Below, piece by piece: positions 1-64,000 of a stretch of DNA of 64,000 nucleotides (position 1 is its first letter; every line of letters starts with the position of its first letter). Origin of the DNA: an uncultured Coriobacteriaceae bacterium (GTDB lineage Bacteria > Actinomycetota > Coriobacteriia > Coriobacteriales > Coriobacteriaceae). The position numbers and the translations under genes were made by a program. The notes beneath the pieces are model-generated. The model was not told where the DNA came from and did not search any database. It was given only the letters and a program-made list of their open reading frames with translations. The stretch lies in assembly GCA_944322305.1 (NCBI GenBank), contig CALUOP010000001.1, forward strand, positions 248,001-312,000, in the 5' to 3' direction.

Positions 1-549
1 GGCAGCCGCCTCCTGCGGCGTCATGCCCGCCGGCACGTCCGCCGGCACCACCGAGCAGTAGCGGCGGCCGCCGGCCTCAACGGCAAAGCGGACGCGCGCC
101 GCACCCACTTCGACCTCGTCACCGGTGGTGACGGTCCAGCTCGTGCCCGGATCGTCGGCGAGAAGCGCGCCGCCCTTGGAGGCCTCCTCGTCAAGCTGCT
201 CAAGGATTACCCGCAGCGCTTCGAAGTCCCCTGCGTCATCTGGCGCAAAGCCCGCGCGCGCAGCCGCCGTCTCGTCCACGTGCACGTACACGCCCTCGTC
301 CGTGTTCACCAGCACGAGCGTGCAGTCCTCGGGCAGCGGGTAGCGGTACCCCACGTCCTCGCCGTCGACCAAGCGGGCGGCCCCGGTGTTGTAGCGCGTG
401 AAGCCGCTGACGCCAAACGCGGCGCACTCCGCCACAGCCGAGCCCTCTTCAGCCTCGGCGGCCTCCTGAGCCCACGCAGCGTGCGGAGCCGCGAGCATGC
501 AGAGGCAGGCCACGGCAAGAACAGCCAGCGCAAACCGCGCCGCAAGCAA
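1..549 (-). CDS. Exported protein of unknown function, 3' end beyond the window
   Basis: The frame is open from the left window edge to about 549 on the minus strand, so the C-terminus is missing. From a TTG at 549 it begins with a classic signal peptide: a short basic start (LLAARF), a hydrophobic core (ALAVLAVACLC) and an AWA-Q cleavage-like site, followed by an acidic mature region. An internal ATG at 498 would lose most of the signal peptide, so the TTG is preferred, but no strong ribosome binding site is visible and the start is uncertain. The mature part has no motif I recognise. It lies downstream of modA but is separated from it by two hairpins, so co-transcription is doubtful. Confidence 0.6.
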   Translation of the reverse strand, partial: MLAARFALAVLAVACLCMLAAPHAAWAQEAAEAEEGSAVAECAAFGVSGFTRYNTGAARLVDGEDVGYRYPLPEDCTLVLVNTDEGVYVHVDETAAARAGFAPDDAGDFEALRVILEQLDEEASKGGALLADDPGTSWTVTTGDEVEVGAARVRFAVEAGGRRYCSVVPADVPAGMTPQEAAA

Positions 550-630
550 GCAGGCGGGCGAGGCGGCAGACGGACGGGCGGCGCTGCCGGGCCGCCGGGG
601 AGCGCGATCTTCTCGCCCGCCGCGCAAGCC

Positions 631-658
631 GCCCGTTTGCGCGGCCGCGCAAACGGGC
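631..658. repeat. Perfect 28-bp palindrome between modA and the exported-protein gene
   Basis: The sequence is exactly self-complementary, with 14-base arms (GCCCGTTTGCGCGG and its complement) and no spacer. It could form a hairpin in RNA or act as a protein site. It follows a second hairpin at 662-684, so the pair probably separates modA from the next gene. Confidence 0.6.
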
Positions 659-661
659 AAC

Positions 662-684
662 GGCCCCGGAGCCGTACCGGGGCC
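662..684 (-). terminator. Hairpin downstream of modA
   Basis: GGCCCCGG and CCGGGGCC arms enclose a short loop just after the modA stop codon. There is no clear T-run on the minus strand, so it may be a weak intrinsic terminator or an mRNA 3' stabiliser. Confidence 0.5.
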
Positions 685-739
685 GCCCTGCGCGCTGATA
701 TGTTGCGTTGTCGATTCCATGCGCCTGGGTGCAGCGCGC

Positions 740-1609
740 TTACGCCAGCTCGAAGCCGTACTCGGCCCAGATGGCAAGCGCGTCCTCGTCGGTCATGCAG
801 AACTCCAGGAAATCAGCCGCGGCCTCGGCGTTCTTCGAGCTTGCGGCTACCGCGCCGGGGTACACGATGGGCTTGTGCGAGTCGTCCGGGCAGGTGTAGG
901 CCACCTCGATGCCGTCGTAGCGGTACACGTCGGAGGTGTAGACGAAGCCGATGGCGCAGTCGCCGGTGGCAACGTACTGGGCGGCGGTACCCACCTTGTC
1001 GGCCTCAACCACCTTGGAGGCGATGGAGTCGGCGTACGCGCCGTCCTCGCCCTCGGGGTTGGTGTAAAGCCCCACGCTCGCAAGCGCCTGGTTGGCGTAC
1101 TTGCCAGCCGGCACCGCACCGGGCTCGCCGATGGCGATGTTGCCGTCTACGGCCGCCACGTCCTCAAGCGCGTTGACCTGGATGTCGGAGCCTGCGGCGC
1201 GCACCACCACCAGATCGTTCACGAACATGTCCTGGCGCGTGGCCTCGTCTACCAGGTCGGCCTCTGCGGCGTCGTCCATCGTGCCGGAAGAGGCGGTGAT
1301 GAGGATGTCGACCGGCGCCCCGCCGCGCATCTGCTCGACCAAGTCACCGGAGCCCTTGTACTGCGTGTCGGCAAACGTCACGCCGGTGCGCTCGGTGTAG
1401 AGCTTCTCCACCTCGGGCATGGCCTTCTCAAGCGAGTTTGCCGCGAAGATCTGCAGCTCAACCGCGTTGGCAGCCGGCGAGCCGTCCGCGGGCGCAGAGC
1501 CCTCCGCACCCGTGGTTGTCGCCTGGGTGCTGCACCCGCCGAGCACGCCCGCGAGCATTGCCGCCGACGCCAGCGCTCCCAGGGCGCGACGAGAAATTAC
1601 CTTGTGCAT
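740..1609 (-). CDS. modA: Molybdate ABC transporter substrate-binding lipoprotein ModA
   Basis: A 289-residue extracytoplasmic solute-binding protein that captures molybdate (or tungstate) for an ABC importer. The N-terminus has a basic start, a hydrophobic stretch and a lipobox ending in LGGC with the lipidation cysteine at residue 26. The mature protein has the ModA/WtpA fold signatures: an early FAANSLEKAMPEVEKLY segment, a GAPVDILITASSGTMDDA segment and a GAVAASSKNAEAAADFLEF segment near the end. A GGAGGAACC ribosome site precedes the ATG. No ModB permease or ModC ATPase gene is adjacent, so the partner genes are either elsewhere or in the truncated left flank. The moeA and mogA genes upstream fit a role in molybdenum cofactor supply. 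Confidence 0.93.
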   Translation of the reverse strand: MHKVISRRALGALASAAMLAGVLGGCSTQATTTGAEGSAPADGSPAANAVELQIFAANSLEKAMPEVEKLYTERTGVTFADTQYKGSGDLVEQMRGGAPVDILITASSGTMDDAAEADLVDEATRQDMFVNDLVVVRAAGSDIQVNALEDVAAVDGNIAIGEPGAVPAGKYANQALASVGLYTNPEGEDGAYADSIASKVVEADKVGTAAQYVATGDCAIGFVYTSDVYRYDGIEVAYTCPDDSHKPIVYPGAVAASSKNAEAAADFLEFCMTDEDALAIWAEYGFELA

Positions 1610-1678
1610 TGCCGGTTCCTCCCTTTGGTATACGGTGGCGCACCGTCACACGCTCCGAGGCCGCCTTCAGACGAAAGG

Positions 1679-1684
1679 ATTATA
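1679..1684 (-). promoter_or_regulatory. Putative -10 box of the modA promoter
   Basis: The minus strand reads TATAAT about 70 bases upstream of the modA start, in an AT-rich patch containing GTATAAAAGGTGC. No good -35 hexamer stands at the proper distance, which suggests an activated or weak promoter. Confidence 0.5.
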
Positions 1685-1759
1685 GCACCTTTTATACTTG
1701 CTTGAGAATATACTTATCCCAGAATGGTTTTAGGAGCTGACTACCCCATTCCGTCTTGC

Positions 1760-2025
1760 GAAATGCGCCAAATCAGCCCGGACGTATTGTGGCACAGAGC
1801 GCAAAAACTCGGTGTATGAAAAATGGATGTCGTTTTGCACGCGAACTCCAAGTAGACCGGCTCGATGCCATGTCATTTACCTGGGGTTTCTTTGTGAGAT
1901 GAGGAGCCCCTACTCGAAGCACCCCGCCAAAACGACATCCATTTTCGCGTTGGACGAACCTGTCCACCCTGGCACCCTGTCCGTAAGACGAAATGTGCCA
2001 AATGAGGCCCGGCCTCATTTGGCAC
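1760..2025. repeat. Fold-back intergenic element, copy A, bounded by GCGCCAAAT-type palindromes
   Basis: Most of the gene-free stretch between modA and mogA is one composite element. Its left edge is a degenerate palindrome (about 1760-1795). Its right edge is a perfect 15-bp-arm palindrome (1995-2025, GTGCCAAATGAGGCC with a single central base). Inside, AAAATGGATGTCGTTTT (1820-1836) is exactly complementary to 1929-1945, enclosing about 92 bases that can form further hairpins. The same architecture recurs at 60971-61232. No plausible protein is encoded. It may be a small non-autonomous mobile element or a structured RNA. Confidence 0.8.
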
Positions 2026-2057
2026 AACCAGCGAGGATGTTTCTACCGTAGTGCGAC

Positions 2058-2531
2058 CTAGTGCCCGAGGCCGGCCATCATCCCCACCGCGTGCTCGAAC
2101 TGGTCGGCTACGCCCTCCCAGCTCTCGATCGCAGCTTTGCGCGAGCCGGGGAAGTTCACCACGAGCGTGCGCCCGCGCTGCATGCACAGCGCGCGCGACA
2201 GCATCGCGCGCCGCGTCTTGGTCATCGAGTACGCGCGCATGGCCTCGGCAATGCCGGCCACGTTGCGGTCGCACACCCGCATCGTGGCCTCGGGCGTCAC
2301 GTCACGCAGCGAAAGCCCCGTGCCGCCGCAGGTCACCACCACGTCGGCGGCTTCCTCGTCGGCCGCGCGCACGATGGCGTCCGCGATCTCGTCCACCTCG
2401 TCATGCACCACCACGTGGCTCACGCACGTCCACCCCGCCTGGGCGATCAGCGCCTCGAGCGCCGCCCCGGCAGTGTCCTCGGCCATTGAACGCGTGTCCG
2501 AGCAGGTGACAACCGCGATCTTCACGTCCAT
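2058..2531 (-). CDS. mogA: Molybdopterin adenylyltransferase, MogA/MoaB family
   Basis: A 157-residue cytoplasmic protein that adenylates molybdopterin before metal insertion. It starts MDVKIAVVTCSDTRS and keeps the family's central TCGGTGLSLRDVTPEA motif and the later NFPGSRKAA motif, which form the molybdopterin-binding site. The ATG at 2531 is chosen because GAGAGG stands just upstream; a longer frame upstream has no ribosome site. The gene starts 53 bases after the end of moeA, so the two probably form one transcript ending at the fold-back element. MogA and MoaB cannot be separated by sequence alone here. Confidence 0.93.
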   Translation of the reverse strand: MDVKIAVVTCSDTRSMAEDTAGAALEALIAQAGWTCVSHVVVHDEVDEIADAIVRAADEEAADVVVTCGGTGLSLRDVTPEATMRVCDRNVAGIAEAMRAYSMTKTRRAMLSRALCMQRGRTLVVNFPGSRKAAIESWEGVADQFEHAVGMMAGLGH

Positions 2532-2584
2532 GTGCCTCTCCCCTTCCACCCGGGCAGTGCGCCGCCCGGGCCACGCAGCCTCCG

Positions 2585-3844
2585 TTACAGCACCGAGCCC
2601 TCGGGCAGGTCGATGCGCACGCACGCGACCGCATCGCCTGCATGGGCGCCGGGCGCGTCCTCAGGGATCACCACCAGGCAGTTGGCGTGGTGCAGCGTCC
2701 CGAAGAGCCCCGAGTTCTGGCTTTTGGCCGGCGTGGCGACAAGCTCGCCCGCCTCGTTGCGCTCGACGCGTCCGCGCAGGTAATAGCGGCGCGGCTGCTT
2801 CTTGCGCTGGTCGGTTGCCAAACGGGCCGTCTGCACCGGGCGGGCAAGCTCGGTGAAGCCCATCATCTGGCGCAGCGCCGGGCGCACCAGTATCTCGAAG
2901 CCCACCGAAGCCGCCGCCGGGTTGCCGGCAAGGCCTACGAAGGGCACGCCGCGAACAAGCCCGAAGGTCTGCGACTTGCCCGGGCGCATGGCCACGCGAT
3001 CGAAGAAGACCTCGCCCTCCTCGGCCGCCAGCGCGGTCACGTAGTCGTAGTCGCCCGCCGAGGCGCCGCCGCTCGTCACCACGAAATCGCAGGTCTCAGC
3101 CGCCTTGAGGATAAGCGCGCGGATCTTGTCCGGGTCGTCGGGGGCCATACCGACAAAGCGCGGCTGCGCGCCGGCTTCCAGCGCGGCGGCCATGAGCGCC
3201 GAGGAGTTCGCGTCGCGGATCATGCCGCGCTCAGGCACCGCACCTGGCGCCACCAGCTCGCTGCCGAGCGAGATCACGCCCACGTGCGGGCGGCGGCGCA
3301 CCACTACGCGCTCGGCGCCAGCCGACGCGGCCAGGCCGCAGCCTGCGGCGGTGAGCACCTCGCCGGCCTTGAGAACCTCCGCCCCCGCCTTTGCCTCGAG
3401 ACCGGCGGCGCGGATGTTCTCGCCCACCTGGGCGGGCGCCGTGAAGCTCACGCGCGAGCCGTCTGAGCCGTCGCCCGCGACAACGCCCACGACCTCGTAC
3501 TTCACCACGGCGTCAGCGCCGGCCGGCACGGGCGCGCCCGTCATGATGCGCAGCGCCTGGCCGGGCCTCACCTCTTGCGCAAACACCGCCCCGGCAGCCT
3601 CGTGCCCCACCACGTCAAGCTCTACCGGGGTGTCGGCGGAAGCTTCCGCAAGGTCGGCCGCACGCACCGCAAAGCCGTCCATCGCGCTGTGCGCGAACGG
3701 CGCCAAGTCGATGTCGCTCACCACGCCGTCCGCCAGCGGACGCCCGCACGCCTCGGCAAGCGGCACCTCCTCGCACGGTGTCTGGCGCACATGCGCCAAA
3801 ATGATCTCCTGCGCATCCTCTACACTAATCATGTTCTCGGCCAT
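2585..3844 (-). CDS. moeA: Molybdopterin molybdotransferase MoeA
   Basis: A 419-residue cytoplasmic enzyme that inserts molybdate into adenylated molybdopterin. Domain order is typical: an N-terminal region with FAHSAMDGFAVRAADL, a beta-barrel segment with RIMTGAPVPAGADAVV, the MogA-like domain with VVTSGGASAGDYDY and GLAGNPAAASVGFE, and a C-terminal domain. Length matches the family. It is upstream of mogA in the same direction and probably co-transcribed, and modA lies further downstream, giving a molybdenum uptake and cofactor group. It has its own upstream promoter-like sequence. Confidence 0.96.
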   Translation of the reverse strand: MAENMISVEDAQEIILAHVRQTPCEEVPLAEACGRPLADGVVSDIDLAPFAHSAMDGFAVRAADLAEASADTPVELDVVGHEAAGAVFAQEVRPGQALRIMTGAPVPAGADAVVKYEVVGVVAGDGSDGSRVSFTAPAQVGENIRAAGLEAKAGAEVLKAGEVLTAAGCGLAASAGAERVVVRRRPHVGVISLGSELVAPGAVPERGMIRDANSSALMAAALEAGAQPRFVGMAPDDPDKIRALILKAAETCDFVVTSGGASAGDYDYVTALAAEEGEVFFDRVAMRPGKSQTFGLVRGVPFVGLAGNPAAASVGFEILVRPALRQMMGFTELARPVQTARLATDQRKKQPRRYYLRGRVERNEAGELVATPAKSQNSGLFGTLHHANCLVVIPEDAPGAHAGDAVACVRIDLPEGSVL

Positions 3845-3881
3845 GGATCCCCCACTCGTTGCCGCTGTGTTCGGTAGCTCA

Positions 3882-3887
3882 AGTATA
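3882..3887 (-). promoter_or_regulatory. Putative -10 box of the moeA-mogA promoter
   Basis: TATACT on the minus strand, about 40 bases upstream of the moeA ATG in an AT-richer patch. The -35 region is weak. Confidence 0.5.
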
Positions 3888-3961
3888 TCGGCAACGCCTT
3901 TATTCTGCTATGAGAAGAAATCCAGCAGGGCCCGTCGCACAGGCGCAGACCTGGCCCGCCC

Positions 3962-4621
3962 CTACCGCCGGCCGCGCTTGGCCAGGCCCGCAACCCCCTC
4001 AGACGTGAGCTCTGCCACCTGCTGGGCCAACGTCCGGAGCGACAGCGACGTCTCGCCGTACAGCCACGGGGCGAACAGGGACAGAGCACCGCCCAGCACG
4101 TACGACGTCGCCGCGCGCAGATCGCGCTCCTCAAGCTCAAGCAGGGACAGCGGCCCGCGCACTTGGATCTCTTCCGTAACCGCCTCGTACAGGCGCGCGT
4201 ACAGAGTGGCAGGGGGCATGCGGCGCACCAGCAACCGGCAGTGCGCGTCGGTTCGCTCGATCACCGAGGCGACCGCCTCGTAGAACGTCCGCACCTCGAA
4301 CGCCAGCTCGGCCGGCGCAAGCTCCCGACCCGCAAGCGCCTCGACGCGGTGGTACCCGGGACGCCTCTCGTACTCGTCGTACATGGCGCCCACCAGCTCG
4401 TCGACAAGGGCGGCCACCAGGTCGTCAACCGAGCGGTAATGCAGGTAAAACGTCTTGCGGTCTATGCCGGCGCATCGCGCGATGCCGCTGATAGTGACGC
4501 GCGCCAGCTCATGCTCAGCCAAGAGCTCCCAAAACGCCGTCGTGATTGCCAGACGTGTTTTTGCGACCCGCTTGTCGCGGTGCCGCGGTTCCTCGTGCTT
4601 TTGGGGCTCTGTTGCCGCCAT
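3962..4621 (-). CDS. TetR-family transcriptional regulator
   Basis: A 219-residue cytoplasmic repressor-like protein counting from the ATG at 4621 (MAATEPQ); an upstream start would add 27 residues with no clear purpose. Residues about 20-70 form the TetR helix-turn-helix, with TRLAITTAFWELLAEHELARV, ISGIARCAGIDRKTFYLHY and the following helix. The C-terminal half is the ligand/dimer domain and shows aromatic and aliphatic helices but no recognisable ligand class. It stands alone between moeA and the ptsI terminator, so its targets are not evident. Confidence 0.9.
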   Translation of the reverse strand: MAATEPQKHEEPRHRDKRVAKTRLAITTAFWELLAEHELARVTISGIARCAGIDRKTFYLHYRSVDDLVAALVDELVGAMYDEYERRPGYHRVEALAGRELAPAELAFEVRTFYEAVASVIERTDAHCRLLVRRMPPATLYARLYEAVTEEIQVRGPLSLLELEERDLRAATSYVLGGALSLFAPWLYGETSLSLRTLAQQVAELTSEGVAGLAKRGRR

Positions 4622-4775
4622 ACTACCAACCAACCCTCGCAGGGCGGCGAGAAACGCGGGCGAGACTGCCCACGCGCATATCCGCCGTTCAGGATATTGC
4701 AACTATGCTACACCCACATGCTCCCTACAATCTGCTGATTTAACCATATGTTTGCAAAGGGGTTGTAAAGAACAG

Positions 4776-4807
4776 AAAAGCGGCCGGGTCCACGCGGGCC
4801 CGGCCGC
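4776..4807 (-). terminator. Intrinsic terminator of ptsI
   Basis: On the minus strand GCGGCCGGG pairs with CCCGGCCGC across a ten-base loop, followed by TTTTCTGTT. It lies about 60 bases after the ptsI stop codon. Confidence 0.85.
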
Positions 4808-4864
4808 CGTGCAGCCGTCTACGTCATGCCGTCAAGGCACGCGCAGCACCTGTGGGTGAAACCC

Positions 4865-6577
4865 TTAGCGCGCAGCCTCCTCGAGCGCAGCCTTGACCTC
4901 CTCGGCCGTGGAAAGCTGCATGACCTTGGCCTCGAGCGCGTCGGCGTCGGCCTTGGTCCACTGGGAGATGGCCTTGCGGGTCTTGAGGACACTCGGCGCA
5001 GAGACCGAGAACTCCTCCATACCCCAGGAGATGAGCAGCGGGGTGAGCAGCGGATCGGCCGCGGCCTCGCCGCACATGCCAACCATGATGCCCTCTTTCA
5101 CGCCGCTTACGATGATGTTCTTGATGGCGCGCAGCACCGCCGGGTAGTACCAGCTGTAGAGGTAGGCCACCTTGTCGTTGCCGCGGTCGGAGGCCATGGT
5201 GTAGCCGGTGAGGTCGTTGGTGCCGATCGAGAAGAACGCGGCCTCCTTGGCAAGGATGTCGGCGATGTTGGCGGCGGCGGCCGTCTCCATCATGATGCCG
5301 ACCTCGATGTCCTCGTTGAACTTGTAGCCCTCTTCGTGGAGCTCGGCCTTGCACTGCTCGACGAGCTCCTTGACCTGGCGCAGCTCCTCGACGCAGGTGA
5401 CGAGCGGCACCATGATCTTGATGTCGCCGAACGCGCTGGCGCGCAGCAGGGCGCGCAGCTGCACCTTGTACTCATCCGGGTTGTCCAGGCAGTAACGCAC
5501 CGCGCGGTAACCCATGAACGGGTTCTCCTCCTTCTGGAGGTTCATGTACGGGATCTCCTTGTCGCCGCCCACGTCGAGCGTGCGGATGATCACCGGGGCG
5601 CCCTTGAGGGTGACGGCGACCTTGCGGTACGCCTCGAACTGCTCGTCCTCGGAGGGGAGCTCCTTGGCGTCCATGAACAGGAACTCGGAGCGGAAAAGGC
5701 CGATGGCCTCGCAGTCGTGGTCCACAGCGGTCTTGGCGTCGTCGGGGTTGCCGATGTTGCAGGCGAGCGTCTTCTTGTCGCCGTCGGCGGTGACGGTGGG
5801 CTTGCCGCGGTACGCCTCGAGGGCGTGCTTCTCCTCGGCGAAGGCGCTGGCGCGCTGCTCGTAGTCGGCGAGCATGTCGTCGTCCGGATCGCTGATCACA
5901 TGGCCGTTGGTGCCGTCGACGATAACGGTGATGCCGTTGTGCAGGGCGCCGCAGGCGTTGGGGACGGAGAGCACCGCGGGGATCTCGAGCGCGCGGGCGA
6001 TGATGGCGGAGTGGGAGGTGCGGCCGCCAACCTCGGTCACGATGCCAGCCACGTTCTCCTTGTCGATGGTGGCGGTCATGGACGGGGTCAGGTCGTGCAC
6101 CACGATGATGGAGCCCGCAGGCAGAACCGACAGGTCAACGACCTGCTTGCCGAGCAGCTCGGCCAGGATGCCGGTGCGGATGTCGGCGATGTCGGAAGCG
6201 CGCTGCTGGAACATCTCGTCGTCCATGCTCAGGAACATGTTCTCGAACATGGTGCTCGTCTCAACGAGCGCCTGCTCAGCGCAGGTGCCACCGTCGATGG
6301 CGGCGTTGATGGCGTCGGTCATGCCCGGATCCTGGGCGAGCATGATGTGGCCGCTCATGATCTCGGCCTCGTTCTCACCGACGGTGACCTTCATGCGCTC
6401 GGCCTGCTGGGCGGTCTTCTCGCAGAAGACGTCGAGCGCCTGCTGGTAGCGAGCCTTCTCGGCGGCCGAGTCCTCGACCTTGTAGGGCTCAAAGCTCAGA
6501 TCGGGCTCCACGGCGAGAACCGCCTTGCCGATGCCGATGCCCTCCGATGCGTTAACACCCTCGAACATGCTGTACAT
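4865..6577 (-). CDS. ptsI: PTS enzyme I, phosphoenolpyruvate-protein phosphotransferase
   Basis: A 570-residue soluble enzyme that takes phosphate from PEP and passes it to HPr, driving all PTS sugar uptake. The N-terminal HPr-binding and phosphohistidine domain holds GGRTSHSAIIAR with the active His at residue 189. The C-terminal PEP-binding barrel has ENPFMGYRAVRYCL, FFSIGTNDLTGYTMASDRGN and the catalytic GMCGEAAAD cysteine motif. Length matches the family. A few positions differ from common consensus (YYPAVLR for YHPAVLR). It lies downstream of the HPr gene, separated by a terminator-like hairpin, so HPr may be made in excess over enzyme I. Confidence 0.97.
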   Translation of the reverse strand: MYSMFEGVNASEGIGIGKAVLAVEPDLSFEPYKVEDSAAEKARYQQALDVFCEKTAQQAERMKVTVGENEAEIMSGHIMLAQDPGMTDAINAAIDGGTCAEQALVETSTMFENMFLSMDDEMFQQRASDIADIRTGILAELLGKQVVDLSVLPAGSIIVVHDLTPSMTATIDKENVAGIVTEVGGRTSHSAIIARALEIPAVLSVPNACGALHNGITVIVDGTNGHVISDPDDDMLADYEQRASAFAEEKHALEAYRGKPTVTADGDKKTLACNIGNPDDAKTAVDHDCEAIGLFRSEFLFMDAKELPSEDEQFEAYRKVAVTLKGAPVIIRTLDVGGDKEIPYMNLQKEENPFMGYRAVRYCLDNPDEYKVQLRALLRASAFGDIKIMVPLVTCVEELRQVKELVEQCKAELHEEGYKFNEDIEVGIMMETAAAANIADILAKEAAFFSIGTNDLTGYTMASDRGNDKVAYLYSWYYPAVLRAIKNIIVSGVKEGIMVGMCGEAAADPLLTPLLISWGMEEFSVSAPSVLKTRKAISQWTKADADALEAKVMQLSTAEEVKAALEEAAR

Positions 6578-6603
6578 TTCCTTTGTTCCTCTCCTTGGAA
6601 AAC

Positions 6604-6634
6604 AAAAAGGCGCCCACGCGCATGCGCGGACGCC
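6604..6634 (-). terminator. Terminator/attenuator between ptsH and ptsI
   Basis: The minus strand forms a strong hairpin (GGCGTCCGCGC with GCGCGTGGGCGCC) followed by TTTTTGTTTT. As ptsI lies immediately downstream, partial read-through would set the ptsH:ptsI ratio. A second palindrome, AACCAAAACCGG-type, stands just before it at 6637-6657. Confidence 0.8.
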
Positions 6635-6680
6635 CGAACCAAAAACCGGTTTTGGTTTAACGCAGCGAAGCCACGCCTAC

Positions 6681-6944
6681 TTACTCGCCGAGACCGCTCT
6701 TGATGAGCTCCACGGCAGCGGCCAGAGCCTCGGCCTCGTCAGCGCCGTCGCAACGAACCTCAACCTCGGTGCCGCAGGGGATGCCGGCGGCCATGAGGGC
6801 CATCGGGGACTTGCCGTTGACCTCCTTGTCGGGGGTGACGACCGTCACGTCGCAGGAGAACTTGCCCATGGCAGAGGCGAACATGCCAGCGGGACGCATG
6901 TGGAGACCCTGGGGGTTGACGAGCGTGACCTTCTCAGAAACCAT
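6681..6944 (-). CDS. ptsH: Phosphocarrier protein HPr
   Basis: An 87-residue cytoplasmic phosphocarrier. The active-site His15 is in LHMRPAG (family consensus is LHARPA, so Ala is replaced by Met). Ser46 is present in NGKSPMAL, the site that HPr kinase phosphorylates in organisms with that control system; whether such a kinase exists here cannot be seen. A palindromic leader (CTTCAC...GTGAAG) lies at 6967-6988, just upstream of the ribosome site. The gene precedes ptsI in the same direction. Confidence 0.96.
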   Translation of the reverse strand: MVSEKVTLVNPQGLHMRPAGMFASAMGKFSCDVTVVTPDKEVNGKSPMALMAAGIPCGTEVEVRCDGADEAEALAAAVELIKSGLGE

Positions 6945-7093
6945 CTTTTACTCCTTCGTTGTAACCTTCACCACAGATCCTGTGAAGAGATCCCGATGTT
7001 TCGTGCCGGGCCGTGCCTGGCACTGCTATAGGATAAACCGTCCGTCAAGACCGTAAAAGCTCAAATCCTTACATGGTCATGAACGAACGATGA

Positions 7094-7132
7094 GCGGCGC
7101 AAGCCAAACAGCAGCGGCCTGCCTTGCGCCGC
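7094..7132 (-). terminator. Hairpin downstream of the PfkB-type kinase gene
   Basis: Ten-base arms (GCGGCGCAAG/CTTGCGCCGC) enclose 19 bases, about 30 bases past the stop codon. There is no T-run, so it may be a Rho-type or weak terminator. Confidence 0.5.
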
Positions 7133-7163
7133 GCGGTGAGCGAACGCGCGCGGAGGCAGCGCC

Positions 7164-8072
7164 CTACAGGCCCTGCTCCTCCATCATCTTGCAGACTTCC
7201 TCGATCTTCTCGCGCGTAGCCATGCCCTGGCTGAACGCGGTGGCGGAACCGCAGGCAGAGGCGAAGCGCAGCGCCTCCTCGTAGCTCTTGCCCCAGTCAA
7301 CGGCAGCCAAGAAGCCGGCGAGAACCGCGTCGCCCGCGCCGGTGGTGTTGACGACCTCACCCTTGACGGCGCGCACGATGTGCTCCTTGCCGTCGGAGTC
7401 AACCAGGCAGGAGCCCAGACCGCCGCAGGACACGATGACGTTCTGCGCACCCATGTCGTGCAGCTTGTGGGCATAGGGCAGGCACTCCTCGGGGGTGTCG
7501 ATGGTAACCTCGAAGATGTCGCCGACCTCGTGGTTGTTGGGCTTGATGAGGAACGGCTTGCACTTGAGCGAGCGCACCAGCAGGTCGCCCACGGCGTCGA
7601 CCACGTAGCGGATGCCGCGGCCGTCGAACTGCTCCATGATGTTGGCGTAGGTGTCCTGCGGGAGCGAGGAGGGCACGGAGCCGTTCAGGACGAGCGTGTC
7701 GCCCTCAACCAAGCGCTCGAGCTTGTCCATGAGGATGCCGTACTTCTCGTGGCTGATGTGCGGGCCCGCGCCGTTGATGCGGGTTTCGTCGATCTTGATG
7801 TTGATGCGGGTATAGCCCTCGTCAAGCCAGATGAGGTCGGTCACCATGCCGGCCTCATGCAGGGTGTCCTCGATGAAGCGGCCGGAGAAGCCGGCGATGA
7901 AGCCCATGCAGATGTTCGGCACGTTGAGGTTGGACAGCACCGCGGAGACGTCCAAGCCCTTGCCGCCAAACGAGAAGTCCTCATGCGTGGAGCGGTTGGT
8001 GCGCCCCATCTTGAAGGTCTTAGGGTGTACCACGTAGTCAATGGCCGGGTTGAAGGTAACGGTATAAATCAC
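7164..8072 (-). CDS. fruK: 1-phosphofructokinase / tagatose-6-phosphate kinase (PfkB family)
   Basis: A 302-residue cytoplasmic sugar-phosphate kinase. It starts MIYTVTFNPAIDYVV, the usual start of the FruK/LacC branch, has an early GGKGLDVSAVL substrate motif, and ends with the PfkB signature TTGAGDAVLAGFL, whose Asp is the catalytic base. Length matches the branch. The substrate (fructose 1-phosphate, tagatose 6-phosphate or another) cannot be fixed from sequence. The neighbouring RpiB/LacAB-like isomerase leaves open a tagatose or ribose/allose role, while PtsI and HPr downstream fit phosphorylated PTS sugars. A short palindrome (TCTGACAATATCAGA, 8113-8127) upstream could be an operator. 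Confidence 0.88.
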   Translation of the reverse strand: MIYTVTFNPAIDYVVHPKTFKMGRTNRSTHEDFSFGGKGLDVSAVLSNLNVPNICMGFIAGFSGRFIEDTLHEAGMVTDLIWLDEGYTRINIKIDETRINGAGPHISHEKYGILMDKLERLVEGDTLVLNGSVPSSLPQDTYANIMEQFDGRGIRYVVDAVGDLLVRSLKCKPFLIKPNNHEVGDIFEVTIDTPEECLPYAHKLHDMGAQNVIVSCGGLGSCLVDSDGKEHIVRAVKGEVVNTTGAGDAVLAGFLAAVDWGKSYEEALRFASACGSATAFSQGMATREKIEEVCKMMEEQGL

Positions 8073-8233
8073 TTTGTCCTCCCGCAGACGTGACTGTTAA
8101 TGCGACGATCGGTCTGACAATATCAGAACGGACGCACAACTAAGTGTAATAAAAACATTCGGGCGCGACTAGATGAAAACGGCATCCGGTCGCAGTTTTC
8201 GCCGACGTGGCGCGCCCACCCCGTTTGCGCGGC

Positions 8234-8698
8234 CTACTCCTGCGCCGCCGCCAAGCTCTGGGTCTGCTCGATCTCGGTGAGCATGGCCACGCGACGCTCG
8301 TGGCGGCCGCCCTCGAACTCGGCGTCGAGCCACTCGTCGACGATCATCTTGGCGAGCTCGGAGCCCACCACGCGCGCGCCGAATGCCAGCACGTTGGTGT
8401 TGTTGTGCTGGCGGGAGAGCTTGGCCGAGAAGGGCTCGGAGCACACGCAGGCGCGGATGCCGTCAACCTTGTTGGCGGCGAGGCTGATGCCCACGCCGGT
8501 GCCGCAGATGAGAATGCCGCGGTCAGCCTGGCCGTCAGCGACGGCTCGGGCCACCTTGTAGCCGGCGATGGGATAGTCGAAGCTCTCGGTGGAGTCGGTG
8601 CCGTAGTTCACGACCTCGCATCCACGCTGCTCAAGGTGCTCGACGATGATGTTCTTGAGCTCGACGGCCGCATGGTCGTTGCCGATGGCAATCCTCAT
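8234..8698 (-). CDS. rpiB: Ribose 5-phosphate isomerase B (RpiB/LacAB family)
   Basis: A 154-residue cytoplasmic isomerase interconverting ribose 5-phosphate and ribulose 5-phosphate, or a related sugar-phosphate pair. It begins MRIAIGNDHAAVELK, has DYPIAGYKVARAV and the catalytic-cysteine motif GILICGTGVGISLAANK, and ends with the HNNTNVLAFGARV active-site segment. The ATG at 8698 is preceded by AGGAGGATT, so it is chosen over an upstream extension. The gene is about 160 bases upstream of the PfkB-type kinase, in the same direction. Confidence 0.94.
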   Translation of the reverse strand: MRIAIGNDHAAVELKNIIVEHLEQRGCEVVNYGTDSTESFDYPIAGYKVARAVADGQADRGILICGTGVGISLAANKVDGIRACVCSEPFSAKLSRQHNNTNVLAFGARVVGSELAKMIVDEWLDAEFEGGRHERRVAMLTEIEQTQSLAAAQE

Positions 8699-8842
8699 GT
8701 GCAATCCTCCTTCTCGCAGCCCGCCGGGCGCGGGCGCAGAAACTGCCTTTGTTGCTTGTACCCCATTATGCCATGCCGCCAACGGCTCGTTTTCGCCGAG
8801 AAGAACGCAGGGTGGGTGCGGGCTGCGGGCGGGACGGGGCCG

Positions 8843-9157
8843 GTTGGCCGCGCTGATGACACGCAGACACGCAGTTGGTCGCGATTATCGCAGCCAAGCC
8901 CCGTCCCCCCCCTCGCCTCGGCGGCAAGCGGGGTGGCCGGTTGACCGCAAAAATGACGCACAAGCTCCTGTTGCCCGCTAAGCCTGCATCTAAGCCCTCG
9001 GTTGATCGCGATAACAGCAGGTAAATCCCGTTTGATCGCTCGAACCGCACGCAACTCCCGGATTTCCGGGAGCTAGCTGTCGCCAGAACGACCAAGCGCA
9101 CCGAGCATGACAAAATCGCGATCAACCTGAAACTTGCAGGACACGCCAGCGGCCAAC
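8843..9157. repeat. 30-bp-period inverted array 1 (GTTGGTCGC units around a CCGG palindrome)
   Basis: This occupies most of the roughly 620 gene-free bases between rpiB and tRNA-Arg. Forward units beginning GTTGGCCGC, GTTGGTCGC, GTTGACCGC, GTTGCCCGC, GTTGATCGC and TTTGATCGC start near 8843, 8874, 8940, 8970, 9001 and 9031, that is, 30-31 bases apart with one double step. After the central palindrome CTCCCGGATTTCCGGGAG (about 9054-9071), reverse-complement units end near 9096, 9126 and 9157. Only the first nine or so bases and a few inner positions are conserved. The rest of the gap shows nothing else except the tRNA terminator. Confidence 0.85.
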
Positions 9158-9281
9158 CGGAACCGCGGTTCATCCTTGCCTGACATTCTCGCGGGCAAAC
9201 GGCATATATCGAGAAATGCAAGCCGCCCACCTGCGTGCAAGATCCGCCGCCAACCAGCCGCCGCGCAAACAACCACGGCAC

Positions 9282-9300
9282 AAAAAGCCCCGCGCGGGGC
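9282..9300 (-). terminator. Terminator of tRNA-Arg
   Basis: The minus strand has GCCCCGCGCGGGGC followed by TTTTTG, 18 bases after the tRNA 3' end. Confidence 0.85.
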
Positions 9301-9317
9301 GGGGCGTAACGGACGGG

Positions 9318-9391
9318 TGCGCCACGTCGGACTCGAACCAACGACCTTGAGATTAGAAGTCTCCTGCTCTATCCAGCTGAGCTAGTGGCGC
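9318..9391 (-). tRNA. tRNA-Arg (anticodon TCT)
   Basis: The minus strand folds as a complete tRNA: acceptor arms GCGCCAC/GTGGCGC, D-loop AGCTCAGCTGGATAGAGC, anticodon loop CTTCTAA, and T-arm GGTTCGAGTCC. The discriminator base is A and CCA is not encoded. It decodes AGA, a rare codon in so GC-rich a genome. Confidence 0.97.
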
Positions 9392-9534
9392 TTGCGGGTT
9401 GGATTATAGCCCAAAACGGCACGTACCGCCATCAGGCGCAAGCCCGGGCAGACTGCGCGGGCGCGGTACGCCCGCGCGCCAAGGCGCACCAAGCGGACGC
9501 ACTTCTCGCCTTGCCGCAAGCGCCTCGCCTCAAG

Positions 9535-10167
9535 CTAGGAAGCCGCCAGCGCCAGCAGGTCGCGCGGGGCGTCGAACGTGTGCGTTACGGGCGTCACCCC
9601 TTCTGAGGAGACACTCCCCCCACGTGGCATAGCCGAAGTCCATGGGCACGTTGGCCGCCGCCTCGGCATCAGAGCGCGCGTCGCCAAGGTAGATGGCGTC
9701 CTGCGGCGCGACGCCCAGGCGCGTAAGGCACAGGCGCGGCAGCTCGGGGTCGGCTTGTGGCGCTCGGTGTCCTCGGCGAGAACCACCGCGTCCATGTAGG
9801 CGTCGATCCCCTTGCTCACCACGTCGATCTCGTACTGCGCGCGCGTTTTGGCAGAAACCACCGCTTGGACAACGCCTGTGCGGGCAAGCGCCTCGGACAC
9901 CTCGCCAAAGCCCTCGTAGAGCGTGGCGCCCTCCTCGTACGCGTTCACATACCGCACCCAGCGGGCGTACGCGCGCTCCTTGTCGGCCACGCCGAGCTCC
10001 TCCATGACCTTCATCCCCGGGTAGGCGGCAAAGCGCAGCACCTGGTCGAACGTCTAGTCCTCGCCCGTCTCCTCCTTGATGATGCGCATGAGCGGGTACA
10101 TGTTCATGTTGAGCGTGTTCAGAACCGTGCCGTCGATGTCGTAGATAACCGCGCGGTACCGCTTCAC
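9535..10167 (-). pseudogene. Broken HAD-superfamily phosphatase
   Basis: Reading from a GTG at 10167, the protein begins with the HAD nucleophile motif YDIDGTVLNT, is interrupted by a TAG after about 40 residues (likely TGG originally), then continues through AVVSAKTR (motif II) to HKP. There a one-base loss in a C-run shifts the frame; the next frame carries ELPRLCLTRLGVAPQDAIYLGDARSDAEAA, which is motif III/IV. A one-base gain in a G-run (ACGTGGGGGGAG) then shifts back to the original frame until the stop at 9535. Three lesions in one small gene indicate decay, although the two homopolymer changes could be sequence errors. The intact protein would resemble phosphoglycolate phosphatase-like hydrolases. 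Confidence 0.85.
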
Positions 10168-10238
10168 AGCGCGCCACGCAACTCTGACGCATCCGCTGCC
10201 GCCCATGCGAGAGCAGACGCGAACCTCGGGGCGGCAAC

Positions 10239-10264
10239 AAAAAAGCGAGGAACATCGTCCTCGC
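10239..10264 (-). terminator. Terminator of the tRNA-His/tRNA-Lys transcript
   Basis: The minus strand has GCGAGGA and TCCTCGC arms followed by TTTTTT, 18 bases after tRNA-Lys. Confidence 0.88.
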
Positions 10265-10281
10265 TTCGTCAGTTTGAGTGG

Positions 10282-10354
<73 letters not shown>

Positions 10355-10373
10355 GATATGCAGCTATCAATGG

Positions 10374-10448
10374 GGTGGGTACAGGGACTCGAACCCTGGA
10401 CCTCCGGGACCACAACCCGGCGCTCTAGCCAACTGAGCTACACCCACC
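10374..10448 (-). tRNA. tRNA-His (anticodon GTG)
   Basis: The minus strand shows the extra 5' G paired with C73 that is diagnostic for tRNA-His, arms GTGGGTG/TACCCAC, D-arm AGCTCAGTTGGCTAGAGC and anticodon GTG. It is the first gene of the tRNA-His/tRNA-Lys transcript. Confidence 0.97.
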
Positions 10449-10482
10449 GTGTGAAGCGCTCCTGCGCTTTCGCGCGGTGACT

Positions 10483-10511
10483 ATTATTGCGCGACCGTCC
10501 CGCCAATGCAA
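10483..10511 (-). promoter_or_regulatory. Promoter of the tRNA-His/tRNA-Lys pair
   Basis: On the minus strand TTGCAT (10506-10511) and AATAAT (10483-10488) are separated by exactly 17 bases, about 35 bases before tRNA-His. Confidence 0.75.
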
Positions 10512-10554
10512 GAACTTTTTTCGAAAAATTTTGAACGGGGTTCCGCAGGACCTC

Positions 10555-11162
10555 CTACCGCGCCGAGCTCCCCCGCTCTACCAGGTCGATCAGCTCCTGG
10601 TGCGAGTGGATCCCGAGCTTGGCGTAGACATGCTTGACGTGCGCCTTCACCGTGTTTCTCGACACGACGAGCCGCTCTTGGATAAACGCGCGGTCGCGCC
10701 CGCGAGCGAGCATTTCGAACACCTCGCGCTCGCGCGGAGTGAGGCCGTGCTCGCGCGCAAGCTCGTCACAGCGCGCCTGGAGCGTGGGACGCGGAATCTC
10801 TACCACCGCAGGGCTCACAGGCTCCACGCCGGCAACCACCACCGAAAAGCTGAAGCCGCGCAGGCCGAAAACGCGTAGGCGACCACCGCCACCAACAGAA
10901 CGCCGCTCACCATTAGCGGCACCGCCTCGGAGCCGGCCGACGCGGACCACGCGCCGAGCGCCGCCCCCGCCACCGAGCCGAAGCCCGTGACGCCGCGCCC
11001 CCAGGCCACCGTGGCCACCGCCGCACGCGGGTTGCGCGCGCTCACCGCCACGACCACGTCCCACAGCACGATCTCGATAAGCAGGTTCCCCACGAAGAAC
11101 AGCGGGATGCTCGCCGCCATAACCGCCCTCCCTTTTGTAGGCTTGCTCGCGATCTTACGCAT
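10555..11162 (-). pseudogene. Truncated, frameshifted membrane-bound LuxR-family regulator
   Basis: The C-terminal part (roughly 10555-10830) is an intact LuxR DNA-binding domain with LTPREREVFEMLARG and NTVKAHVKHVYAKLGIHS. The N-terminal part (10815-11162, another frame) has three or more transmembrane helices (IPLFFVGNLLIEIVLWDVVV, then two more). This is the arrangement of the long LuxR proteins with a 12-helix membrane domain that are frequent in Coriobacteriia, which are usually over 450 residues. Here only the last membrane helices remain, and a one-base loss near the TTTT run at about 10875 joins the two frames. The upstream part is missing, so I call it a remnant. Confidence 0.8.
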
Positions 11163-11481
11163 ACGGATAGCAGTTGATTATGGGCTGAAAACGCACGGTT
11201 GGGCCATTACCCCGCCAGGGTGATTCTGCAGGTGGGACGGGGTAAGGCCGGGGTGGCGCGCACCTTGGGCAGTGCCGGGCGGAGGATGCGGCGGGCAGCG
11301 GCGCAAACCGGCGGGGCACCGCAACCGGCAACGGGCAACGGCCGCAAGGGTCCAGCGTGCCGGGAGCCCACGTTTCTGCCCTCCCCCTTCTTCTTAAAAC
11401 TGACCTAAGCCGAGCAAATCGCCCAAAACGTGTCCGCACGGCGTGCGATAATCGAACACAGCGAACAAGAAGGAGCGTCCC
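11163..11481. other. Intergenic stretch before dacF with a likely -10 box
   Basis: This gap probably once held the missing start of the LuxR gene, but no matching coding trace is visible. GATAAT at 11447-11452 is the best -10 candidate for dacF, and GAAGGAGCGTCCC just before 11482 is its ribosome site. The rest is GC-rich with no feature I can name. Confidence 0.5.
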
Positions 11482-13320
11482 ATGCATCAGACAGGCCCCC
11501 GCACACCCCGATCCGCAAACGACGCCCGCAAGCCCGCGCCAAAACGCGCCGGAAGCGCGTTGAGCGCCCTGCTGCGCGTGCTGGCCTTCGCGCTTGTGCT
11601 CTTCCTCTGCGCCGCCGTGCCCGCTCGCGCGCTTGAGGACCCCGCGGTCAACGCCACGGCGGCCCTTCTCGTAGACCCTGACACCGGCACCGTGCTCTAC
11701 GAGAGCAACGCTGACGAGACGCGCTACCCCGCCTCCATGACCAAGATCATGACGGCCCTGCTCACGCTGGAGAACGCCGACTTGGACGACGAGGTGACTG
11801 TGGAGGCCTCCGACCTCACCGAGGTCACCTGGGACAGCACCGTGGCCGGCCTCATGGCCGGCGAGACCTACACCGTGCGCGACCTGCTCTACGGGCTCCT
11901 GCTCCCCTCGGGCAACGACGCGTCGTATGTGCTCGCGCGCTACGTGGGTGGCTCGGTCGAGAAGTTCGTGCAGATGATGAACGACCGCGCCGTCGAGCTC
12001 GGCTGCACCAACACCCACTTCGCCAACCCCTGCGGCCTGCATGACGACAACCACTGGAGCTGCGCGCGCGACATCTACCGCATGGCGTACGCCGCCATGC
12101 AAAACGCCACGTTCGCCGAGATCGTGGCCACCACGTCCTACACCATGCCGGCAACCGACCTCCAGCCTGCGCACGAGCTTGAGAACACCAACCTGCTGAT
12201 AGACCCGGACGCGTCGTGCTACTACGAGCCGTGCTTCGGCGTGAAAACCGGCAACACCACCGAGGCGGGCCGCTGCTTGGCCGCCGCGGCCGAGAAGGAC
12301 GGCGTCACGCTGTACTGCGTGGTCATGGGCTGCCCCAGCGCCCAGGCGTGGGGCGAGGTGAACGGCAACTTCACCGCGGCGCTCACCCTGTTTGACTGGG
12401 GCTACCAGAACTGGTCGCGCCACGCGGTGCTCGCAAGCGGCACGGCCGTGGAAAGCGTGCCGGTTATCGGTGCGGCAGCCGATACGCGCCTGTCCGTGGC
12501 GATCGACGGCACGGTGGAAGGCTTGCTGCCCAACGACCTTGCCGCCGACGCCCTCGAGGTGAGCTATGAGCTTCCCGAGAACATCGCCGTGCCTGTTGGC
12601 GAGGGAACGAGCCTGGGCACCGCAACCTACCGCTACCACGGTGTTGAGCTCGCAACGGTGGGGCTCGTGGCCGGCAACACCGTGATGCCCTCGCCTGTCG
12701 CCTGCGTGGTTCAGTACCCGCAGCTGCTGCAGGCCAACCCCGTCTTCGCCGTCGGCATCGCCGTGGCAGCGCTTGTCCTCGTCGCGGTAATCGTGCTGAT
12801 CATCCGCTCGGCGCTGCGCAGCGGGCGTGCGAACCGCCCGGGCGGCGGCACCGGGGCGTACGGCAGCTCGGCCTACGGGCGCGGAGCCGTGCGCCAGATG
12901 CCCGTGGTGAGGCGGTCGGGCTCGCAGCCTGCGGACACGAGGCAGCAGGTGCCTGGCACGGGAGCCCCTGCACAGCAGGTGGGGCAGCACAGCCCGCATG
13001 CGCACGCCCGCGGCGGCGCCGTGAGCGGTGGGCAGGCACACGATCCCCAGCATGTTGCAGCTCACCACGCCGGTAGCGCAGCGCACGCAAGCCAGCACAC
13101 CGCCGCACCGCGCCAGGCCCAAGACACCGCTTCGGTGCTGTACCCGCAGCAAACGGGCGCACCCACCGTGCACTCCGCCGAGCCTTTTGAGCCGCGCAGC
13201 GAGCGCATCAAGCGGCGCGTTCCCTCGCTGGGAGGCGAGGGGCGCTCCCAGGAACCTAGCGGGCGGACCGGCCGTCGCCTGAGCGCCGACCCCGACGACA
13301 CCGCTGGCCTCTGGAGCTAG
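11482..13320 (+). CDS. dacF: D-alanyl-D-alanine carboxypeptidase with a long cytoplasmic tail (peptidase S11)
   Basis: A 612-residue membrane-anchored penicillin-binding protein that trims the terminal D-Ala from peptidoglycan stem peptides. An N-terminal signal (about residues 30-50, LLRVLAFALVLFLCAAVPARA) precedes the catalytic domain with all three active-site motifs: SMTK at 85-88, SGN at 143-145 and KTG at 255-257. A PBP5-like C-terminal domain follows, then one transmembrane helix (about 420-445). After it comes an unusual tail of about 165 residues rich in Gly, Ala, Gln and His, predicted disordered and cytoplasmic. Typical S11 enzymes end near 400 residues with a short anchor. It stands alone on the plus strand with its own ribosome site. 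Confidence 0.95.
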   Translation: MHQTGPRTPRSANDARKPAPKRAGSALSALLRVLAFALVLFLCAAVPARALEDPAVNATAALLVDPDTGTVLYESNADETRYPASMTKIMTALLTLENADLDDEVTVEASDLTEVTWDSTVAGLMAGETYTVRDLLYGLLLPSGNDASYVLARYVGGSVEKFVQMMNDRAVELGCTNTHFANPCGLHDDNHWSCARDIYRMAYAAMQNATFAEIVATTSYTMPATDLQPAHELENTNLLIDPDASCYYEPCFGVKTGNTTEAGRCLAAAAEKDGVTLYCVVMGCPSAQAWGEVNGNFTAALTLFDWGYQNWSRHAVLASGTAVESVPVIGAAADTRLSVAIDGTVEGLLPNDLAADALEVSYELPENIAVPVGEGTSLGTATYRYHGVELATVGLVAGNTVMPSPVACVVQYPQLLQANPVFAVGIAVAALVLVAVIVLIIRSALRSGRANRPGGGTGAYGSSAYGRGAVRQMPVVRRSGSQPADTRQQVPGTGAPAQQVGQHSPHAHARGGAVSGGQAHDPQHVAAHHAGSAAHASQHTAAPRQAQDTASVLYPQQTGAPTVHSAEPFEPRSERIKRRVPSLGGEGRSQEPSGRTGRRLSADPDDTAGLWS

Positions 13321-13366
13321 GCCACGCGCAGGAGGGTCCGCCGGATGCCGCCGGGGATGCCGCTGT

Positions 13367-14374
13367 CTAGCGGTTGGTGATCTTGCCGATGTTCTTGAGC
13401 TCGATCGAGATGAGCCCGTTGGGGTTGTTCACGAACTCGATGTAGTCGCGGTTGTCGCAGTACTCCGACGGGAAGGTGATCTCGATGCCCGTGTCGGTGC
13501 GGATGCGGTGGTTGCGGCCGCGGCGCTCAGCCACCACCGGCTCCACCGGCACCTCGGCGGGCAGCGCCGCCTCGGCCGCCTGCTCAACGTAGCGCTCGGC
13601 AAGCGCGGGTTCGTCCTCAAAGGCGGCGCGGCCGATCTCCTCGGGCGAGAAGCTCTCGTCCTCCTCGGCCTTCTCCACCAGGTAGCTCTTGGCGCGCGAC
13701 AGCGCCACCGCCGTGTTGGCACCGTACTCCTCGGCCACCTCCTCGACGATGCGCGTGACCTCGTCGATCGCCTCTTTGGCCGAGACACCCGTCTCGCACT
13801 GCAAAAGGCCGTCGGGAATCACCAGGGTGTCCTGCCCGTTGATGGTGCGCTTTTTGTCCGCGTAGCTGATGGCAAGCGACCGCGCGCCCACCACCGCATA
13901 CGACCCGACCTTCTGCGAGGGGCTCGGCAGGATGGCGTAGTGGCGCGCGATGTCGTTTACCACCAAGCCGCCGCCCTGACGCACCTCGTGCATGAAGGCC
14001 AGGCGGCTCGTCATCAGCAGCACGGCGAAGTAGCGCGCGCCCTCGTCCTCGTCATCGGCGAAGTCAGCCACCAGCACGTCAGTCGACTCAGCGGGGTCTA
14101 CCTGCCCCAGCTCGCCGGCGAGAAAGTCGGCCACCTGTGTGGAGAGGTCCACGAAGCTCGTCTCGCCGAAGAAGTAGCGTTTGAGCTCCTGCGCAAAGCC
14201 GCTTTCCTCGGTAAACGTCCCACGCTTGGCCGAGGCGTCGCCGCGCACCTTCTTGAGGTGCTTCTCGACAAACGAGCGCACCTGCTTGCTCGACAGATCG
14301 AGCTCGGCCTGCGAGAACACGGTGACGCCCGAGGTGAAGTCCAAAACGTGCAGGATCGCGTGGTTGATCTTCAT
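13367..14374 (-). CDS. Nucleoid-associated protein (YejK/NdpA, 37-kDa NA family)
   Basis: A 335-residue cytoplasmic protein of the family first described as an E. coli nucleoid component. It starts MKINHAILHVLDFTSG at 14374; the preceding frame has no ribosome site. The central region (GARYFAVLLMTSRLAFMHEV, then QGGGLVVNDIARHYAILPSPSQKV) and the C-terminal segment (NRDYIEFVNNPNGLISIELKNIGKI) are family-typical. The molecular role is poorly defined. It is transcribed towards dacF and divergently from rnhA. Confidence 0.85.
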   Translation of the reverse strand: MKINHAILHVLDFTSGVTVFSQAELDLSSKQVRSFVEKHLKKVRGDASAKRGTFTEESGFAQELKRYFFGETSFVDLSTQVADFLAGELGQVDPAESTDVLVADFADDEDEGARYFAVLLMTSRLAFMHEVRQGGGLVVNDIARHYAILPSPSQKVGSYAVVGARSLAISYADKKRTINGQDTLVIPDGLLQCETGVSAKEAIDEVTRIVEEVAEEYGANTAVALSRAKSYLVEKAEEDESFSPEEIGRAAFEDEPALAERYVEQAAEAALPAEVPVEPVVAERRGRNHRIRTDTGIEITFPSEYCDNRDYIEFVNNPNGLISIELKNIGKITNR

Positions 14375-14498
14375 GAAAGCTCCTATCAGATACGTCGAGA
14401 CAAGCCGGCGCGGGGCAAAAGCGGACACAGCGGAAACGATTGTAGCAGGCCGTCCGGACAGTAAGGCATCGCAGCCGCGCGCGGCAAAGCGACCCGTC

Positions 14499-14527
14499 TT
14501 AGACGCCCCTTCTCGGCGTGGTATCAT
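14499..14527 (+). promoter_or_regulatory. Promoter of rnhA
   Basis: TTAGAC (14499-14504) and TATCAT (14522-14527) are spaced by 17 bases and stand 36 bases before the rnhA ATG. Confidence 0.65.
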
Positions 14528-14562
14528 CGTGCGGTTACGCAAACGGAAAGGGTATCTCAGCT

Positions 14563-15051
14563 ATGAAGGTCACGATCTGCACGGACGGTTCATCGCGATC
14601 CAATCCCGGCCCCGGCGGCTACGGCGCGCTTCTGACCTACGTTGACCCCACGGGCAAGAAGCACGCGCTGGAGCTTTCCGGCGGGTATCGCCGCACCACC
14701 AACAACCGCATGGAGCTTCTCGGCGTCATCATGGCGCTCGAAGCGCTCAACCGCCCGTGCGAGGTCGACCTCTACTCGGACTCGCAGTACGTGGTCCACG
14801 CCTTCCAGCAGCATTGGATAGGCGGCTGGCTCAAACGCGGGTGGAAGACCTCGCAGGAGGAGCCGGTCAAAAACGTTGACCTGTGGAAGCGCCTGCTCGC
14901 TGCGGCCGAGCCGCACACCATCACCTGGCACTGGGTGAAGGGGCACGCAGGGCACCCCGGGAACGTGCGCTGCGACCAGCTGGCCACCGAGGCCGCGGAC
15001 AACAAGGCGGCGCACCTGGTGGACACGGTGTTCGAGGCGTCTGAGGCGTAA
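14563..15051 (+). CDS. rnhA: Ribonuclease HI
   Basis: A 162-residue cytoplasmic endonuclease that cuts the RNA strand of RNA-DNA hybrids, removing primers and R-loops. The metal-binding residues are visible: Asp8 in [14 protein letters not shown], Glu51 in NNRMEL, Asp73 in YSDSQYV, and the final Asp in NVRCDQLA, with the GHAGHPGN loop between. The ATG at 14563 gives the standard family start ([10 protein letters not shown]), and GGAAAGGG stands 9-12 bases before it. Length is normal for type HI. Confidence 0.96.
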
Positions 15052-15304
15052 GCGCGCCTGCCGTTGCGCGGCGCCGGATCCGGGGCGGCGACGCCCAGCG
15101 GATGCCTAATGCAGGGGGCCACCACAACCTGCAAACATCGCCCGCAAGGCCCGTTCCCGCACGCCGGCCAGCGCCCCGCCGACCTTTCCCCCGTTTGCAT
15201 GCGGTTGTTTTGGGTAGGAGCTTGAACAAGCGCCACGGCGGCGCGTTTTGCGCGCACCGCACCGCACCGCGGAGCTGTGACCTGCCAGCCTCTCGGCAAC
15301 CGAG

Positions 15305-15661
15305 GTGATTCTTGTGACCTGTGACGAGTTTGCCGCCACGCTCGACCCCTCAGCGCCCGTGCGCGTCCACCTGATCTTCTCGGGCTACGTGCAGGGCGTG
15401 GGCTTTCGCTGGAACACGCAGGCCTTCGCCGAGCAGGAAGGCGTTACCGGCTGGGTCATGAACCTGCCCGGCGGCACCACGGTCGAGGCTGAGTACCAAG
15501 GCATCGGTGCGGCCGTGGGCGCGCTTTGCCGCCGCCTGCAAGCGCATTACGCGCAGTTTGAGAAGTACTTCCCCTCGAGCTTTGAGATAACCTCAGCCGA
15601 AGCGATCCCGTACCGCGCGGACGAGACCGCCTTCACCGTGCGCCTGTACGAGAACAGCTGA
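15305..15661 (+). CDS. acyP: Acylphosphatase
   Basis: A small cytoplasmic hydrolase of acyl phosphates, 118 residues from the GTG at 15305; a second GTG at 15314 is also possible. The substrate-binding arginine is in FSGYVQGVGFRWNTQAF and the catalytic asparagine in GWVMNLPGGTTVEAEYQG, matching the family. A C-terminal extension of about 15 residues exceeds the usual 90-100. The 250 bases before it hold no other feature I can support. Confidence 0.9.
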   Translation: MILVTCDEFAATLDPSAPVRVHLIFSGYVQGVGFRWNTQAFAEQEGVTGWVMNLPGGTTVEAEYQGIGAAVGALCRRLQAHYAQFEKYFPSSFEITSAEAIPYRADETAFTVRLYENS

Positions 15662-15751
15662 CGAGACGGGCGCGCCCGCGGAAGGCACCCCTCGGCCGTG
15701 CGCACCTCCTTGCCAGGCGCGTTTCTCGCCCGGGCAGCCCCTCCCCCAACG

Positions 15752-15781
15752 CAAAGGGCCGCCACCCGAAGGTGACGGCCC
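15752..15781 (-). terminator. Terminator of the GGGtGRT operon
   Basis: GGGCCGTCACC pairs with GGTGGCGGCCC across a TTCG tetraloop on the minus strand, then TTTGCG. It is 34 bases after the stop of the 15815-16819 gene. Confidence 0.8.
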
Positions 15782-15814
15782 AGATACGCAGGCGAGGCTG
15801 CTCGTGAAGCGCGC

Positions 15815-16819
15815 TTACTCGTTCAGCGCGGCGTTCACGGCAACGGCGCAGGCCACGGTGGCACCGACCATGGGGTTGTTGCCCATGCCGATGAGGCCCA
15901 TCATGTCCACGTGCGCAGGCACCGAGGAGGAGCCGGCGAACTGCGCGTCGGAGTGCATGCGGCCCATGGTGTCGGTCATGCCGTAGGAGGCAGGGCCGGC
16001 GGCCATGTTGTCGGGGTGCAGGGTGCGGCCGGTGCCGCCGCCGGAAGCGACGGAGAAGTACTTCTTGCCGGCCTCCAGGCGCTCCTTCTTGTAGGTGCCC
16101 GCAACGGGGTGCTGGAAGCGCGTGGGGTTGGTGGAGTTGCCGGTGATGGAGATGTCGACGTTCTCGTGCCACATGATGGCAACGCCCTCGCGGACGTCGT
16201 CGGCACCGTAGCAGTTGACCTCGGCGCGCGGGCCGTCGGAGTACGGGATGGTCTCCACAACCTTGAGCTCGCCGGTGAAGTAGTCGAACTGGGTCTTCAC
16301 GTAGGTGAAGCCGTTGATGCGGGCGATGATCTGGGCGGCGTCCTTGCCCAGGCCGTTGAGGATGACGCGTAGCGGCTTCTTGCGGGCCTTGTTGGCGTTC
16401 ATCGCGATGCCGATGGCGCCCTCAGCGGCGGCGAAGGACTCGTGGCCGGCCAGGAACGCGAAGCACTCGGTGTCGTCGCCGAGCAGCATGGCACCCAGGT
16501 TGCCGTGGCCCAGACCGACCTTGCGGTCCTCGGCGACGGAGCCGGGGACGGTGAAGGCCTGGATGCCCTCGCCGATCAGCGCGGCAGCCTCGGAAGCGGT
16601 CTTGGCGCCCTTCTTGATGGCGATGGCGCAGCCGACGGTGTAGGCCCACTTGGCGTTCTCAAACGCGATGGACTGGACCTCCTCGACGATCTCGCGAGGG
16701 TTCACGCCCTTGTCCAGGCAGATCTGCTCGGCTTCCTCGAGGGAGGAGATGCCGTTTGCCTCGAGGGCCTTCGTGATCTTGTCGATACGACGCTCGTAAC
16801 CTTCGAACGTAACAGCCAT
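15815..16819 (-). CDS. GGGtGRT protein (family of unknown function)
   Basis: A 334-residue predicted cytoplasmic protein carrying the SGGGTGRTLHPDNM segment that gives the family its name. Other conserved stretches are Gly-rich (LIGMGNNPMVGATVACAVAVN at the end, GLGHGNLGAMLLGDDTE in the middle). No membrane segment or signal peptide is present. It is the second gene of a two-gene operon, 21 bases after an IscU-like scaffold protein, and this pairing is typical of anaerobes. The biochemical role is not established; an Fe-S or metal-handling function is inferred from the partner only. Confidence 0.88.
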   Translation of the reverse strand: MAVTFEGYERRIDKITKALEANGISSLEEAEQICLDKGVNPREIVEEVQSIAFENAKWAYTVGCAIAIKKGAKTASEAAALIGEGIQAFTVPGSVAEDRKVGLGHGNLGAMLLGDDTECFAFLAGHESFAAAEGAIGIAMNANKARKKPLRVILNGLGKDAAQIIARINGFTYVKTQFDYFTGELKVVETIPYSDGPRAEVNCYGADDVREGVAIMWHENVDISITGNSTNPTRFQHPVAGTYKKERLEAGKKYFSVASGGGTGRTLHPDNMAAGPASYGMTDTMGRMHSDAQFAGSSSVPAHVDMMGLIGMGNNPMVGATVACAVAVNAALNE

Positions 16820-16840
16820 GGTCTATGTCCCTCCCTTTCT

Positions 16841-17575
16841 TTACTCGTTGACCGGGAACGTGCTGGCGACGGAGTGGGTCTCCTTGTCAGTGCGCGGGTC
16901 GATGTACTTGGCAGCGGCCTCCCACTGGCCGTAGTGACCCATGGCGCCGTCGATGGCCTCCTTGGGGTCCTTACCCTCCTTGAGGGCGTCGGTCAGCTTG
17001 CCGAGGTTCAGGTACTCGAAGGCGATGATCTCGTCCTTGTCGTTGAGCGCCATACGGGTCACGTAGCCCTGGGCGAGCTCGAGGTAGCGAGCGCCCTTGG
17101 CCTTGGTGCCGAACATGGTGCCGACCTGGGAGCGCAGGCCCTTGCCCAGGTCGTCGAGGGAAGCGCCCACCGGCAGGCCGCCCTCGGAGAACGCGGTCTG
17201 GCTGCGACCGTAAACGATCTGCAGGAAGATCTCGCGCATGGCAACGTTGATGGCGTCGCAGACGAGGTCGGTGTTCAGGGCCTCGAGGATGGTCTTGCCC
17301 GGGAGAATCTCGGAGGCCATGGCGGCGGAGTGGGTCATGCCCGAGCAGCCGAGGGTCTCGACGAGGCACTCCTCGATGATGCCGTCCTTGACGTTAAGCG
17401 TGAGCTTGCAGGCACCCTGCTGCGGGGCGCACCAACCCACACCGTGCGTGAGGCCGGAGATGTCGGAGATCTCTTTTGCCTGTACCCACTTGCCCTCCTC
17501 GGGGATGGGCGCGGGGCCGTGGTACGCGCCCTTGGCAACCGGGCACATATGCTCCACTTCTGCTGTGTACTGCAT
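16841..17575 (-). CDS. IscU/NifU-like iron-sulfur scaffold protein
   Basis: A 244-residue cytoplasmic protein counted from the ATG at 17575 (MQYTAEVEH), with a GGAG-type ribosome site. The core resembles IscU scaffolds: ACKLTLNVKDGIIEECLVETLGCSGMTHSAAMASEI followed by GKTILEALNTDLVCDAI. Cysteines at HMCP, GWCAP, GACK, EECL, LGC and LVCD could bind a cluster. The C-terminal half (about 110 residues) extends beyond a normal IscU and has no motif I recognise. No cysteine desulfurase gene is next to it. It heads the operon with the GGGtGRT protein. Confidence 0.85.
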   Translation of the reverse strand: MQYTAEVEHMCPVAKGAYHGPAPIPEEGKWVQAKEISDISGLTHGVGWCAPQQGACKLTLNVKDGIIEECLVETLGCSGMTHSAAMASEILPGKTILEALNTDLVCDAINVAMREIFLQIVYGRSQTAFSEGGLPVGASLDDLGKGLRSQVGTMFGTKAKGARYLELAQGYVTRMALNDKDEIIAFEYLNLGKLTDALKEGKDPKEAIDGAMGHYGQWEAAAKYIDPRTDKETHSVASTFPVNE

Positions 17576-17720
17576 GCCTCTCCTCTCTGTTGTGATTAGT
17601 CTCGCGGGCCACGGCGACATGGCCGACGAGAGCCGGCGTGCAGCACTATTCTACCGCGATACGGGCAGGACTGGATGCCAGAGAGGATCATTTTCCCATG
17701 TAAGAGCCGTCTAACTTGCC

Positions 17721-17800
17721 TGCGTCAAATGAAGCCGGGCCTAGATTGGCGCTCTGTCTTACGAAATGCGCCAGATTAAGCACGGCCTATTTTGGCGCAT
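17721..17800. repeat. Two GCGCCAAAT-type palindromes in the divergent region
   Basis: A degenerate palindrome (about 17721-17752) and a better one (17767-17800, GCGCCAGATTAAGC with GGCCTATTTTGGCGC) stand between the IscU-like gene and the flippase-like gene, which diverge. The linker GTCTTACGAAA precedes the second palindrome as it does at 61188. The rest of this roughly 325-base gap holds the leaders of the two genes. Confidence 0.75.
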
Positions 17801-17901
17801 GGCTTGATGGTCGTGTCTTTGCTGAGAAGCACCTGCGTGCGAGGTCGGGCCGCATGCAGCGGGAGTACACTGGTCTTCAGCAACCAACCCGGGGAGGTCT
17901 C

Positions 17902-19206
17902 ATGGCGCAAGCGCACAAGCACGATACCGACAGCGCGGCGGACGCTGCGTCCGCGCTCGCCGATCAGCCGGCCAAACCGCGCCGCGCCCGCGCCCCGAAG
18001 GTCCACGTAGGCAGCTCGTCGTCCCTGCACGACCGCGACGCCGACCGCGCCTCTATGAAGCAGGTGCGGATCACGTTTGTGTTTCTCGCCTTCGTGGCGG
18101 TGGTCTACGTTGGCTACCTCTTCGTTACCGGCCAGGTTGACGACTTCTTCCGCGCGCTGGTCGGCGTGGACCTCTCGTGGATCGCCCGCGGCGTTGCCTG
18201 CTTTCTGTGCTACTACGTTTTCGGCGTGCTGGCTTACGCCGTGCTGGCGGCCACTGACCACGACTCGCCTGTGGGTTTTCGCGACCTCATGAGCGTAGAG
18301 GCGTCCGGCGTGTTCTTCATGCGCCTCACACCCGGCGGCGCCGGCGTCATTCCCTCGCAGATCTACCGCCTCACGCGCGCCGGGCTCCCGCTTGCTGACG
18401 CCTCGGCGCTGCAGTTCGTGCGCTTCACGCTCTACGAGGCAGGCGAGGGCATCTTCGCAGGCATCATGCTGCTGCTCTGCGGCGGGTACTTCCTCAACAC
18501 CTTCGCCGACGTCACCATCCTCGGGCTCGACGTGACCTGGATCGGCCTCTTCATGTTCGGTTACAAGTTCGTCCAGGTGGGCGGCGTGCTGCTGCTCTGC
18601 CTGCTGCCCGGTCCCATCCAGCGCATAGGTGGCGTAGCGCTGCGCGCGGGGCGCGCCCTGCATGTCTTGAACGAGGGGCGCTACGAACGCTTCCGCACCG
18701 TGTTGGAAACCCAGGTAGGCACGTTCTCAAGCGCCTTCCGCGCCGCGGCCAAGCATCGCCGCGCCCTTATCGCCGCCGAGGTTATCACGTTGGTGCAGCT
18801 TGGGTGCATGTACGCGCTGCCGTACTTCGTGTTGCGCGCCTTCGGGCTCGAGGCCAACTTCTTGGTTTGCCTGGCCTCGGGCTCCATGGTGGAGCTTTTG
18901 GTGAACGCCATCCCGCTGCCCGGCGGCGCGGGCGGCGCCGAGGTGGGCTTTACCTACCTGTTCCAGGGCATGTTCGGCTGGCACCTCTCGGCGGGCCTGG
19001 TTATCTGGCGCAGCGTGGAGTATCTGCTGCCGGTGATCATCGCCGCGCCGTGCATGGGCATGCGCTCAGGCTCGAAGGAGAGCATCTACCGGCGCTGGAC
19101 CCGGCGCATGCGCAACATTTGGCGCTTCTTCGGCGGCACAAGCGGCGAGCTGGAGCGCCCGGCGGGAATCGAGTACCGCCCCAAGAAGTGGCGTACGAGC
19201 AAGTAA
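17902..19206 (+). CDS. Flippase-like integral membrane protein (UPF0104 / lysylphosphatidylglycerol synthetase membrane domain)
   Basis: A 434-residue polytopic membrane protein starting at the ATG at 17902 behind GGGGAGG. A basic cytoplasmic N-terminus of about 50 residues is followed by about eight hydrophobic helices. MRLTPGGAGVIPSQIYRLTRAG and NAIPLPGGAGGAEVGFTYLFQ are the hallmark motifs of the family that includes the MprF flippase domain and glycolipid/lipid-II transport candidates. No aminoacyl-transferase domain is attached, so it cannot make lysyl-PG by itself. Its substrate is unknown. The stop codon overlaps the start of a repeat palindrome. Confidence 0.88.
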   Translation: MAQAHKHDTDSAADAASALADQPAKPRRARAPKVHVGSSSSLHDRDADRASMKQVRITFVFLAFVAVVYVGYLFVTGQVDDFFRALVGVDLSWIARGVACFLCYYVFGVLAYAVLAATDHDSPVGFRDLMSVEASGVFFMRLTPGGAGVIPSQIYRLTRAGLPLADASALQFVRFTLYEAGEGIFAGIMLLLCGGYFLNTFADVTILGLDVTWIGLFMFGYKFVQVGGVLLLCLLPGPIQRIGGVALRAGRALHVLNEGRYERFRTVLETQVGTFSSAFRAAAKHRRALIAAEVITLVQLGCMYALPYFVLRAFGLEANFLVCLASGSMVELLVNAIPLPGGAGGAEVGFTYLFQGMFGWHLSAGLVIWRSVEYLLPVIIAAPCMGMRSGSKESIYRRWTRRMRNIWRFFGGTSGELERPAGIEYRPKKWRTSK

Positions 19207-19213
19207 GACGAAA

Positions 19214-19246
19214 TGCGCCAAATTAGGCACGGCCTAATTTGGCGCA
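19214..19246. repeat. GCGCCAAATTAGGC palindrome between convergent genes
   Basis: Perfect 15-bp arms (TGCGCCAAATTAGGC) around ACG, preceded by GTAAGACGAAA. It sits between the stops of the flippase-like gene and accDA, where it could act as a bidirectional terminator. It is the cleanest standalone copy in the window. Confidence 0.85.
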
Positions 19247-19253
19247 TCGTTGG

Positions 19254-21713
19254 TTACATGCGGCGGAAGCGGTCGTAGCGCTGTTGGCGCAGCTCGTCGC
19301 GCGTCATGCCGGACAGCTCGCTCAGGCTCTTCTCGATAAAGCCGCGCACGCTGGCGGCGGCGCGCTCCGGAGTCTCGTGCGCGCCTTCCGGGCCCTCGTC
19401 GAGCACCGCGTCGATGAGCCCCATGCTAAACACGTCCTTGCCGGTCATGCGCATAAGCTCGGCCGCCTCGGGAGCGCGCGAGCCGTCCTTCCACAGGATG
19501 GAGGCGAAGCCCTCGGGCGAGAGCACCGAGTACACGGCGTGCTCGAGCATGGCCACCTTGTTGCCCACGGCAAGAGCCAGCGCGCCGCCCGAGCCGCCCT
19601 CGCCGATGAGCACGACCACCACCGGCACGGTGAGCCCGGCCATGAAGCGCAGGTTCTCGGCAATGGCGTTGCCCTGGCCGCGCTCCTCGGCCGACACGCC
19701 GCAGAACGCGCCCTGCGTGTCCACGATAGCCACGATCGGCCGGCCGAACTTCTCGGCCTGCGCCATCACGCGCAGGCTCTTGCGGTACCCTTCGGGCTGC
19801 GGGCAGCCGAAGTTGCGGCGGATACGCTCCTTGAGGTCCAGGCCCTTCTCCTCGGCCACCACGGTCACCGGCTTGTCGCCGAACCAGCCCAGGCCGCAGA
19901 TGATCGCGCCGTCGTCGCCGAAGGCGCGGTCGCCGTGGAGCTCGAAGAAGCCGTCGATCAGCGCGTTGATATAGTACTGCGCGGTGGGACGGTGCACGTT
20001 GCGGGCGATCTGGACGCTTTGCCAGGCGCCGCCCTGCTCGGCCTTGCGCACGCGGTCGCGCGCGGCGCGGCTCTCCTGGCGCAGGGCCTCCTGGCTCGCG
20101 CGGAAGGCGCGCAGGGCGTCCTTGCCGTCGGCCTTGGCCAGCGCGTACTCGCGACGGGCGGCGCGCTTGGCCGCGGCGGCCTCGTCGCGGGCCACCTGCT
20201 GGGCGTAGCGGCGCTCCTCGCGGATCTCCTCGCGGCTGCGCTCGGAGTCCGGCTTGGGCAGCGCGGGCTGCAGACTCTTGGGCATGCGATGGGAGATGAG
20301 CGTGCGCACGCGCGGCAGCGCGCGGGCCAAGATGCCGCGGCGGCTGTCCTCCTCGCTCGCGGCGGCAAGGGCGCTCGCCACCGCCGGGTCGTCGGCCAGG
20401 ACCTCCTCGCGCTCGACCTTGGCCGCACGGGCCTCGACGGCGCCGGCCAGGTGGATCGCCAGGATGTTGGCCAGGCAGGCGCGCATCTGGTCGCGCGGGA
20501 CGATGGCGTCGATGAGGCCGTGTTCCAGCGCGAACTCGGCGGTCTGGAAATCGTCGGGCAGCTCCTGCTTGATGGTGTCCTGGATCACGCGGCGGCCGGC
20601 AAAGCCGATGAGCGCGCCCGGTTCGGCCAAGATGATGTCGCCCTCCGTGGCGAACGACGCCGTGACGCCGCCGGTGGTGGGGTCGGTGATGACCGAGACG
20701 TAAAGCAGCCCCGCCGCGCTGTGGCGCTCGAGCGCCGCGGAGACCTTGGCCATCTGCATAAGCGAGACCAAGCCCTCCTGCATGCGCGCGCCGCCGGAGG
20801 CGCAGAAGATGATCACAGGCAGCTCCTCTGCCGTAGCGCGCTCCACCAGACGGGTGAGCTTCTCGCCCACCACGTGCCCCATGCTGGCCATGAAGAAGGT
20901 GGAGTCCATCACCGCGAAGGCGCACGGGATGCCCGTGATGGTGCCCTTGCCGCAGCGCACGGCCTCGGCCTTGCCCGACTTCTTGCGCTGGCGGGCGAGC
21001 TTCGCCTCGTAGCCAGGGAATTCGAGCGGGTTGGCCTCGGGGAGCTCGGCGTTCCATTCCTCGAAGCTCGCGTGGTCGAGCACCTCGTCGATGCGCTTGT
21101 CAGAGTCGATGCGCAGATAGCGCCCGCAGTTGGGGCACACGTAGTGGTTGATGGCCACGCGCAGCGCCGAGTGGGTGAGCCCGCAGGACGGGCAGGTGAC
21201 CCACTCCCAGTCGGTGTCGTCGATAGGCACGGCCACCTCGTGGCCCACCCAGCTGGCAGCGGGGTCGTCGGCGTTCACCGGGCTGAAGACCTCGATCTCG
21301 CCGGCGGCGCACAGCCCCAGGAACTCGTCGTCTGAAAGCAGCGGAGAGTTGGACGAGAACAGCACCACGTCGGCGCCTGCGGAGCTTGCCGCCAGAAAGA
21401 CGCTGTGGCAGTTGTCCTCCATGCCGGGCAGGTGCTTCTCGCCGATGCGCACCGCCTGGTCGACGCCGGCCACGCGCGTGCGCTTCACCAGGTCGTCGGT
21501 GTAGGGCATGACCACGGTGAGACCGGCGTCGTGCGCCAGGCGCGCCACCTTGCGGGCGCGGTCGGACTTGCCGGCGATAAGCGCGCGGCGGTGGCGCGCG
21601 GCGATCTCGTCAAGCGAGACGAACACGTTGGCCGCCCGCTCCATCTCGGCGCCGAGAACCGCGCCGCGGCGGCGCGCAAGACGCTCCTGCAGCCCCGAAC
21701 GCTTCGCCGCCAT
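19254..21713 (-). CDS. accDA: Acetyl-CoA carboxylase carboxyltransferase, fused beta and alpha subunits with an N-terminal biotin-carboxylase-like domain
   Basis: An 819-residue cytoplasmic enzyme making malonyl-CoA. Residues about 42-146 resemble the N-terminal Rossmann domain of biotin carboxylase (RRALIAGKSDRARKVARLA, then DQAVRIGEKHL, then an LCAAGEIEVFSP end) but no ATP-grasp domain follows. The AccD zinc ribbon has Cys174, Cys177, Cys193 and Cys196. The beta domain includes FCASGGARMQEG and TDPTTGGVTASFA. A charged linker of about 100 residues leads to the alpha domain (NFGCPQPEGYRKS, GEGGSGGALALAVGN). The ATG overlaps the fabZ stop (TGATG), so translation is probably coupled. AccB and AccC are not in the window. 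Confidence 0.96.
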   Translation of the reverse strand: MAAKRSGLQERLARRRGAVLGAEMERAANVFVSLDEIAARHRRALIAGKSDRARKVARLAHDAGLTVVMPYTDDLVKRTRVAGVDQAVRIGEKHLPGMEDNCHSVFLAASSAGADVVLFSSNSPLLSDDEFLGLCAAGEIEVFSPVNADDPAASWVGHEVAVPIDDTDWEWVTCPSCGLTHSALRVAINHYVCPNCGRYLRIDSDKRIDEVLDHASFEEWNAELPEANPLEFPGYEAKLARQRKKSGKAEAVRCGKGTITGIPCAFAVMDSTFFMASMGHVVGEKLTRLVERATAEELPVIIFCASGGARMQEGLVSLMQMAKVSAALERHSAAGLLYVSVITDPTTGGVTASFATEGDIILAEPGALIGFAGRRVIQDTIKQELPDDFQTAEFALEHGLIDAIVPRDQMRACLANILAIHLAGAVEARAAKVEREEVLADDPAVASALAAASEEDSRRGILARALPRVRTLISHRMPKSLQPALPKPDSERSREEIREERRYAQQVARDEAAAAKRAARREYALAKADGKDALRAFRASQEALRQESRAARDRVRKAEQGGAWQSVQIARNVHRPTAQYYINALIDGFFELHGDRAFGDDGAIICGLGWFGDKPVTVVAEEKGLDLKERIRRNFGCPQPEGYRKSLRVMAQAEKFGRPIVAIVDTQGAFCGVSAEERGQGNAIAENLRFMAGLTVPVVVVLIGEGGSGGALALAVGNKVAMLEHAVYSVLSPEGFASILWKDGSRAPEAAELMRMTGKDVFSMGLIDAVLDEGPEGAHETPERAAASVRGFIEKSLSELSGMTRDELRQQRYDRFRRM

Positions 21714-22165
21714 CAGCGATCACCCAGCACGTAGCTCTGGCTGGCCTCGGCGGCGAGGTCCTCGCCCACATACGCCTTGACCTCGGCCTTGCACAGGCGC
21801 TTGGTGGCCTTGACGATGGTGGACTCCAGGCGCACGGTGTCGCCGGGAGCAACCTGGTGGCGGAACTTGGCGCCGTCGATCGTGGCGAAGAAGCCCAGCT
21901 TGCCAGCCATGTCCTCGCCGCCCATCAGGCAGTAGCACGAGGTCTGGGCCAGCGCCTCCATGAGGATGACGCCCGGCAGCACCGGGTGGCCGGGGAAGTG
22001 GCCGCGAAAGATGTCGAGCTCGGGATCCACGTCGAGCTCGGCCACGCAGCTCTTGCCGTACTCGCAGGAGATGATGCGCGACACCCAGATGAAGGGCTCG
22101 CGGTGCGGCAGGACGCGCTTGATCTCGTCAAGCCCAGCGGGAAAGGTAACGTTCGTAGCGCTCAT
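21713..22165 (-). CDS. fabZ: 3-hydroxyacyl-ACP dehydratase FabZ
   Basis: A 150-residue cytoplasmic hot-dog-fold dehydratase of fatty acid elongation. The catalytic motif FRGHFPGHPVLPGVILMEALAQ gives His56 and Glu70. It begins with the usual IKRVLPHREPFI segment. It is placed after the fabF terminator and overlaps the accDA start, so fabZ-accDA may be a separate or read-through unit. A hairpin (CTGTCCC/GGGACAG, about 22184-22207) is in its leader. Confidence 0.95.
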   Translation of the reverse strand: MSATNVTFPAGLDEIKRVLPHREPFIWVSRIISCEYGKSCVAELDVDPELDIFRGHFPGHPVLPGVILMEALAQTSCYCLMGGEDMAGKLGFFATIDGAKFRHQVAPGDTVRLESTIVKATKRLCKAEVKAYVGEDLAAEASQSYVLGDR

Positions 22166-22267
22166 ACGAAACCTCCGGCAAATCCGCTGTCCCCAACAGG
22201 GACAGGAGCGTTTTGGTACAGGCGCCCGCGCTCCGGCCCATACGGTGCAAGGCCGGGCGCAAGCGAG

Positions 22268-22295
22268 AAAAGCCCGCGGGCTCGGACCCGCGGGC
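22268..22295 (-). terminator. Terminator downstream of fabF
   Basis: GCCCGCGGG and CCCGCGGGC arms on the minus strand followed by TTTTC, about 20 bases after fabF. It splits the fatty acid cluster into acpP-fabKDGF and fabZ-accDA. Confidence 0.82.
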
Positions 22296-22315
22296 GGACG
22301 TGCGAAACGAAAGGG

Positions 22316-23584
22316 TTACTCGCCGTGGAAGGGCGAGATGGCCAGCGTTGCGTTGTGGCCGCCGAAGCCGATGGAGTTGGACAGCGCCACCTTCTGCGGG
22401 TAGTTGGTGAGCGCCTCGGTCAGCACGTGCGCCGGCGCCTCGGGGTCGGGGTTGTGGTAGCCGGCCGTGGGCGGCACGCAGTCGTTGGCAACCGACAGCG
22501 CGCAGACGATGGCCTCGACCGCGCCCGCGCCGCCGAGCATGTGGCCCGTGACGCCCTTGACGGAGATGACCGGGATCTCGCGGCCGCGCTCCTCGCCCAC
22601 CACGATGCGCAGGGCGGCAGCCTCGGTCTTGTCGTTGAGCGGCGTGGAGGTGCCGTGGGCGTTCAGGTGCCCCACCTCCTCGGCGGTGAAGCCAGACTCG
22701 TCGAGCGCCATCTGCATGGCGCGCGCCACGCCCTCGCCGGAGGGGTTGGGGCTCGTCATGTGGTAGGCGTCGCCGGTGGAGCCGTAGCCGGTGACCTCGG
22801 CGATGATGTTGGCGCCGCGGGCCATGGCGTGCTCGAGGCTCTCGAGCACCACCGCGCCGGCGCCCTCGCCGGCCACGAAGCCGGAGCGGTCGCGGTCGAA
22901 GGGCTTGGAGGCGTCCTTGGGGTCGGGGCGCTGCGTGAGGGCGCCCAGGTTGCCGAAGCCGGCGATGGAAAGGGAGGTGACGCTCTCCTCGGTGCCGCCG
23001 GCGAGCGCGGCGTCCAGGTAGCCGTGCTTGATCATGCGGTAGGCCTCGCCGATGCAGTGGCTGCCGGTGGCGCAGGCGGTGACCACGTTGGTGCAGGCGC
23101 CGCGCAGACCGAAGCGGATGGAGAGGTTGCCGGCCGCCATGTTGGAGATGACCGTGGGGATGAACAGCGGGTTCATCTTCTTGGGGCCGCGGGTGTTAAC
23201 CGCGATGGAGCCCTTGTCGATGTCCTCCATGCCGCCGATGCCCGAGCCGAACACGGTGCCGATGCGGGTGGTGTCCTCCTCGTCCATGTTGAAGTTGGCC
23301 TGCGCCATGGCCTCGTCGGCCGCGATGTAGGCGTACTGGACGAACGGGGCGATGCGCTTGGCCTCGCGCTTGGTGAGGCCGAAGGCCACCGGGTCGTAGT
23401 CCGGGATCTCGCCGGCGATGTGCACCGGGTAGTCGGTGGAGTCGAAGTGGGTGATGTAGCCGATGGCGGTCTCGCCGGCCATGACCTTGTCCCACAGGGC
23501 CTGGACGCCCTTGCCGGCCGGGCTCACGGCGCCCATGCCGGTGATGACGACGCGGTTGGTGCCGTCTGCCTTCTTCATGTTCAT
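22316..23584 (-). CDS. fabF: 3-oxoacyl-ACP synthase II FabF
   Basis: A 422-residue condensing enzyme that elongates acyl-ACP with malonyl-ACP. The catalytic cysteine is in NVVTACATGSHCIGEA; the two histidines are in NAHGTSTPLNDKTE and KGVTGHMLGGAGAVEA, and the C-terminal NSIGFGGHNA is family-typical. The start ATG overlaps the fabG stop codon by four bases (ATGA), a sign of coupled translation. Confidence 0.97.
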   Translation of the reverse strand: MNMKKADGTNRVVITGMGAVSPAGKGVQALWDKVMAGETAIGYITHFDSTDYPVHIAGEIPDYDPVAFGLTKREAKRIAPFVQYAYIAADEAMAQANFNMDEEDTTRIGTVFGSGIGGMEDIDKGSIAVNTRGPKKMNPLFIPTVISNMAAGNLSIRFGLRGACTNVVTACATGSHCIGEAYRMIKHGYLDAALAGGTEESVTSLSIAGFGNLGALTQRPDPKDASKPFDRDRSGFVAGEGAGAVVLESLEHAMARGANIIAEVTGYGSTGDAYHMTSPNPSGEGVARAMQMALDESGFTAEEVGHLNAHGTSTPLNDKTEAAALRIVVGEERGREIPVISVKGVTGHMLGGAGAVEAIVCALSVANDCVPPTAGYHNPDPEAPAHVLTEALTNYPQKVALSNSIGFGGHNATLAISPFHGE

Positions 23585-24348
23585 AGCGACATACCTCCGT
23601 CGATGCCGATTACCTGTCCGGTGATGTAGCTGGCGCGGTCAGATGCGAGGAAGGCGGCCAGGTCGGCGACCTCCTCGGCCGTGCCCATGCGCTTGAGCGC
23701 GATGCGCTCGCTCATGCCCTTGAGCATCTTCTCGGGAAGCTCAGCGGTCATGTCGGTGGCGATGAAGCCGGGCGCGATGGCGTTGGCGGTGACGTTGCGG
23801 GCGCCGAACTCGCGCGCGATGGTCTTGGTGAGCCCGATGACGCCGGCCTTGGAGGCGGCGTAGTTGGCCTGGCCGGCGTTGCCCACCACGCCCACGATGG
23901 AGGCCATGTTGATGATGCGGCCCCAGCGCTGCTTCATCATGATCTTGCAGGCGCGGCGGCTGGTGAGAAACGCGCTCTTGAGGTTCACGCTGATGACGCG
24001 GTCGAAGTCCTCGGCGCTCATGCGCAGAAGCGAGCCGTCGCGGGTGATGCCGGCGTTGTTCACCAGCACGTCGAGGCGGCCGAAACGCTCGATGGTGAAG
24101 GCGATGAGGGCGTCGACCTGCTCCTCGGAGGAGACGTCGGCCGCGCAGGCGGCAGCCTCGACGCCGTAGGTCTCGGCGAGCTCGGCGGCGAAGGCCTCGG
24201 CGGCCGGCAGCCCCTTCTCGCTGGAGCAGTTGACGCAGACCGAGAAGCCGTCGCGCGCAAGCGCGGTGGCGATGGCGTGGCCGATGCCGCGCGAGGCCCC
24301 GGTCACGAGCGCCACGCGACGCGTCTCGGTGTCAGGGACGAAAGGCAT
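23581..24348 (-). CDS. fabG: 3-oxoacyl-ACP reductase FabG
   Basis: A 255-residue NADPH-dependent short-chain dehydrogenase. ALVTGASRGIGHAIA binds the cofactor, NNAGITRD and the Ser/Tyr/Lys triad (MASIVGVVGNAG, then YAASK) are in place, and it ends with GQVIGIDGGMSL. The ATG at 24348 with GGAG upstream is chosen; it starts four bases after the fabD stop. Confidence 0.96.
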   Translation of the reverse strand: MPFVPDTETRRVALVTGASRGIGHAIATALARDGFSVCVNCSSEKGLPAAEAFAAELAETYGVEAAACAADVSSEEQVDALIAFTIERFGRLDVLVNNAGITRDGSLLRMSAEDFDRVISVNLKSAFLTSRRACKIMMKQRWGRIINMASIVGVVGNAGQANYAASKAGVIGLTKTIAREFGARNVTANAIAPGFIATDMTAELPEKMLKGMSERIALKRMGTAEEVADLAAFLASDRASYITGQVIGIDGGMSL

Positions 24349-24352
24349 AAAG

Positions 24353-25258
24353 TTACTCCTTCTTGGTGAGAAGATCCTGGGCGCTGACGCGCTCAAGCGA
24401 TCGGTCGATGCGACGCACCAGGCCGGAGAGCACGCCGCCCGGGCCCACCTCGACGAAGCGGTCGAAACCGTCGGCGGCGAGCTTCTCGACGCTCTGCTGG
24501 AAGCGCACCGGATGCGTGAGGTGCACGGCGAGCGCCTCGGGAGCCTCGGCGGCCGTGAGGGGCTCGGCGTTGTGGTTGGCGATGAGCGGCACGCGCGGCT
24601 CCTGGAAGGTGAGCGTCGCGAGGAACTCGGCGAGCTCGGCGGCGGCGCCGGCCATGAGCGGGCTGTGGAAGGCGCCCGAGGTGGCCAGGCGGCTCACGCG
24701 GATCTTGCGGGCCGCGGCAGCCTTCTCAAGGCGCTCGATGGCGTCCACGGAGCCGGAGACCACGGTCTGCTGCGGGCTGTTGTAGTTGGCGGCCACGAGC
24801 ACGTCGCCCTGGGCGATCTCGGCGCACAGATCCTCCACCTCGGGGGCAGAGAGCTTGAGCACCGCGGCCATGGCGCCGGGGTTCTTCTCGGCCGCGCGGT
24901 CCATGGCGGCGCCGCGGCGGGCGGTCAGGCGGAAGGTGTCCTCAAGCGAGAGCATGCCCGAGATCTCGAGCGCGGCGATCTGGCCGAGCGAGAAGCCCAG
25001 CACCGCGTCGGGCTGGACGCCCTCGGCCATGAGCGCGTGAGCCTCGGCGATCTCGAGCGCCACGAGCGCGGGCTGCGCGTTCTTGGTGAGGTTGAGCTCG
25101 TCTTGGCTGGCGGTCTGCGTGAGCTTCCACACGTCGGTGCCGCACACCGAGGAGGCTACCTCGTAGACCTCGCGGGCGGCGTCGTTCCAGGCCAGGTACC
25201 AGCCCATGCCGGGCTTCTGCACGCCCTGGCCGGCGCAGGCGAAGATGGTCTTTCCCAT
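24353..25258 (-). CDS. fabD: Malonyl-CoA:ACP transacylase FabD
   Basis: A 301-residue cytoplasmic transferase loading malonate on ACP. The nucleophile Ser90 is in LGFSLGQIAALEISG, where the usual GHSLGE is GFSLGQ. The catalytic His198 is in ATSGAFHSPLM, and the early GQGVQKPGMG loop is normal. Ten bases separate it from the fabK stop. The replaced His next to the serine is a known variant in some Gram-positive FabD proteins as I recall; I cannot check how common it is. Confidence 0.94.
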   Translation of the reverse strand: MGKTIFACAGQGVQKPGMGWYLAWNDAAREVYEVASSVCGTDVWKLTQTASQDELNLTKNAQPALVALEIAEAHALMAEGVQPDAVLGFSLGQIAALEISGMLSLEDTFRLTARRGAAMDRAAEKNPGAMAAVLKLSAPEVEDLCAEIAQGDVLVAANYNSPQQTVVSGSVDAIERLEKAAAARKIRVSRLATSGAFHSPLMAGAAAELAEFLATLTFQEPRVPLIANHNAEPLTAAEAPEALAVHLTHPVRFQQSVEKLAADGFDRFVEVGPGGVLSGLVRRIDRSLERVSAQDLLTKKE

Positions 25259-25268
25259 GGAGTGCCCC

Positions 25269-26258
25269 CTACTCGGCGTGCGCGGCGGCAACGCGGCCGC
25301 AGCGGGCGTTGAGCTCGATGAGGCTGTCGGCGCCCAGGCCCAGGAGCTCCTCGGCCTCGGAGACGACCTCGTTGATGACGTCGGCGGCGTGGCCGCGCTC
25401 GTGCACGAGGCAGGCCGAGATGCCCGACATCATCGAGCCGTTCACCACGTCGCCGTCGACGACGGCCTTGCGCAGCGAACCGGCCATGAACTGCTCGAGC
25501 TCCTCGGCGGTGACAGAGGCGTCGCCCTCCATGTGCTTGGCCGTGCGGGCGAAGCGGTTCTTGAGCTGGCGCACCGGGTGGCCGGAGTTCTGGCCGGTCA
25601 CGAGGGTGTCGGAGTCCTTGGCGGCGAGGACCTTCTCCTTGTAGGCGTCGGCGATGGTGCACTCCTCGATGGTGAGGAAGCGGGTGCCCATCTGCACGCC
25701 CTCGGCGCCGAGCATCATGGCGGCGGCCATGCCGCGCCCGTCGGCCACGCCGCCGGCGGCGATCAGCGGCACGTCGACGGCGGCGCGCACGGCCGGGATG
25801 AGCACCATCGAGGTGATCTGGCCGATGTGGCCGCCGGCCTCCATGCCCTCGGCGATGATGGCGTCGGCGCCGGCGCGCTCCATGCGCTTGGCAAGGGTGG
25901 CGGAGGCCACGACCGGCGCGACCTTGCAGCCGGCGGCCTTCCACATGTCCATGAACTTGCCCGGGTCGCCCGCGCCGGTGGTGATGACCGGCACGCGCTT
26001 GTCGGCAAGCAGCTGCGCGATCTCGGCGGAGTTGGGGTTCATCAGCATGACGTTCACGCCGAAGGGCTTGTCGGTCTTGGAGCGGACGATGTCGATCTGC
26101 TCCTCGACCCACTCGACCGGCGCGGCGCCCGCGGCGACGATGCCCAGGCCGCCGGCTGCCGAGACGCCGGCGGCCAGGCTCGCGTTGGCAACCCATGCCA
26201 TGGCGCCCTGGATGACCGGCTGCTCGATGCCGAAAAGCTCAGTAACCCGTGTCTTCAT
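25269..26258 (-). CDS. fabK: Enoyl-ACP reductase II FabK (FMN-dependent)
   Basis: A 329-residue flavoprotein performing the last reduction of each elongation cycle. It has the nitronate monooxygenase/FabK fold: IEQPVIQGAMAWVANASLAA, GVNVMLMNP, EGMEAGGHIGQITS and AAGGVADGRGMAAAMMLGAEGVQMGTRFL. It starts behind GGGAGGATC at 26258. Its presence suggests FabK rather than FabI is the enoyl reductase, which usually means low triclosan sensitivity (established for FabK bacteria, inferred here). Confidence 0.95.
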   Translation of the reverse strand: MKTRVTELFGIEQPVIQGAMAWVANASLAAGVSAAGGLGIVAAGAAPVEWVEEQIDIVRSKTDKPFGVNVMLMNPNSAEIAQLLADKRVPVITTGAGDPGKFMDMWKAAGCKVAPVVASATLAKRMERAGADAIIAEGMEAGGHIGQITSMVLIPAVRAAVDVPLIAAGGVADGRGMAAAMMLGAEGVQMGTRFLTIEECTIADAYKEKVLAAKDSDTLVTGQNSGHPVRQLKNRFARTAKHMEGDASVTAEELEQFMAGSLRKAVVDGDVVNGSMMSGISACLVHERGHAADVINEVVSEAEELLGLGADSLIELNARCGRVAAAHAE

Positions 26259-26286
26259 GAAGCGATCCTCCCTAGCTTCCGTATGA

Positions 26287-26319
26287 AAATGGGCCCCGCT
26301 GCTCGCTGCCGCGGGGCCC
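26287..26319 (-). terminator. Attenuating terminator after acpP
   Basis: GGGCCCCGC pairs with GCGGGGCCC, followed by ATTTTCAT on the minus strand, between acpP and fabK. It would let acpP be made in excess over the downstream enzymes. Confidence 0.75.
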
Positions 26320-26356
26320 GAAAGCGCTGCTTATGCGAGCACGCCAGGACGATTGG

Positions 26357-26587
26357 TTAGTTCTCGGCCTTGGTCTCGTCGATGTAGGCGGCGAGCTCAG
26401 CCGGGGTCTCGATGCCGGTGACGTCGGCAAGCTCAACCTCGAAGCGATCCTCGACCTCGGACACGAGCTCGATCATGTCCAGCGAGTCGATGTCCAGGTC
26501 GCCGAACTTGACGTCGTCGGTGACCTTGTCGTCGTCGATGCCCAGGGTGTCGGTGATGATCTCTTTGACGGTGTCGAGCGTAGCCAT
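26357..26587 (-). CDS. acpP: Acyl carrier protein
   Basis: A 76-residue acidic carrier of growing acyl chains. The phosphopantetheine site is Ser35 in DLDIDSLDMIELV. The ATG at 26587 gives the standard length. It is the first gene of the fab operon; a palindromic operator stands about 120 bases upstream and a terminator-like hairpin follows. Confidence 0.96.
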   Translation of the reverse strand: MATLDTVKEIITDTLGIDDDKVTDDVKFGDLDIDSLDMIELVSEVEDRFEVELADVTGIETPAELAAYIDETKAEN

Positions 26588-26704
26588 GTGCGTTCCTTTC
26601 GCTAGAGCGGCCAAGGCCGCCTTCTGCTGGATGCGGCGAGGCGCTCGCGCTTGCCTTGACCCCGCGGGGAAAGGGCGCGCGATACACGCAACACCGCTGC
26701 CTAC

Positions 26705-26727
26705 CTTAGATAGTTAGACTATCAAAG
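26705..26727 (-). promoter_or_regulatory. Palindromic operator upstream of the acpP-fab operon
   Basis: CTTAGATAG and CTATCAAAG arms flank TTAGA, with a single mismatch. The site resembles the TTTGA...TCAAA-type sites of fatty acid repressors such as FabT of the MarR family. It sits in the only AT-rich patch of the roughly 280-base gap before acpP; nothing else is visible there. A MarR gene at 53408-54133 is a candidate binder, which is inference. Confidence 0.6.
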
Positions 26728-26869
26728 CAATTGGGAATACTACCAGAATCCCCGTATCTTGCTTAGCATACCGCACGATTCACAACCGCTCCATACCAAA
26801 ACGCCACCTAGACGGCGGACGGCGGGCACGGCCGGATCTGCGGGCGGCATGCAGGCGCAACGCAAGCCC

Positions 26870-27745
26870 CTACCGCCTCTTCGCGGGCTTCTCGTCTTTG
26901 CTGGTAAGCCCGGTGTAGTCGACCTTGGCGGTGGAGGGCTTCATGGGGCCGGGGGCGTACCAGTCGAGCGCGCAGTCGATCCAGGCGTTCCAGAACGGCC
27001 ACTCGTGCTCGCCGATGTCGGGCTCGTGGTAGGTCACGTTGAAGCCGCAGTCGAGAAGCACGTCGCGGTAGGCACGGTTCTCCTCGATGAGGGTGTCGTG
27101 CTCGCCGCAGGCGATGTAGACGTCGGGCTTGGGCAGCGTCGGGTCGTCCTTGAAGCGGCGCGCGAGCGCGTCGTAGTCCTTCTCGCTGCCGGGCAGGTGG
27201 TCCAGGTCACCGAAGATGCGGTTGTAGTAGCTGCGCCGGCCGTGTGGCACGGGCGCCTGCTCGGGGGCACCGAGGGCGCGCTTGAGGATGAAGCCGCCGG
27301 AGAGCACCACGATCTTGCCGAAGCGGTCCGGCCGCACCAGGCCGTTCACCACCGCCGAGTACGCGCCGATGGAGATGCCCGCCAGGCAGGTGTCCTCGCG
27401 CTTGCGCGACAGCGGGAACATGAGCCGCGTCACGTCCACGAGCTCCTCGGAGAGGAACTTGCCCTCCCACTGGTCCTTCTCGGGCTTGTTCAGGTAAAAG
27501 CCGTCTTTGCCCGACGGCATGATGACGCACACGTCGCGCGCCTCGGCGGTCTCGACCACGTGGGTCTTCTCGAGCCAGTCGTCGTCCTTGCCGAACAGGC
27601 CGTGGAGCAGATACATCGTCTTATAGGGGCCGCGGCGCTTGGGCGCGCGCTTGTCGCCCGCCAGCTTGTCCACCGGCAGCACCGCCGTGCACACCACGTT
27701 GCGCTTGAGGTATTGGGAGTAGAAGTCGAACTTGATCAATGCCAT
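26870..27745 (-). CDS. Esterase, alpha/beta-hydrolase (EstA/esterase D-like)
   Basis: A 291-residue hydrolase starting MALIKFDFYSQYLKRNV. The oxyanion region is YLLHGLFGKDDDW, the nucleophile elbow is AGISIGAYSA, and a late Asp/His pair (GEHDTLIEENRAYRD and DIGEHEWPFWN) completes the triad. No signal peptide. It is paralogous to the gene at 28157-29044, with the same first five residues. The family includes tributyrin and feruloyl esterases; the substrate is unknown. The basic C-terminal tail (SKDEKPAKRR) is extra. Confidence 0.9.
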   Translation of the reverse strand: MALIKFDFYSQYLKRNVVCTAVLPVDKLAGDKRAPKRRGPYKTMYLLHGLFGKDDDWLEKTHVVETAEARDVCVIMPSGKDGFYLNKPEKDQWEGKFLSEELVDVTRLMFPLSRKREDTCLAGISIGAYSAVVNGLVRPDRFGKIVVLSGGFILKRALGAPEQAPVPHGRRSYYNRIFGDLDHLPGSEKDYDALARRFKDDPTLPKPDVYIACGEHDTLIEENRAYRDVLLDCGFNVTYHEPDIGEHEWPFWNAWIDCALDWYAPGPMKPSTAKVDYTGLTSKDEKPAKRR

Positions 27746-27955
27746 GAGACGTTACCTCTCACCCGCTGAAAGGGCTCGCCGGAGCCCTGTTGGATATACG
27801 TCTTCTGATCCATGATACGACAGCGCCCGCCCGCGGGGATCTGCGCGTGGGTGCCGCGCGGCACCTTTCGGTGAACGGTTTTGCGAAAACGTCCAATATC
27901 TCCGGACAAAAACATGCTACGCGGCGGACGGGAAACACGGGCGCCCGCGCGGGGC

Positions 27956-28126
27956 GGGGCGTATCGCCCCGTGCGAAGCCTTTCTCGCCCTCCCCCAGCG
28001 CGAAGCACGGAAGCCTTGGCGCGGGGGCGGGCATATCGTCCCGCGCGCAGTTCTGCAGACGCAGGAGGCCCCGTTTCCGGGGCCTCCGTCGCGTCGAAGC
28101 TGTTTGAGCACGGGATGATATACCCG
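27956..28126. promoter_or_regulatory. Three copies of a GGGYRTATCRYCCC palindrome between the esterase genes
   Basis: GGGGCGTATCGCCCCG (27956-27971), CGGGCATATCGTCCCG (28028-28043) and, in reverse, CGGGTATATCATCCCG (28111-28126) share one pattern, with paired changes at the variable positions. They stand 70-85 bases apart in the roughly 410-base gap upstream of the 27745 esterase, so they look like repressor or activator sites. Confidence 0.6.
28064..28087 (-). terminator. Hairpin downstream of the second esterase
   Basis: GGAGGCCCC and GGGGCCTCC arms around a short loop, about 70 bases after the 28157 stop; no T-run. Confidence 0.5.
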
Positions 28127-28156
28127 CCCCCCCCGCACCGTGATCCGGCAACGCGC

Positions 28157-29044
28157 TTAGAACACGTGGCCGCTGTTCATGCCGGAGCGGGCCTCGCCCA
28201 GCGGCAGCCAGTCGAGCACGTGCCCGATGTAGCGGTTCCAGAAGTCCCAGTCGTGGTTGCCGGGGCCCTCCTCGTACGTGACGTCCAGGCCGACGCCGCG
28301 CAGGCGGTCCTGCAGCACGCGGTTGCCGGCCAGAAGGCCGTCCTCGGTGCCGCACGCCATGTAGACGCGCGGACGCGGGCGGTCGCAGTACACCAGGTCG
28401 GCCGCCAGGCGCGCGGGGTCCTTGTCGGAGTCGCGCACCGCGCCGAGGTCGCCGAAGACCGACTCGAGGTAGGGGCGCGTGGTGAAGAAGAGCCCGCCGC
28501 CCTGCACGGCCTCCTCGACCGAGTCGATGACCATGGCCGAGGAGAGCCCCGCCACGCAGCCGAAGGTCTCGCAGTACTTGAGGCCGTTGCGCAGCGCGCC
28601 GTAGCCGCCCATGGACAGGCCGGCGATGAAGGTGTCCTCGCGGCGGTCGGACAGCGGGAACATGGCGCGCGTCACCGCCACGAGCTCCTCGCCGATGAAG
28701 CGGCCGTAGAGGTTGTGCGAGGCGGGCTGGTCGATGTAGAACATGTTCTCGCCCGACGGCATCACCACGGCCAGGTCGCGCTCCTCGGCCCAGCGCTGGA
28801 TGTTGGTGTTGGCCACCCAGTCGCCGTTGTTGCCGAAGATGCCGTGCAGAAGGTACAGCGTCTGGTAGCGGCGCGGCTCGCGCGCGTAGGGCGAGTGCTC
28901 GGGCGTGCCGTTGTACTGCATGCTCGAGCCCACCATCGCCTCGGCGGAAAGCGCGTTCATGAGCTTGTCGGTGGGCAGGATGACGTTGATCTGGACCGTG
29001 CGCATCAGCGCGGCCGAGAAGAAGTCGGCTTTGATGAGAGCCAT
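28157..29044 (-). CDS. Esterase, alpha/beta-hydrolase, paralogue of the neighbouring gene
   Basis: A 295-residue cytoplasmic hydrolase starting MALIKADFFSAALMRTV at 29044 behind GGAGG. Nucleophile motif AGLSMGGYGALRNGL, oxyanion loop YLLHGIFGNNGDW, late acid and base in CGTEDGLLAGNRVLQD and GPGNHDWDFWN. It matches the downstream esterase along its whole length, so the pair arose by tandem duplication. An extra loop of about 20 residues (SAEAMVGSSMQYNGTPEHSP) separates them. Confidence 0.9.
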   Translation of the reverse strand: MALIKADFFSAALMRTVQINVILPTDKLMNALSAEAMVGSSMQYNGTPEHSPYAREPRRYQTLYLLHGIFGNNGDWVANTNIQRWAEERDLAVVMPSGENMFYIDQPASHNLYGRFIGEELVAVTRAMFPLSDRREDTFIAGLSMGGYGALRNGLKYCETFGCVAGLSSAMVIDSVEEAVQGGGLFFTTRPYLESVFGDLGAVRDSDKDPARLAADLVYCDRPRPRVYMACGTEDGLLAGNRVLQDRLRGVGLDVTYEEGPGNHDWDFWNRYIGHVLDWLPLGEARSGMNSGHVF

Positions 29045-29135
29045 CGGGCTACCTCCTTGAGATCGCGGTGCCCGGAAAGCGCCCGGACACACCGTTCCTT
29101 ATGGTAACGGCGCGTCCGGGACATAGGCAAGCACT

Positions 29136-29314
29136 GTGCAAATATTAGAGTTGTGGACGATTTCCGAAGGGCGCTCTTCGAGGGCGTGGGACAAAATGCA
29201 TACTTCCCAGCAATTACCTGCGAGAGTATAGGTGAGACTGTATATTGTAGGTGGTTTTTGGACACCTCGTTTTCCTCGGCGTCTCAAAATCGTCCATAGC
29301 CCGATTATTTGCAC
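29136..29314. repeat. 179-bp fold-back element with 28-29-bp imperfect terminal inverted repeats
   Basis: The ends GTGCAAATA-N9-TGGACGATTT and the reverse complement at 29286-29314 agree at 19 of 28 positions in two blocks. The interior is clearly AT-richer than the surroundings and can extend the rod with CGAGG/CCTCG and AAAA/TTTT pairs. It fills the middle of the 475-base gap between the esterase and ROK genes; the rest of the gap holds nothing I can name. It could be a miniature transposable element or a long-hairpin RNA. No target-site duplication is visible. Confidence 0.6.
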
Positions 29315-29519
29315 AGCCAAGCGGCGAGGGCGGCCCAAAGGCGTCGTAAACGGCAGCGCGCAGAACGTGCCGCGGGGCACTACCACCGTCGGAACGACGC
29401 CGTTGGGGCAGCGTGCGCGCGAAGCGCGTCCCTCGCGCAAAAAGCGAGGGGCCTGAAAGCCCCTCGCCCCTGCGTTCTCAATCGGCCGGAACGCAGACCG
29501 CGCCGCGAACCTCAGAGCC

Positions 29520-30440
29520 TTAAGCGGCGGCCCGCTTTTTGCGCATGTGCAGGAAGTGCTGGTAGGCGCCGATGAGGTTGGCGTCGTTGAAGAACCTGCA
29601 CGCCACGATCTCGACCTCAGGGAAGTCGTAGGCCAACTCGGCGTTGAAGCGCTTGTGCGCCGCGCGGACCTCCTCGATGAACAGCTCGCTTTTGCTGATG
29701 CCGCCGCCCAGGCAGATGCGCTCGGGGTCGATCCAGCACTGGATGTTGTGGATCTGCAGGGCAATGCCGTCGCACACGTCGCGGAAGACCCGCGCGGCCA
29801 CCTCGTCACCCTGCTCGACCCAGGCGCACACCTCACGCCCGGTGCAGCGCTCGATGCCTTTGGCCAGCGCAACGCGGCGGCAAAGCCCGTGCGTGGAGCA
29901 GTCGGTAGCCCAGGAGCCGTCGTCGGGCACGGCGCTGTGGCGGTTGGGCATGCGCGAGTACATCATGCTGGCCTCGCCGGCGTAGAGGTGCGAGCCCTTG
30001 TGGATCTCGCCGTTCACCACCGCGCCGCCGCCGATCCCCGTGCCGAAAGCGAGAACCACGCCATTGCGCACGCCGCGCAGGTTGCCGGCGGCGAACTCCG
30101 CCATGGCAGAGCACTTGGCGTCGTTCTCGACCTCCATGGGCAGACCGAAGCGCTTCTCCCACTCCTTGACGTCGGCGCCGTAGTTGTAGCGCAAGGCACC
30201 GCCCAAGCGAATGATCTTCTCGTCCACCTCGATGATGCCGGGCATGGAGAAGGCCACACCGTCGAGCTGGTCGGTGCCGCCCATCTGCTCCAAGATGCCC
30301 CCGACGGCAGCGAGGAAGGGCTCGGGGTCGGTTGAGGAGGTGTCGGGCGTGGGGACGGAGCCCTGGCAGGTCATGGCGTCGTTGTCCATCAGGCAGTACT
30401 TAATGGCGCTGCCCCCTACGTCGAGCGTGGCGATTTTCAT
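29520..30440 (-). CDS. ROK-family sugar kinase
   Basis: A 306-residue cytoplasmic kinase starting MKIATLDVGGSAIKYCLMD (ATP-binding phosphate-1 loop). The middle has AFGTGIGGGAVVNGEIHKG, a HGLCRRV segment in place of the zinc-binding GxCG cysteines typical of many ROK proteins, and LGGGISKSELF near the end. No helix-turn-helix is present, so it is a kinase rather than a repressor. Glucose or N-acetylmannosamine are common substrates, but none can be assigned. Confidence 0.9.
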   Translation of the reverse strand: MKIATLDVGGSAIKYCLMDNDAMTCQGSVPTPDTSSTDPEPFLAAVGGILEQMGGTDQLDGVAFSMPGIIEVDEKIIRLGGALRYNYGADVKEWEKRFGLPMEVENDAKCSAMAEFAAGNLRGVRNGVVLAFGTGIGGGAVVNGEIHKGSHLYAGEASMMYSRMPNRHSAVPDDGSWATDCSTHGLCRRVALAKGIERCTGREVCAWVEQGDEVAARVFRDVCDGIALQIHNIQCWIDPERICLGGGISKSELFIEEVRAAHKRFNAELAYDFPEVEIVACRFFNDANLIGAYQHFLHMRKKRAAA

Positions 30441-30482
30441 GAGCGATCCTCTCAGTTGCGTGTGACCCGGGCGGCAAGCCGC

Positions 30483-30535
30483 GCGCCGGGCGCTTGTCGA
30501 ACCCATCGTAGCCGCAACAGGCAAGCGCCCGGCGC
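30483..30535 (-). terminator. Long-stem hairpin between the GT2 and ROK genes
   Basis: Fourteen-base arms (GCGCCGGGCGCTTG and its complement) enclose 25 bases, between the glycosyltransferase stop and the ROK start. No T-run follows. Confidence 0.5.
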
Positions 30536-30606
30536 ACTTTCCAGCCTCGGGCGAAATGGCTCGGCAAACGCGCGAGGCTCCCCTTCCCGAACGCGGCCGA
30601 AGCAGC

Positions 30607-31845
30607 TCAGCGCGCCGAGCCCTGGCAACCGAGCTCTTGGGCGCCGTCGCTGCGCTCGCGCACGATGTAGTGGGGGCGGCGCTTCACCTCAAGGTAGGTC
30701 TTGGCCAGGTACTGGCCGATGATCCCCAGGCACATGAGCTGCAGCCCGCCGATGAACATGATGATGCACGCAAGCGAGGGCCAGCCGCTCACCGGGTCGC
30801 CGAACAGCAGCGTGCGCACCACGATGAAGGCTGTGGCCACCAGTGCCGCGAAGCACAGCAAAATGCCCGCGTACGAGGCCAGCGCAAGCGGCGCCGTGGA
30901 CACCGAAACGATGCCCTCGAAGGCGTAGCGCACGAGCTTGAAGAAGCTCCACTTGGTCTCCCCCGCCGCGCGCTGGGCGTTCTCGTAGGGCAGCCACGCC
31001 GTGGTGAACCCCACCCAGCCGAAAAGCCCCTTGGTGAAGCGGTTGTACTCGGGCAGGCTTAAGAGCGCGTCCACGAAGGGGCGGCGCATCAGGCGGAAGT
31101 CGCGCGCGCCGTCGGCGATGGACGTGGGCGAGATATGGTTGATGAGGCGGTAGAACGCCCGCGCGCACAGCGACCGGATGGCGGGCTCGCCCGCGCGCGT
31201 GACGCGGCGGCACGCCACACTGTCCACGTTCTCCTGGAACAGCATGTCGTACATGGTGAAGAGCAGCGCCGGCGGATCCTGCAGATCGGCATCCATCGTG
31301 GCCACGAGGTCGCCGTCGGCCGCCTCGAGCCCAGCGAGCAGCGCCGCCTCCTTGCCGAAGTTGCGCGAGAAGGAAAGCCAGCGCAGCGTGAAGGGAAGCG
31401 GCCGCAGCGCGGGAAAGTACCCGGTGCGCGAGGGCTCGGCAACGGGCAGGGACGCAGGTGCGGGCGCGGCGCTCTTGTCACCCGGCGCGGCGTTCTTGTC
31501 GCCCGAGGCGCAGACGGCATCCTCTGGCACGGCCCGCGCGGTTTGCGCGCAGTGGTTCTCCACCGTGCGGAACGCGTTGAGCAGCGCGTCTCCGCCCTCT
31601 AACAGGGCCTCCCAGAACCGCTGCGCGTCGGGCGCCGGCGTCCTGGCCAGACGCGCCACGGCAGCGGCGATGCGCTTGATCACGGTTAGCGTGCCGTCGC
31701 TTGAGCCGTCGTCGACCAAGATGAGCTCTATGGAGAGGTCGGGATACGCCGCCACAAGGTCTGCCGCCGTGCAGCCGAACGCCTCAAGGAAAAGCGGCAG
31801 GCAGGCCTCCTCGTTGTAGCAGGGCACAACGCACGAGAGCTTCAT
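30607..31845 (-). CDS. Membrane-anchored family 2 glycosyltransferase (GtrB/dolichyl-phosphate mannosyltransferase type)
   Basis: A 412-residue enzyme starting MKLSCVVPCYNEEACLPLF behind GGAGG at 31845. Nucleotide-sugar binding is seen in VDDGSSDGTL, the acceptor motifs in SFSRNFGKEAALLAGLEAA and MDADLQDPP, and two C-terminal transmembrane helices anchor it. Such enzymes charge a polyprenyl phosphate with a sugar. An insertion of about 85 residues, low in complexity (ASGDKNAAPGDKSAAPAPAS), separates the first two motifs that are normally about 20 residues apart. The adjacent GT39-type gene could use the lipid-linked sugar. Confidence 0.92.
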   Translation of the reverse strand: MKLSCVVPCYNEEACLPLFLEAFGCTAADLVAAYPDLSIELILVDDGSSDGTLTVIKRIAAAVARLARTPAPDAQRFWEALLEGGDALLNAFRTVENHCAQTARAVPEDAVCASGDKNAAPGDKSAAPAPASLPVAEPSRTGYFPALRPLPFTLRWLSFSRNFGKEAALLAGLEAADGDLVATMDADLQDPPALLFTMYDMLFQENVDSVACRRVTRAGEPAIRSLCARAFYRLINHISPTSIADGARDFRLMRRPFVDALLSLPEYNRFTKGLFGWVGFTTAWLPYENAQRAAGETKWSFFKLVRYAFEGIVSVSTAPLALASYAGILLCFAALVATAFIVVRTLLFGDPVSGWPSLACIIMFIGGLQLMCLGIIGQYLAKTYLEVKRRPHYIVRERSDGAQELGCQGSAR

Positions 31846-31984
31846 GGCTTCCTCCTTACGGCGCCGGCGGCTGGGCCGGGCGCGGTTTTCCTGCGCCCTA
31901 TTCTCGCACATGCAACGGGCACAAGCCGCGCAACATTCGGCTTGCTATCGTTGGCGGGCAGCTAGCGCCGTTGAGCCAGCGCCG

Positions 31985-32077
31985 TTGCGCGTCAATCTTT
32001 TATCCCCGGCGTTTGCGCGCATATCTTTTCTCACAGGGGCCGTGTCTGCCCCTCTAACACATAAGATCAACGCGCAA
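31985..32077. promoter_or_regulatory. Cluster of three AGATNNNCGCGCAA motifs upstream of the GT2 gene
   Basis: Copies at 31985-32003 and 32013-32031 (reverse orientation) and 32061-32077 (forward) share AGAT-N3-CGCGCAA with A/T-rich sequence before it. Three more copies lie at 42315-42437. They occupy the roughly 390-base gap upstream of the glycosyltransferase. A shared transcription factor is the simplest explanation. Two AGCGCCGTTG repeats lie just to the left (about 31965-31990). Confidence 0.65.
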
Positions 32078-32237
32078 CGCGGGCAACTCAAAACATTGTG
32101 GCGCGCACCGCAGCAGGCGCAGCCCAACGATCCACCGGTCACGGGGAAACGCACCGCAACGGGCGCAGCCTTACATGCTGCCAAACGCAGGACGAGAAGC
32201 GCAGGGCGAAAAGCGCGGCGCGGGCCGGGCGACAAGG

Positions 32238-34145
32238 TCACGCCACCGGCTCGAACAGCGTCACATGGTAGGCACGGCGTTCGTAGGGACGCCAGAACGT
32301 GCGCGTTTCCACAGCGCGCGAGCCGGTGAGCTCCTCCATGCGCGCAACCGCGGCGTCGGGGTCTTTCACCGTGCCCACGCTGCTATCGGGCGACTGGGCA
32401 ATGTCCAAGTAGAGAAACGCACCTTCGGTAGCTCCCACTGCCTGCGCCACCGTGTCCGCGCTCGTTATGCCGGGCTCGTAGCAGGCGTAGGCGTGGTTCC
32501 AGTAACCGTCGTAGAAGTTGGCGTACACCAAGCGCGCGTTCGTTCCCGCGGCCCACGCCGTGCCCAACACCGTGATGTCATTGGAAAGCACCGGCAACGG
32601 CGTGCCGTTAACCGCGTTCCTTGCGGCAGTTTGCTCAAGATACGAGAACACCGCGTTGTTCTGGGCGCTATAGGACTGCGTCACCGCGAGCCCCTGGTGC
32701 AGCAGTCCGCAAGCGATAAGCACCGCAAGGAAAAAGGCGCGCGCGGCGCGCAGGAAACGAGGCAGCGCATGCTCCGGGTACGGCACCCCTCCATTGAAGC
32801 GCCCTCCCTTCTTGCCCGGGCGCTTAGCGACTGTGCCTGTACGCGCGTTATGCGAGACGGCAAGCGCATCGCTTGAGGCAGCGCGCGCACCGATGGCAGC
32901 ATGCATCCGTGCCGGCACACAGCTCAGCACGGCGGCAAGCGCCACGAGCACCGGCCCCAGCATCACGGAAAAGTACCGGTAATACACGATCAGCGACCCC
33001 ATAGCCAAAGATACGAGCATCGCCAGCACGACCGTACCCAAGTACACCGCGCAGGCAAGACGCGCCGCGGCGCGCACCCGCACCCGCACCCGCACCCGGG
33101 AGGCTCGCACAGCACCCACCACCAGCGCCACCAGCGCCAACGTCAAGGCAAGGGTGATAAGCGCCGCCACACCCGCGCGCAGGGCGAGGGGAACCGACGG
33201 ATCCTCGATCCAGTAGGCAACCTGCTCGCTGGCCAACGGGTACGTAAGGATCTGCACCAGGCTCTCGGGCAGCACGAAGGTAACCCAGAACCGTCCGTTG
33301 GTCTTCTCGGCCAACTGGAACACAAGCGCCACGAGCCACGGCACGTACGCGAGTACCTGTAAGGCCGCTTGGCGGAGAAACACCTTCAATTGCGCGCGGA
33401 GCGCAAAGCCGTACGATGCACCGTCACCCGGCACTCGACGCTCACGCTTTAAACGAGCGACAAGCATCACAAGCAGAGATGCGTTGAGGATGAACGCGGC
33501 CAGCATGCCGAAGTAATGCAGGTAGGCCGCCGCCAAGCTGCTTAACGCGAAGGCCACCCACGTACTCGCAGCTGGTCGCGCGCCATGCCGCCAAGCGCTC
33601 AAAATACGGAGTGCTGAGAGGAAGCACAGCGTAACGGCGAAGGCCGCCCATGCGTACATGCGAATCTGCACGGCTTGATAGGCAAGGTAAGGCGTTGCGC
33701 AGGCGGCCAGCGTGAACAACGCGCCTGCGCGAGGGCCAAAATCACGCCGCACATGGGTAAGGCCCAGAGCCGCCAAGGCCACCGCTCCGGCAACGCCCGC
33801 TAGCCGGTACGCCACCACGTTGGGCCCCGCCAACACGTACACTGCGTGCAGCAGCAGGTAGTACAGCGGCGGATGCACGTCGGCCGCCGCAATGGAGACA
33901 AGGTCGCCCAACGGCTGAGCCGCAAGCGCCACCGAGTAGCTTTCGTCGAACCACGTAACCGTGCTGAAAGCCGGCAACAGCAAAAAGACCGTACCCAGCA
34001 CGAGCAGCGCCCCGTGCAGCATCAGGCCGCGATGACCCGCAAAGACACCGTCCGCGGCACCGCAGCAACCCGCAGCGTCCCGCCTGCCCTTCTCGCCGCC
34101 CGTGCCCGCAGCGTAGTTTGCGTTGGTATCGTAACGAGACTCCAT
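32238..34145 (-). CDS. GT39-like membrane glycosyltransferase
   Basis: A 635-residue polytopic membrane protein starting MESRYDTNANY at 34145. The first periplasmic loop has TVTWFDESYSVALAAQPLGDLV and DVHPPLYYLLLHAVYV, the acidic and aromatic signature of the dolichyl-phosphate-mannose transferase family. About eleven helices follow and a C-terminal soluble domain of about 150 residues (YSAQNNAVFSYLEQTAARNA onward) ends the protein. It probably takes a sugar from a polyprenyl-phosphate donor, which the neighbouring GT2 could supply. A cytoplasmic run of RVRVRVRVRA comes from a hexanucleotide repeat. Confidence 0.88.
   Translation of the reverse strand: MESRYDTNANYAAGTGGEKGRRDAAGCCGAADGVFAGHRGLMLHGALLVLGTVFLLLPAFSTVTWFDESYSVALAAQPLGDLVSIAAADVHPPLYYLLLHAVYVLAGPNVVAYRLAGVAGAVALAALGLTHVRRDFGPRAGALFTLAACATPYLAYQAVQIRMYAWAAFAVTLCFLSALRILSAWRHGARPAASTWVAFALSSLAAAYLHYFGMLAAFILNASLLVMLVARLKRERRVPGDGASYGFALRAQLKVFLRQAALQVLAYVPWLVALVFQLAEKTNGRFWVTFVLPESLVQILTYPLASEQVAYWIEDPSVPLALRAGVAALITLALTLALVALVVGAVRASRVRVRVRVRAAARLACAVYLGTVVLAMLVSLAMGSLIVYYRYFSVMLGPVLVALAAVLSCVPARMHAAIGARAASSDALAVSHNARTGTVAKRPGKKGGRFNGGVPYPEHALPRFLRAARAFFLAVLIACGLLHQGLAVTQSYSAQNNAVFSYLEQTAARNAVNGTPLPVLSNDITVLGTAWAAGTNARLVYANFYDGYWNHAYACYEPGITSADTVAQAVGATEGAFLYLDIAQSPDSSVGTVKDPDAAVARMEELTGSRAVETRTFWRPYERRAYHVTLFEPVA
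33074..33097. repeat. Four tandem copies of GCACCC inside the GT39 gene
   Basis: A 24-base run of GCACCC encodes alternating Arg and Val on the minus strand. The repeat could change length by slippage, in steps of two residues, without shifting the frame. Confidence 0.8.
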
Positions 34146-34258
34146 GTGCTTCTCCCCCGCCGAAACGCGCGGCTTGGTGGTGTTGCCGCCCAACGCCCCT
34201 TACTATACCGAGCGGGATGCCGTCAAGCTACCCGAGACCGCCAACGCCACAAGAACCA

Positions 34259-35116
34259 TTACAGCAGGCAGAAGATCACGAGGCTCAGGCTGGCGATGGT
34301 GCACGCCGGCGGGTCGAGGTGCGTGGCGCGACCGGTGTTCAGGCACACTTGGAACACCAGGCTCAGCAGGTGGGCGGTAAGGCCGAACGCCACGCCCACG
34401 GCGAAGCTGCCTGTTTCGGCAAGCGCATAGGCGGCGATGAGCACGGTGTGGTGGCACGCCGGGAAGCCCATGTCCATCATGAGCAGGAGGATAAGCGCCG
34501 CCGTAACGTAAAAGCCCAGCGTCGTGTTGCCGGTGAGCTGCGCCACCGCCGTGCCCGCGCAGGCAAGGAACAGGCCCTCTACCACCTGGAACGCCCAGAA
34601 GCGCACACCGGCGTGGGCAAGGTCGGAGAGCAGCACGGGCAGGGGGCGCGTCTCGCGCTCGTTGAGCTCGTCCCCCATGCCGCCGCGGCGGAAGCGCGTG
34701 AACAGCACGCGGCCCACGGTGCTCACGATCACCACGGTAACGGCACCTGTGTCGGCGGGGAAACCCACGGCGTTGAGCGCCGAGATAACCAGGTAGCCCA
34801 GCACGCCGCCGAGCGCGCCCACGAGCAGCACGCTGGTGCTGCCGAGCGATGAGAGCGAGTGGTTGATGTCGTTGCCCTGGAAGCGCCCCAAAGCGCCCGC
34901 GTACCCGGCCGCTATGCACGCGCCGTTGAAGATGACCGCCGGCAGCAAGAAAAGGTTGAGCACGAGTTCGTTGAACAGCGGGATCTCCACGCCGCACGCC
35001 TGTGCGAGCGTGTAGCCCAACCCTGCGAACCCGTACATCACGAACACGCCGTTGCCGCCGATAAGCGCGCCGCACGCCCCCGCGCACGCCGCTAACGCAG
35101 CCATCTCCATTGCCAC
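34259..35116 (-). CDS. Polytopic membrane protein of unknown function
   Basis: A 285-residue protein with about eight hydrophobic helices, starting at a GTG at 35116 (alternatively the ATG two codons later). Short conserved-looking motifs include GRFQGNDINHSLSSLGSTSV, FPADTGAVTVVIVSTVGR and GFPACHHTVLIAAYALAE with paired histidines. I do not recognise the family. The leader GGGGGAGAAGCAC just before its start is identical to the leader of the downstream GT39 gene. It may work with that envelope glycosyltransferase pair, judged from proximity only. Confidence 0.75.
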   Translation of the reverse strand: MAMEMAALAACAGACGALIGGNGVFVMYGFAGLGYTLAQACGVEIPLFNELVLNLFLLPAVIFNGACIAAGYAGALGRFQGNDINHSLSSLGSTSVLLVGALGGVLGYLVISALNAVGFPADTGAVTVVIVSTVGRVLFTRFRRGGMGDELNERETRPLPVLLSDLAHAGVRFWAFQVVEGLFLACAGTAVAQLTGNTTLGFYVTAALILLLMMDMGFPACHHTVLIAAYALAETGSFAVGVAFGLTAHLLSLVFQVCLNTGRATHLDPPACTIASLSLVIFCLL

Positions 35117-35489
35117 GTGCTTCTCCCCCATCACCCTTATACGTTGTTTTTCATCTACCTTGTTCAAGCAGCGCGCCCCATGCGGCGCGGCGGGGCGCCC
35201 TGGCGAACCGCAATCCAACCAAGGAAACGGCCGTCCCAACTACGTGCCCGGGCTTCCCCGGTGCCCGAGATTGGCCTGAAAGAGGAGCGCATAGATCCTT
35301 GCTTCTCAGCCGGAAAACGCATCGGAACACCCTGACGACAGCGAGGGCCGCCAGGGTGCCCCGGATTGCCGTGAAGCAAGGCCGCCGCGTACCTTGGGGT
35401 ACGCAAGGCCGCAGCTGAACGGCAAGGCGGGGTGCCCTGACGGGCCGCAGCGTCAACTCATCCGCCGACGGCACGTCGGCGGAACGGAA
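35117..35489. other. Gene-free stretch with several short hairpins
   Basis: Contains GCGTACC/GGTACGC (about 35387-35403) and loosely repeated GGGTGCCC blocks in both orientations, with a strong hairpin at the end next to the GH1 stop. I see no gene here. Confidence 0.5.
35461..35483 (-). terminator. Hairpin at the end of the PTS/GH1 operon
   Basis: Ten-base arms (TCCGCCGACG/CGTCGGCGGA) with a three-base loop directly after the 35490 stop codon; no T-run follows. Confidence 0.6.
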
Positions 35490-37085
<1,596 letters not shown>

Positions 37086-37185
37086 CGGCGATAAAAACGG
37101 GGCCGGCCGGTTGCCCAGCCGGCCCCTGAGTGCACGTGCCGCGAGGGCGCGCGCATTGAGAACCGTTCGCCGAAAGGCAGATGCG

Positions 37186-38571
37186 TTACGCAGCGGCCTT
37201 CTCGGCGGCGAGCTTCTCCTGCTCCTCCTTGTAGAGCTGAGCGTCGTAGCGCTTGAAGAAGGGGAAGTAGATGAGCGTGGCCACAACTACGTTGATAAGC
37301 GCGACCGCTACAGCCAGGATGTTGCCGCCCGTGGAGACGAAGGCGCCGATGCCCAGCGGGCTCGGCCAAGGCATCTGCACGATGACCGGCGGGATGATGC
37401 CGAGGGTGATGGCCCAGTAGGCGATGGACATGGTCACCAGCGGGGCAACGATGAACGGAATGGCCAGCGCGGGGTTGTACACGATGGGCAGACCGAACAG
37501 CAGGGGCTCGTTGATGTTGAACAGCGCCGGGACGATCTCGGCCTTGCCGATGGCCTTGAGCTGCTCGGACTTGGCGAGCACGAGCATCAGGACGGTGAGG
37601 CCGAAGGTGGCGCCGGAACCGCCGATGGTGACGTAGGAGTTGGTGAACTCGCCGGCGTACACGCCGCCGAAGGTGCTCGCGGTGCCCTCGTAGAACGCAA
37701 GGTTCGGGGTGAGGTTGGCCAGCGCAATGGCGGTCAGCGGCGAGGTCACGATGGTGGCGCCGTGGATGCCGACGAGCCACAGAGCGTGGATCAGGAAGTA
37801 GATCAAAAGCATACCCGGATAGGTACCAACGACGTTGACCACGAAGCCGAACGGGATGGCGATGAAGTCGTAGAAGTTGGTACCGAACGCCATGAAGACG
37901 GCCTGGATGATCATGCAGGTGATGGCAACCAGGAAGCCAGGGATCAGAGCGGTGAACGAACGGGCAACGCCGTCGGGCACAACGTCGGGCAGCTTGATGA
38001 CGATGTTCTTCTCAACGCAGGTGGCGTAGATGCGCACGGAGAACCAGGCGATGATGAACGCGCAGAAGATGCCGGTGGCGCCGAAGTTGGACGGGCCGTC
38101 GCCGCCAACCTCCCAGCCGTTGAAGATGACGCCGGTCACCGCGCCGTCGGCCTCGGTGATCTCGGTGATGCGGGAGATGACGCCGTCAACAACGCCGATC
38201 TGGGGAGCCATCATCAGCAGGGCCATGATAGCCATGAGCACGGCGTTGATCGGCTTGATGTCGATGCCGTCCTCCTCGGAGAGGATGCGGGCGTACTCAA
38301 ACGCGGTGCCGATCAGGAAGTAAATGGCGATGCAGCCGATGGTGGCGTGGTTGGCCAGCATGTAGATCTCGGTGATCTGGTTGAACGAGACGGCCCAGAT
38401 GCCCTCGAGCACCGGGAACGCCTGCGGCAGCACGTTCAGAACAAGGAACATGGCGCCGACGATGGTAAACGAAACCGAAGCCATACCGGCCTGAGTGATG
38501 GCGCGTACGAAACGGATCGAGCTGAACTTGGTCATCGGACCCATGACGTACTTCTCAAGCAAGTCAAACAC
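37186..38571 (-). CDS. PTS lactose/cellobiose-type EIIC
   Basis: A 461-residue membrane permease of the lactose/cellobiose PTS family. It begins MFDLLEKYVMGPMTKFSSIR from a GTG at 38571, with the ribosome site inside the end of the preceding gene. About ten helices are visible. Family motifs include HALWLVGIHGATIV, IVPALFNINEPLLFGLPIVYNP and PWPSPLGIGAFVSTGG. The substrate is probably a beta-glucoside, given the GH1 gene downstream. Confidence 0.94.
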   Translation of the reverse strand: MFDLLEKYVMGPMTKFSSIRFVRAITQAGMASVSFTIVGAMFLVLNVLPQAFPVLEGIWAVSFNQITEIYMLANHATIGCIAIYFLIGTAFEYARILSEEDGIDIKPINAVLMAIMALLMMAPQIGVVDGVISRITEITEADGAVTGVIFNGWEVGGDGPSNFGATGIFCAFIIAWFSVRIYATCVEKNIVIKLPDVVPDGVARSFTALIPGFLVAITCMIIQAVFMAFGTNFYDFIAIPFGFVVNVVGTYPGMLLIYFLIHALWLVGIHGATIVTSPLTAIALANLTPNLAFYEGTASTFGGVYAGEFTNSYVTIGGSGATFGLTVLMLVLAKSEQLKAIGKAEIVPALFNINEPLLFGLPIVYNPALAIPFIVAPLVTMSIAYWAITLGIIPPVIVQMPWPSPLGIGAFVSTGGNILAVAVALINVVVATLIYFPFFKRYDAQLYKEEQEKLAAEKAAA

Positions 38572-38576
38572 AGGTA

Positions 38577-39167
38577 CTACCTCCCTTTAGAGTCGGACGA
38601 GAAATGGAGTTGCTGCAGGTAGAGGTTGTAGCGCTTCTTGTCGCGGTGATCGCGCACGAGCACGATGCGCCAGACGATGACCGCCTTCAGGGCGATAACC
38701 ACGGCGATGAACCCCATACCGAGCGCGGAAGAAGCGAGGAACGGGAAGAACAGATCCTTGCCTGCGAGCGCTGTGGCGATCAGCGCCGCGAACGAAACCG
38801 CGATGGAGGCAAGGAGCGAGTAGTGCGAGATCTTGAGGTACTCGATGTCGTGCGTGAGCACGCGGTTGACCTCCCAGAGCACCACGCCGCCGACTACGAA
38901 GTCGACAAGCGGCGCAGCCAGGGCCCACAGGTTCGTGCTCGTCATGAAGAGCATGAACGCCCAGTACAGCCCGATGAAGAACAGGCCTGCATCGAGATAG
39001 CGGATCAGCATGTAGCGGTTCCACTTTGCCGTGGTGAGCGCCTGCTTGTGGCGGAATGAACGCTCGTCGTCGGTTTCCTCGTGCGGGGTGAACAACGACC
39101 GGCCCCTGCGGGCTTGTTGCGCCTCACGCGTCGCACGCGTCCTCTTGATCCTCTGCTTCTTGTTCAC
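38577..39167 (-). CDS. Small membrane protein of unknown function in the PTS operon
   Basis: A 196-residue protein, starting from a GTG at 39167. A strongly basic N-terminus (MNKKQRIKRTRATREAQQARRGR) of about 50 residues is followed by four hydrophobic segments (about 57-78, 83-98, 118-137, 143-165) and a basic tail. It overlaps nothing but lies five bases before EIIC, between EIIB and EIIC, where no subunit is expected. I do not recognise the family. The position suggests a role in assembly or control of the EIIC permease. Confidence 0.8.
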   Translation of the reverse strand: MNKKQRIKRTRATREAQQARRGRSLFTPHEETDDERSFRHKQALTTAKWNRYMLIRYLDAGLFFIGLYWAFMLFMTSTNLWALAAPLVDFVVGGVVLWEVNRVLTHDIEYLKISHYSLLASIAVSFAALIATALAGKDLFFPFLASSALGMGFIAVVIALKAVIVWRIVLVRDHRDKKRYNLYLQQLHFSSDSKGR

Positions 39168-39200
39168 GCGTCAACTCGTTTCTCTAGGCAAGCTGCCGCG

Positions 39201-39500
39201 TTAGGCGAGAAGCTTGTCGATCTGCTCGAAGATGGCCGGGCAGTTCTGACGGCCGTAGTCCTTCATCGGGATAACGTCGACCGGCAAGCCCTGGGCCTTG
39301 GCGATGACCTTGTCCTTCTGATAGGAGATCTGGGGGCCGATGAGAACGACCTCGAAGCCGGCGTCCTTGGGATCCTTGAGCTCAGTGAAGCTGCGAGCAG
39401 CGATCTCGAGGTCGATGCCGTTGTCCTTGGCGTAGGACTCCATCTTCTTCATGAGCATGCTGGTGGACATGCCAGCCGCGCAAACGAGCAGAACCTTCAT
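39201..39500 (-). CDS. PTS lactose/cellobiose-type EIIB
   Basis: A 99-residue cytoplasmic phosphocarrier that passes phosphate to the sugar on EIIC. It starts MKVLLVCAAGMSTSMLMKKM; the phosphorylated cysteine is Cys7 in LLVCAAGMSTS. VVLIGPQISYQKD follows as in the family. The ATG at 39500 has AAAGGAG at the right distance; a GTG nine bases upstream is less likely. Confidence 0.94.
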   Translation of the reverse strand: MKVLLVCAAGMSTSMLMKKMESYAKDNGIDLEIAARSFTELKDPKDAGFEVVLIGPQISYQKDKVIAKAQGLPVDVIPMKDYGRQNCPAIFEQIDKLLA

Positions 39501-39561
39501 GTTACCCACTCCTTTGTTGTTGCGGGGCGGCGGACACCGCCCCTTGCCGTCTCAGCGCTGA

Positions 39562-39888
39562 TTACTTGTCAGCCTTGAGCTCGTACAGGTTGATGATCTC
39601 CTCGGCCAGGTCCTGGCACAGCATGGAGGTCATCAGGTGGTCCTGCGAGTGCACCAGCAGCACGTCCACGGGCACGTGCTCGCCGCCAGCCTCGCGGGAC
39701 AGCAGCTTGGTCTGCTCGTCGTGAGCGCCCAGGCCGACCTCGCGCGACTGCGCGAGCAGCTTGCGGGCCTCCTCGATGTTGCCCTCGCGAGCGGTCTTGA
39801 TGGCCTCCATCGCGAGGCTGCGGGCCTGACCAGCCGAGGCGACGATCCCGAACGAGATCATCTCCAAGCTCTCCTGCTCCTCTGCCAT
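39562..39888 (-). CDS. PTS lactose/cellobiose-type EIIA
   Basis: A 108-residue cytoplasmic all-helical phosphocarrier. It starts MAEEQESLEMISFGIVASAGQARSLAMEA at 39888 with GGAGGTG upstream. The phosphorylated histidine is in VLLVHSQDHLMTSML. Part of the beta-glucoside operon, between the PRD regulator and EIIB. Confidence 0.94.
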   Translation of the reverse strand: MAEEQESLEMISFGIVASAGQARSLAMEAIKTAREGNIEEARKLLAQSREVGLGAHDEQTKLLSREAGGEHVPVDVLLVHSQDHLMTSMLCQDLAEEIINLYELKADK

Positions 39889-39966
39889 ATCTTTCACCTC
39901 CTTGTCCATGAAATATCCATTACTGTTATTATCAACAGAGACGGCGATGAACCGCCTCACAGATAA

Positions 39967-42018
39967 TCACGAATCGGTTAACGGCACCTCAGCGCTCACA
40001 GCTGGATCCGCGGGCGCACCCTCCCCCAGCTCGTGGGTGAGCGCACCGCCCACCACGGCGCTGAGCGTCTCCCAGCTTTGGTACTTCACCAGCTCGGCGA
40101 TGGCCTCCTTGTCCATAAGCACCTCGGCGAAGGCGTTGAGGAAGCGGTGGAGCGAGCCGTTGCGCTCGGGCGCGAAGGCCATGAGGAAGACGGCCTGCAC
40201 GGTGGACCCGTTGCCGTCCCACACCACCGGGTGGTCGAGAAGCCCCACGCACACGAAGGTGGAGGCGCTCACGGCCTCGAGCGGGTGCGGCATGGCCACG
40301 TTGTTGCCGAAGGAGGTGGAAACCACGCCCTCGCGCTTCCACACCAGCTCGCGGAAGTTGTCGGGCATCTCCTCGGCGGCGCACACCTGGTCGAGGAGGA
40401 AGTCGAGAACCTCCTGCTTGGTGCGCTGGGCCATGTGCGGGAAGAAGAGGCTGCGCTTGAAGTACGGCGGCAAGCCCGAGACGGCTCCCTCGCCGTTGAG
40501 CAGCTCGCGCACCTCCAGCACGTCCTCGGTGTCGAGGAAGTAGGTGACCTCGCGGATGGGCACGGGCAGCTTCTTCTCGATGGGCACCGTGGTGAAGACG
40601 TAGTCCACCTGGGAGAAGTCGAAGGTGTCGAGCTTCAAGATGTCGCACGTCATGATCTTGTCAACGTACTGGCCGAACTCGCGGCGGCAGCGGTACTCCA
40701 GAAGGCGCGCTGAGCCGGCGCCGGAGGCGCACACCACGAGGATGTTCTTCTTGGCAACCGAGGTCTTCTGGCGCTCCAGGGCCAGCGCGAAGGACAGGGC
40801 GATATAGCCCGTCTCGTCGTCGGAGAGGCCCGAGCCGTAGGTCTCGGTGAGGACGGTGGCGGCGTCGATGGCCATGGAGTAGGCCAGGGCGTAGCGCACC
40901 TTGATGTCCTCGAGCAGCGGGTTCTTGAGGTTCATGTGGTAGCGCAGGCGCACGGCCAGAGGCACGATGTGCCGCGCGAGGTTCATACGCAGCTCGAGGT
41001 CGTTGCGGAAGTCAAAGCGGAAGGCGCGCCACACGCGCTCGAGCATCTCGGAGACCACGCCCCACACCTCGTCGGAGATGACGAGGCCCTCGCCGTCGGA
41101 GTCGCCGGGGTCGGGCAGGACGGTGCGCTTGCCGGCCAGGTGGATGGCGATGTAGGCGATCTCCTCTTCCGGCAGCGTCACGCCCGTCTCGCGGCCGATG
41201 GCCTCGGCGATGCGCTCGGCCACGCGGTACTCGCGGCGGCCCTTCATCTGCTCGAGCTGCTCGGTCTCCATCGGAACGTAGCAGTTCTCCTGGATGCGCA
41301 CGAGCGCCACGGCGATGTGCACCAGCAGGTTCTGATAGGCCACGGCGTTGATCTGGAAGTCCTCCTCGCGCGAGACCTGCTCGACGCAGCGCGAGATGGC
41401 CTCGAGCGCCGGGTTGTGCGCGGGGTCCTCTCCCCCTTCGGATGCCTTGCGATCGGCGAGCAGCGCCTCGAGCTCGGCCTCGACGCCGCCCTCCTCCACG
41501 GTGGCGCGCTCGTCGATGGCCTTCATGATGAGGTTCGCGAGGCACAGGCGGCGCGCCATCTCGGAACCGGAGACGCGGATGCCGTAGTGCGGGCGCTTCT
41601 CGAGCGTGAGGCCGTAGGACTCCAGCACCTTCTGCACGCGCTTGAGGTCGCTCGAGGCGGTGCTGCGCGACACGAAAAGCACGTCGCACAGATCCTCGAG
41701 GGTCACCCAGTCGGTGCGCATGAGCAGGTCGTTCAGAAGGTAGCTCGCGCGCTCGGAGGGGGTCTGCGGCATGGCCGCGTCCTCAGAGCGGGCGTCGGCC
41801 GACCATGTGGCGTAGGCCTCAGGGTCGGAGACCTGGAGGCGGTAGCCGTTCTTGCGCGACAGCTCGATGGCGGCGAAACCCTCCATGGCGTTGTTGGCCT
41901 GGTGCACGTAGGTGCGCACGGTCCGGACGCTCACGCCCAAGCGCTCGGCCACGGCGTCGGGCATAACACCCGGGTTGGCCTCGACGAAAGCCGCGAGCAC
42001 CGCAGCGTCCACATGCAT
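39967..42018 (-). CDS. licR: PTS-controlled transcription activator with PRDs, EIIB-like and EIIA-like domains
   Basis: A 683-residue cytoplasmic regulator of the BglG/LicR/MtlR group. Order: two winged helix-turn-helix regions (about 1-60 MPDAVAERLGVSVRTVRTY and 95-160 LEDLCDVLFVSRSTASSDLKR), two PTS regulation domains (about 195-430), an EIIB-like domain with ILVVCASGAGSARLLEYRC (about 445-530), and an EIIA-like domain with NNVAMPHP (about 545-665). Phosphorylation by PTS proteins should switch it. It is the first gene of the operon it probably activates and has a wide leader region. The ATG at 42018 follows AGGAGG. Confidence 0.92.
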   Translation of the reverse strand: MHVDAAVLAAFVEANPGVMPDAVAERLGVSVRTVRTYVHQANNAMEGFAAIELSRKNGYRLQVSDPEAYATWSADARSEDAAMPQTPSERASYLLNDLLMRTDWVTLEDLCDVLFVSRSTASSDLKRVQKVLESYGLTLEKRPHYGIRVSGSEMARRLCLANLIMKAIDERATVEEGGVEAELEALLADRKASEGGEDPAHNPALEAISRCVEQVSREEDFQINAVAYQNLLVHIAVALVRIQENCYVPMETEQLEQMKGRREYRVAERIAEAIGRETGVTLPEEEIAYIAIHLAGKRTVLPDPGDSDGEGLVISDEVWGVVSEMLERVWRAFRFDFRNDLELRMNLARHIVPLAVRLRYHMNLKNPLLEDIKVRYALAYSMAIDAATVLTETYGSGLSDDETGYIALSFALALERQKTSVAKKNILVVCASGAGSARLLEYRCRREFGQYVDKIMTCDILKLDTFDFSQVDYVFTTVPIEKKLPVPIREVTYFLDTEDVLEVRELLNGEGAVSGLPPYFKRSLFFPHMAQRTKQEVLDFLLDQVCAAEEMPDNFRELVWKREGVVSTSFGNNVAMPHPLEAVSASTFVCVGLLDHPVVWDGNGSTVQAVFLMAFAPERNGSLHRFLNAFAEVLMDKEAIAELVKYQSWETLSAVVGGALTHELGEGAPADPAVSAEVPLTDS

Positions 42019-42124
42019 CCGGAACCTCCTTTCGCCACACCTTTCGCTCACGTTCTTCATCATATGTGCAGGAGTTATGGCGTTCCAACGGACAAAGTTC
42101 CGGTTTAAGCGGAAAGGAACTAGC

Positions 42125-42176
42125 TGAAACGGAAACAACGCCCCTGAGCAGTATAGATGAGTGTCTTTCCGTTTCA
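42125..42176. promoter_or_regulatory. Inverted repeat flanking the -10 box of the regulator gene
   Basis: TGAAACGGAAA (42125-42135) and TTTCCGTTTCA (42166-42176) are exact reverse complements 30 bases apart. Between them, on the minus strand, TATACT looks like a -10 box. A related GGTTTAAGCGGAAAGGAAC segment lies to the left (42103-42121). Suggests an operator for the PRD regulator or another protein controlling the PTS operon. Confidence 0.65.
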
Positions 42177-42314
42177 TAGACTTGACCCGGCGGCGAATTT
42201 CCGCTGAGGGGGTCTTCTCAGCCGTGCCGTTCACAGGGGAAAACCAACCGTTCGCGGCAAGCGAACGCGAAGCCGCGCTTCTCGCCCAACCAAGCGGCGC
42301 AGCGCACCCTGAAA

Positions 42315-42437
42315 TTGCGCGCCGATCTTCTCCCCATGGCATGTTGCGTGCTGACCTTATGCGTTTGAGCCCTTGCAACAGCCTGAAATAGAATAGATCA
42401 GCGCGCAATCCCGCAAACGAATAAGATTGGCGCGCAA
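42315..42437. promoter_or_regulatory. Second cluster of three AGATNNNCGCGCAA motifs
   Basis: Copies at 42315-42333 (reverse), 42391-42408 and 42419-42437 (forward). With the first cluster at 31985-32077 these make six identical patterns. They sit between the PRD regulator and the divergent EIIB gene, in a gap of 511 bases that otherwise holds the inverted repeat above. Confidence 0.65.
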
Positions 42438-42529
42438 CCGCACTTGGCGCGAGGTCAGCGCGCGATGACGGCCGCCTCGTCTGGTATGGTTACCGTGTGA
42501 ACCAAACTTTCCCAGGAAAGGAACCATGC

Positions 42530-42838
42530 ATGAAGATCTTGGTGATGTGCGGCGCCGGCATGTCGTCGAGCGTTTTGATGAAGCATATGGCCACCTACGC
42601 CGCCGAGCACGGCAGGGACTGCGCCCTCGACGCCTGCAGCGAAACCACCGCGAAGTACGGCGCGGCGGACGGGTACGACATCGTGCTCATCGCCCCGCAG
42701 ATCGCCTTCATGAAGGACGCCATCACGCCGTACCTGAACGGCACGCCCTACCTCATGATTCCCCCGCTTGACTACGGCCGGCAGAATTCCGCGCACATCT
42801 TCCAGCTCATAGACGAGACGCTCGCCGACGCGCAGTAA
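42530..42838 (+). CDS. Divergent orphan PTS lactose/cellobiose-type EIIB
   Basis: A 102-residue protein starting MKILVMCGAGMSSSVLMKHM at 42530 behind AGGAAAGGAACC. The phosphocysteine is in LVMCGAGMSSS; IVLIAPQIAFMKD and the end region follow EIIB structure. It is a paralogue of the EIIB at 39201-39500, transcribed in the opposite direction, and has no EIIA or EIIC next to it on the plus strand. It may pair with the operon's EIIC, or be a phosphate-dependent regulator. Confidence 0.9.
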   Translation: MKILVMCGAGMSSSVLMKHMATYAAEHGRDCALDACSETTAKYGAADGYDIVLIAPQIAFMKDAITPYLNGTPYLMIPPLDYGRQNSAHIFQLIDETLADAQ

Positions 42839-43142
42839 CGATGTGCGCATAAGGGCGCGCAAGTGCGCCGGGAGAAAGCACGGGAGCCAAAGGGCGCAGA
42901 GACGTCGCATGAGGAGCACCGCGGTACCGTGACGAGCGCGCCGCATGGGCGTTGCAAGAGGCCCCGCGGCTGTCGCGATGAAGGCGCTCTGGAAAAGCGC
43001 GACGACCGCTACGACGAGAAAAGCGCCCCCGGCCGCGTGCAAAGCAGCCGGGGGCGCTCGCATATCCCGAGGAAACCCCGTGCCTCTTAGGTTTAGGCCG
43101 CGCCCTTTTAGACCAGCTCTATAAGGGCGCGGCCGCCATGGC
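42839..43142. other. Gap between the orphan EIIB and the decarboxylase operon
   Basis: Holds two hairpins near its right end (43022-43058 and a second one at about 43095-43135 with GGCCGCGCCCTT arms). The first 180 bases are GC-rich and show no gene. Confidence 0.6.
43022..43058 (-). terminator. Terminator of the oxaloacetate decarboxylase operon
   Basis: AGCGCCCCCGGC and GCCGGGGGCGCT arms enclose 13 bases; the minus strand continues with TTTTCTCG. The hairpin is convergent with the plus-strand EIIB and could serve both directions. Confidence 0.75.
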
Positions 43143-44537
43143 TCAGACGGCGATGGAGACGTTGACCTCCTGCACGGGCACGTCGTAGAACGGATCCTCG
43201 CGCCGGCCGAGGAAGTCGCGCGCCTGCTCGGGGAACACGGCGTAGGAAAGCACGTCCTCCTCGGAGCGGGCGTAGCGGCTGATCTCCTCGCGGAGCTTGC
43301 CCAGCGCCGGCTCGAGCAAGTCGGCCGGACGGCGGGTCACCACCTCGTCGTCGCCGATGATGAGATGCTGGATCTCGGGCGAGATGCTCACGGGCGGCCG
43401 GCCGTACAGGCCGCGCACGTAGTCTTTGATCTCGGTCGGCACCATCTTGTAGCGCTCGCCGGACAGCACGTTCATGAGCGCCTGGGTGCCCACCATCTGC
43501 GAAAGCGGCGTCACCAGCGGCGGGTAGCCCAGATCGGCGCGCACGCGCGGCACCTCGGCCAGCACCTCGTCGAAGCGGTCCTCGAGCCCCTGCTCGGCAA
43601 GCTGGGAGAGCAGGTTGGAGAGCATGCCGCCCGGCACCTGGTAGATAAGCGCCTTGGGATCCACGGCGAGCACCTTGGGCTTCAGCACGCCCTCGGCGAG
43701 GAAGCGGTCGCGCACCGGGGCGAAGTGCTCGGCGATCTTCTCGAGCGCCTCCATGTTGAGCCCGGTGTCGAAGCGCATGTCGGCCAGGGCGATGGCCATG
43801 GACTCGGTGGCGGGCTGGCTCGTGCCGCCCGCGAACGGCGAGATGCAGGTGTCGATGACGTCGGCACCGGCCTCTACGGCCTTGAGGTAGGTCATCTCGG
43901 CGATGCCGGCGGTGCAGTGCGTGTGGATCTCGAGCGGCAGGTCCACGGCGCGCTTGATCTCGGCCACCAGCGCGTAGGCCGCGTCGGGCGTGAGGACGCC
44001 CGCCATGTCCTTGATGCAGATGCTGTCGGCGCCCAGCGCCTCCATCTCGCGGGACAGGCCCACGAAGTAGCGGATGGTGTGCACCTCGCTGGTGGTGTAG
44101 GAGATGGCGGTCTGCACCTGGCCGCCCGCCTCCTTCACGGCGCGCACGGCGCAGCGCAGGTTGCGCGTGTCGTTGAGCGCGTCGAAGATACGCACGATGT
44201 CGATGCCGTTCTCGACCGACTTCTTGCAGAAGGCGGCCACCACGTCGTCGGGGTAGTTGTGGTAGCCCAGGAGGTTCTGGCCGCGCAGGAGCATCTGGAG
44301 CTTGGTGTTCTTCACGTGCGCGCGGATGACGCGCAAACGCTCCCACGGATCCTCGTTGAGGAAGCGCAGGCAGCTGTCGAACGTGGCACCGCCCCACACC
44401 TCCAGGGCATGGTAGCCCGCCTCGTCCATGGTGGAGAGGATGGGCAGCATGTCCGCAAGGGGCATGCGCGTGGCAATCTGGCTTTGCTGGCCGTCGCGCA
44501 GGACGGTCTCGGTGAAGCCCACGTGGTTGCGCCTCAT
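43143..44537 (-). CDS. oadA: Oxaloacetate decarboxylase alpha (carboxyltransferase) subunit
   Basis: A 464-residue cytoplasmic subunit transferring carboxyl from oxaloacetate to biotin. Motifs match the pyruvate/oxaloacetate group: ETVLRDGQQSQIATRM with the metal-binding Asp, DIVRIFDALNDTRNLRCAV, ADSICIKDMAGVLTP and LEIHTHCTAGIAEMTYLKA (HxH site). The biotinyl domain normally fused at the C-terminus of OadA is absent and encoded separately (45921-46343). It is the last gene of the operon and its ribosome site (GGGGAGG) lies within the end of the oadG-like gene. Confidence 0.94.
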   Translation of the reverse strand: MRRNHVGFTETVLRDGQQSQIATRMPLADMLPILSTMDEAGYHALEVWGGATFDSCLRFLNEDPWERLRVIRAHVKNTKLQMLLRGQNLLGYHNYPDDVVAAFCKKSVENGIDIVRIFDALNDTRNLRCAVRAVKEAGGQVQTAISYTTSEVHTIRYFVGLSREMEALGADSICIKDMAGVLTPDAAYALVAEIKRAVDLPLEIHTHCTAGIAEMTYLKAVEAGADVIDTCISPFAGGTSQPATESMAIALADMRFDTGLNMEALEKIAEHFAPVRDRFLAEGVLKPKVLAVDPKALIYQVPGGMLSNLLSQLAEQGLEDRFDEVLAEVPRVRADLGYPPLVTPLSQMVGTQALMNVLSGERYKMVPTEIKDYVRGLYGRPPVSISPEIQHLIIGDDEVVTRRPADLLEPALGKLREEISRYARSEEDVLSYAVFPEQARDFLGRREDPFYDVPVQEVNVSIAV

Positions 44538-44540
44538 GGC

Positions 44541-44672
44541 CTACCTCCCCTCGGTGGGCGGGAAGAGCTTGGCCAGCGCCAGCGACACCAGGTAGATCAC
44601 GAACATCACCAAAAAGATGCCGCCCCAGCCGAGCCCCAGGATCTGCAGGGCAATGCCCAGGTTCTCTGTCAT
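44541..44672 (-). CDS. Small OadG-like gamma subunit, 43 residues
   Basis: A 43-residue membrane peptide that starts MTENLGIALQILGLGWGGIF behind AGGAGGGACC at 44672. It has one hydrophobic helix (about 8-33) and a short hydrophilic tail ending PPTEGR. Position between oadB and oadA and the single helix match the gamma/OadG-type anchor of Na+-translocating decarboxylases, though the usual zinc-binding tail is missing. It ends four bases before the oadA start. Confidence 0.85.
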   Translation of the reverse strand: MTENLGIALQILGLGWGGIFLVMFVIYLVSLALAKLFPPTEGR

Positions 44673-44684
44673 ATACGGTCCCTC

Positions 44685-45800
44685 CTAAAGCAGCAGGCCG
44701 AGGATCAGGCCGCCTGCCACAACCGAGGCGATCTGCCCGGCCACGTTGGCGCCCGCCGCCTGCATGAGGATGAAGTTCTGCGGGTCTTCCTCGGTCGCCA
44801 TCTTCTGGATGACGCGCGAGGACATGGGGAACGCGGAGATGCCCGCCGCGCCCACCATGGGGTTGATCTTCTCTTTGCGGAACAGGTTCAGCACCTTGGC
44901 GAACAGCACGCCGCCCACCGAGTCCATCACGAAGCCCACGAGGCCGAGCCCCATGACGAGCAGGGTGTCGAACTGCAAGAAGTCGTGGTACTCCATCTTG
45001 ACCGAGACGCACAGGCCCAAGAGGATGGAGATGAGGTTCACGAGCTCGTTTTGCGCCGACTTGGAAAGCGAGTCGAGCACGCCGCACTCGCGCAGCAGGT
45101 TGCCGAACATGAGGAAGCCCACCAGCGGCAGCGAGTCGGGCGCCACGAGGCCGGCCACCACGCAGATGATGACCGGGAACAGGATCTTGGCCGTCTGCGA
45201 GACCGCCCGCGGGTTGTACGCCATGCGGATGCGGCGCTCCTTCTTGGTGGTGACGGCCTTGATGGCAACAGGCTGGATGATGGGCACGAGCGCCATGTAG
45301 GAGTAAGCCGCCACCATGATGGCGCCCATGTACTTGGAGCCCAGCGAGTTGGCCACGAAGATGGAGGTGGGTCCGTCGGCGGCGGCGATGATGCCGATGG
45401 AGGCGGCGTCGGCGATGTCGAAGCCCAGGAGCGAGGCCACGATCACCACGAAGAAGATGCCGAACTGGGCCGCCGCGCCGAAGAGCAGAAGGAACGGGTT
45501 CGAGAGCAAGGGGCCGAAGTCGATCATGGCACCGATGCCGATGAAGAGCAGCAGCGGGAAGAGCTCGGTGTCGATGCCGGCGTCGAACAGGATCTGGAAC
45601 GGGCCGGGCTCGCCGCCGGTGGCGAGCACGCCCGAGCCGGGGATGTTCACGAGGATGGTGCCGAGACCCATGGGCACGAGCAGCGTGGGCTCGTACTGCT
45701 TCTTGATGCCCAGGTACATGAGGATGCAGCCTATGAGCATCATGGCGATGCGGCCCGGCTCGGCTACCAGAGCCAGCACGCCTTCTATCAAAACGTCCAA
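44685..45800 (-). CDS. oadB: Na+-translocating decarboxylase beta subunit
   Basis: A 371-residue membrane pump starting at a TTG at 45800 with AGGA upstream. About nine to eleven helices; the family motifs LFIGIGAMIDFGPLLSNP (with the Na+-binding Asp), AADGPTSIFVANSL and GISAFPMSSRVIQ are clear. It decarboxylates carboxybiotin and exports Na+. The substrate of the complex is set by the alpha subunit. Confidence 0.95.
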   Translation of the reverse strand: MDVLIEGVLALVAEPGRIAMMLIGCILMYLGIKKQYEPTLLVPMGLGTILVNIPGSGVLATGGEPGPFQILFDAGIDTELFPLLLFIGIGAMIDFGPLLSNPFLLLFGAAAQFGIFFVVIVASLLGFDIADAASIGIIAAADGPTSIFVANSLGSKYMGAIMVAAYSYMALVPIIQPVAIKAVTTKKERRIRMAYNPRAVSQTAKILFPVIICVVAGLVAPDSLPLVGFLMFGNLLRECGVLDSLSKSAQNELVNLISILLGLCVSVKMEYHDFLQFDTLLVMGLGLVGFVMDSVGGVLFAKVLNLFRKEKINPMVGAAGISAFPMSSRVIQKMATEEDPQNFILMQAAGANVAGQIASVVAGGLILGLLL

Positions 45801-45920
45801 CGGAAGTCCTTTCTGTTGCGGGGAGCGCTGGTCGGCGCAGGCGCGACGCCCAAACCCCGCGCGCGGCGGGAGAAAGGCGCGAAGAGGCGCCGACAGCCCG
45901 GCCAGGCGGGCCGAGACGCG

Positions 45921-46343
45921 CTAGCTGATGGAGAAGAGCGGGTCGCCGGGGTTCACCATGTCGCCCTTGGCAACGTTGATGGAGGCGATGACGCCGTCCT
46001 TCTCGGCCACGATCTCGGACTCCATCTTCATGGCCTCGAGCACCATGACGGGCTGGTTGACCGTGACGGCGTCGCCCACGGCCACGTGGATGTCGAGGAT
46101 GGTGCCGGGCATGGGGGCCGCCTGCGCATGGGCGCCGGCGGGCACCTCGGCCGATGCCGGGGCAGAGGCGGCGGGCTCCGGCGCGGGAGCCGGGGCCGGG
46201 GCGGCAGCTGGAGCGGCAGGCGCGGCGGGAGCGGGGGCGGGGGCGGTCACGGCGTCGGCGGGCGTGGGGGTCGGCGCGCCGATCTCCTCCATCTCCACCA
46301 GGTACGGCGTTCCGTCGATCGAGATCTTGAATTTACGAAGCAT
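45921..46343 (-). CDS. Biotin carboxyl carrier protein of the decarboxylase
   Basis: A 140-residue protein: about 25 N-terminal residues resembling the start of similar gamma-type carriers, an Ala/Pro-rich flexible linker (about 35-80), and a biotinyl domain (about 75-140) with the target lysine in VLEAMKMESEIV. It carries the carboxyl group from OadA to OadB. Its start overlaps the end of the preceding gene by 11 bases. Confidence 0.94.
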   Translation of the reverse strand: MLRKFKISIDGTPYLVEMEEIGAPTPTPADAVTAPAPAPAAPAAPAAAPAPAPAPEPAASAPASAEVPAGAHAQAAPMPGTILDIHVAVGDAVTVNQPVMVLEAMKMESEIVAEKDGVIASINVAKGDMVNPGDPLFSIS

Positions 46344-46731
46344 GATGCGTTTCCTCCAACGTCTTGGACTTGTACACACGTTTCACCACAAACGAGCTCT
46401 CCTCGCTTGCCCCGGCTCCCACAGCGGTCGCGAGCGCCGCCACGCGCCGATACTCGGGGTTGGGCACGAGCACGCGCTTGACCCGCCAGGTGCTCTGGGG
46501 GTAGTCGCCCGCCGCGATGGCTGCGGCAACCACGCACGCAACCTGGTGCTCGGCGGGATCCACCGGCACGTACGGCGCAAGCTCCTCCCAGTCGCTCAGG
46601 GGATAGCCCGGCGCGAACTCGGGCACCGGCGGCGCGGCGGGCGCCGCCTGAGCGCTGCGGGCCGCACGGCGGCGGTCTGCGGACTCATGCCGGCGACGCA
46701 GGAAGTCGCGCCACCAAGAACGCAATCCCAT
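46333..46731 (-). CDS. Decarboxylase-associated small subunit (delta/epsilon-like)
   Basis: A 132-residue protein beginning MGLRSWWRDFLRRRHE, without a clear transmembrane helix. The central DPAEHQVACVVAAAIAAGDYPQST segment and the VKRVL/VVKRVYKSK strands resemble short delta or gamma-like proteins in methylmalonyl-CoA and oxaloacetate decarboxylase operons. It is the first gene of the operon and overlaps the biotin carrier gene by 11 bases. Identity is moderate confidence; it could be an assembly factor. Confidence 0.7.
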   Translation of the reverse strand: MGLRSWWRDFLRRRHESADRRRAARSAQAAPAAPPVPEFAPGYPLSDWEELAPYVPVDPAEHQVACVVAAAIAAGDYPQSTWRVKRVLVPNPEYRRVAALATAVGAGASEESSFVVKRVYKSKTLEETHHAS

Positions 46732-46836
46732 CGGTCCTCCTCACTTAGCTTAAGGTACAGAGAAGCGCCGCCCCGTCGCATGGGCGGAACGGCGCTGGAC
46801 TGACTGTTCAATTGTACGTATTCTGTGAAGATGCGC

Positions 46837-46864
46837 CATCCCGCAAACGCTGCGTGGCGGGATG
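46837..46864 (-). terminator. Hairpin between the TPR gene and the decarboxylase operon
   Basis: CATCCCGC and GCGGGATG arms enclose 12 bases, about 150 bases past the TPR gene stop. The decarboxylase operon's promoter (TACAAT near 46812 on the minus strand) lies just after. Confidence 0.55.
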
Positions 46865-47017
46865 TGCGGCGTGAGCGGTAGCAGGCGGTGCCTCTGGGCG
46901 GGGCTTCTCGCCCAGAGGCGGCGTCGGACGGCCGAGGCCGCCTCGCCCCAGTGGCGCGGCAGGCACCGCGGCGCTGTTGCCGCGCCCGGCGCGCGGCGCC
47001 CCGCAGGCCGCGGCGCG

Positions 47018-49597
47018 CTATTCAAGCGAGCTGGCCAGCATGCTCATCACGTCGCCGCGCTCGCTCATGGCGATGAGGCGCACCAGCGGGGCCGCCGCGC
47101 GCGGGAAGCCGGCGTCCATGACGCGCATGGCCGTTGCCGCCGCAAAGTCAAGCAGCTCGTCGGAAGGCGCCAGCGCGATGCCGGCGCGGGCGAAGGCGCG
47201 CTCAATCTCCTCGCGGCCGGGCGCCTCCGCGCGCGCCGTCTCGCGCATGAGCTGCGCGCGCTCCTCGCGGGCCGCGACCCCTATGCGCGGGTCGTCCTCC
47301 ACCAAGGTGTAGCAGGCAAGCGCCGCGTCCTTGTCGCCCTCCGCCCACGCCGCGTAGGCCAGCCGGTAGTACAAAAAGGCGAACATCCCCGCCGACGCCT
47401 CGAAGCGCAGGGCCTTCTTGTAGCCCGCGGCCGCTTCGGCCGGACGGTGCAGGTCCATGAGGCACATGCCGTGGTCGAGGTAGCCCTGGGCGCTCGTGGG
47501 CGCCAGCTCGACGCACTGGCGCGCGTAGTCGAGCGCGTGCTCGGGGTCGTCGTTGCGCCGGCACAGGCGCGAGAGGTAGAGCCGCGCGTCGTAGGAGGAG
47601 TCGAGCACGCGGCGGTAGCGGGTGCCCGGCGCGGGGTTGAGCATCCCCACCGTGAGGCGCGCCACGGCGTTTGAGCAGTACAGCGCGGGGCGCTCGTCGC
47701 CGTCGGCGGCCTCCAGCGCGCTCAGGGCGTCCACCACGTCGGCCAAGCGCTGGGCGGCCTCCACCGGGTCGGCGTCCGCAAGGTCCACCGCCTCGGCCAC
47801 GCGCGGCCCCAGCGGGTCCTCGCCATGGAAGACATCCAGGTCGGACACGGTTTCGGCGCACAGGAGCTCGGCCAAGTCGGGCGGGAGCGGGCGGGCGTCG
47901 GCCCACAGCTCGGGTTGGGGCGCCACCAGCGGATCAGGCTCCGCTATGGGGGCAAGCGCGCCGTTCTCGTCCAGGTCGAGGATAAGCGCGGCGGGCGCCA
48001 GGCTCTGGGCGAGGGCCCGCACGTCGGCAGCCGAGCGCACAGGCTGCGGCGCGGCGGCAAGGACGCGCACCGCCTCGGTAATGAAGGGCAGGCGGTCAAA
48101 GGCAAGCGAGAAGACCGGGCGCTCGAACGCCAGGTCGGCGCAGCCAACCACCTGCGCGCGTACCACGCCCGCGCCAGCGCCGAAGGCCGCCGCGGCAGCG
48201 AGCGCGGCCAGACGCAGGCCGTAGGCCACCGCCTCGAAGGGAGCTTCGTCCGCGACGCTGCGCCATCCCTCCCCGTCCTGCGGGCACTCCTCCTGCGGCA
48301 TCGCCGCAGCAGGCGGCACGTAGAGGCGCACCGTGAAGGCGCCGGCGCGGGCGTCGCACCCAAACGCGTAGGCAAAGCGCGTGGGCAAAGTCAAGCTCTC
48401 GCACGCCGCGACGAAGCGCGTGCGCAGATCCCACTCGCCGCCCCGCGCCGCGCGGGCGCCGCGCATCTCCTGCCAGGGGTTCTCGCGCTTCTCGCCCTCC
48501 AAGAGCTCGGGGGCTGTGCGGGCCGCGGTGCGCACGCAGCGCGCGTCCTGATAGGCGCACAGCTCCTCCGGGTAGCGGGCGAGCAGATCGGCCTCCTGGG
48601 CCACGCGGGTGTGCGCGGCGGCGCGCGTGAAGGCCTTCTGCACGAGCACCAGGCGGTTCAGCGCGCTTTCAAGCGCCATCAGGCAGGCAACGTCGTCAGG
48701 ATCGAGCGCGGCCGGGTTGAAGCGCGTCCAGAACAGCTGGGTGGTGGAGAGGCGCACCACGGACACCTCGTGCTGGGCGGCGATGCGGCGCAGGCGGTCG
48801 GCGCCGGCGGCGGCGAGGATACGCGCCGCATAGCGCTCGAAGCCCGAGAAGCGCGCGCCGCGGGCCACGTCGAGCGCCAGCGCATCCACCGCGTCCGGGT
48901 ACGAGAGCTCGCGGAAGATGTCGAGCACGTCGGTCATGGTGCCGGTTGGCTCGGGGTCTGCGGAGGCGGCGGGGCCGGCGTCGGCTTCGGCAGACGGGGA
49001 TGACGGAGCGGCTTGCGCGTCGGCATCCCCGGCCGGATTGGCCGAGGCGTCCTGCTGCGACGCGCCCTTCTCGGCCGCGCGAGCCGCCGCGCGCTCGGGA
49101 AGGTAGACGAAGGCGAGGAACGCCACAGCGAGGAACTCGCGAAACTCCAGCTTGGCGCGCAGGTAGGGCATGCCGAGCTCGACGGTGGGGCGCACGAACG
49201 AGTAGGTGTTGCCGGGGCCCACGGCAAGCTCGGAGACCTGCGCGAGACCGCCGTGAGGGGTTACGGCCGCAACGCGGCCCGCGTGCTTGTCGCCCTCCCA
49301 CAGCGCCAAGCTTACCGCCGGGTTCGCCGCGGGCTCCTCGCGTCGGGGCTCGGTAGCGCGGAAAGCCTGGCCACCGTCCTTGAGCCACGCCAAGACGCGC
49401 CCGGTGCGCTTGCCGGTCAGCTCAACCAGATAGCCCAGGCCGCCCTTGGGCTCTTTGAGGCCGCCCCACACAACGGCGAAGCGCTCGCCTTTCTCCTCCC
49501 CCGGCAGCGCCGCCAGGTGGATGGCCTTGCACAGCAGCGGCAACCGGATCTCCGGGCGCTCGGTGCCGGTTGCCGTTGTGGGAATGGTGTTGCTCAT
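47018..49597 (-). CDS. Large TPR-containing protein of unknown function
   Basis: An 859-residue acidic-to-neutral cytoplasmic protein starting MSNTIPTTATGTERPEIRLP at 49597. It has no signal peptide or transmembrane helix. A low-complexity linker (about 170-215, Ala/Pro/Ser/Asp) splits an N-terminal domain from an Ala-rich helical middle. Near the C-terminus (about 640-740) two TPR units are visible: SYDARLYLSRLCRRNDDPEHALDYARQCVELAP and the following GYLDHGMCLMDLHRPAEAAAGYKKALRFEA. Nothing suggests an enzyme. Probably a protein-interaction scaffold; the family seems restricted to close relatives, which is my impression. Confidence 0.8.
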   Translation of the reverse strand: MSNTIPTTATGTERPEIRLPLLCKAIHLAALPGEEKGERFAVVWGGLKEPKGGLGYLVELTGKRTGRVLAWLKDGGQAFRATEPRREEPAANPAVSLALWEGDKHAGRVAAVTPHGGLAQVSELAVGPGNTYSFVRPTVELGMPYLRAKLEFREFLAVAFLAFVYLPERAAARAAEKGASQQDASANPAGDADAQAAPSSPSAEADAGPAASADPEPTGTMTDVLDIFRELSYPDAVDALALDVARGARFSGFERYAARILAAAGADRLRRIAAQHEVSVVRLSTTQLFWTRFNPAALDPDDVACLMALESALNRLVLVQKAFTRAAAHTRVAQEADLLARYPEELCAYQDARCVRTAARTAPELLEGEKRENPWQEMRGARAARGGEWDLRTRFVAACESLTLPTRFAYAFGCDARAGAFTVRLYVPPAAAMPQEECPQDGEGWRSVADEAPFEAVAYGLRLAALAAAAAFGAGAGVVRAQVVGCADLAFERPVFSLAFDRLPFITEAVRVLAAAPQPVRSAADVRALAQSLAPAALILDLDENGALAPIAEPDPLVAPQPELWADARPLPPDLAELLCAETVSDLDVFHGEDPLGPRVAEAVDLADADPVEAAQRLADVVDALSALEAADGDERPALYCSNAVARLTVGMLNPAPGTRYRRVLDSSYDARLYLSRLCRRNDDPEHALDYARQCVELAPTSAQGYLDHGMCLMDLHRPAEAAAGYKKALRFEASAGMFAFLYYRLAYAAWAEGDKDAALACYTLVEDDPRIGVAAREERAQLMRETARAEAPGREEIERAFARAGIALAPSDELLDFAAATAMRVMDAGFPRAAAPLVRLIAMSERGDVMSMLASSLE

Positions 49598-50010
49598 ATA
49601 TGACCCTTCGGTATAGCGGCGGGCATGGTGACGCCGGACGCACCTCTGCGGAAAGGCGCGCGGCGCAGCGGGAAGCCCGCCGCCCAACGTTCGACGATTC
49701 CCTAGCATCCTACCCGCACGCCGCGCATGCGAAACGCGGCAATCCAGCGGCCGGCGCGCGTTGGGCTCGGGGCTTTGCCCGGCGACCCGTGCTGGACGGG
49801 GCGCGCTGGGCGGGCTGCGCCGGATGCCCCACGTTGGGCAGTGCCCTGCGTTGGACAGGCATTCTGAGCGGCCACGCCGGACGGCCATCTTGGGAAGCCG
49901 CGCCCCAAGAATGTCGCCGCAGCGACCAACCGAGCAGTTAAGAGTCCGCGCGAAGGCCCGCCGCCTGCGCAAGATATCGGGAAGGCGGTTAACTGAACTG
50001 GCGCGGCGCA
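49598..50010. other. GC-rich gap before array 2
   Basis: About 410 bases with loosely repeated CGTTGGGC/CGTGCTGGAC blocks (about 49755-49865) that may be decayed relatives of the array units. No gene or terminator is clear. Confidence 0.5.
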
Positions 50011-50227
50011 GTTGGTCGCGATTTCGACGTTCTCGGAACGGTTAGGAGCGCAAACGTCAGCCAACTCCCGGAAATCCGGGAGTTGCGTGCGGTCGGAACG
50101 ACTAGCCGCTCCTTACATGTCGGAACAGCGTTCAATCGAAGCCCAAGATGTCGCCCGCGCGACCAACCGGAGCCTGGCCGCCATTTCCGCGACCAACCAG
50201 AGCTTAGCTGTCGTCGCGGTGACCAAC
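50011..50227. repeat. 30-bp-period inverted array 2
   Basis: Two forward units (50011 GTTGGTCGC, 50041 GTTAGGAGC) lead to a perfect central palindrome AACTCCCGGAAATCCGGGAG (about 50063-50084). Five reverse units follow, ending at 50107, 50137, 50167, 50197 and 50227, exactly 30 bases apart; the last three end GACCAAC. This is the most regular of the four arrays. It lies between the TPR gene and the PEP carboxylase terminator. Confidence 0.88.
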
Positions 50228-50273
50228 GCGCACGACGAATAATTCGCTACGCGCCATCTCCCTCCGCACATGC

Positions 50274-50309
50274 AAAAAGGCCGCCGCGAGGTTCTCCCCC
50301 GCAGCGGCC
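50274..50309 (-). terminator. Terminator of PEP carboxylase
   Basis: GGCCGCTGCGGGG pairs with CCTCGCGGCGGCC on the minus strand, followed by TTTTTGC, about 55 bases after the stop. Confidence 0.85.
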
Positions 50310-50364
50310 CTCTCGTTGCCGTTCTCGCCCAAGAGCGCTTATGCCGTACGCGCCGCCGCGGGCA

Positions 50365-53121
<2,757 letters not shown>

Positions 53122-53309
53122 GCGGTCTCCTTCCTGCGCAAGACCCGGCGAGCTGCGCGGGCTTGGCGTTGTGGGATACGCGCGGGGGCTAACGTCCCCA
53201 CGCGGCAGCCCCTGTATTATACGCAATCGCTGCCGTTTACCGAAAGATCCCTGCTCTTTGCCGAGAATGTTACACAACGGAGAAGAGCCCGTGGCGAGCA
53301 AGCGCGTCT

Positions 53310-53386
53310 ATCTGCCATGGGGGACGGGTACGGATGGCGGAACATGCCGCATGTTCCGCCATCCGTACCCGTCCCCCATGGCAGAT
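53310..53386. repeat. Perfect 77-bp palindrome with 38-bp arms upstream of PEP carboxylase
   Basis: Bases 53310-53347 are the exact reverse complement of 53349-53386 around a single C at 53348. The left arm begins ATCTGCCATGGGGGACGGGT. It is in the roughly 290-base gap between marR and ppc. In RNA it would form a very stable hairpin and end transcription or block read-through; in DNA it could extrude a cruciform. Confidence 0.9.
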
Positions 53387-53389
53387 GGC

Positions 53390-53408
53390 AGCAACCTGGC
53401 AGGTTGCT
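53390..53408 (-). terminator. Hairpin at the marR stop codon
   Basis: AGCAACCT/AGGTTGCT with a three-base loop, its right base in the marR stop codon. No T-run. With the palindrome beside it, it probably isolates marR from ppc. Confidence 0.6.
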
Positions 53409-54133
53409 TAGCGCTGGCTGTCGAAAAACACCTTCACCTTGGAAAGGGCCCGGGCCAAGACGCAGGCTTCCTCGGGGGTGAGGTCGATCAGCGCCTCTTT
53501 GATCATGTAGCGGTGGAACAGGCTGTGCGCGCGGCACACCTCGCGGCCGCGGCGCGTGAGCGACACGAGCACGCGGCGTCGGTCCTTCTGCGAGCGCTCG
53601 CGCGTGACGAGCCCCTTGCGCTCGAGCTTGTTCATCGTGGTGGTGAGCGTGGCGAGCGTTACGGCCAGGCGACCGGCCACCTCGGTCATGGTGTTGGTCT
53701 CGTGCAGGCCGATGGCCGCGATGGCGTGGATCTCGGCCATGGTGAGACCCTCGGTCAGGCGGTTGTGCAGCGCGCGCTCCTCCACGCGCAGCACCGCGTT
53801 GAACGTGCGGGAGAGCAGGTCGTCCAGCTCCTCGCGCTGCTCGGGCGTGATGGAGTCGTAACCGCCCTCGGCGTCGGGCAGGAAGCTCTCGAGCGCCGGC
53901 ACCGACAACGCGGGCGAGAAGTACCCGCCGTCGTCCGTGTCGTCGGCGTCGGTCGCCTCCTCGAAGGCCGCGAGGTCGGCAAGCGCCTCGCCCTGCACGG
54001 GGAGCGCATGCGCGGGCATCGGCGCATCGGCCTGCGCGCGCCCGGCCACGGGCTCAGGCGCGCCCTTCTCCCCCGCCGGCGCAGCTCCGCACGCGCCGGT
54101 CGCAGCTCCGTCTTTGTCCTGCTCGAGCGCCAC
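53408..54133 (-). CDS. MarR-family transcriptional regulator
   Basis: A 241-residue cytoplasmic DNA-binding protein from a GTG at 54133 behind GGAG. The winged helix domain is at about residues 125-210 (MTEVAGRLAVTLATLTTTMNKLERKGLVTRERSQKDRRRVLVSLTRRG). It is preceded by an unusually long acidic, Ala/Gly/Pro-rich N-terminal region (about 85 residues), which normal MarR proteins lack. It follows hisS by five bases. MarR-type FabT controls fatty acid genes in Firmicutes; a similar role here through the site at 26705-26727 is inference only. Confidence 0.88.
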   Translation of the reverse strand: MALEQDKDGAATGACGAAPAGEKGAPEPVAGRAQADAPMPAHALPVQGEALADLAAFEEATDADDTDDGGYFSPALSVPALESFLPDAEGGYDSITPEQREELDDLLSRTFNAVLRVEERALHNRLTEGLTMAEIHAIAAIGLHETNTMTEVAGRLAVTLATLTTTMNKLERKGLVTRERSQKDRRRVLVSLTRRGREVCRAHSLFHRYMIKEALIDLTPEEACVLARALSKVKVFFDSQR

Positions 54134-54138
54134 GGACG

Positions 54139-55458
54139 CTACTCCGAAAGGTGCTCGGCCACCACGGCCGGCAGGTCGGGAAGCGCCACGAGCTCCTCGT
54201 CGTGGGTGGCCATGTTGCGCAGCTTCACCGCTCCCTGCGCCAGCTCGTCGCCGCCGGCCACGAGAATCAGCGCACAGCCGAGCTTGTTAGCCTGCTTGAA
54301 CTGGCCCTTGAGCGAGCGGCCCTGGTAGTCGGCCTCGGTGCGGACGCCGGCGCCGCGCAGCTGCTGCGTCAGCGTGAAGATCTGCTCGCGGGAAACGCCG
54401 GGAGCCGCCGCCACGTACACGCTCTTCTCGGGCGCGCCGGCCATCTCCTGCCCCTGCGCCTCCAGCGCCAGCTGAACGCGCTCGAAGCCCACGGCAAAGC
54501 CCACGCCCGGGGTGGGCTTGCCGCCCTCGAGCTCCACGAGGCCGTCGTAGCGCCCGCCGCCGCCGATGGAGCCCACACCGGCGCCCGGCGCCTCCACCTC
54601 GAAGACGGTGCGCGTGTAGTAGTCCAGGCCGCGCACGAGCGTGGGGTCCTCAACGTAGGCGATGCCCGCGGCGTCCAGGTAGCGCTTGACCTGCTCGTAG
54701 TGGGCGCGGCAGTCGTCGCAGAGGTTGTCGCGCATGAGCGGGGCCTCGCGCATGACCTCGCGGCAGTGGTCGTTCTTGCAGTCGAAGGCGCGCAGCGGGT
54801 TCACCTCGGCGCGCTCGCGGCACTCGTCGCACATCTCGTCGGCGTGGTCGAGGATGAAGGCGCGCACCTGGTCGCGATAAGCCGGGCGGCACGCCGGGTC
54901 GCCCATGGAGTTGATGAGCAGGCGCAGCTGCGTAAGATCGAAGCCCAGGCGCCTGTAGAACTCCATGAGCATGATGATGCACTCGGCGTCAGCCGCTGGG
55001 TCGGGTGCGCCGAGCCATTCGATTCCCACCTGGTGGAACTGGCGCAAACGGCCCTTCTGCGGGCGCTCGCCGCGGAACATCGCCTCGGCGTACCAGGCCT
55101 TGAAGGGCGCCCCGCCCTGCGGCACCAGGTTGTTCTCCACCACCGCGCGCACCACGCCGGCCGTGCCCTCGGGACGCAGGGCCAGGCGCTGCTTGGGCTT
55201 GAGACGAGCGTCGGTGCCCTCCTCGAGCACGCGGGCGAAGTTGGCGCCGGAGAACACCCGGAACATCTCCTTGCGCACCACGTCGGTGGAGGTGCCGATG
55301 CCGTGCACGAACACGTCGAGCTGCTCGATGGCAGGCGTCTCGACGGCCTCGAAGCCGTACGGGCCGAAGACCTCGGCGGCCACCTGCTGCATCCGCTGCC
55401 ACGCGCGCATGTCGCGCCCGATCAGGTCCTTGGTTCCCTCTGCGCGCTGTGCCTGCAT
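54139..55458 (-). CDS. hisS: Histidyl-tRNA synthetase
   Basis: A 439-residue class II synthetase charging tRNA-His. Motif 2 (RPEGTAGVVRAVVENN), the histidine-binding GGGGRYDGLVE and the final anticodon-binding domain (LKGQFKQANKLGCALILVAGGDE) are clear. Three CxxC-type pairs (MCDECRER, DCKNDHC, LCDDCRAH) mark the insert found in many Gram-positive HisRS proteins. The marR gene follows immediately. Confidence 0.96.
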   Translation of the reverse strand: MQAQRAEGTKDLIGRDMRAWQRMQQVAAEVFGPYGFEAVETPAIEQLDVFVHGIGTSTDVVRKEMFRVFSGANFARVLEEGTDARLKPKQRLALRPEGTAGVVRAVVENNLVPQGGAPFKAWYAEAMFRGERPQKGRLRQFHQVGIEWLGAPDPAADAECIIMLMEFYRRLGFDLTQLRLLINSMGDPACRPAYRDQVRAFILDHADEMCDECRERAEVNPLRAFDCKNDHCREVMREAPLMRDNLCDDCRAHYEQVKRYLDAAGIAYVEDPTLVRGLDYYTRTVFEVEAPGAGVGSIGGGGRYDGLVELEGGKPTPGVGFAVGFERVQLALEAQGQEMAGAPEKSVYVAAAPGVSREQIFTLTQQLRGAGVRTEADYQGRSLKGQFKQANKLGCALILVAGGDELAQGAVKLRNMATHDEELVALPDLPAVVAEHLSE

Positions 55459-55641
55459 GGTGCCCCTTCCCTATTGCGCCGCGCGGTGCGACCGACCGCG
55501 CGCGTTATACCGTAATCTGCCCTGGCATTATACGAGAAGCGCCGACCCGCACCCGGGCGGGCCGGCGGCTACGCCAAATTACTACGATTGTCTAAGTATC
55601 CGGAATGTGCGGGCCCCGGCTGGGGCGCGGCGGCGTGCGTC

Positions 55642-55818
55642 GTTGCCGGCGGCCGGCGCACGCACCGTTGCCGGCGGCCGGTGCACGCATCAGTTACCCG
55701 CAGTTCCGTCGCCGAATTTCCGGTTGGTCGCTCCCACGTCACGTAAATCTCGGAAATCCGGGATTTAGCTAACGTTTGAGCGACCAACCGCGTGTTAGGC
55801 GACAAGAGCGCGTGCAAC
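55642..55818. repeat. 30-bp-period inverted array 3
   Basis: Two near-identical 25-base units (GTTGCCGGCGGCCGG, starting 55642 and 55667) lead to GTTACCCGC (55693) and GTTGGTCGC (55723). A hairpin core follows (GGTTGGTCGCTC pairing with GAGCGACCAACC) enclosing TAAATCTCGGAAATCCGGGATTTA, then reverse units end at 55788 and 55818. It is in the gap between hisS and DUF1015. Confidence 0.85.
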
Positions 55819-55856
55819 CCGCCCCCTCTCTGGGGCGGATGAGACGGGCGCCCCGA

Positions 55857-57170
55857 TCAGATGCGGTGGATGAGGAGGCCGCTTCTGAGCTTGGGCTCGA
55901 ACCAGGTGGACTTGGGCGGCATGAGCAACCCGGCGTCGGCCACGAGCATGAGCTCGTCCACCGAGGTGGCGTGGAGCGTGAAGGCGCAGCCGTCCGCGCC
56001 GGCGCGGCGCTCGAGCTCGGCTGTGCCGCGGATGCCGCCCACGAACGAGATGCGCGCCTCGAGCCGCGGATCCTCGATGCCCAAGATCGGCCCCAACACG
56101 CGCCGCTGCAGAATCGACGCGTCAAGCGCCTCCACCGGGTCAGCCGCCAACGCCTCGTCGGTAAGCTTGCCGCCCAAGGAAAGGCGCCACCATTCGCCGC
56201 CGGCGAACAGCCCGAACACGCCACGCTCCTCAGGCTCAACCGGGCGCTCAGCGCGCTCGGCAACAAAGCCCGCCTGCTCAACGGCAGCCACCAGCTCCTC
56301 GGGGCTTAGCCCCGCGCGGTCGGCCACCACGCGGTTGTACGGCAGCACCGTGAGCTCGCGCGCCGGGAAGAGCACCGAGAGCACGGTCTCGTACGCGGGA
56401 AGCCCCGCCCCCGGCAGCGCCGTAGCCGTCTCGCCGCCGGCCCCCGTGCCAGCTTCGCCCGCAGCCTCCGCCGCAGACGCCTCCCGCTCAGCCGCCGCGC
56501 GGCGCGCCAGCCCCACCTTCACGGCGGAAGCCGCGCGATGGTGCCCGTCGGCTATGTAGGCGCACGGCACCTGCGCAAACGCTTGCGCCAACGCCTCGAC
56601 CTCGTCGGGCTCGGAGATACGCCACACCGTCTGGTGCACGCCCTCGGCGTCCTCGAAGTCATACAGCGGCGCGCACAGCGTGGTCCGGCGCACCAGCCGG
56701 TCCACGCGCCCGTTGCCGCGGTACGTGAGGAAGATCGGCCCGGTCTGCGCGTCGAGCGCGTCGATGTGCCGGATGCGGTCGAGCTCCTTGTCCTCGCGCG
56801 TGTTCTCGTGGCGCTTCACCACGCCGTCCACGTAGTCGTCCAGCCGGCAGCACGCCACGATGCCCGTCTGCTCGGCGGCATCGGTCGCCAGCCGGTACAG
56901 GTAAAAGCACGGCGAGTCCTCCTCAACGAAGGTGCCGTCGGCCAGCCGCGCGTCAAACAGCTCACGCGCCTTGGCGTACACCTCGGGCGCGTACATGTCC
57001 TGCTCGGGCGAGAACTGCGTCTCAGGCCGGTCGATATTCAGAAACGAGAGCGGCCGCCCCTCCACGGCGCGCGCCGCCTCCGCACGGTCGAACACGTCGT
57101 AGGGCAGCGCCGCCACCTGCGCCGCCACCTCGCGCGCCGGCCGCACCGCCGCAAACGGATAGATGTCCAT
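55857..57170 (-). CDS. DUF1015 protein in the serine cluster
   Basis: A 437-residue cytoplasmic protein starting MDIYPFAAVRPAREVAAQVAALPYDV. The family motif ACAYIADGHHRAASAVKVG (around residues 215-235) is present, and an Ala/Glu/Gly-rich loop interrupts the middle. Its biochemical role is not established to my knowledge. It is downstream of serA and serC in one cluster; since no phosphoserine phosphatase gene is present here, DUF1015 is a candidate for that or another serine-related step. Confidence 0.88.
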   Translation of the reverse strand: MDIYPFAAVRPAREVAAQVAALPYDVFDRAEAARAVEGRPLSFLNIDRPETQFSPEQDMYAPEVYAKARELFDARLADGTFVEEDSPCFYLYRLATDAAEQTGIVACCRLDDYVDGVVKRHENTREDKELDRIRHIDALDAQTGPIFLTYRGNGRVDRLVRRTTLCAPLYDFEDAEGVHQTVWRISEPDEVEALAQAFAQVPCAYIADGHHRAASAVKVGLARRAAAEREASAAEAAGEAGTGAGGETATALPGAGLPAYETVLSVLFPARELTVLPYNRVVADRAGLSPEELVAAVEQAGFVAERAERPVEPEERGVFGLFAGGEWWRLSLGGKLTDEALAADPVEALDASILQRRVLGPILGIEDPRLEARISFVGGIRGTAELERRAGADGCAFTLHATSVDELMLVADAGLLMPPKSTWFEPKLRSGLLIHRI

Positions 57171-57268
57171 ACCGTGCTCCTTTCCTTTACCTGCAACGTC
57201 CCAGCCCGCTCGCTCCCCCGCGCTCCAAACAGAGCCCTCGGGCGCCCAGCAAGAGGGGCTGATCAGAT

Positions 57269-57376
57269 CCGGGTCGGGGCATGCGCCGGCGCGACTTCTG
57301 AGCGAGCCTTTTCGCTCGGCGAAGCCGGCGAAAAGAAGCGAGCGAAGCTGAAGCGCCGGCGCATGCGCCAACCCGG
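57269..57376. repeat. 108-bp hairpin element between serA and DUF1015
   Basis: Arms 57269-57292 and 57353-57376 are complementary except at three of 24 positions (core GGCATGCGCCGGCGC-like). The interior of about 60 bases folds further with CTTTTCGC/GCGAAAAG. It probably limits transcription from serA into DUF1015, or is a fold-back element. Confidence 0.65.
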
Positions 57377-57405
57377 ACCGGCGGGATCCGCCCGCTCTTC
57401 TCGCC

Positions 57406-58569
57406 CTACTTGATGACGCGCACCCGATAGATCGACGGGATCCGTCGCAGCGCCTCGATCGTGGCCGGCTCCAGGTGCTCGTCGGTGTCGAACATGGTGT
57501 AGGCGTTGGCGCCGGCGCTCTCGTTCACCATGCGCTGCACGTTGGCGTTGTCGCGCGCCAGGATGGCCGTGATCTGGCCGATCATGTTGGGCACGTTGGC
57601 GTGCAGGCACGCCACGCGGCTGGCCGCGCGGGCCTTGCCCATGGAGCAGCTGGGGTAGTTCACCGAGTTGGCGATGTTGCCGTTCTCCAGGTAGTCCTTG
57701 AGCTCGGAGATGGCCATGTCGGCGCAGTTGGCTTCGGCCTCGTCGGTGCCGGCGCCGGAGTGCGTGGTCACGAAGGTGCGCGGCATGTGCAGCGTGGCCG
57801 GCGTGGGGAAGTCGCACGCGAACCAGCTGAGCCGCCCGCTCTCGAGCGCCGCCGCCACCGCCTCTTCGTCGATGATCGTCTCGCGCGCGTAGTTGATGAG
57901 CACCGCCCCCGGGGCGAGAAGCGCCAGCTGGTCGGTGCTGATCATGCCCACGGTGTCGGCCTTGCTCGGCACGTGGAGCGTCAGGTAGTCGCAGTCGCGG
58001 CAGAGGTCTTCCAGCGTGCCCACGCGCTGCACCTCGCGCGAGAGCACCCACGCGTGCTCAACCGAGATGAACGGGTCGTAGCCGAAAACGTCCATCCCCA
58101 GGTCGACGCAGGCGTTGGCCACCTTGGAGCCTACGTTGCCAAGCCCCACCACGCCCACGCGCTTGCCCTTGAGCTCGTGGCCCACGAACTGCTTCTTGGC
58201 GCGCTCGGCCTCGGTAAGCGGGTTGGGCAGCTCGGCGTGCGCCCGGCACCACTCCATGCTCTGCACGACGCCGCGGCTCGAGAGCACCATCATGGCCAGC
58301 ACGATCTCCTTCACAGCGTTGGAGTTGGCGCCCGGCGAGTTGAACACCACCACGCCGCGGCGCGCGTACTCCTCAACCGGGATGTTGTTTACGCCGGCGC
58401 CGCAGCGCGCGATAGCGCGGATCGAGTCGGGCAGCACGTAGCCGTGCAGGTCGGTGGAGCGCATGAGGATGGCGTCGGCCCCCTCCGCGTCCTCCACGAA
58501 GTCGTAGCCGGCCCCGAAGGTAACGGCACCGTCCTTGGTGATGTCGTCGATGATCTTGATGGTGCGCAT
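57406..58569 (-). CDS. serA: D-3-phosphoglycerate dehydrogenase
   Basis: A 387-residue cytoplasmic NAD-dependent dehydrogenase opening the serine pathway. VGVVGLGNVGSKVANAC binds NAD; the catalytic Arg and Glu are in INYARETIIDEE and the His in TTHSGAGTDEAEAN. The C-terminal region (about 305-387) has an ACT-like regulatory domain (NVPNMIGQITAILARDNANV). It is preceded by serC in the same direction. Confidence 0.95.
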   Translation of the reverse strand: MRTIKIIDDITKDGAVTFGAGYDFVEDAEGADAILMRSTDLHGYVLPDSIRAIARCGAGVNNIPVEEYARRGVVVFNSPGANSNAVKEIVLAMMVLSSRGVVQSMEWCRAHAELPNPLTEAERAKKQFVGHELKGKRVGVVGLGNVGSKVANACVDLGMDVFGYDPFISVEHAWVLSREVQRVGTLEDLCRDCDYLTLHVPSKADTVGMISTDQLALLAPGAVLINYARETIIDEEAVAAALESGRLSWFACDFPTPATLHMPRTFVTTHSGAGTDEAEANCADMAISELKDYLENGNIANSVNYPSCSMGKARAASRVACLHANVPNMIGQITAILARDNANVQRMVNESAGANAYTMFDTDEHLEPATIEALRRIPSIYRVRVIK

Positions 58570-58712
58570 GGCGTAAGTCCTCTCAAAGCGGCGGGCGATA
58601 AGCGCAGCGGGCATGCAGCCGCGCCGCGCGGGCGCAGGCAGGTGCGCGGCGCCGCGCACCTCAGACTGGCCGGCTCAAAGGCAGCCGAAACCGAGGGGCG
58701 CGGCGGCCGCGC

Positions 58713-59855
58713 CTAACAAGACCGCGCGCTCTTCTCGCCTGACGCGCCTGCTGCAGCCGCCTCCGCCTCCGCGGGATGCGCCGCCTCGAACTCCTCCATA
58801 TAGGCCGTGAGCGCCTCGACCGCCTCGAGCGGCAGGGCGTTGTACATGCTCGCGCGCATGCCGCCGGTGGAGCGGTGAGCGCGCACGCCGATCATGCCGC
58901 GCGCCTCGGCCCCGGCGATGAACTCATCGTCGAGCTCTTTGGAGCCGGTGCGGAACGTGGCGTTCATCATCGAGCGCGACGCCTTCTGCGCGTGCGCGCG
59001 GAAGAGGCTGCTCTTGTCGAGGGCGGCATACATGAGCGCGGCCTTGGCGCGGTTGCGCTCGCGCATCGCCTCGAGGCCGCCCTGGGCCTCGATCCAGTCG
59101 AACACCAGCGAGCACGCGTAGATGCCGAAGGTGTTGGGGGTGTTCATCATGGAGTCTTTCTCGTCCTGAACGCGGTAGTCCAGGTAGCTGGGGCAATAGG
59201 CCTTGGCCGGCCCGCGGGCGATAAGGTCGCGCCGCACGATCACACAGGAAAGCCCCGCCGGACCGGCGTTTTTCTGCACGCCGGCGTAGACAAGCCCGTA
59301 GCGCGTCACATCCACCGGCTCGGACAGAAAGCACGACGACACGTCCGAGACGAGCGGCACCGCGCCGGCGTCGGGCAGCTCCCAGAACTTGGTGCCGTAG
59401 ATGGTGTTGTTCTCGCAGAGGTAGAGGTAGTCCAAGTCCTGCGGCACGGTGTAGGAGCCCGGGTCGGGCACGCGGTCGTAGCCGGTGCCTTCGGACGAGG
59501 CGACCACGAGCGCCTCGCCGTGCTTTTGCGCCTCCTGCCAGGCGAGCGTGGAAAACAACCCCGAGCGGATGTAGCCGGCGCGCCCCGTGCGCATGAGGTT
59601 CATCGGGATGCCGGCGAACTGGAGCGTGGCGCCTCCCTGCAGAAACAGCACCGCGTAGGTGTCCGGGATGCCCATGAGGCGCCGAAGCGTTTCCTCGGCA
59701 TGCCCGATCACCGCCGAGAACGCCGGCGTGCGGTGGCTCATCTCGAGGATAGAGAGACCCTCGCCGTGGTAGTCGAGAAGCTCGGACTGGATCTGCTCGA
59801 GCACCGGCACCGGCATGGTGGCCGGGCCTGCGCCGAAGTTGTACACGCGTGCCAT
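58713..59855 (-). CDS. serC: Phosphoserine aminotransferase
   Basis: A 380-residue pyridoxal-phosphate enzyme, second step of serine synthesis. Start MARVYNFGAGPATMPVPVL is typical. LSILEMSHRTPAF, LFLQGGATLQFAGIPMNL and the lysine in GLVYAGVQKNAGPAGL (Schiff base) are present. A basic-to-acidic Ala-rich tail is added at the end. Confidence 0.95.
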   Translation of the reverse strand: MARVYNFGAGPATMPVPVLEQIQSELLDYHGEGLSILEMSHRTPAFSAVIGHAEETLRRLMGIPDTYAVLFLQGGATLQFAGIPMNLMRTGRAGYIRSGLFSTLAWQEAQKHGEALVVASSEGTGYDRVPDPGSYTVPQDLDYLYLCENNTIYGTKFWELPDAGAVPLVSDVSSCFLSEPVDVTRYGLVYAGVQKNAGPAGLSCVIVRRDLIARGPAKAYCPSYLDYRVQDEKDSMMNTPNTFGIYACSLVFDWIEAQGGLEAMRERNRAKAALMYAALDKSSLFRAHAQKASRSMMNATFRTGSKELDDEFIAGAEARGMIGVRAHRSTGGMRASMYNALPLEAVEALTAYMEEFEAAHPAEAEAAAAGASGEKSARSC

Positions 59856-59928
59856 ATGCACCTCCGTGGAGAGCGACCGCCGTCGGTGCCCCGGATGGGC
59901 GGCGGGGCTCGTCGCTTGCGGCAAGGAA

Positions 59929-59963
59929 ACGAAAACGGGCCGCACGGCATAACCGTGTGGCCC
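59929..59963 (-). terminator. Terminator of the deoR gene
   Basis: GGGCCACACGG pairs with CCGTGCGGCCC across TTATG, followed by GTTTTCGTTT on the minus strand. Confidence 0.78.
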
Positions 59964-60072
59964 TCCATTGTACGGGCCCGCGCGGCAGCATGCGCGCGAC
60001 CCTTGCGGTTGTTACGTACATGTTGCCGACAGGTTGCCGCGCACGCCGCAGCCGCCGGCGGCCGGGGCGCGC

Positions 60073-60852
60073 TTATCGCCCGGCGGCGGGGCAGAGAACC
60101 GTGGTGTACTCCTCGAGCGCGGCGCGCTGGTCGTCGGTGAGACCGGCGTCCGAGATCAAGGCGTCGGTGTTCTCGAGCCGGTAGAAGGTGTAGAAGTCGC
60201 GGCGGCCAACCTTGCTGGCGTCGGCGAGCAGGTAGCGCGCGTCGGCCTGGTTGAAGGCCAGCTGCTGGAAGCGCCCCTCGTCGACGTTGGAGGTTGAGAC
60301 CTCGCCGTCGGCAATGCCGTTTGCGCCGATAAACGCCGCGTCGATCCCCAGCGAGGTGATCACGTCCTCGGCAAGCGGACCCACGAAGGCCGTCGTGCGG
60401 GCGCGGTACCTGCCGCCCACGAGGTAGAGCTCGTAGCGCTCGTCGGACTCGATCATGTTGAAGACGGCGAACGAGTTGGTGACGATGCGCAGACTGCACG
60501 AGGGCAGAAGCGAAACCATCTGCTCAACCGTGGTGCCTGTGCCGAGGAAGATCGTGGAGTCGGGCTCGATGAGCGACACGGCGCGCAGGGCGATGGCGCG
60601 TTTCTCCTCCTTGTTGCGGCCGCGCTTCTCGGCGTGGCTGTACTCCCGGCGGCGCATGGACTGGCGGTGCGGCGAGGCCGTGCGGGCGCCGCCGTGCACG
60701 CGCACGAGCTCGTCGCGCTCGGCGAGCTCGGCGAGGTCGCGGCGGATGGTCATCTCGGACACGCCGAGGGAGTCGGCGATGCCCTTCACCGAGGCGGCGC
60801 CCTGGTTCTCGAGCAACCGCTTGATCATGTTCTGACGCTCAGCTTTGATCAT
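60073..60852 (-). CDS. DeoR-family transcriptional regulator
   Basis: A 259-residue cytoplasmic regulator. Residues about 5-60 form the winged helix-turn-helix (RQNMIKRLLENQGAASVKGIADSLGVSEMTIRRDLAEL). The C-terminal domain binds a sugar phosphate (IEPDSTIFLGTGTTVEQM, IVTNSFAVFN, LVGGRYRARTTAFVGPLAE and DASKVGRRDF). No sugar gene is adjacent; the ligand is not predictable. Confidence 0.94.
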   Translation of the reverse strand: MIKAERQNMIKRLLENQGAASVKGIADSLGVSEMTIRRDLAELAERDELVRVHGGARTASPHRQSMRRREYSHAEKRGRNKEEKRAIALRAVSLIEPDSTIFLGTGTTVEQMVSLLPSCSLRIVTNSFAVFNMIESDERYELYLVGGRYRARTTAFVGPLAEDVITSLGIDAAFIGANGIADGEVSTSNVDEGRFQQLAFNQADARYLLADASKVGRRDFYTFYRLENTDALISDAGLTDDQRAALEEYTTVLCPAAGR

Positions 60853-60922
60853 CGTCTCTCCCTCCTTCTTGTTTGATAGCTCATCTGTTTCGGTGCTTTG
60901 CACACAACAAGATGATAGGTTG

Positions 60923-60947
60923 ATTATATCCCGAACATTTCCGAACA
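60923..60947 (-). promoter_or_regulatory. Promoter and direct-repeat operator of deoR
   Basis: On the minus strand TATAAT (60923-60928) is preceded by two TGTTCGG repeats ten bases apart (60931-60947), which could be the autoregulatory binding site. The -35 region is weak. Confidence 0.6.
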
Positions 60948-60970
60948 AAACACCAAGCGCACAGGATGAA

Positions 60971-61232
60971 TGCGCCAAATTAAGCCGTGCCTAGTTTGGC
61001 GCAGAGCGAAAACCCGGTGCACAGAAAATGGATGTCGTTTTACGCGCGAGCGCCAAGTAGACCGACCAGACCCCACTCTGTCTACCTGCGCTTTTCTTGA
61101 GAGACGAGGCGCCTCTACTCAAAGCGTCCCTCTAAAACAACATCCATTTTGAACAGGGCGGGGAAACGTGCCGCGTTCGCCCCGTTCCGTCTTACGAAAT
61201 GCGCCAAACTAGGCCCGGCCTAATCTGGCGCA
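60971..61232. repeat. Fold-back intergenic element, copy B
   Basis: Same layout as copy A (1760-2025): left palindrome (60971-61003), AAAATGGATGTCGTTTT (61025-61041) opposite AAAACAACATCCATTTT (61134-61150), hairpins inside, right palindrome (61200-61232). The rest of the 532-base gap before pyk1 holds nothing else I can name. A single change in the right arm breaks the pairing on the plus strand but makes a G-U pair in a minus-strand RNA. Confidence 0.8.
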
Positions 61233-61384
61233 ACCAGGTAAACGGAAGGGATAAGCTCCACGTAAGCGAGGGCGCTTCTGGCGGAGCAGATCAGCCCGAA
61301 CGAGGAGCGCATGCGCCTTGCGGCGATGCGCGATGAGTGAGGATCGAGGTGCCCGCCAGAAGCGGCCGCAGCGTCGGCATAGGT

Positions 61385-62845
61385 TTAGCGAACCTGGGCC
61401 ACGTACACCACGTTCGTGCAGGTCTGCTTGTCTTGCAGCGTCACCGAGGTGGCCGGGTCGCCCGCCGTGAGCACCACGATGTCGCCTTCGCGCACCACGC
61501 CGCGTTCCTTGGCCTCCTCAAGCGCGCTTTTCACGATGTAGCTCACGTCGCCGATGCCCTCGCGCAGCACCGGCTCAACGCCCCAGTACACCGACATCTT
61601 GCCCACCGCCCACTCGTTTGGCGTGATAGCCAAAATCGGCAGCGACGGGCGGAAGTTCGACACGAGGCGCGCCGAGCGGCCCGTAGAGGTGGGTACCAGG
61701 ATCGCGCGCGCCTTCACGTTGAAGGCCGAGGTCACGGCGGCGAGGCCCATCGCGTTGTTGATGACCGTGGCGCCCTTGGCGTCGGTGTGCAGATCGAAGT
61801 TGGAATGCTCCGGCATGGTGGCCTCGGCGATCAGGGCGATGTTGGCCATCATCTTCACGGCCTCAAGCGGATACTTGCCGGCCGCCGTCTCGCCGGAGAG
61901 CATCACGGCGTCCGTGCCGTCGTTGATGGCGTTGGCCACATCCGTCACCTCGGCACGCGTCGGGCGCGGGTTGCGGATCATGGAGTCGAGCATCTGCGTG
62001 GCGGTGATCACGGCCTTGTAGGCCTTGTTGCACTTCTGGATGATCTCTTTTTGGATGGTGGGGCACACCTCGGGAGCAACCTCTACGCCCAGGTCGCCGC
62101 GAGCGACCATGATGCCGTCGGCCGGCTCCAGGATCTCGTCGAAATGGTACACCGCCGTGGCGCATTCGATCTTGGGGAAGATGCCCACGTGTGTGCCGCC
62201 GTTCTCGTCGCAGAGCTTGCGGATCTCGCGCACGCCCTCGGCGTCGCGGATAAACGACGCCGCGATGAAGTTGATTCCCTCTTTCAGGCCGAACAGGATA
62301 TCGGCGCGATCCTGATCGGTGATGGCCGGCAGGCTGAGTTTGACGTTAGGCACGTTCACGCCCTTGCGCTCGCCCAGCTCGCCGCCGTTCTCGACCGTGC
62401 AGACGATGTCTTGGCCCTCGATGGCGGTCACCGTCAGGCCGATGAGCCCGTCGTCGATAAGGATCGTGCTGCCCACGCGCACTTCCTGCGGAAGCGCCAC
62501 GTGGTCCAGGTAGAAATGCTCGGCCGTGCCCAAGCGCTCCTCGGAGGTCTCGGCCGCCGTCACGGTAACGGTAGCGCCTTGCTCAAGCGTCACCTTGGCG
62601 TGCCCTTCCAGCAGCCCGGTGCGGATCTCGGGGCCCTTCGTGTCGAGCAGGATGCCCACCGGGCGGCCCAGCTCGCGCGCCACGCGCTTCACACGCTCCA
62701 TCCGCACATGATGCTCCTCGTGGCTGCCGTGGCTGAAGTTGAAGCGGGCCACGTTCATGCCCGCTTTGATCATCTCGCACAGGACGTCCTCGTCATCACA
62801 CGCCGGCCCCATGGTGCAGACGATCTTGGTGCGCTTAGTGAGCAT
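61385..62845 (-). CDS. pyk: Pyruvate kinase 1
   Basis: A 486-residue cytoplasmic glycolytic enzyme making ATP and pyruvate from PEP. Motifs: TKIVCTMGPACDDED, NVARFNFSHGSHEEH, GILLDTKGPEIRTG, PKIECATAVYHFDEI (catalytic Lys), ARGDLGVEVAPE and [19 protein letters not shown]-terminal domain completes the protein, without the extra PEP-utilising domain of some Bacilli. A second paralogue follows to the right. Confidence 0.97.
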   Translation of the reverse strand: MLTKRTKIVCTMGPACDDEDVLCEMIKAGMNVARFNFSHGSHEEHHVRMERVKRVARELGRPVGILLDTKGPEIRTGLLEGHAKVTLEQGATVTVTAAETSEERLGTAEHFYLDHVALPQEVRVGSTILIDDGLIGLTVTAIEGQDIVCTVENGGELGERKGVNVPNVKLSLPAITDQDRADILFGLKEGINFIAASFIRDAEGVREIRKLCDENGGTHVGIFPKIECATAVYHFDEILEPADGIMVARGDLGVEVAPEVCPTIQKEIIQKCNKAYKAVITATQMLDSMIRNPRPTRAEVTDVANAINDGTDAVMLSGETAAGKYPLEAVKMMANIALIAEATMPEHSNFDLHTDAKGATVINNAMGLAAVTSAFNVKARAILVPTSTGRSARLVSNFRPSLPILAITPNEWAVGKMSVYWGVEPVLREGIGDVSYIVKSALEEAKERGVVREGDIVVLTAGDPATSVTLQDKQTCTNVVYVAQVR

Positions 62846-63017
62846 GCTGCTCCTCCTCACGTTAACGCCCGTAGCTCCCCAGCAACAGGCTTTCTGCGTA
62901 CTTTACCCGCAACGAGAAGAACCAAGGCGCACGCGGCCGAACAATTCCGGAAGCGGCACCAAGCGCCGGGGCATTTGGATGAGGGAGACTGGACGCAGCT
63001 GCGGCGCGTCCCTGTCA

Positions 63018-63331
63018 GCTGGCCGCAGCTGCAGCGCACCAGGGCGCTGGTTGACTGCGATCTTGTTGTCCAAGCGCCCAGTCAGGCGCAAGCTTGTCGC
63101 CCAAGACGATGGTTGGTCGCGACCCTATCGCGCAGAGCGGAGGTTGGCCGCGGGCCCTATCACCCGGGACGATAGTTGATCGCACTTTCGTCACGAGCAG
63201 AACAGTTAACCGCACAAACCGCAGCCAACTCCCGATTTTCCGAGAATTACGCGTCGCCGAAGCGACCAACCGGTCCTTAGGCGTCGAGCCAGCGACCAAC
63301 CCGGCCATCAGCGGTCAACCCCGCGGCCAAC
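63018..63331. repeat. 30-bp-period inverted array 4
   Basis: Seven forward units start near 63018, 63050, 63081, 63112, 63143, 63175 and 63205 (steps 30-32), with GTTGGTCGC, GTTGGCCGC, GTTGATCGC and GTTAACCGC heads. A central CTCCCGATTTTCCGAGAATT palindrome follows (about 63228-63247), then reverse units ending at 63270, 63300 and 63331, with an extra one at 63319. It is the longest array and separates the two pyruvate kinases. Confidence 0.86.
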
Positions 63332-63368
63332 CACAGCTTGAGAGCACACCCAACCCCGTAAGACGAAA

Positions 63369-63401
63369 TGCGCCAAACCAGGCACGGCCTAATCTGGCGC
63401 A
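63369..63401. repeat. GCGCCAAAC-type palindrome after pyruvate kinase 2
   Basis: TGCGCCAAACCAGGC, ACG, GCCTAATCTGGCGCA, with the GTAAGACGAAA tag on its left. It is 13 bases from the pyk2 stop and could act as its terminator. Confidence 0.75.
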
Positions 63402-63414
63402 TCGGTCGGCTACG

Positions 63415-64000
63415 TTAGCGCACCTGGGCCACATACACCACGTTCGTGCTCGTGGTCTGCTTCTTGCTCATATCCTCGATGGTCACCGAGGTCGCCGGGT
63501 CGCCCGCCGTGATGACCACAATGTCGCCTTCCTTGGCAAAGCCGCGCTCCTTGGCCTCGTCGATGGCACCCGAGACAATGAAGCGCACGTCGCCCATACC
63601 CGGACGGCACACCGGCTCAACGCCCCAGTACAGCGTCATCTTGTTGACGGCCCACCAGTACGGCGTGATGGCCAGGATCGGCAGCGACGGGCGGAAGTTC
63701 GACACGAGGCTCGCCGAGCGGCCCGTGAACGTGGGCACCAGGATCGCGCGCGCCTTCACGTTGAAGGCCGTGTTCACCGCGGCCAGGCCCACGGCGTTGT
63801 TGATGACGGTGACGCCCTTCTCGTCCGTGTGAAGGTCGAAGGTGCGGTGCTCAGGCAGGGTGGCCTCGGCGATAAGCGCCACGTTGGCCATCATCTGCAC
63901 CGCCTGCACTGGATACTTGCCAGCCGCTGTCTCGCCGGAGAGCATGACGGCGTCCGTGCCGTCGTCAATGGCGTTGGCGACGTCGGTAACCTCGGCGCGC
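63415..64000 (-). CDS. pyk: Pyruvate kinase 2, N-terminal part beyond the right edge
   Basis: The last roughly 195 residues of a pyruvate kinase, ending VYVAQVR like pyk1. [53 protein letters not shown] and [16 protein letters not shown] align with pyk1 nearly residue by residue. The copies diverge most in the last 20 residues (SKKQTTSTN added). The full gene begins outside the window. Confidence 0.93.

Follow-up and report, generated by a model that had tools for sequence, protein, structure and literature searches.

About 59 intergenic arrays of degenerate 30-bp units, arranged in two arms around a central palindrome, were found by computation in the genome of an uncultured Coriobacteriaceae bacterium (2.35 Mb in 15 contigs); the units are locked to the helical phase of DNA, A/T and G/C are phased along the arrays, the unit motif is under purifying selection, and the family is nearly restricted to one species. 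On balance, the arrays probably represent dimeric operators on which a putative DNA-binding protein would assemble cooperatively at chromosome-organizing or topological sites.

Inward-facing arrays in the 64-kb window

The window, i.e., the whole stretch of 64,000 nucleotides that was analyzed (contig C1, 248001-312000), had been described as containing four loci with inward-facing GTTGGTCGC-like units around a palindrome. Direct reading of the loci confirmed this arrangement at all four, where units start with GTTGGTCGC or close variants, point at the palindrome, and are inverted past it. The features are as follows.

50009-50229, unstranded: focal element (two left units, palindrome, five right units), flanked by a TPR-protein gene and the PEP carboxylase gene, which are both on the minus strand
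50009-50063, plus strand: focal left arm, with unit 2 at 50009-50038 (30 nt) and unit 1 at 50039-50063 (25 nt)
50064-50083, plus strand: focal central palindrome ACTCCCGGAAATCCGGGAGT, with zero mismatches to the family consensus
50084-50229, minus strand: focal right arm, five inward-reading units of 25, 30, 31, 30, and 30 nt
49909-49995, minus strand: two extra units left of the focal element, pointing away from it (heads at 49909 and 49972)
8841-9202, unstranded: second array around the palindrome at 9054-9073, with six units facing right and four facing left
55691-55820, unstranded: third array, two units per side of the palindrome at 55746-55765
62986-63333, unstranded: fourth array, palindrome at 63228-63247, three strong units per side (63110-63334) and weaker ones further left

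The second array is flanked by a gene for an RpiB-type isomerase and by a tRNA gene; the third lies between hisS and a DUF1015 gene, and the fourth between a pyruvate kinase gene and a stand-alone PK_C gene; the third is missing from the orthologous gap of the sister genome G003. The match to the unit motif is weak at 55642-55690 and at about 62986-63109. The preliminary description placed the last five units of the focal element exactly 30 bases apart, which is nearly right: the spacings of the right arm from the palindrome outwards are 25, 30, 31, 30, and 30, so that the last three heads (50159, 50189, and 50219) are exactly 30 apart but one spacing is 31. The statement that the rest of each unit varies had to be dropped, as the unit contains a second conserved box, WWW-CGnCAnYTAAG.

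The arrays belong to a genome-wide family

Searching the genome with patterns and a profile placed the four loci within a family of about 59 intergenic arrays, a count that combines pattern, profile, and sequence-model searches and may be low. The pattern GTTGGTCGC-N18-26-GTTGGTCGC matched 24 times, always at 30-31 bp, with no match in the reversed control, and a 24-bp unit profile gave 534 matches in 411 kb of array loci compared to 6 in the reversed sequence. When mismatches were allowed, a search for the palindrome ACTCCCGGAAATCCGGGAGT located 42 elements in the loci examined. Both arms follow a near-rigid spacing of 25, 30, 31, and 30/31 nt from the palindrome outwards. Arrays contain between a few and 20 units and reach about 700 bp. 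The median identity of copies in the units is only about 59%, and the unit consensus is position-specific. Elements are also polar, since in nearly every one unit 2 of one arm has TAA at bases 23-25 and unit 2 of the other arm does not; in the focal element, the right arm is of the TAA type and the left arm of the non-TAA type.

The copies are thus numerous and their spacing is conserved. Decayed coding sequence was rejected as their origin because the 30/31-nt spacing breaks the reading frame and the units avoid genes. As first proposed, the arrays are neither a simple satellite, given that the units are degenerate, invert at the palindrome, and obey a spacing rule, nor a CRISPR array. CRISPR arrays consist of near-identical repeats in a single orientation with unique spacers, whereas the units here are degenerate, run head to tail, and are inverted at the palindrome. 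Very recent local duplications were seen next to arrays (L204 3610-3929, 127 bp at 100% with a period of 193 bp; L190 3178-3384, 114 bp at 96% with a period of 93 bp), which suggests that arrays can grow via tandem duplication.

Unit spacing is locked to the helical repeat

Adjacent units on the same strand were 30 or 31 bp apart in 251 cases, and the other adjacent spacings were 41-44, 51-53, 60-63, 71-74, 82, 93-95, 104, 113-114, 145, and 156 bp. Taken together, these correspond to 3, 4, 5, 6, 7, 8, 9, 10, 11, 14, and 15 helical turns, with about 10.35 bp per turn; as in cooperative phased operator arrays, the sites are separated by integral helical turns. When the 30/31-bp spacings were left out, phase locking at a period of about 10.35 bp persisted (Rayleigh R = 0.81, n = 127 spacings), and with one spacing per locus R was 0.78 (n = 37), a statistic that never exceeded 0.49 in 20,000 uniform draws. 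The residual standard deviation of spacings from multiples of about 10.35 bp was 1.1 bp, compared to 3.0 bp if random. Some longer spacings may conceal a weak unit, which leaves the phase result unaffected. Facing pairs across the palindrome were mostly 46 bp apart, and the phase of units relative to the palindrome was retained at 200-300 bp (R = 0.79) and at 300-450 bp (R = 0.67). The earlier remark that about three helical turns separate equivalent sites fits these data, in which the spacing keeps to the helical repeat throughout, and the suggestion of DNA-bridging sites is to that extent in line with them.

The base composition is phased as well. A/T runs peak at 0, 10, 20, 31, 40, 51, 61, and 71 bp on both sides (period of 10.1-10.3 bp, above every shuffle), and, with the elements aligned on their centers, the peaks continue as far as 220 bp while G/C shows the opposite phase, a pattern resembling that of DNA bent around a protein. 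Linkers of 41-43 bp add a turn without an A/T run, so continuous wrapping is not needed and binding on the same face may suffice; the phase between units counts more than continuous wrapping.

Phased A/T runs could also mean that the arrays are strong DNA gyrase sites like the Mu SGS or BIME-2, in which such runs would wrap the DNA around gyrase and a 4-bp AAAT center would be cleaved. The gyrase motif of E. coli spans about 130 bp, with phased G/C in its arms, a 4-bp stagger, and a non-periodic 36-bp center, and is too degenerate for motif finders; gyrase also favors intergenic BIME-2 repeats (PMC6379681). The arrays recall this motif in that their A/T content is phased across more than 130 bp, with 4 bp of A/T at the center, and they share with it and with the Mu strong gyrase site a phased A/T-G/C composition over more than 100 bp and a central 4-bp site. 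Unlike gyrase sites, however, they combine a periodic center with high sequence specificity, TT at unit positions 3-4 being 96-99% conserved; they are present in about 59 copies, are several times longer (to about 700 bp), and include the 41-43-bp linkers lacking an A/T run. A gyrase site would, moreover, give no reason for the restriction to this species, and we regard this explanation as improbable.

A dyad in the unit points to a probable dimeric operator

Within the unit profile, dyad symmetry is best at base 14, where it takes the form TTR-nnn-G-(9 bp)-C-nnn-YAA, with an A/T center and a span of about 2.5 turns. Within the element, dyads are located about 0, 20.5, 50.5, 81.5, and 111.5 bp from the center on each side. 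The assembly that we infer, with a dimeric protein, its cooperativity, bending, and a chromosomal role, would proceed as follows. Each element would be an assembly site for a nucleoprotein complex on double-stranded DNA, and each 30-bp unit an imperfect dyad operator for one dimer of the helix-turn-helix type, contacting two major grooves. Dimers would fill the units successively on one face of the helix, from the palindrome outwards, with the two arms facing the central site, and would touch across whole helical turns, so that 150-700 bp of DNA would be bent or wrapped in a complex with a chromosome-organizing or topological role. A bolder version, which we consider speculative and rather unlikely, would be a sequence-programmed chromatin, where a putative acquired protein, assembled on helix-phased operators that number in the hundreds and occupy about 60 sites, would bend DNA in a nucleosome-like fashion and add a new layer of chromosome organization. 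Lrp/AsnC proteins, the binder first suspected, were rejected, as PF01037 was detected in none of 11 genomes, including this one, with positive controls detected.

A different function had been envisaged for the symmetry of the arms, namely, one long hairpin or an mRNA 3′ structure, i.e., a structured RNA or cruciform in which the arms pair. Single sequences do fold well (z of -3.5 and -3.2), because both arms share the consensus in inverse orientation. However, complementarity between the two arms of an element is lower than between arms paired at random (0.541 versus 0.564 for shuffled arms; z about -3), so a co-evolving hairpin is not supported, and specific positions differ systematically between the two arms. 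The compensatory changes in paired positions that had been proposed as a check did not exceed chance: the RNAalifold covariation term was -0.02 kcal/mol, i.e., no gain, the coupled positions were neighboring bases within a unit, and intra-unit pair covariation was absent. An Rfam search of the window returned only tRNAs, with no match to the arrays, and the spacings match the helical repeat of B-DNA, roughly 10.4 bp. A paired-arm structure is therefore very improbable.

The sites appear to be maintained between genes

In the ten closest copy pairs, highly conserved unit positions differed at 8.6%, compared to 35.5% for spacer positions (p = 2e-23). The local tandem duplicate at L211, which has probably stayed in place ever since it arose, showed the same trend, with differences at 2 of 54 motif and 10 of 48 spacer positions. 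As motif positions change four times less than spacers between the closest copies, and are conserved in this duplicate too, the sites appear to be under selection and kept where they stand.

Although 70% of the DNA concerned is coding, 393 of 410 units fall outside predicted genes, as called by a simple codon-usage finder rather than taken from an annotation. The gaps that contain arrays are long (median of 915 bp versus 106 bp) and are flanked by unrelated housekeeping genes without a common theme. With about 59 sites per chromosome between such genes, a chromosomal role fits better than the control of one regulon. Of 29 tandem contexts, 23 have the TAA arm upstream relative to transcription (p = 0.002, a post hoc observation). 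This polarity may reflect a connection to transcription or to the element's mode of spread; it is not predicted by a purely architectural role and counts against it.

The family is nearly confined to one species

The paired GTTGGTCGC pattern was absent from 59 other genomes and from any other of the 67 genomes of the bacterial family, and plasmid, phage, and viral collections contained no match to the arrays. The search of related Coriobacteriia that had been suggested detected the family in two of the 298 genomes of the class only, i.e., this genome, the single one available for its species, and its sister G003. G003 has three copies, two of which lie in tracts that are 95-98% identical to this genome, compared to 82-87% elsewhere; recombination of the flanking DNA probably brought these two along. 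The array is missing from G003 at the orthologous gaps that were examined; the family thus expanded in this species or was lost in G003. For a core function of the chromosome, confinement to two species would be unusual, and it counts against a chromosomal role.

Dispersed repeats in bacteria are usually interpreted as remnants of mobile elements or as hairpins in RNA, and MITEs and foldback elements with subterminal repeats have inverted arms of short repeats and amplify in a species-specific manner. The arrays, which share these two traits, might be a MITE-like, non-autonomous mobile or amplifying element that expanded in this species, its arms being arrays for transposase binding and its phasing a product of transpososome assembly. 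The distribution suits such an element, with 59 or more copies scattered over this genome against 3 in G003 and none in the 296 other genomes of the class, as do the empty orthologous gaps, the two G003 copies that probably moved with their flanks, and the bias in arm polarity. Against it, array length is variable, and target duplications or constant ends were not definable, the intergenic DNA of G003 being too diverged to set insertion ends. Among the about 45 array-flanking proteins scanned there was no candidate transposase. The conservation of the motif within the L211 duplicate would not be shown by dead MITE copies. The mobile element raised in the preliminary description agrees with a lineage-specific family missing from orthologous gaps, but neither a transposase nor a target duplication was found, and we consider it rather unlikely.

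Two candidate partners were rejected. The single RAYT-like gene (Y1_Tnp, G000:C4:265091) has no array units in the 9 kb around it. A serine resolvase gene follows two adjacent arrays at L215 3054-4609, in a 1.8-kb stretch that is missing from G003, and this resolvase is common in relatives without arrays.

Comparison with known systems

Returning to phased operators, the closest parallels share parts of the architecture described here. The REP/BIME repeats of E. coli, including the gyrase-bound BIME-2, are likewise dispersed, intergenic, modular, of alternating orientation, lineage-specific, and protein-binding (putatively so for the arrays). The arrays differ from them in their direct repeats of about 30 bp, two inward arms, helical-turn spacing, and palindrome, and the GTRG hairpin of a REP unit was not apparent in the unit profile, which is a 26-bp imperfect dyad. 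The Fis sites upstream of rrnB P1 form a helically phased operator group, at about 3 and 4 turns, with dyad sites on one DNA face as in the arrays; unlike Fis groups, the arrays comprise up to 20 sites in mirrored arms at about 59 loci beside unrelated genes. Plasmid iterons and centromere repeats of the parC/tubC type are tandem sites that nucleate protein assembly, whereas the arrays are dispersed over the chromosome and mirrored around a palindrome, and no partition genes were found among the array-flanking genes scanned. In contrast to MITEs and foldback elements, no ends or target duplications were definable for the arrays, and their motif positions are under purifying selection in place. 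BIMEs, strong gyrase sites, phased operators, iterons, and MITEs each share some defining traits of the arrays, and none has all of them.

No report of such arrays was found in our literature search. Protein-binding arrays and dispersed repeats are known separately; as far as the literature searched goes, their combination with genome-wide helical phase locking is undescribed. Helical phase is preserved in the DNA itself across hundreds of base pairs, at dozens of loci that are under selection, and this record points to large DNA-protein assemblies in a little-studied lineage, with a putative protein lining one face of the DNA at many places of the chromosome in almost no other species. The binder, once identified, could turn out to be a new nucleoid protein or to belong to a transposition machinery not seen before, or it could disclose a topological site of a new kind.

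Other repeats and genes near the arrays

A second dispersed repeat of about 250-300 bp has near-identical end hairpins (TCTTACGAAATGCGCCAAATTAGGC...TTTGGCGCA) and an inner inverted repeat (AAAATGGATGTCGTTTT/AAAACNACATCCATTTT), and adjoins three of the arrays. Its copies are as follows.

Window: 60940-61260 and 1740-2060
L179: 3610-3930
L192: 3720-4050
L217: 895-1216
L198: 360-580

The RAYT-like Y1_Tnp gene (G000:C4:265091-265420; L281 3666-4460) has its own flanking GGGTTGGTTGGAACACGTCCCCAAC-type repeats, which are unrelated to the arrays. The high-identity tracts L216/L248 and L181/L249 (95-98% between two species otherwise 82-87% alike) suggest recent recombination between them. Finally, the stand-alone pyruvate kinase C-terminal (PK_C) domain (window 63415-63999, minus strand) lies next to the full pyruvate kinase gene (61385-62860); DNA identity of 81% suggests a partial duplication, which seems to be common to G003.
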